This document shows, piece after piece, positions 1-12,482 of a stretch of DNA of 12,482 nt. Under the pieces are notes generated by a model. It was not told where the DNA came from, searched no databases, and was given only the letters and a program-made list of their open reading frames with translations. A program made the position numbers and the translations under genes. Origin of the DNA: Labilithrix luteola (GTDB lineage: Bacteria; Myxococcota_A; Polyangia; Polyangiales; Polyangiaceae); contig JAMFST010000122.1 of the NCBI GenBank assembly GCA_026225435.1, positions 1-12,482 on the forward strand, written 5' to 3'. How positions within the stretch are numbered: position 1 is the stretch's first letter; every line of letters begins with the position of its first letter.

Positions 1-378
1 CCTGCCGGCAGCACCACGGCCGCGTTCTGCCGCACGCGCTGCTGCACCTCGACCCAGTGCGGGACGACCGACGCCGGCTTCTACTGCCACGACGAGAGCT
101 CGCTCACCGCCACCGGCGGGACCACCGACGGGCAGGACTACGTCAGCGTCTGCTACGACAAGCACGAGACGCCGCAGTTCCTGGCTCTCGACAACAACGG
201 CACCGGCTGCGGCGGCGACGGCGACTGCAAGAGTGGTCTGTGCGACAGCAACGCGCTCACCGGCGGCGTCGAGCGCTGCGTGGAACCCTGCTGCGTCGAC
301 GGCGACTGCGCGAGCGGTCAATCCTGCCTCCCGCGCGCCACCGGCGTGCCCTACCTCCGCTGCGTCCCGACCCCTTGA
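1..378 (+). CDS. Cysteine-rich secreted protein, C-terminal fragment
   Basis: The frame is open from the window edge to a TGA at 376-378, giving 125 residues without a start, so the N-terminus lies outside. It holds 15 cysteines, with spaced pairs near residues 14-15 and 97-98 and two stretches of the form CGGDGDCKSGLCD and CCVDGDCASGQSC. Such Cx(n)DxDCxxGxxC repeats are common in disulfide-rich extracellular or lipoprotein-type proteins of myxobacteria and rarely occur in cytoplasmic proteins. That it is exported is inferred, because any signal peptide is off the window. Its stop overlaps the thrC start by one base (TGATG), so the two may be translationally coupled. Molecular function is unknown. 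Confidence 0.75.
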   Translation, partial: PAGSTTAAFCRTRCCTSTQCGTTDAGFYCHDESSLTATGGTTDGQDYVSVCYDKHETPQFLALDNNGTGCGGDGDCKSGLCDSNALTGGVERCVEPCCVDGDCASGQSCLPRATGVPYLRCVPTP

Positions 379-1715
379 TGACGATGACAACTCTATCGGC
401 CGTCTTCCGCTGCTTCTCCGGCTGTCCCGGCGAGCACTCGCTCGACCAGGCGATCTACCGCTGCCCCACCTGCGGCGGGCTGCTCGCCGTGCAGCACGAT
501 CTCGCGGCGCTCTCCGCCCTGCACGACGGCGCCGGCTGGCGCGAGGTGTTCGACAGCCGCTACCGCGCGCGCGACATCGTCGACGGCTCGGGCGTGTGGG
601 GGAAGCGCGAGTGGGTCGCCCCGGGCGTGCCCACCGGCGACGTCGTCACCACCGGTGAAGGTGGCTCACCGCTCTTCCCCGCGCGCCGGCTCGGCGCCGA
701 AGTCGACATCCCCGAGCTTTACGTGAAGCAGTGCGGCGCCTCGCACACCGGGTCGTTCAAGGACCTGGGGATGACGGTGCTGGCGAGCGTCGTCTCGAGC
801 GCCATCAAGCACGGGCGCATGACGCCGCGCACGCTCGCCTGCGCGTCCACCGGCGACACGTCGGCGGCGCTGGCGGCCTACGGAGCGCTCGCCGGCATGC
901 CGGTGGCGGTGCTGCTGCCGCGCGGGCTCGTCTCGACGGCGCAGCTGGTCCAGCCGATCGCCCACGGCGCGCGGGTGATCTCGCTCGACACCGACTTCGA
1001 CGGCTGCATGAAGGTCGTGCAGGAGCTGGCCGCGCGCGATCTCGTCTACCTGGCCAACTCGATGAACCCGCTGCGCATCGAGGGGCAGAAGACCGTGGCC
1101 TTCGAGGTGGCGCAGCAGCTCGGCTGGGATCCACCGGAGTGGATCGTGTTGCCGAGCGGCAACCTGGGGAACGCCGCTGCGCTCCACGCCGGCTTCGCCA
1201 TGCTGAAGGAGCTCGGGCTCACCAGCCGCATGCCGCGCCTGTGCGTCGCCCAGGCGGAGAACGCCAACCCGATGTACCGCGCCTTCCACGCCAAGGAGAC
1301 GACGGTGGCCTCGGTGACGGCGAAGAAGACGGTCGCCAGCGCCATCCAGATCGGCGCGCCGGTGAGCGCACCGCGGGCGATGCGCGCGCTCGAAGCGATG
1401 AACGGCGTGGTCGAGCAGGCGAGCGAGGACGAGCTGTCCGACGCCTGCGCGCGCGCCGACCGGGCCGGCCTCTACGCCTGCCCGCACACCGGCGTCGCGC
1501 TGGCGGCGGCGTTCAAGCTACGCGCCCAGGGGCTCATCAAGAAGACCGACCGCGTGGTGGTCGTCTCGACGGCGAACGCGCTCAAGTTCACCGAGTTCAA
1601 GGTGCGCTACCACGAGGGCACCCTCCCGGACGTCGACTCGCGCCGCGCGAACAAGCCGGTGGAGCTCGCTGCAGACGTCGACGTCGTCGCGAAGCATCTC
1701 GCGGCGACGTCGTAA
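378..1715 (+). CDS. thrC: Threonine synthase
   Basis: A 445-residue PLP enzyme converting O-phospho-L-homoserine to L-threonine in the cytoplasm, the last step of threonine synthesis. An N-terminal zinc-ribbon-like segment has Cys12, Cys16, Cys29 and Cys32. The fold-type II PLP lysine is Lys128 in GASHTGSFKDLG. An ASTGDTSAA stretch (about 156-164) and the SGNLGN cofactor-phosphate loop (260-265) follow. The length fits the short class with an N-terminal zinc ribbon, as in archaeal and many bacterial homologues. ATG at 378 overlaps the preceding stop (TGATG); a second in-frame ATG at 384 is possible. No Shine-Dalgarno motif is visible, consistent with coupling to the upstream gene. A diaminobutyrate-type PLP paralogue is less likely given the full-length match. 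No other threonine gene is in view. Confidence 0.93.
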   Translation: MTMTTLSAVFRCFSGCPGEHSLDQAIYRCPTCGGLLAVQHDLAALSALHDGAGWREVFDSRYRARDIVDGSGVWGKREWVAPGVPTGDVVTTGEGGSPLFPARRLGAEVDIPELYVKQCGASHTGSFKDLGMTVLASVVSSAIKHGRMTPRTLACASTGDTSAALAAYGALAGMPVAVLLPRGLVSTAQLVQPIAHGARVISLDTDFDGCMKVVQELAARDLVYLANSMNPLRIEGQKTVAFEVAQQLGWDPPEWIVLPSGNLGNAAALHAGFAMLKELGLTSRMPRLCVAQAENANPMYRAFHAKETTVASVTAKKTVASAIQIGAPVSAPRAMRALEAMNGVVEQASEDELSDACARADRAGLYACPHTGVALAAAFKLRAQGLIKKTDRVVVVSTANALKFTEFKVRYHEGTLPDVDSRRANKPVELAADVDVVAKHLAATS

Positions 1716-1740
1716 CGTCGTTACCGGCGCGCCGTTCGCG

Positions 1741-1762
1741 TCAGGTCGCGTCAGGTCGCGTC
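1741..1762. repeat. Tandem 10-bp repeat
   Basis: TCAGGTCGCG occurs twice back to back (1741-1750 and 1751-1760), followed by a partial third unit. The second copy supplies the stop codon of the small minus-strand lipoprotein gene. It lies in the short convergent gap after thrC and looks like a slippage product. Confidence 0.6.
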
Positions 1763-2113
1763 GGCGCCGTCGGCTGCGTCGGCCGAGCCGTCGTCGCCGT
1801 CGGCCGCATCGCTGGCGTCGAGGGAGGCGTCGGTCGCGCCGTCGACGGCGGCGTCCGCGTCGCTGCCGGCGTCGACCGGGACGAGCGTCGCCGCATCACC
1901 GGCGTCACCCGCGTCGAAATCGAACGGCGGGATCTGCACGTCCTCGTCGCTCGCGTCGCCGCTGCCGGCGTCCGGGATGAGCGACCGATCGAAGTCGGTG
2001 ACGAGCTCGCACGCGCCGGTGCCGACGGCGAACGCGAAGGTGACGGCCGCGAGGCCGATCATGACGACGGACGAGGTGCGACGGTGCGAGCGCTTGTTCA
2101 TGGAGGTCTTCAT
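1751..2113 (-). CDS. Small Asp/Ala-rich putative lipoprotein
   Basis: A 120-residue protein with a basic N-terminus (KRSHRR), a hydrophobic stretch at about 16-34 and Cys35 in GTGACELVTDFDRSL. The -3 residue is Thr, so the lipobox is imperfect. A C-E/Q-x-L-x-DFDRSL start after the signal peptide recurs, to my knowledge, in small myxobacterial surface proteins. The rest is low complexity and acidic: DAGDAGDAA, DAGSDADAAVDGATDAS and similar, with no recognisable fold. It begins 14 bp after the stop of the upstream TPR-PEGA gene, so it is probably co-transcribed with it. ATG at 2113 has only a weak GGGAC upstream; ATG at codon 5 is an alternative. The function is unknown; an outer-membrane-anchored spacer or stalk is a guess. 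Confidence 0.7.
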   Translation of the reverse strand: MKTSMNKRSHRRTSSVVMIGLAAVTFAFAVGTGACELVTDFDRSLIPDAGSGDASDEDVQIPPFDFDAGDAGDAATLVPVDAGSDADAAVDGATDASLDASDAADGDDGSADAADGADAT

Positions 2114-2127
2114 CGGGGTCCCGCGCC

Positions 2128-3204
2128 TCAGAACCGGAGGAGCGCGCCGGCGCCCCCGCCGTGCGGCGTCATGATCGGGGCGAGGTCGAAGGACGGCCGC
2201 TCGCTGGCGCGCCTGGCAGCGAGCTGCTTCGCGCGCGCCTTGTCGTGCTCCGTCTCGTTCTTGCTCGTCGACGGGGTGACCGCCTCGTCACGCGTGAAGT
2301 AGAGGACCGCGCTGGTCACCGCGAGGGTGATGGCGACGCCGAAGGCCATGTCCGCCACGAGCGCGTGATTCTCGCCCGTGTCCGCGCCGTTCGACGTGGG
2401 GTTCTTGTCGAAGTTGCTCTTGTCGCTCAGCGCGATGGCGCCGAACACGGTGCCGACGACCGCCGCGGAGACGGCCAGACCACCGGTGATGTACGCCGGC
2501 AGCGGGCTGCGGTGCATGACGTTGTCGGCCGGGGCGAGCGCCGGCGGCGGCGGCGACACGGGGAGCGGCGGCTGCGCGGGGGGCGGCGGAGGGGCCGGCA
2601 GCGGCTCGAGCTCGGCGACGACCTCCTGCTTCTGCCCGAACGTCAGGGTGACGGTGCGGTCGACCGCCGCCTTCCCCTCGGCGCTGATGTGCACCACGTG
2701 GGTGCCGGCGGGCAGATCCACGTCGAGCGGCGTCGGGCTCGGCTGTACCGCGCCGTCGACGCTCACCTGGGCGTGCGGAGGCGAGGAGTCGACGTGCAGC
2801 TTCCCCGGCGTCTTCTGCAGCGCGACGATGCTCGCCTGCGCCGCCTCGACATCGGCCTTCTTGCCGGCCGGCTTCGCCTCGAGGAAGCGCTGGTAGGCGG
2901 CGACCGCCTCGGGCGCGTTGCCCAGCTTCTCCTGGCAGAGGGCGATCCCTCGCGCGCTCTCGGCGGTCGGCTTCTCCGCGTCGGCGGCCTGGTACTCCTC
3001 CAGCGCGCCGGCGTAGTCGCTCGCCTTCAGCTTCGTGTCACCGGCGACGAGGCGCAGCCGCGCGCTCACCGGCTTGGCCGGGCTGGCGGGTTTCGCAGCG
3101 ACGGCGGCGGCAGCTGGCGTCGCCGTCTGCGCCTGGGCCGCGGCCGGTCCGAGCTCGATCGACGCGACGACGGCGGCGACCACCCATGCTGCTCTCGATT
3201 TCAC
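2128..3204 (-). CDS. Secreted TPR-PEGA domain protein with two hydrophobic segments
   Basis: With the GTG start at 3204 the product is 358 residues and opens with a clean Sec signal peptide (MKSRAAWVVAAVV..., cleavage near AQA|Q at 25). A TTG at 3234 in the same frame would add ten residues ahead of the signal, and neither start has a clear ribosome binding site. TPR-like helices span about 48-115 (YAGALEEYQAADAEKP, APEAVAAYQRFLEAKP). A PEGA domain covers about 136-200, followed by a proline-rich linker (202-226). Hydrophobic segments lie at 237-259 and 281-303, and the tail ends in GGGAGALLRF. PEGA domains are beta-rich modules of surface proteins, so an envelope scaffold role is inferred. 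It lies 51 bp downstream of the NlpC-like lipoprotein gene and 14 bp upstream of a small lipoprotein gene. Confidence 0.85.
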   Translation of the reverse strand: MKSRAAWVVAAVVASIELGPAAAQAQTATPAAAAVAAKPASPAKPVSARLRLVAGDTKLKASDYAGALEEYQAADAEKPTAESARGIALCQEKLGNAPEAVAAYQRFLEAKPAGKKADVEAAQASIVALQKTPGKLHVDSSPPHAQVSVDGAVQPSPTPLDVDLPAGTHVVHISAEGKAAVDRTVTLTFGQKQEVVAELEPLPAPPPPPAQPPLPVSPPPPALAPADNVMHRSPLPAYITGGLAVSAAVVGTVFGAIALSDKSNFDKNPTSNGADTGENHALVADMAFGVAITLAVTSAVLYFTRDEAVTPSTSKNETEHDKARAKQLAARRASERPSFDLAPIMTPHGGGAGALLRF

Positions 3205-3255
3205 GCGCGAACCGTACAGGACGCCCGCTTTCAAGGAAAGGTCAGCGTGCGGGCT

Positions 3256-4578
3256 TCAGTGGCCGCTGTTGACCAGCGTCCCGCCCTTGGCGCGGATCGC
3301 GGTGTACGTGCTCGACCCCATCTGGACGCTGGGGCTGGCGCCGACCTTGAGGGTGACGTTCTTGGTCATCGCGACCAGGTGGCAGTCCGACTCCTCGATG
3401 ATGGTGGCGCTACCGGCCGACTGGTTGACCCACTTCTGGAAGAGGACCACGTGGTGGCCGCTGTTGAGCGCGTCGCCCGGCTGGAGGCTGGTGACGGGGA
3501 TGGCGGTGCTCTGGCTGGCCGAGAGCGGGGCCATCTGCTTGGTGGTCAGACCGGGGGCAGCCAGCCCCCAGGCGTAGCTCACCAGGCCGGAGCAGTCCGA
3601 GCGGTAGGCGTTCCACTGCGGATTGTTGGCGGCGCCGGTGCGCCGGCAGATGCCGCCGCAGATGGCGTCGGGGCCGTTGTTGACGCCGCCGCAGTAGGGG
3701 ACCTGCGCGGTGACCCAGGTGAGCGCGGTGGTCACGGCGTTGTTGTTGACGAGGGAGCCGGTCGCCGCGGGGGTGCTGCCCGGGGTGCTGCTCGACGAGG
3801 GCGAGCTGCTCGGGGTGGTCGACGAAGAAGGCGAGGAGGTCGACGGGGTGGTCGTCGAGCCCGGCGAGCTGACCAGGGGGGTTCCGCTGCTCGGCGAGGT
3901 GGTGCTCGGGCTGCCCGCCTGGACCATCGGCGTGCCGCCGAGCGGGAAGGAGACCACGACCTGTCCGTTCCCGAGCAGGCCGCCGCTCCCGCTGACGAGC
4001 GAGCCACCGCCTGCGTCGATGTTCACGGTGATGACGACACCGCCGCCGGAGCCGCTGCTGCCAGTCGTCCCCGTCGTCACCGACGCGGCGTCGCTGGCGT
4101 CACCTCCGTCGCCGGCATCACCCGCGTCGTCGCCCGTCACGACGAACAGGTCGTCCGGCTTCTCCGCCGCGAGGAGGCCGTTGCCGCCGTCGCCGCTGGT
4201 TCCGCTGGTGTCGGCCACCGTGGTGACCTGCGCGTCGCCCAGCGGGATGGTCGTCTTGCCGCCGCCATCGTCGTCGAGCACCACGCTGTCGCCGTCGACG
4301 GCGTAGCTGCCGGTGTGCACGCAGCCGCCGGGGGTGGTGTCGGCGTAGCAGTCGTTCTCGATCGCCTCGAAGCGGTCGTTCTCGAGGAACGTGATGCTGG
4401 CGAAGGGGGAGTCGCCGTCGTCCGAGTCGGCCGCGTAGGTCCCGCGCAACGGCCCCGTGGTCGCGGCGCCCAGCTCACCGCCCGACGAGGGGGACGAGCC
4501 GCTGCACGCGACGACGACCGAGGTGACGCAGGCGGCGAGGCCGAGGATGGCATGACGGAGGAAGCGCACGCCCCTCAC
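3256..4578 (-). CDS. NlpC/P60-type lipoprotein, putative cell-wall hydrolase
   Basis: A 440-residue predicted lipoprotein: signal peptide then lipobox VVAC with Cys25. Residues about 43-120 form a small beta-rich module (LRGTYAAD, ASITFLENDRFEAI, CVHTGSYAVDGDSVVL), resembling lipocalin-like repeats seen in myxobacterial surface proteins. Then come an Asp/Ala/Gly stretch (150-165) and a Ser/Thr/Pro linker (222-272). The C-terminal 150 residues fit an NlpC/P60-like cysteine peptidase: nucleophile Cys329 in RSDCSGLVSYAWGL and His375/376 in SGHHVVLF after LQPGD. The third catalytic residue is not certain. Substrate is presumed to be peptidoglycan peptides, but this is inferred from the family. 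GTG at 4578 is used; GTG at codon 4 has a better-placed AGGGG. Likely first gene of a three-gene envelope cluster. Confidence 0.82.
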   Translation of the reverse strand: MRGVRFLRHAILGLAACVTSVVVACSGSSPSSGGELGAATTGPLRGTYAADSDDGDSPFASITFLENDRFEAIENDCYADTTPGGCVHTGSYAVDGDSVVLDDDGGGKTTIPLGDAQVTTVADTSGTSGDGGNGLLAAEKPDDLFVVTGDDAGDAGDGGDASDAASVTTGTTGSSGSGGGVVITVNIDAGGGSLVSGSGGLLGNGQVVVSFPLGGTPMVQAGSPSTTSPSSGTPLVSSPGSTTTPSTSSPSSSTTPSSSPSSSSTPGSTPAATGSLVNNNAVTTALTWVTAQVPYCGGVNNGPDAICGGICRRTGAANNPQWNAYRSDCSGLVSYAWGLAAPGLTTKQMAPLSASQSTAIPVTSLQPGDALNSGHHVVLFQKWVNQSAGSATIIEESDCHLVAMTKNVTLKVGASPSVQMGSSTYTAIRAKGGTLVNSGH

Positions 4579-4731
4579 CTAGCGAAGCGTGTGCCGTCCT
4601 CCGTCGGAGTCGCGCTCTTGGCCCGGGCGATGATCTGACGGCCATTTCCCGGCGAACGACCCCGGGAACGAACCGTTCTCACTGAGGAACGTGCGGACCG
4701 TCGCGAGCTGTCCGACGATCCGGCGACGACG
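4579..4731. other. Intergenic region with a possible hairpin
   Basis: This 153-bp gap lies between two minus-strand genes. It contains an inverted repeat TTCCCGG (4646-4652) / CCGGGAA (4662-4668) with a 9-base loop and no following T run. A weaker bulged repeat GTTCTC...GAGGAAC lies at about 4675-4690. It must contain the end of the epimerase transcript and probably the promoter of the NlpC-like gene, but no convincing -35/-10 pair was found. Confidence 0.35.
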
Positions 4732-5160
4732 TCAGTGCGTGTGCGACGGATCCGGCTCGACCAGCTCGATGAGCACGCCGCCGGTCGCCTTCGGATGAAC
4801 GAAGGCCACCTTGTGCCCGCGTGCGCCGGAGCGCGGCGTCTCGTCGATGAGCGGGACGCCGAGCGCCTTCAGCGTCGCCAGCGCCTCCTCGATCCCCTCG
4901 ACCTCCACGGCGATGTGGTGCAGCCCCGGCCCCTTCTTCTCGAGGAACTTCGCCAGCCCGTCGTTCCCGTCTGTCCTGGCAGGCGAGATCAGCTCGATGC
5001 TGCTCTCGCCGATGGGCAGCAGCGCCGCCTCGGTCTTCTGCGAGGCGACCGTCTCGCGCACCTGCGACTCGAGCCCGAACGCCGCGCGGTACTTGGCGAG
5101 AGACTCGTCGATGTCGTTCACGGCAATGGCGACGTGGTCGATCTTCTTGATGCGGAGCAT
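4732..5160 (-). CDS. mce: Methylmalonyl-CoA / ethylmalonyl-CoA epimerase
   Basis: A 142-residue single vicinal-oxygen-chelate protein that interconverts the (R) and (S) epimers of methylmalonyl-CoA and, in the ethylmalonyl-CoA pathway, of ethylmalonyl-CoA. The metal-ligand pattern of the family is present: His9 in DHVAIAV, Glu56 in SSIELISP, His81/82 in GPGLHHIAVEV and Glu132 in GVLIELVEP. The family signature KVAFVHPKATGGVLIEL is well conserved and the length is normal. ATG at 5160 follows the hydratase stop by 43 bp on the same strand, so it is probably the last gene of the four-gene set. No strong Shine-Dalgarno is visible. Its position beside methylsuccinyl-CoA pathway genes suggests dual use on ethylmalonyl-CoA and on propionyl-CoA-derived methylmalonyl-CoA. 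Confidence 0.92.
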   Translation of the reverse strand: MLRIKKIDHVAIAVNDIDESLAKYRAAFGLESQVRETVASQKTEAALLPIGESSIELISPARTDGNDGLAKFLEKKGPGLHHIAVEVEGIEEALATLKALGVPLIDETPRSGARGHKVAFVHPKATGGVLIELVEPDPSHTH

Positions 5161-5203
5161 GGGATGGGGTTCCAGGTAGCGTCGAGGAGAAGGGTCGTCC
5201 AGC

Positions 5204-6322
5204 TCAGGCCGGGCGATTGCGAATCAGGAGCGTGCGGTCGATCTCGAAGACCTTGGCGTCGATCTTCTTGGCCGGCTCCTTCTTGCCGAGCTCCGCCTCG
5301 AACAGATCGGCGCCCCCGGCGAGCAGCTCCGCCGGCTTCACGTTCTTCGTCCCGACCAGGCGGAACTTGAGGATCTGCGCGTTCGGCCCGTGCGGCTCCT
5401 TGGCGAGGACCTTGGCGGCGGCGTAGAGCGTGTCTCCGGCGCCGACGCCGTTCGGGTGCGCGCCGTTGTCGAACGACAGGTCCCACAGCGCCTGCCCGGC
5501 GATGTCCCGGCTGGCGAGGGCGGCGACCCAGGCGAAGACGAGCCCACCGTAGACCACGCGCTTGCCGCTGAAGCTGCCGCCGTTCTGGGAGAACTGCTCG
5601 TCGAAGTGCAAGGGGTGGCTGTTGCGCACCAGCGCGGTAATGCCCATGTGCTCCGCGTCGCTCACCGTCTTGCCGAAGTCCGGCAGGATCACGTCGCCGA
5701 CGCTGAGCTCGTCGGCGAAGCCGGCAAAGCCCGCCAAGCGCCGCGGCACCATGCGCACGTCGCGGATCTCCGGCGGACAGTCGTGCGCCAGCGCCCCCAG
5801 CGCCGCCGGGCGCGCCGTCCCGGACGCGTGGAGCGCCTCGGGTCGAGTGAGCTCGGTCGCGCCGCTCGGCAACGCCCGCACCAGCGCCTTGCGCTCGAAG
5901 AGGCAGACGGTCTTGCCGCCGTCGGTCTCGAGCCCCGTCTCCACGTGGACCACGCCGCGGTCGCCGGAGCTGGCCTTCTTGCTGCCGATGACCCGGCTGT
6001 ACGCGGTGAGCGTGTCACCGGCGAAGGCCGCGTCGGGGAAGCGCACGTTGAGGTACGCGAGGTGGGCGATCGCCTGCTCGCTCACGTCGTGCACGCTGAA
6101 CGAGAGCGCGAAGTTCAGGAGCAAGAGCGGGTGCACCGGCCGGTCGCGGAAGCCGAGCTCGCGGGCGTAGCGCGTGCTGGCGTAGGTCGGCGTGGCGTCG
6201 AGGAAGGCGCTCTGGAACACCGCCACGTGCCCGGCGTCGACCGTCACGTCCCAGGGGTGCTCGTAGACGTCCCCTTCGTGGAACTCCTCGAGGAAGCGAC
6301 CGTAGCGAAAGCGCTTGTTCAT
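5204..6322 (-). CDS. mch: Mesaconyl-CoA hydratase (MaoC-like double hotdog)
   Basis: A 372-residue MaoC-superfamily protein expected to hydrate mesaconyl-CoA (2-methylfumaryl-CoA) to (2R,3S)-beta-methylmalyl-CoA. Two hotdog folds are visible: residues about 8-150 (GRFLEEFHEGD..., AGDTLTAYSRVIGSK) and 205-325 (VSDAEHMG, NSHPLHFDEQF, KRVVYGGLVFAW, GAGDTLYAAAKVL). The NxxPLH segment with His239 resembles the hydratase-2 active site. The VYGG and NGVGAGDT blocks match what I recall of Rhodobacter Mch, and the length is close to it. ATG at 6322 has a good GGAGG nine bases upstream, inside the end of mcd, and follows the mcd stop by four bases. A generic enoyl-CoA hydratase is the alternative, but the neighbours favour Mch. 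Confidence 0.85.
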   Translation of the reverse strand: MNKRFRYGRFLEEFHEGDVYEHPWDVTVDAGHVAVFQSAFLDATPTYASTRYARELGFRDRPVHPLLLLNFALSFSVHDVSEQAIAHLAYLNVRFPDAAFAGDTLTAYSRVIGSKKASSGDRGVVHVETGLETDGGKTVCLFERKALVRALPSGATELTRPEALHASGTARPAALGALAHDCPPEIRDVRMVPRRLAGFAGFADELSVGDVILPDFGKTVSDAEHMGITALVRNSHPLHFDEQFSQNGGSFSGKRVVYGGLVFAWVAALASRDIAGQALWDLSFDNGAHPNGVGAGDTLYAAAKVLAKEPHGPNAQILKFRLVGTKNVKPAELLAGGADLFEAELGKKEPAKKIDAKVFEIDRTLLIRNRPA

Positions 6323-6326
6323 TTGT

Positions 6327-7946
6327 TCAAACCTCCAGAAGACGGCGGGCGACGACGTGCGCCTGGATCTCGTTGGCGCCTTCGAAGATCGACAGGACGC
6401 GCGAATCGACGAGCAGGCGGCTGGCCGTGTACTCCTCGGCGAAGCCGTTGCCGCCGTGGATCTGCACCCCGGCGTCGGCCGCTTCCCAGGCGGCGCGGGT
6501 GGCGAGCAGCTTGGCCATGCCGGCCTCGAGGTCGCAGCGATCGCCGCTGTCCTTGCGGGTGGCGGCGTAGTGGGTGAGGACGCGCGCGGCTTGCACCGTG
6601 CACACCATGCGCGCCAGCTTCCGGGCCACGCGGGGGAAGCCGAGGATCGGCTGCCCGAACTGGATGCGCTCGCGGGCGTAGCTGGCCGCCTCGTCGAGCG
6701 CCGCCTGCGCCAGGCCGACGCCACGCGCCGCCGTCTGGATACGCGCGCTCTCGAAGGTGGTCATGAGCTGCTTGAAGCCCAGCCCTTCCTTCTCGCCGAG
6801 CAGGTTCTCCGCCGGCACCTTGAAGCCGTCGAAGGAGAGCTCGTACTCCTTCATCCCGCGGTACCCGAGCACGGTGATCTCGGTGCCACTGAGCCCCGGG
6901 TCGACGAAGTCGTCCTCCCGCCGCGTCTTGGGCGCGAGCAGCATCGACAGGCCGGCGTACCCCGGCTCCCCTTCCTTCGTCCGTACCAGCAGCGTCATCA
7001 GGTCGGCGCGCGCCGCGTGGGTGATCCAGGTCTTCTGCCCGCGGACGATCCAGGAGTCCCCCTCCTTCACCGCGCGCGTGCCGAGTCGAGCCAGGTCCGA
7101 GCCGTTGTTCGGCTCGGTGAACACCGCCGTCGGGATGATCTCCCCCGAGGCGAGCAGCGGAAGCCACTTCTCCTTCTGCGCCTGCGTTCCGCCCGCGAGG
7201 ATCAGCTCCGCGGCGATCTCCGAGCGCGTGCCCAGCGAGCCGACGCCGATGTACCCGCGCGACAGCTCCTCGGTCACCACGCACATGGCGACCTTGGACA
7301 TCCCGAGACCGCCGTGCTCCTCGGGGATGGTCAGCCCGAAGACGCCCAGCTCGGCCATCTTCGTGATCAGCTCCATCGGGATGAGGACGTCCTTGCGGTG
7401 GATGTCCTGCGCCAGCGGCTTCACCTCGCGGTCGACGAAGCGGCGGAACTCCTTGCGGGTCGCCGTCAGCGTGTCGTCCTCGAGCGCGAAGGCGTCGATC
7501 GCCTCGGTCGCCAGCGGGGCGTAGGCCTCGTAGGTCGTCTCCGCGTCGGCGAAGGCTTCGAGGTCCGGCCCGTACATTTCCAGGAGCTGCGCCGGGCTGA
7601 TCCCCAGCTCGGCGAGCGAGACGTTCTCGGTCTGCCCCAGGTTCACTCCGGCGCGCAGCTGGCGAAGGAGCTCGGCGGTGTAGGTGCGCACCAGGCGCTT
7701 CTCCGTCGACTCCTCCCCGCCCTTCACGCTGGCGACCTTCAGCTCCCAGGCAGCCAGCTGCTTCACCGCCGCGATCTCCGTCGCCAGGTAGGCGAGCGCG
7801 TGCGCCGCCATCTGGTTCGCGTCGAGCTTCTTGGCGCTGACCTTTCCGTTCTCGGTCACCTGCCCGAGGAGGTGCGCCTTCGCCTGCGCGAAGATCCGGT
7901 CGAGCGTCTCGATCGCCTGCGGGACAGCGGAGATCGTGGCGGCCAT
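6327..7946 (-). CDS. mcd: (2S)-methylsuccinyl-CoA dehydrogenase
   Basis: A 539-residue FAD acyl-CoA dehydrogenase expected to oxidise (2S)-methylsuccinyl-CoA to mesaconyl-CoA, passing electrons to electron-transfer flavoprotein. The catalytic core starts near residue 160, preceded by an unusually long, mostly helical N-terminal extension that ordinary acyl-CoA dehydrogenases (about 380-400 residues) lack and that is characteristic of Mcd. Core motifs: TEPNNGSDLA (277-286), TWITHAARAD (306-315), QIHGGNGFAEEY (495-506) and the catalytic-base region SIFEGANEIQ with Glu522. ATG at 7946 overlaps the stop of the lyase gene by one base (TGATG) and is followed four bases after its own stop by mch, so co-translation is likely. 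A different long acyl-CoA dehydrogenase is possible but unlikely in this context. Confidence 0.88.
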   Translation of the reverse strand: MAATISAVPQAIETLDRIFAQAKAHLLGQVTENGKVSAKKLDANQMAAHALAYLATEIAAVKQLAAWELKVASVKGGEESTEKRLVRTYTAELLRQLRAGVNLGQTENVSLAELGISPAQLLEMYGPDLEAFADAETTYEAYAPLATEAIDAFALEDDTLTATRKEFRRFVDREVKPLAQDIHRKDVLIPMELITKMAELGVFGLTIPEEHGGLGMSKVAMCVVTEELSRGYIGVGSLGTRSEIAAELILAGGTQAQKEKWLPLLASGEIIPTAVFTEPNNGSDLARLGTRAVKEGDSWIVRGQKTWITHAARADLMTLLVRTKEGEPGYAGLSMLLAPKTRREDDFVDPGLSGTEITVLGYRGMKEYELSFDGFKVPAENLLGEKEGLGFKQLMTTFESARIQTAARGVGLAQAALDEAASYARERIQFGQPILGFPRVARKLARMVCTVQAARVLTHYAATRKDSGDRCDLEAGMAKLLATRAAWEAADAGVQIHGGNGFAEEYTASRLLVDSRVLSIFEGANEIQAHVVARRLLEV

Positions 7947-9004
7947 CAGGAGATCCCCAGCTCCTTGGCGATCGCCGGATCGAGCCGGCCGAGGGCGAAG
8001 GCCTGCTGCAGCGCCACGCGGTAGATGCGGTCGGTCGCGCGGTCGCTCATCTTGCCGTCGATCATGACGGCGCCGCGCCCTTCCTTCTCCGCCTGGATGA
8101 AGAGGCGCGCCGCGTCGACCGCCTCGGCGATCACCTTGTCGGCGATGCCGAACACCTCGAGCGCGATCTGCGTCTGCGCCGGGATGCCGGTCCACTTGCC
8201 GCGGAAGCCGAACGACTTGGCCAGCTCCGCGTCGTGGCGGCACTCCTCGAGCGCCGCCTCCTGCTGCTCCGGCGTCTTGTCCTTGGTCGGGTAGTTCAGG
8301 GTCATCTCGCTGATCGCCGGGATGCCGACCGAGGCGGCCGCCTTGACGATGCGCGCGCGGGCGTGATCGACCAGCGGGTGCTCGGTGCGGTACGGCTCAC
8401 CGATCATGCGCAGCGAGCCCCAGTAATCGAAGGCGCCGAAGATGAGCCCCACGAGGCGGTCGCTGGCCTGGGCGATCTCGAAGACCTGCTCCTCGGCCGA
8501 CACGCTCTCGATGAGCACCTCGAACTTGATCTTCCCCTTGGGAAGGCCGAGCTCCTCTTCCAGCGCGGTGAGCGTCTGGTCGATGGAGCGCACCTCGTCG
8601 GCCGACTCCGCCTTCGGGTAGACGAGCCCATCGAGCTTGGCGCCGCACCCGCGCACGACGTAGGCGATGTCCGAGTGCGAGGGATCGAGCTCGAGGCCGC
8701 GCGGACGGAACGTCTTGATGCGACGCCCCCAGTCGAGATCGTTCACCGCCTTGATGACGTTGTCGCGCCCCTGCTTGAGGAGGTCGTCGTTGCCGCGGGG
8801 GATGCTGTCCTCGAGGTCGAGCATGACGAGGCTGGCCGCGCTCTTGGTCGCCGCCGTCTCGACGTACTTGGCGACGGTCGCCGGGGTGGTCAGGTGGGCC
8901 ATCTGCACCAGCCACTTGGCCGGCACGTCCCGCTCGCGCGCGGACTCCCGCTCGATCAGCTTCTGGTTGCGTGCGCGGGCCTGCTCCTCGATCGACGTCG
9001 TCAT
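7946..9004 (-). CDS. mcl1: CitE-family lyase, probable beta-methylmalyl-CoA lyase
   Basis: A 352-residue HpcH/HpaI-CitE superfamily protein, expected to cleave beta-methylmalyl-CoA to glyoxylate and propionyl-CoA, and perhaps to handle malyl-CoA. Family landmarks are LVMLDLEDSIP (59-69), FEVLIES with Glu166 and GAFDYWGS with Asp193, positions matching the Mg-binding Glu and Asp of Rhodobacter Mcl1, and GKWTGIPAQTQIA near 269-281. The substrate-binding Arg region reads FRPRGLE (Arg100/Arg102) rather than the usual VRxNG, and the late GKWxIHPxQ motif is altered, so this is a divergent member. The symbol is therefore provisional. ATG at 9004 fits the domain start; no Shine-Dalgarno is present. 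It is the first gene of the set. Confidence 0.8.
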   Translation of the reverse strand: MTTSIEEQARARNQKLIERESARERDVPAKWLVQMAHLTTPATVAKYVETAATKSAASLVMLDLEDSIPRGNDDLLKQGRDNVIKAVNDLDWGRRIKTFRPRGLELDPSHSDIAYVVRGCGAKLDGLVYPKAESADEVRSIDQTLTALEEELGLPKGKIKFEVLIESVSAEEQVFEIAQASDRLVGLIFGAFDYWGSLRMIGEPYRTEHPLVDHARARIVKAAASVGIPAISEMTLNYPTKDKTPEQQEAALEECRHDAELAKSFGFRGKWTGIPAQTQIALEVFGIADKVIAEAVDAARLFIQAEKEGRGAVMIDGKMSDRATDRIYRVALQQAFALGRLDPAIAKELGIS

Positions 9005-9012
9005 GGCGTAGG

Positions 9013-9041
9013 TTTTTAGCGCAACGCGGCACGCACCCCAA
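9013..9041 (-). promoter_or_regulatory. Candidate promoter for the lyase-mcd-mch-mce set
   Basis: On the minus strand, TTGGGG (9041-9036) and TAAAAA (9018-9013) are separated by 17 bases, a reasonable though weak match to a housekeeping-sigma promoter. The -10-like box ends eight bases before the lyase ATG, which predicts a transcript with almost no leader, and no Shine-Dalgarno is present. Confidence 0.35.
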
Positions 9042-9060
9042 CGCCCCAAATCGCCGTCGC

Positions 9061-9089
9061 TTGCCTTTTCTTCGCGCCTCGTCGATACG
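9061..9089 (+). promoter_or_regulatory. Candidate promoter for the lipoprotein-corA set
   Basis: TTGCCT (9061-9066) and GATACG (9084-9089) are spaced by 17 bases on the plus strand. The match is weak (about 4/6 and 3/6). The predicted transcription start falls on or next to the ATG at 9096, again implying a leaderless or near-leaderless mRNA. Confidence 0.28.
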
Positions 9090-9095
9090 TTTCGG

Positions 9096-9725
9096 ATGGC
9101 CTTTTTTGGTGAGTCGACACAGGGATTGCTTGGACTTGGTGCGCTCGCGCTCGTGAGCATGGGATCGGTGGGCTGCAAGAGCCTGGCGCCCCCCTTCGAC
9201 GCCATGCGGGGCCAGCCGGTCACCGTGCTGCGCCTGCAGAACTACGAGCCGCCGGCCGCCGCCGCGCCGCAAGCCGCGTCGATCCAGCTCCCGGCGCAGA
9301 TCCAGGGCTGGCTCACCGCCGGCGCCCAGCTCCTTCCGCCGGGGCTTCTGCCGCCGGGGCTCCTGCCGGGCAGCGCGCCCGCCGCGCCGGTCTCCAACGA
9401 TCTGCGCTTCCACAACTTCCGCATCCTCGGCTCGACCGGGCTGACCGCCGCCTCGGATCGTGACGAGGTGCTCGACATCTTCGGCCACCAGGGGAACTTC
9501 GACTCGCGCCCGGCGACCTGCATGTACGCCGAGTTCGGCTTCGCCATCGGCCAGCTGCAGGCGCAGCCGGGCGTCGGCACCCAGGACATCCTCGTGAGCC
9601 TCTCCTGCGAGCAGGTCCAGGCGTTCAACTTCAACTGGCCGTACCCCTCGGCCACCGCCATCCCCACCGACACGGCCAAGCGCATCGTGGCGATCGCGCA
9701 GAAGGCCTTCGGCGGCGGCGCCTGA
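9096..9725 (+). CDS. Putative lipoprotein of unknown function
   Basis: A 209-residue protein with a hydrophobic N-terminus (GLLGLGALALVSMG) ending in SVGC with Cys27, a plausible though not perfect lipobox. A proline-rich spacer carries a repeated PPGLL (residues about 81-92). The C-terminal domain, about residues 105-205 (NDLRFHNFRILGS, DEVLDIFGHQGNFDSRPATCMY, QDILVSLSCEQVQAFNFNWPY), looks folded, with two further cysteines, but I recognise no family. The gene stop is one base before the inferred start of corA, so the two are probably one operon. The ATG follows a weak promoter-like element directly and has no Shine-Dalgarno. An envelope role beside a Mg transporter is only suggested by position. 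Confidence 0.75.
   Translation: MAFFGESTQGLLGLGALALVSMGSVGCKSLAPPFDAMRGQPVTVLRLQNYEPPAAAAPQAASIQLPAQIQGWLTAGAQLLPPGLLPPGLLPGSAPAAPVSNDLRFHNFRILGSTGLTAASDRDEVLDIFGHQGNFDSRPATCMYAEFGFAIGQLQAQPGVGTQDILVSLSCEQVQAFNFNWPYPSATAIPTDTAKRIVAIAQKAFGGGA
9336..9370 (+). repeat. 15-bp tandem repeat encoding PPGLL
   Basis: Two near-identical 15-bp units (9336-9350 and 9351-9365, one mismatch) plus a partial third encode PPGLLPPGLLPG in the linker of the lipoprotein. The repeat keeps the frame, so copy-number changes would alter only linker length. Confidence 0.7.
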
Positions 9726-9726
9726 T

Positions 9727-10728
9727 CTGATCTCCACGTATCCGGTCGAAGGAGACATCGCCGGCGCGAGCTGGATCGATCTCCTCGACGCTACCCCGGA
9801 CGAGTGCCGGCAGATCGAGCAGCAGCGCGGTCTGCGGGTGCCGTCACGTGCGAGCATCGAGGAGATCGAGGCCACCAGCCGCGCCTACGCGGAGAAGGGC
9901 GCGCTCTACCTGTCGACGTCGCTCCCCACGCGGAACCACGGCAGCGACCCGGTCGACACCGAGGAGATGCACGACGGCTCCGGCGTCACCTACGTCGGCT
10001 TCGCCCTCTCGGACGAGCTGCTGCTCACGGTGCGCTTCGCTCACATGCCGGCGTTCGACCTCATCGCCCAGCACGCGCGCGACGAGGCCGACGACAAGGC
10101 CGCCCCCTGGGACATCCTCCTGCGCATCGTCGAGAAGATCGTCGACCTCACCGCCGACCGGCTCGAGACCATCGCCGCCGGTCTCTCCGAGATCTCCCAC
10201 GAGACGTTCCGCGCCGACCGCGCCGGCGACAGCGGGAGCACCCGCCGTCAGCGCCGCAGTCCGGCGGTCGTCAGCAAGAAGCTGCGCGGAGCCCTCCGTC
10301 GCCTCGGCACCATCGGTGATCTGCTCTGGGAGGCGCGCGACAGCCTCACCGGCATGATGCGCATCGCCCACCGCCTGGCCGACGAGCACTCGGCCTCGCT
10401 GATGGGGACCGGCCAGCCGCGGGTCGAGCCGATCATGCTCGATCTCAAGTCGCTCAGCGACAGCCGCGAGCAGCTCTCGGGCAAGGTCCAGTTCCTCCTC
10501 GACGCGACGCTCGGCTTCATCAACATCGAGCAGAACGACATCGTGCAGACGCTCACCGTCGCCTCGGTGGCCGGCATCCCGCCGGTGCTGGTGGCGGGCG
10601 TCTACGGGATGAACTTCCAGCACATGCCGGAGCTGTCGTGGCGCCTCGGCTACCCGCTGGCGCTGGGGATGATCGTGGTGACGGCGATCATCCCGGTCCT
10701 CTGGTTCAAGGCCCGGGGCTGGATGTGA
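9727..10728 (+). CDS. corA: CorA-family magnesium/divalent cation transporter
   Basis: An inner-membrane Mg2+ (Co2+/Ni2+) channel protein. The C-terminus has the signature YGMNF (GMN at 294-296 counting from 9727), a first membrane helix at about 272-292, a PEL-W-LGYP loop and a second helix at about 310-328, ending in basic residues. Charged helices at 130-260 fit the cytoplasmic stalk. The conserved CorA N-terminus (SWIDLLDATPDE..., RVPSRASIEEIEATSRAYAEKGALYLS) is fully encoded from about 9730, yet this frame has no ATG, GTG or TTG before GTG 9838. I place the start at CTG 9727, giving 333 residues, the family's normal length. GTG 9838 would delete 37 residues including conserved ones. The gene follows a lipoprotein gene by one base and overlaps the next gene by four. 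Confidence 0.88.
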   Translation: MISTYPVEGDIAGASWIDLLDATPDECRQIEQQRGLRVPSRASIEEIEATSRAYAEKGALYLSTSLPTRNHGSDPVDTEEMHDGSGVTYVGFALSDELLLTVRFAHMPAFDLIAQHARDEADDKAAPWDILLRIVEKIVDLTADRLETIAAGLSEISHETFRADRAGDSGSTRRQRRSPAVVSKKLRGALRRLGTIGDLLWEARDSLTGMMRIAHRLADEHSASLMGTGQPRVEPIMLDLKSLSDSREQLSGKVQFLLDATLGFINIEQNDIVQTLTVASVAGIPPVLVAGVYGMNFQHMPELSWRLGYPLALGMIVVTAIIPVLWFKARGWM

Positions 10729-11264
10729 AGACCGCGGCGGCTCGTTCGGTGCTGCGAGGGCTGGCCCTCCCCATCGCGCTGTTCGTGCTCGACGGGCTGG
10801 TGATGGGCCAGGGGGTCCTGACGGCGCTCGTCGCCGCGGGGGCGGTGGTGGTCAGCGCGCCGCTGGCGGTCCTCGCCAAGGTGGCGCACCGCGAGGAGGC
10901 GTTCCTCGGCCACCTGCGGCGGGCGATCGTCTATCCCGCGACCGCCGCCGCCGTCATCGGCTTCGTCGCGCTCGGGAACCTGCACGCGCACCGGGTCGCG
11001 GACCGTGTCGTCGCCGCCTGCGACGCCTACCGCACGGCCCACGGGCGCTACCCCACGAAGCTCGACGACCTCGTCCCCGAGCAGCTGCCGTCCGTGCCGC
11101 GCGCCAAGCCCACGCTGATGTTCGGGAGCTTCTTCTACTCGGACGGGCACGCGGTGACCGGCGAAGACGGCAAGCAGCACCCCTCGCTGATGTACGTGCA
11201 GATCCCGCCCTTCGGCCGGCCCGTGTACCTCTTCGACGAGAAGCGCTGGTCGTACCTCGACTGA
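10725..11264 (+). CDS. Membrane protein with pseudopilin-like C-terminal domain
   Basis: A 179-residue protein starting at GTG 10725, overlapping the corA stop by four bases (GTGA), so translation is likely coupled. Three hydrophobic segments are visible: about 11-28, 30-52 and 68-85. The remainder is soluble: ACDAYRTAHGRYPTKLDDLVP (98-118) then a short beta-rich tail ending in RPVYLFDEKRWSYLD. The YRxxxGRYPxxLxxLVP pattern is typical of the domain after the helix in type II secretion pseudopilins, but the N-terminal prepilin cleavage motif is absent and three membrane segments precede it. I do not recognise a named family. Linkage to corA suggests a membrane partner, but the sequence gives no reaction. 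Confidence 0.7.
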   Translation: MKTAAARSVLRGLALPIALFVLDGLVMGQGVLTALVAAGAVVVSAPLAVLAKVAHREEAFLGHLRRAIVYPATAAAVIGFVALGNLHAHRVADRVVAACDAYRTAHGRYPTKLDDLVPEQLPSVPRAKPTLMFGSFFYSDGHAVTGEDGKQHPSLMYVQIPPFGRPVYLFDEKRWSYLD

Positions 11265-11273
11265 CCCGAATCA

Positions 11274-11292
11274 GAGCACCGAGAGGGTGCTC
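11274..11292 (+). terminator. Possible terminator hairpin after the corA set
   Basis: A perfect 7-bp stem GAGCACC/GGTGCTC with a 5-base loop starts 9 bases after the stop at 11264. No T run follows on the plus strand, so it is at best a weak intrinsic terminator or an mRNA 3' end stabiliser. Confidence 0.4.
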
Positions 11293-11405
11293 AGAAACCG
11301 TGGAGATGGCTGCAAGGCTAGGGAGGGCGAGGGAGCCGCACGTAGGTGCGGTGACCGACCCCGACCGACGACTTGCGGCCATATCCGCGGTTTATGAGCG
11401 CCCTC
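11293..11405. other. Convergent intergenic region
   Basis: This 113-bp stretch lies between the pseudopilin-like gene and the TolC-like gene, which point towards each other. It contains a second hairpin, CCGCAC (11336-11341) / GTGCGG (11346-11351) with a 4-base loop. It could serve as a bidirectional terminator region; no gene was seen in it. Confidence 0.35.
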
Positions 11406-12236
11406 TCACTGAGCGTCGGCGCCGGCGAGGAGCGAGTTGCCGGTGGCCAGACGGAGCGCGGCGCGCGAGGCGGCGAGGCTGGAGTCGGCCTGGATGCGCC
11501 CCACGTCGGCGGCGACGGCGTCGCGGTTGGCCTGGATGGCCTCGAGCTGCGTGCCCACGCCCTTGGAGTAGCGATCCTTCGCCAGGTCCGCTTCGAGATG
11601 CGCCGCCTTCGAGCGCGCGTCGGCCGCCTTGGCCTGGACGATGTCCGCGTGGACCGTCCACCACGCCTGGTGGATGTCGTCGCCGGTCTGGATGCGTGAC
11701 CGCTCGTCGCGGACCTTGGCGACCTCGTTGGCCTCGCCCTGCGCCCGGATCTGCGGCTCGTTGGCGAAGTCGAGGTTCCAGGCGAGCTGCGCGCTGATCG
11801 TGTAGTCCGCGCTGTGGCCGAGGTAGAAGCCGTTCGCGTTGGTGACGTGCTCCACGCCCGAGGCCGAGAGCGCCGGCACCAGCGCGAGCTTGGCGGCGTT
11901 GGCGTTCGAGTCGGCCGCCTGCGCGTTCAGGCGCGCGACCTGCTCCGCCGGCGTCTGCCCTCCGCGGCTCTCCCAGGTCTCCAGCGACGCCTCCTCGTGC
12001 GCGTCGTCGAAGGCGAGCCCCTGGTCGGGCGCGACCTCGTCGTTGGGCGTGAGGCCGGTGAGCGTGGTCAGCTGGCGGCGCGACAGCTCGCGCTGCAGCT
12101 CGGCGTTGGCGACGTTCTGCTCCTGGGTCGCCACCTCGGCGAGCGCCTGCTGCACGTCGACCTCGGCGGCCACGCCGGCGGCGCGCTGCGACTGGGCGAT
12201 GCGCAGGTTCTCCTGCGCGGCAGCGAGCGCCACATG
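11406..12236 (-). CDS. TolC-family outer membrane efflux protein, N-terminally incomplete
   Basis: The roughly 275 residues from 12236 to the TGA at 11406 match the latter part of an outer-membrane efflux channel. The end of the first coiled-coil repeat is present (ENLRIAQSQRAAGVAAEVDV, ALAEVATQEQNV, RRQLTTLTGL). The second repeat follows, with a beta-strand insertion (LVPALSASGVEHVTNANGFYLG, ISAQLAWNLDF) and helices through DRYSKGVGTQLEAIQANRD to the C-terminus. Such proteins are usually 430-500 residues, so the signal peptide and first helices are missing. They would be expected upstream, where unrelated sequence is joined in frame. Codons are almost all G/C-ending, like the rest of the window. 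A role in tripartite efflux or type I secretion is inferred from the family. Confidence 0.82.
   Translation of the reverse strand, partial: HVALAAAQENLRIAQSQRAAGVAAEVDVQQALAEVATQEQNVANAELQRELSRRQLTTLTGLTPNDEVAPDQGLAFDDAHEEASLETWESRGGQTPAEQVARLNAQAADSNANAAKLALVPALSASGVEHVTNANGFYLGHSADYTISAQLAWNLDFANEPQIRAQGEANEVAKVRDERSRIQTGDDIHQAWWTVHADIVQAKAADARSKAAHLEADLAKDRYSKGVGTQLEAIQANRDAVAADVGRIQADSSLAASRAALRLATGNSLLAGADAQ
12213..12236. other. Chimeric junction, E1 beta to TolC
   Basis: Protein homology switches between VHVALAA (fits E1 beta) and ALAAAQENLRIAQ (fits TolC). The shared ALAA-coding GC-rich stretch could be the microhomology behind a misassembly or a recombination. Codon usage changes at the same point. 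Confidence 0.65.
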
Positions 12237-12482
12237 CACCATCGTGCCATAGGCAAGTACCGTAACCTCCGTCCCTGCCCGTGCGATCGCCGCCTTGCCG
12301 AGCGGGACCGCATAATGGCCTTCGGGAACCTCGCTGGCGGCATGACCAGCCCAGGATACCGCGGGTCGGTCCGGATGACCGTCGAACGGTCCAGCGTAGA
12401 GGCGCTTTGGCTCGAGAAAAATGATGGGGTCGTCGTCCTCGATCGAGGCGATCAGCAATCCTTTGGCGTCATAGGGGTTGGA
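12237..12482 (-). CDS. Alpha-keto-acid dehydrogenase E1 beta subunit fragment
   Basis: The same frame continues to the window edge and encodes about 82 residues typical of the beta subunit of branched-chain 2-oxoacid (or pyruvate) dehydrogenase E1: SNPYDAKGLLIASIEDDDP, IFLEPKRLY, VPEGHYAVPLGKAAIARAG and EVTVLAYGTMVHVA, the linker into the transketolase C-terminal domain. Both ends are missing. By hand count about 26 of its 82 codons end in A or T, whereas the first 80 TolC codons after it have none, and its GC is near 62 percent. The style recalls Sphingomonadales-type alphaproteobacterial proteins. I read it as foreign sequence joined to the TolC gene. Confidence 0.75.

Follow-up and report, generated by a model that had tools for sequence, protein, structure and literature searches.

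A putative ethylmalonyl-CoA pathway with a divergent hydratase and lyase encoded in a myxobacterial gene run

The window, that is the whole stretch of 12,482 nucleotides from Labilithrix luteola that was analysed, contains a run of four minus-strand genes that very probably encodes the lower half of the ethylmalonyl-CoA (EMC) pathway for acetyl-CoA assimilation. Judged from its protein sequences, this lower half is a variant, with a divergent hydratase and a lyase from a clade characterized by Phe or Tyr at a position reported as Ala in malyl-CoA lyases. The EMC core as such is not new for Myxococcota. It has been published for Ca. Houyibacterium oceanica, an uncultured member of the phylum, for which the available portion of the report describes a near-complete EMC pathway, ccr included, from KEGG annotation (PMC10576062). 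That claim is, like the present one, based on genome annotation, but in that portion of the report it is a single KEGG-based statement, without gene order or lyase analysis (PMC10576062). The distribution of the pathway in Myxococcota can now be located, as methylsuccinyl-CoA dehydrogenase (Mcd; E<=1e-150) is confined to one order, occurring in 23 of 282 sampled genomes, all 23 from that order. In addition, two enzyme assignments are offered to biochemists, one for the divergent lyase of the putative operon and one, as a candidate function, for DUF6986. A module of Mcd, mesaconyl-CoA hydratase (Mch) and lyase is used in the synthetic CO2-fixation cycle CETCH (as stated in PMC12290011), and alternative enzymes for this module may be of practical use there.

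Gene run and proposed reactions

The run starts with an mcl-like gene (7946..9004, minus strand, 352 aa) for a CitE-like C-C lyase, proposed to be a beta-methylmalyl-CoA/malyl-CoA lyase, which matches the CitE-like/HpcH family PF03328 with 73.4 bits. It is followed on the same strand by mcd (6327..7946, 539 aa), encoding a predicted (2S)-methylsuccinyl-CoA dehydrogenase with an N-terminal extension, by mch (5204..6322, 372 aa), encoding a putative mesaconyl-CoA hydratase of the MaoC-type double-domain kind from a divergent subfamily, and by epi (4732..5160, 142 aa), encoding a methylmalonyl-/ethylmalonyl-CoA epimerase (TIGR03081, 141 bits, cut-off 114.95). The mcd ATG begins with the final A of the lyase stop codon, mcd and mch are four bases apart (TGA-ACAA-ATG), and 43 bases separate mch from the epimerase gene. 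Re-derivation of the reading frames reproduced to the base the overlap of 1 and the gaps of 4 and 43 that an earlier, sequence-only reading had given for this run.

The arrangement recurs in relatives: lyase, mcd and mch adjoin each other in G016 and G037, and mcd and mch do so in seven more genomes (G009, G012, G020, G032, G044, G054 and G056), so the gene run is not due to chance. G016 has the order ccr-lyase-mcd-mch, pieced together from two contigs that share 299 terminal bases at 99.0%. The epimerase orthologue lies directly after mch in G050 and 3 kb past it in G009. Co-transcription of the four genes seems plausible from this layout. A promoter scan of the window did not find a consensus promoter, and its three terminator-like sites, against 1.9 expected, are all on the opposite strand. 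The guess that the DNA comes from Myxococcota fits as well, G032, a genome from the same family, and 'Polyangiaceae bacterium isolate SJ329' having identical mcd genes.

The reaction chemistry of the EMC pathway is well established, and the predicted enzymes can be laid upon it. Crotonyl-CoA would be carboxylated to ethylmalonyl-CoA by Ccr, encoded on contig C1307, and the epimerase and an Ecm-type mutase would convert the product to (2S)-methylsuccinyl-CoA. Mcd, using FAD and passing electrons to electron-transfer flavoprotein, would oxidise this to mesaconyl-C1-CoA, which Mch would hydrate to beta-methylmalyl-CoA. The CitE-like lyase would then yield propionyl-CoA and glyoxylate. Malate synthase G would combine glyoxylate with a further acetyl-CoA to malate, while propionyl-CoA would become succinyl-CoA through carboxylation, the same epimerase and methylmalonyl-CoA mutase. 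The flux presumably runs in this direction. Substrate specificities are predicted for all the enzymes, above all for the lyase and Mch. From the proposed conversion of methylsuccinyl-CoA to glyoxylate and propionyl-CoA, the Mcd step is upheld by family and residues. With characterised enzymes, the hydratase and lyase share about 30% identity; because these relatives are so distant, both activities have to be inferred, from fold, active-site residues and the genes around them.

The alphaproteobacterial EMC pathway of Rhodobacter, Paracoccus and Methylobacterium likewise has Ccr, an Ecm-type mutase and an Mcd of the same kind with the same residues. It differs from the present one in that Mch and lyase of the window are divergent, that lyase, mcd, mch and epi form one run, and that malate synthase G is predicted to take up the glyoxylate. 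The 3-hydroxypropionate bi-cycle of Chloroflexus has the chemistry of mesaconyl-CoA hydratase and malyl-CoA lyase in common, but the presence of Ccr, Ecm and Mcd points to the EMC pathway instead.

Methylsuccinyl-CoA dehydrogenase and the upper half of the pathway

Mcd is a long-form acyl-CoA dehydrogenase whose best solved match is 6es9 (555 bits over residues 5-538), which we take to be the methylsuccinyl-CoA dehydrogenase of P. denitrificans (PdMCD). The hallmarks of PdMCD, as given in the accessible part of its description, are an N-terminal extension of about 170 residues together with Arg252, Arg376, Arg421, Ala285, Phe287 and Glu535, in a numbering that fits 6es9 residue by residue (PMC5798300). 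The window Mcd has the extension and all of the specificity residues, its R241, A274, F276, W307, T309, R363, E367, R408 and E522 corresponding to R252, A285, F287, W318, T320, R376, E380, R421 and E535 of PdMCD. These specificity residues are kept in 23 of 23 myxobacterial Mcd rows (21 distinct) and in all 72 alphaproteobacterial ones. Among its best 80 relatives, 72 are alphaproteobacterial sequences with 54-60% identity over the best segment. A tree, built like that of the lyases without sequences of the assayed enzymes and including 21 of the 72 alphaproteobacterial rows, pairs the window Mcd with that of G009 (support 97/88) and shows the myxobacterial rows as paraphyletic to the alphaproteobacterial clade. 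A tree of this kind had been named in the sequence-only reading as a check, and the window Mcd indeed groups with the alphaproteobacterial enzymes and carries the published specificity residues. As evidence for the direction of transfer, however, the Mcd tree was rejected, as its midpoint root falls on a very long paralogue branch. Mcd-like paralogues of G005, G018 and G035 were rejected as further Mcds, since none has Ala285 or Glu380; that of G018 also lacks the catalytic Glu.

The upper half of the pathway is found elsewhere in the same genome, a draft of 1502 contigs that is 80.5% complete with a contamination estimate of 2.84%. In a profile search, ccr was detected on C1307 (1720-2877) with about 512 bits (511.8; cut-off 378.55). 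Divergent to it on this contig lies an Ecm-type mutase gene that the contig end truncates. It scores 438 bits with TIGR00641 but only 390 bits, albeit as a truncated gene, with the methylmalonyl-CoA mutase model PRK09426 (cut-off 876). Its putative assignment is based on TIGR00641 and on the mutases that it matches in 24 of 72 alphaproteobacterial mcd loci (22 with scores of 544-741 bits). The search for ccr and ecm, on which the sequence-only reading had made its proposal depend, thus found both, the latter as an Ecm-type mutase. In EMC pathways, glyoxylate is consumed either by a malate synthase or by a lyase together with a thioesterase. Malate synthase G is encoded on C981 (1122 bits, cut-off 565; also cut by the contig end), and pieces of methylmalonyl-CoA mutase are present.

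In a draft of so many contigs, and with some contamination estimated, the ccr/mutase contig could have been misbinned from another organism, leaving the pathway incomplete in this species. This is most unlikely. G009, which has all three genes, comes nearest to the window for Mcd, both in tree path and in full-length score, and, among the loci compared, also for Ccr (83%) and Ecm (71%), which form the same divergent pair there. Moreover, C1307 and the window have the same G+C (0.708 and 0.705), as do most other contigs of the genome examined.

The divergent hydratase and lyase

Mch matches the mesaconyl-CoA hydratase family PF19315 with 77.7 bits (cut-off 26.5). It has this family and an N-x4-H-[FY]-D core in common with Chloroflexus mesaconyl-CoA hydratase (4e3e) and its relative 8hgn, to which it scores 119 bits, and N234, H239 and D241 are invariant in 13 of 13 aligned sequences. 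Whereas the second Mch type in this order, that of G049, reaches 410 bits with 4e3e, the window Mch reaches only 116. With the Chloroflexus-type Mch found in a relative it shares 33% identity, which was counted against the EMC reading. Within the fetched flanks of the 72 alphaproteobacterial mcd loci, Mch of either type was not found (E<=1e-8).

The genes might also form a degradative rather than assimilatory route, for the C5-dicarboxylates methylsuccinate, mesaconate or itaconate. Mch weakly resembles RipB/Ich (92.9 bits, cut-off 340) and the lyase weakly resembles RipC (81.6 bits, cut-off 375), both known from itaconate degradation, which would fit such a role, but the run holds no CoA transferase, Mcd has the EMC enzyme 6es9 as its nearest match, and the genome has ccr and an Ecm-type mutase. 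This makes a degradative route highly improbable.

For malyl-CoA lyase, the accessible part of the published report lists Asp42, Glu44, Asp45, Arg76, Glu141, Asp168 and Asp299 (R. sphaeroides numbering) as catalytic positions (PMC3832036). Mapped by hand on an alignment, all seven are present in 42 of 42 lyase sequences of the window type. The predicted fold of the window lyase has the malyl-CoA lyase of R. sphaeroides as its best match, and fold, lid and catalytic positions are shared with the enzymes of R. sphaeroides (4l9y), M. extorquens (5ugr) and Chloroflexus (4l7z). From these three it differs by an identity of only about 30%, by a separate clade, by similarity to the malate synthase barrel, and by Phe or Tyr, in place of Ala, at the residue preceding the Mg-binding Asp. 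At this position, 20 of the 42 sequences have Phe, including the window lyase (Phe192), and 22 have Tyr. The malate synthase A of G009 has Trp there, and in malate synthase G the corresponding residue is Leu454, presumably the one preceding the Mg-binding Asp. The barrel family PF01274 matches the window lyase with 55.6 bits and was not found (E<=1e-3) in three malyl-CoA lyases, one of Chloroflexus type and two from Alphaproteobacteria. In a tree from which the R. sphaeroides sequence was left out, and which carries a long-branch warning, the window type forms its own clade (100/99) outside the one (98/94) of Chloroflexus-type, alphaproteobacterial and CitE-like rows. The separate clade and Phe192 likewise count against the EMC reading. 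By its residues and predicted fold, the window lyase would work like a malyl-CoA lyase, yet it is not assigned to the R. sphaeroides or Chloroflexus groups. Its 287 matches in plasmid records all have less than 60% identity, and at most 37% among the ten matches listed.

The aromatic residue in place of Ala in all 42 sequences, recalling the Trp of malate synthase A, and the PF01274 match would also suit an enzyme acting on acetyl-CoA and glyoxylate, as a malyl-CoA lyase or in a malate-synthase-like way, with another enzyme performing the propionyl-CoA step. This is unlikely in view of the gene context, since the lyase gene adjoins mcd in all three mcd genomes with the window type and lies between ccr and mcd in G016. 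In addition, the only other PF03328 match of the window genome (E<=1e-5, on C1343) falls among CitE/RipC-like lyases, the genome has a malate synthase G as well, and the best fold match is a malyl-CoA lyase.

Isocitrate lyase and lyase types across the order

The sequence-only reading had also proposed C2 assimilation without isocitrate lyase, an enzyme whose absence is usual, though not obligatory, where the EMC pathway operates. In agreement with this, PF00463 has no match in the window genome, but this absence of aceA is weak evidence because the assembly is 80.5% complete in 1502 contigs. The malate synthase on C981 was rejected as the aceB of a cut aceBA operon, as it is a malate synthase G with 24% identity to the aceB of G017, which removes the worry that aceA is missing through such an assembly gap.

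An order-wide survey covered 59 genomes, the window genome included, of which 16 have mcd and 43 do not. mch is present in 16/16 and 6/43 of these, respectively, and ccr in 13/16 and 5/43; in the remaining three mcd genomes (G044, G045 and G051) ccr was not found at E<=1e-90. Isocitrate lyase shows the opposite pattern, with 1/16 against 29/43, or 27/43 without two partial matches (Fisher 2.3e-5 and 9.0e-5, values that overstate the association because the genomes compared are related by descent). The single mcd genome with a match is G009, which has a long-form isocitrate lyase. As a full isocitrate lyase is also missing from 16 of the 43 genomes without mcd, its lack alone does not call for an EMC pathway. 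Taken over the order, the EMC pathway probably takes, to a large extent, the place of the glyoxylate bypass.

Possibly, the main use of the genes is to provide ethylmalonyl-CoA and methylmalonyl-CoA as extender units for polyketides, or to draw these off, the Mcd-Mch-lyase part being an overflow that recycles ethylmalonyl-CoA. Polyketide production is common in myxobacteria, and such a role would fit the five genomes with ccr and no mcd (G005, G006, G019, G022 and G035). It is nevertheless improbable as the main function, since extender units need neither a full lower half nor malate synthase G, an Ecm-type mutase gene lies divergently beside ccr, and isocitrate lyase is missing in most mcd genomes.

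Across the order, non-orthologous types of lyase take each other's place. Among the 16 mcd genomes, three carry the window type, seven another PF03328 lyase (of Chloroflexus type in three examined; a single weak match in G051), and the six without any PF03328 match all carry DUF6986, a family to which no function is assigned. The latter is also strong in 26 of the 43 genomes without mcd and was therefore rejected as an EMC-only enzyme; a literature search, with subscription journals outside its scope, found no paper on it. A malate synthase C-terminal domain was not found in 14 of the 16 mcd genomes, which would be explained if one enzyme joined lyase and malate synthase activity. Tentatively, the beta-methylmalyl-CoA lyase may have been swapped among non-orthologous enzymes of the CitE/malate-synthase fold in this order, with the window type and DUF6986 perhaps combining both activities. 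An aromatic-Asp-Tyr motif is common to the window-type lyase, DUF6986 and malate synthase A.

The gene run and its Mcd

Alphaproteobacteria and Streptomyces are groups with an established ethylmalonyl-CoA (EMC) pathway. Four genes of the window form a run on the minus strand, and a check of the reading frames reproduced exactly the positions and spacing given by the sequence-only reading: lyase (9004-7946), mcd (7946-6327), mch (6322-5204) and epi (5160-4732). In family scans, the products are a CitE-like lyase, an acyl-CoA dehydrogenase (Mcd), a mesaconyl-CoA hydratase (Mch; PF19315, 77.7 bits against a cut-off of 26.5) and a methylmalonyl-CoA epimerase (TIGR03081, 141 bits against 114.95).

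Methylsuccinyl-CoA dehydrogenase, Mcd, belongs to the EMC pathway (accessible parts of PMC12290011 and PMC5798300). Among solved structures, 6es9 matches the window's protein best, with 555 bits across residues 5-538, and thus including the N-terminal extension; 8ciw, a further long form with the deposited name (2S)-methylsuccinyl-CoA dehydrogenase, reaches 284 bits. The accessible text of PMC5798300 describes Arg252, Arg376 and Arg421 as carboxylate contacts, Ala285 and Phe287 as the methyl pocket and Glu535 as the base, and also names Trp318, Thr320 and Glu380. In the alignment, these nine residues, as well as Ser248 and Thr418, are all present in the window's Mcd, and the same eleven positions are conserved in 23/23 myxobacterial rows (21 distinct) and 72/72 alphaproteobacterial rows. 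The proposed identity was also borne out by a tree of 48 rows, in which the protein pairs with that of G009, a genome of the same order (97/88), amid myxobacterial and alphaproteobacterial Mcd. Among the loci compared, the G009 protein is the closest both by tree path and by full-length score (68% identity); a partial Mcd from another relative, G044, is 78% identical across 338 columns.

The remainder of the pathway

The draft genome (6.80 Mb, 1502 contigs), in which the window makes up contig C350, is 80.5% complete and 2.84% contaminated. Crotonyl-CoA carboxylase/reductase (ccr) and a putative ethylmalonyl-CoA mutase (Ecm), both expected elsewhere in it on the earlier reading, lie together on contig C1307. 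The ccr product scores 511.8 bits (cut-off 378.55); the divergent mutase gene beside it runs past the contig end. This incomplete mutase reaches 438 bits to TIGR00641 and 390 bits against the 876 set for methylmalonyl-CoA mutase, and it matches mutases of 24/72 alphaproteobacterial mcd loci, 22 of them at 544-741 bits. Misbinning of C1307 is unlikely, because G009 is nearest not only for Mcd but, among the loci compared, also for Ccr (83%) and Ecm (71%). Contigs C1165 and C659 also carry parts of mutase genes, with methylmalonyl-CoA mutase PRK09426 as the best match on C1165; these parts are truncated by contig ends, as is malate synthase G on C981 (1122 bits, cut-off 565). For isocitrate lyase, whose absence was anticipated, PF00463 gives no match in this 80.5% complete draft.

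Altogether, the EMC pathway is real and probably working, in an uncultured member of Polyangiaceae or near kin. Its core is known and was previously noted within the phylum, as the accessible part of PMC10576062 reports a near-complete EMC pathway with ccr in the myxococcotal Ca. Houyibacterium oceanica.

Co-occurrence and a possible lyase exchange within the order

The comparison covered 59 genomes including our own, 37 from one family and 22 from other families of the order. Mcd exceeds 540 bits in 16 of them, the next genome dropping to 350; phylum-wide (E<=1e-150), it occurs in 23/282 sampled genomes, 23/23 from the same order. Mch (E<=1e-20) accompanies it in 16/16 genomes, compared to 6/43 without mcd, and ccr (E<=1e-90) in 13/16 compared to 5/43. 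Isocitrate lyase shows the reverse, with 1/16 against 29/43 (27/43 without two partial matches, in G002 and G005), and the malate synthase C-terminal domain occurs in 2/16 (our own genome and G009) against 27/43; the Fisher values ignore kinship. An Ecm-type mutase lies within the fetched stretches of 12/16 mcd genomes, and none in those from G012, G016, G027 and G044.

The lower half of the pathway is, on sequence grounds, a variant built from divergent enzymes. Among mcd genomes, the occurrence of DUF6986, on which a literature search found no paper, coincides exactly with the lack of a match to the lyase family PF03328: both apply to G009, G050, G020, G044, G056 and G012 (loci L251, L253, L255, L258, L259 and L261, respectively), six in all, and DUF6986 is a candidate lyase in them. 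The putative exchange of lyase types inside one order is the part that merits bench work.

Several genomes depart from these patterns. G044, G045 and G051 have mcd and mch with no ccr match at E<=1e-90; in the latter two, an Ecm-type mutase is divergent from mcd. In G009, aceA adjoining aceB (L103:7649-8469) misses approximately 180 residues and carries a frame change, and a second, long isocitrate lyase is retained on its contig C69. In G018 (L066:8124-11244), an Mcd-like protein that has lost its catalytic Glu, along with two of three substrate arginines, is encoded beside a gene for window-type Mch; this genome has isocitrate lyase and gives no ccr match at E<=1e-90. Without strong mcd, a window-type lyase occurs in G029 (L105) and G042 (L106), and mch adjoins epi in G029 (L105) and G013 (L108), all in genomes with isocitrate lyase; these genes may be pathway leftovers or serve another use.

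Gene order and flanks

The order of the pathway genes differs among relatives. Lyase-mcd-mch is found in the window, G016 and G037, headed by ccr in G016 if two overlapping contig ends (299 bases, 99.0%) are one place. Ecm-ccr-mcd occurs in G040, G049 and the fetched loci L117, L119 and L121, and ecm and ccr are divergent in our own genome, G009, G050 and G054.

The genes around the run include threonine synthase (thrC, up to 1715), a CorA transporter (9838-10728), a divergent lipoprotein-like frame (9096-9725, plus strand) and, at 3234-2128, a PEGA/TPR protein. G009 has the lipoprotein, mcd, mch, epi, PEGA protein and thrC together inside 10.2 kb, as the window does, with no lyase gene in that counterpart; its lipoprotein is 61% identical and likewise divergent from mcd. 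Minus-strand frame 3256-4578 encodes a Ser/Thr-rich, predicted secreted protein with a C-terminal stretch weakly resembling NlpC/P60 peptidases (E 0.073, below cut-off). A single open frame at the contig end (11406-12482, minus strand) is part pyruvate dehydrogenase E1-beta (residues 3-91) and part TolC-type outer membrane efflux protein (80-348). The junction lies near 12225, within an Ala-Leu-Ala-Ala-Ala stretch, and the joined frame probably arose by misassembly or by a deletion that fused two genes.
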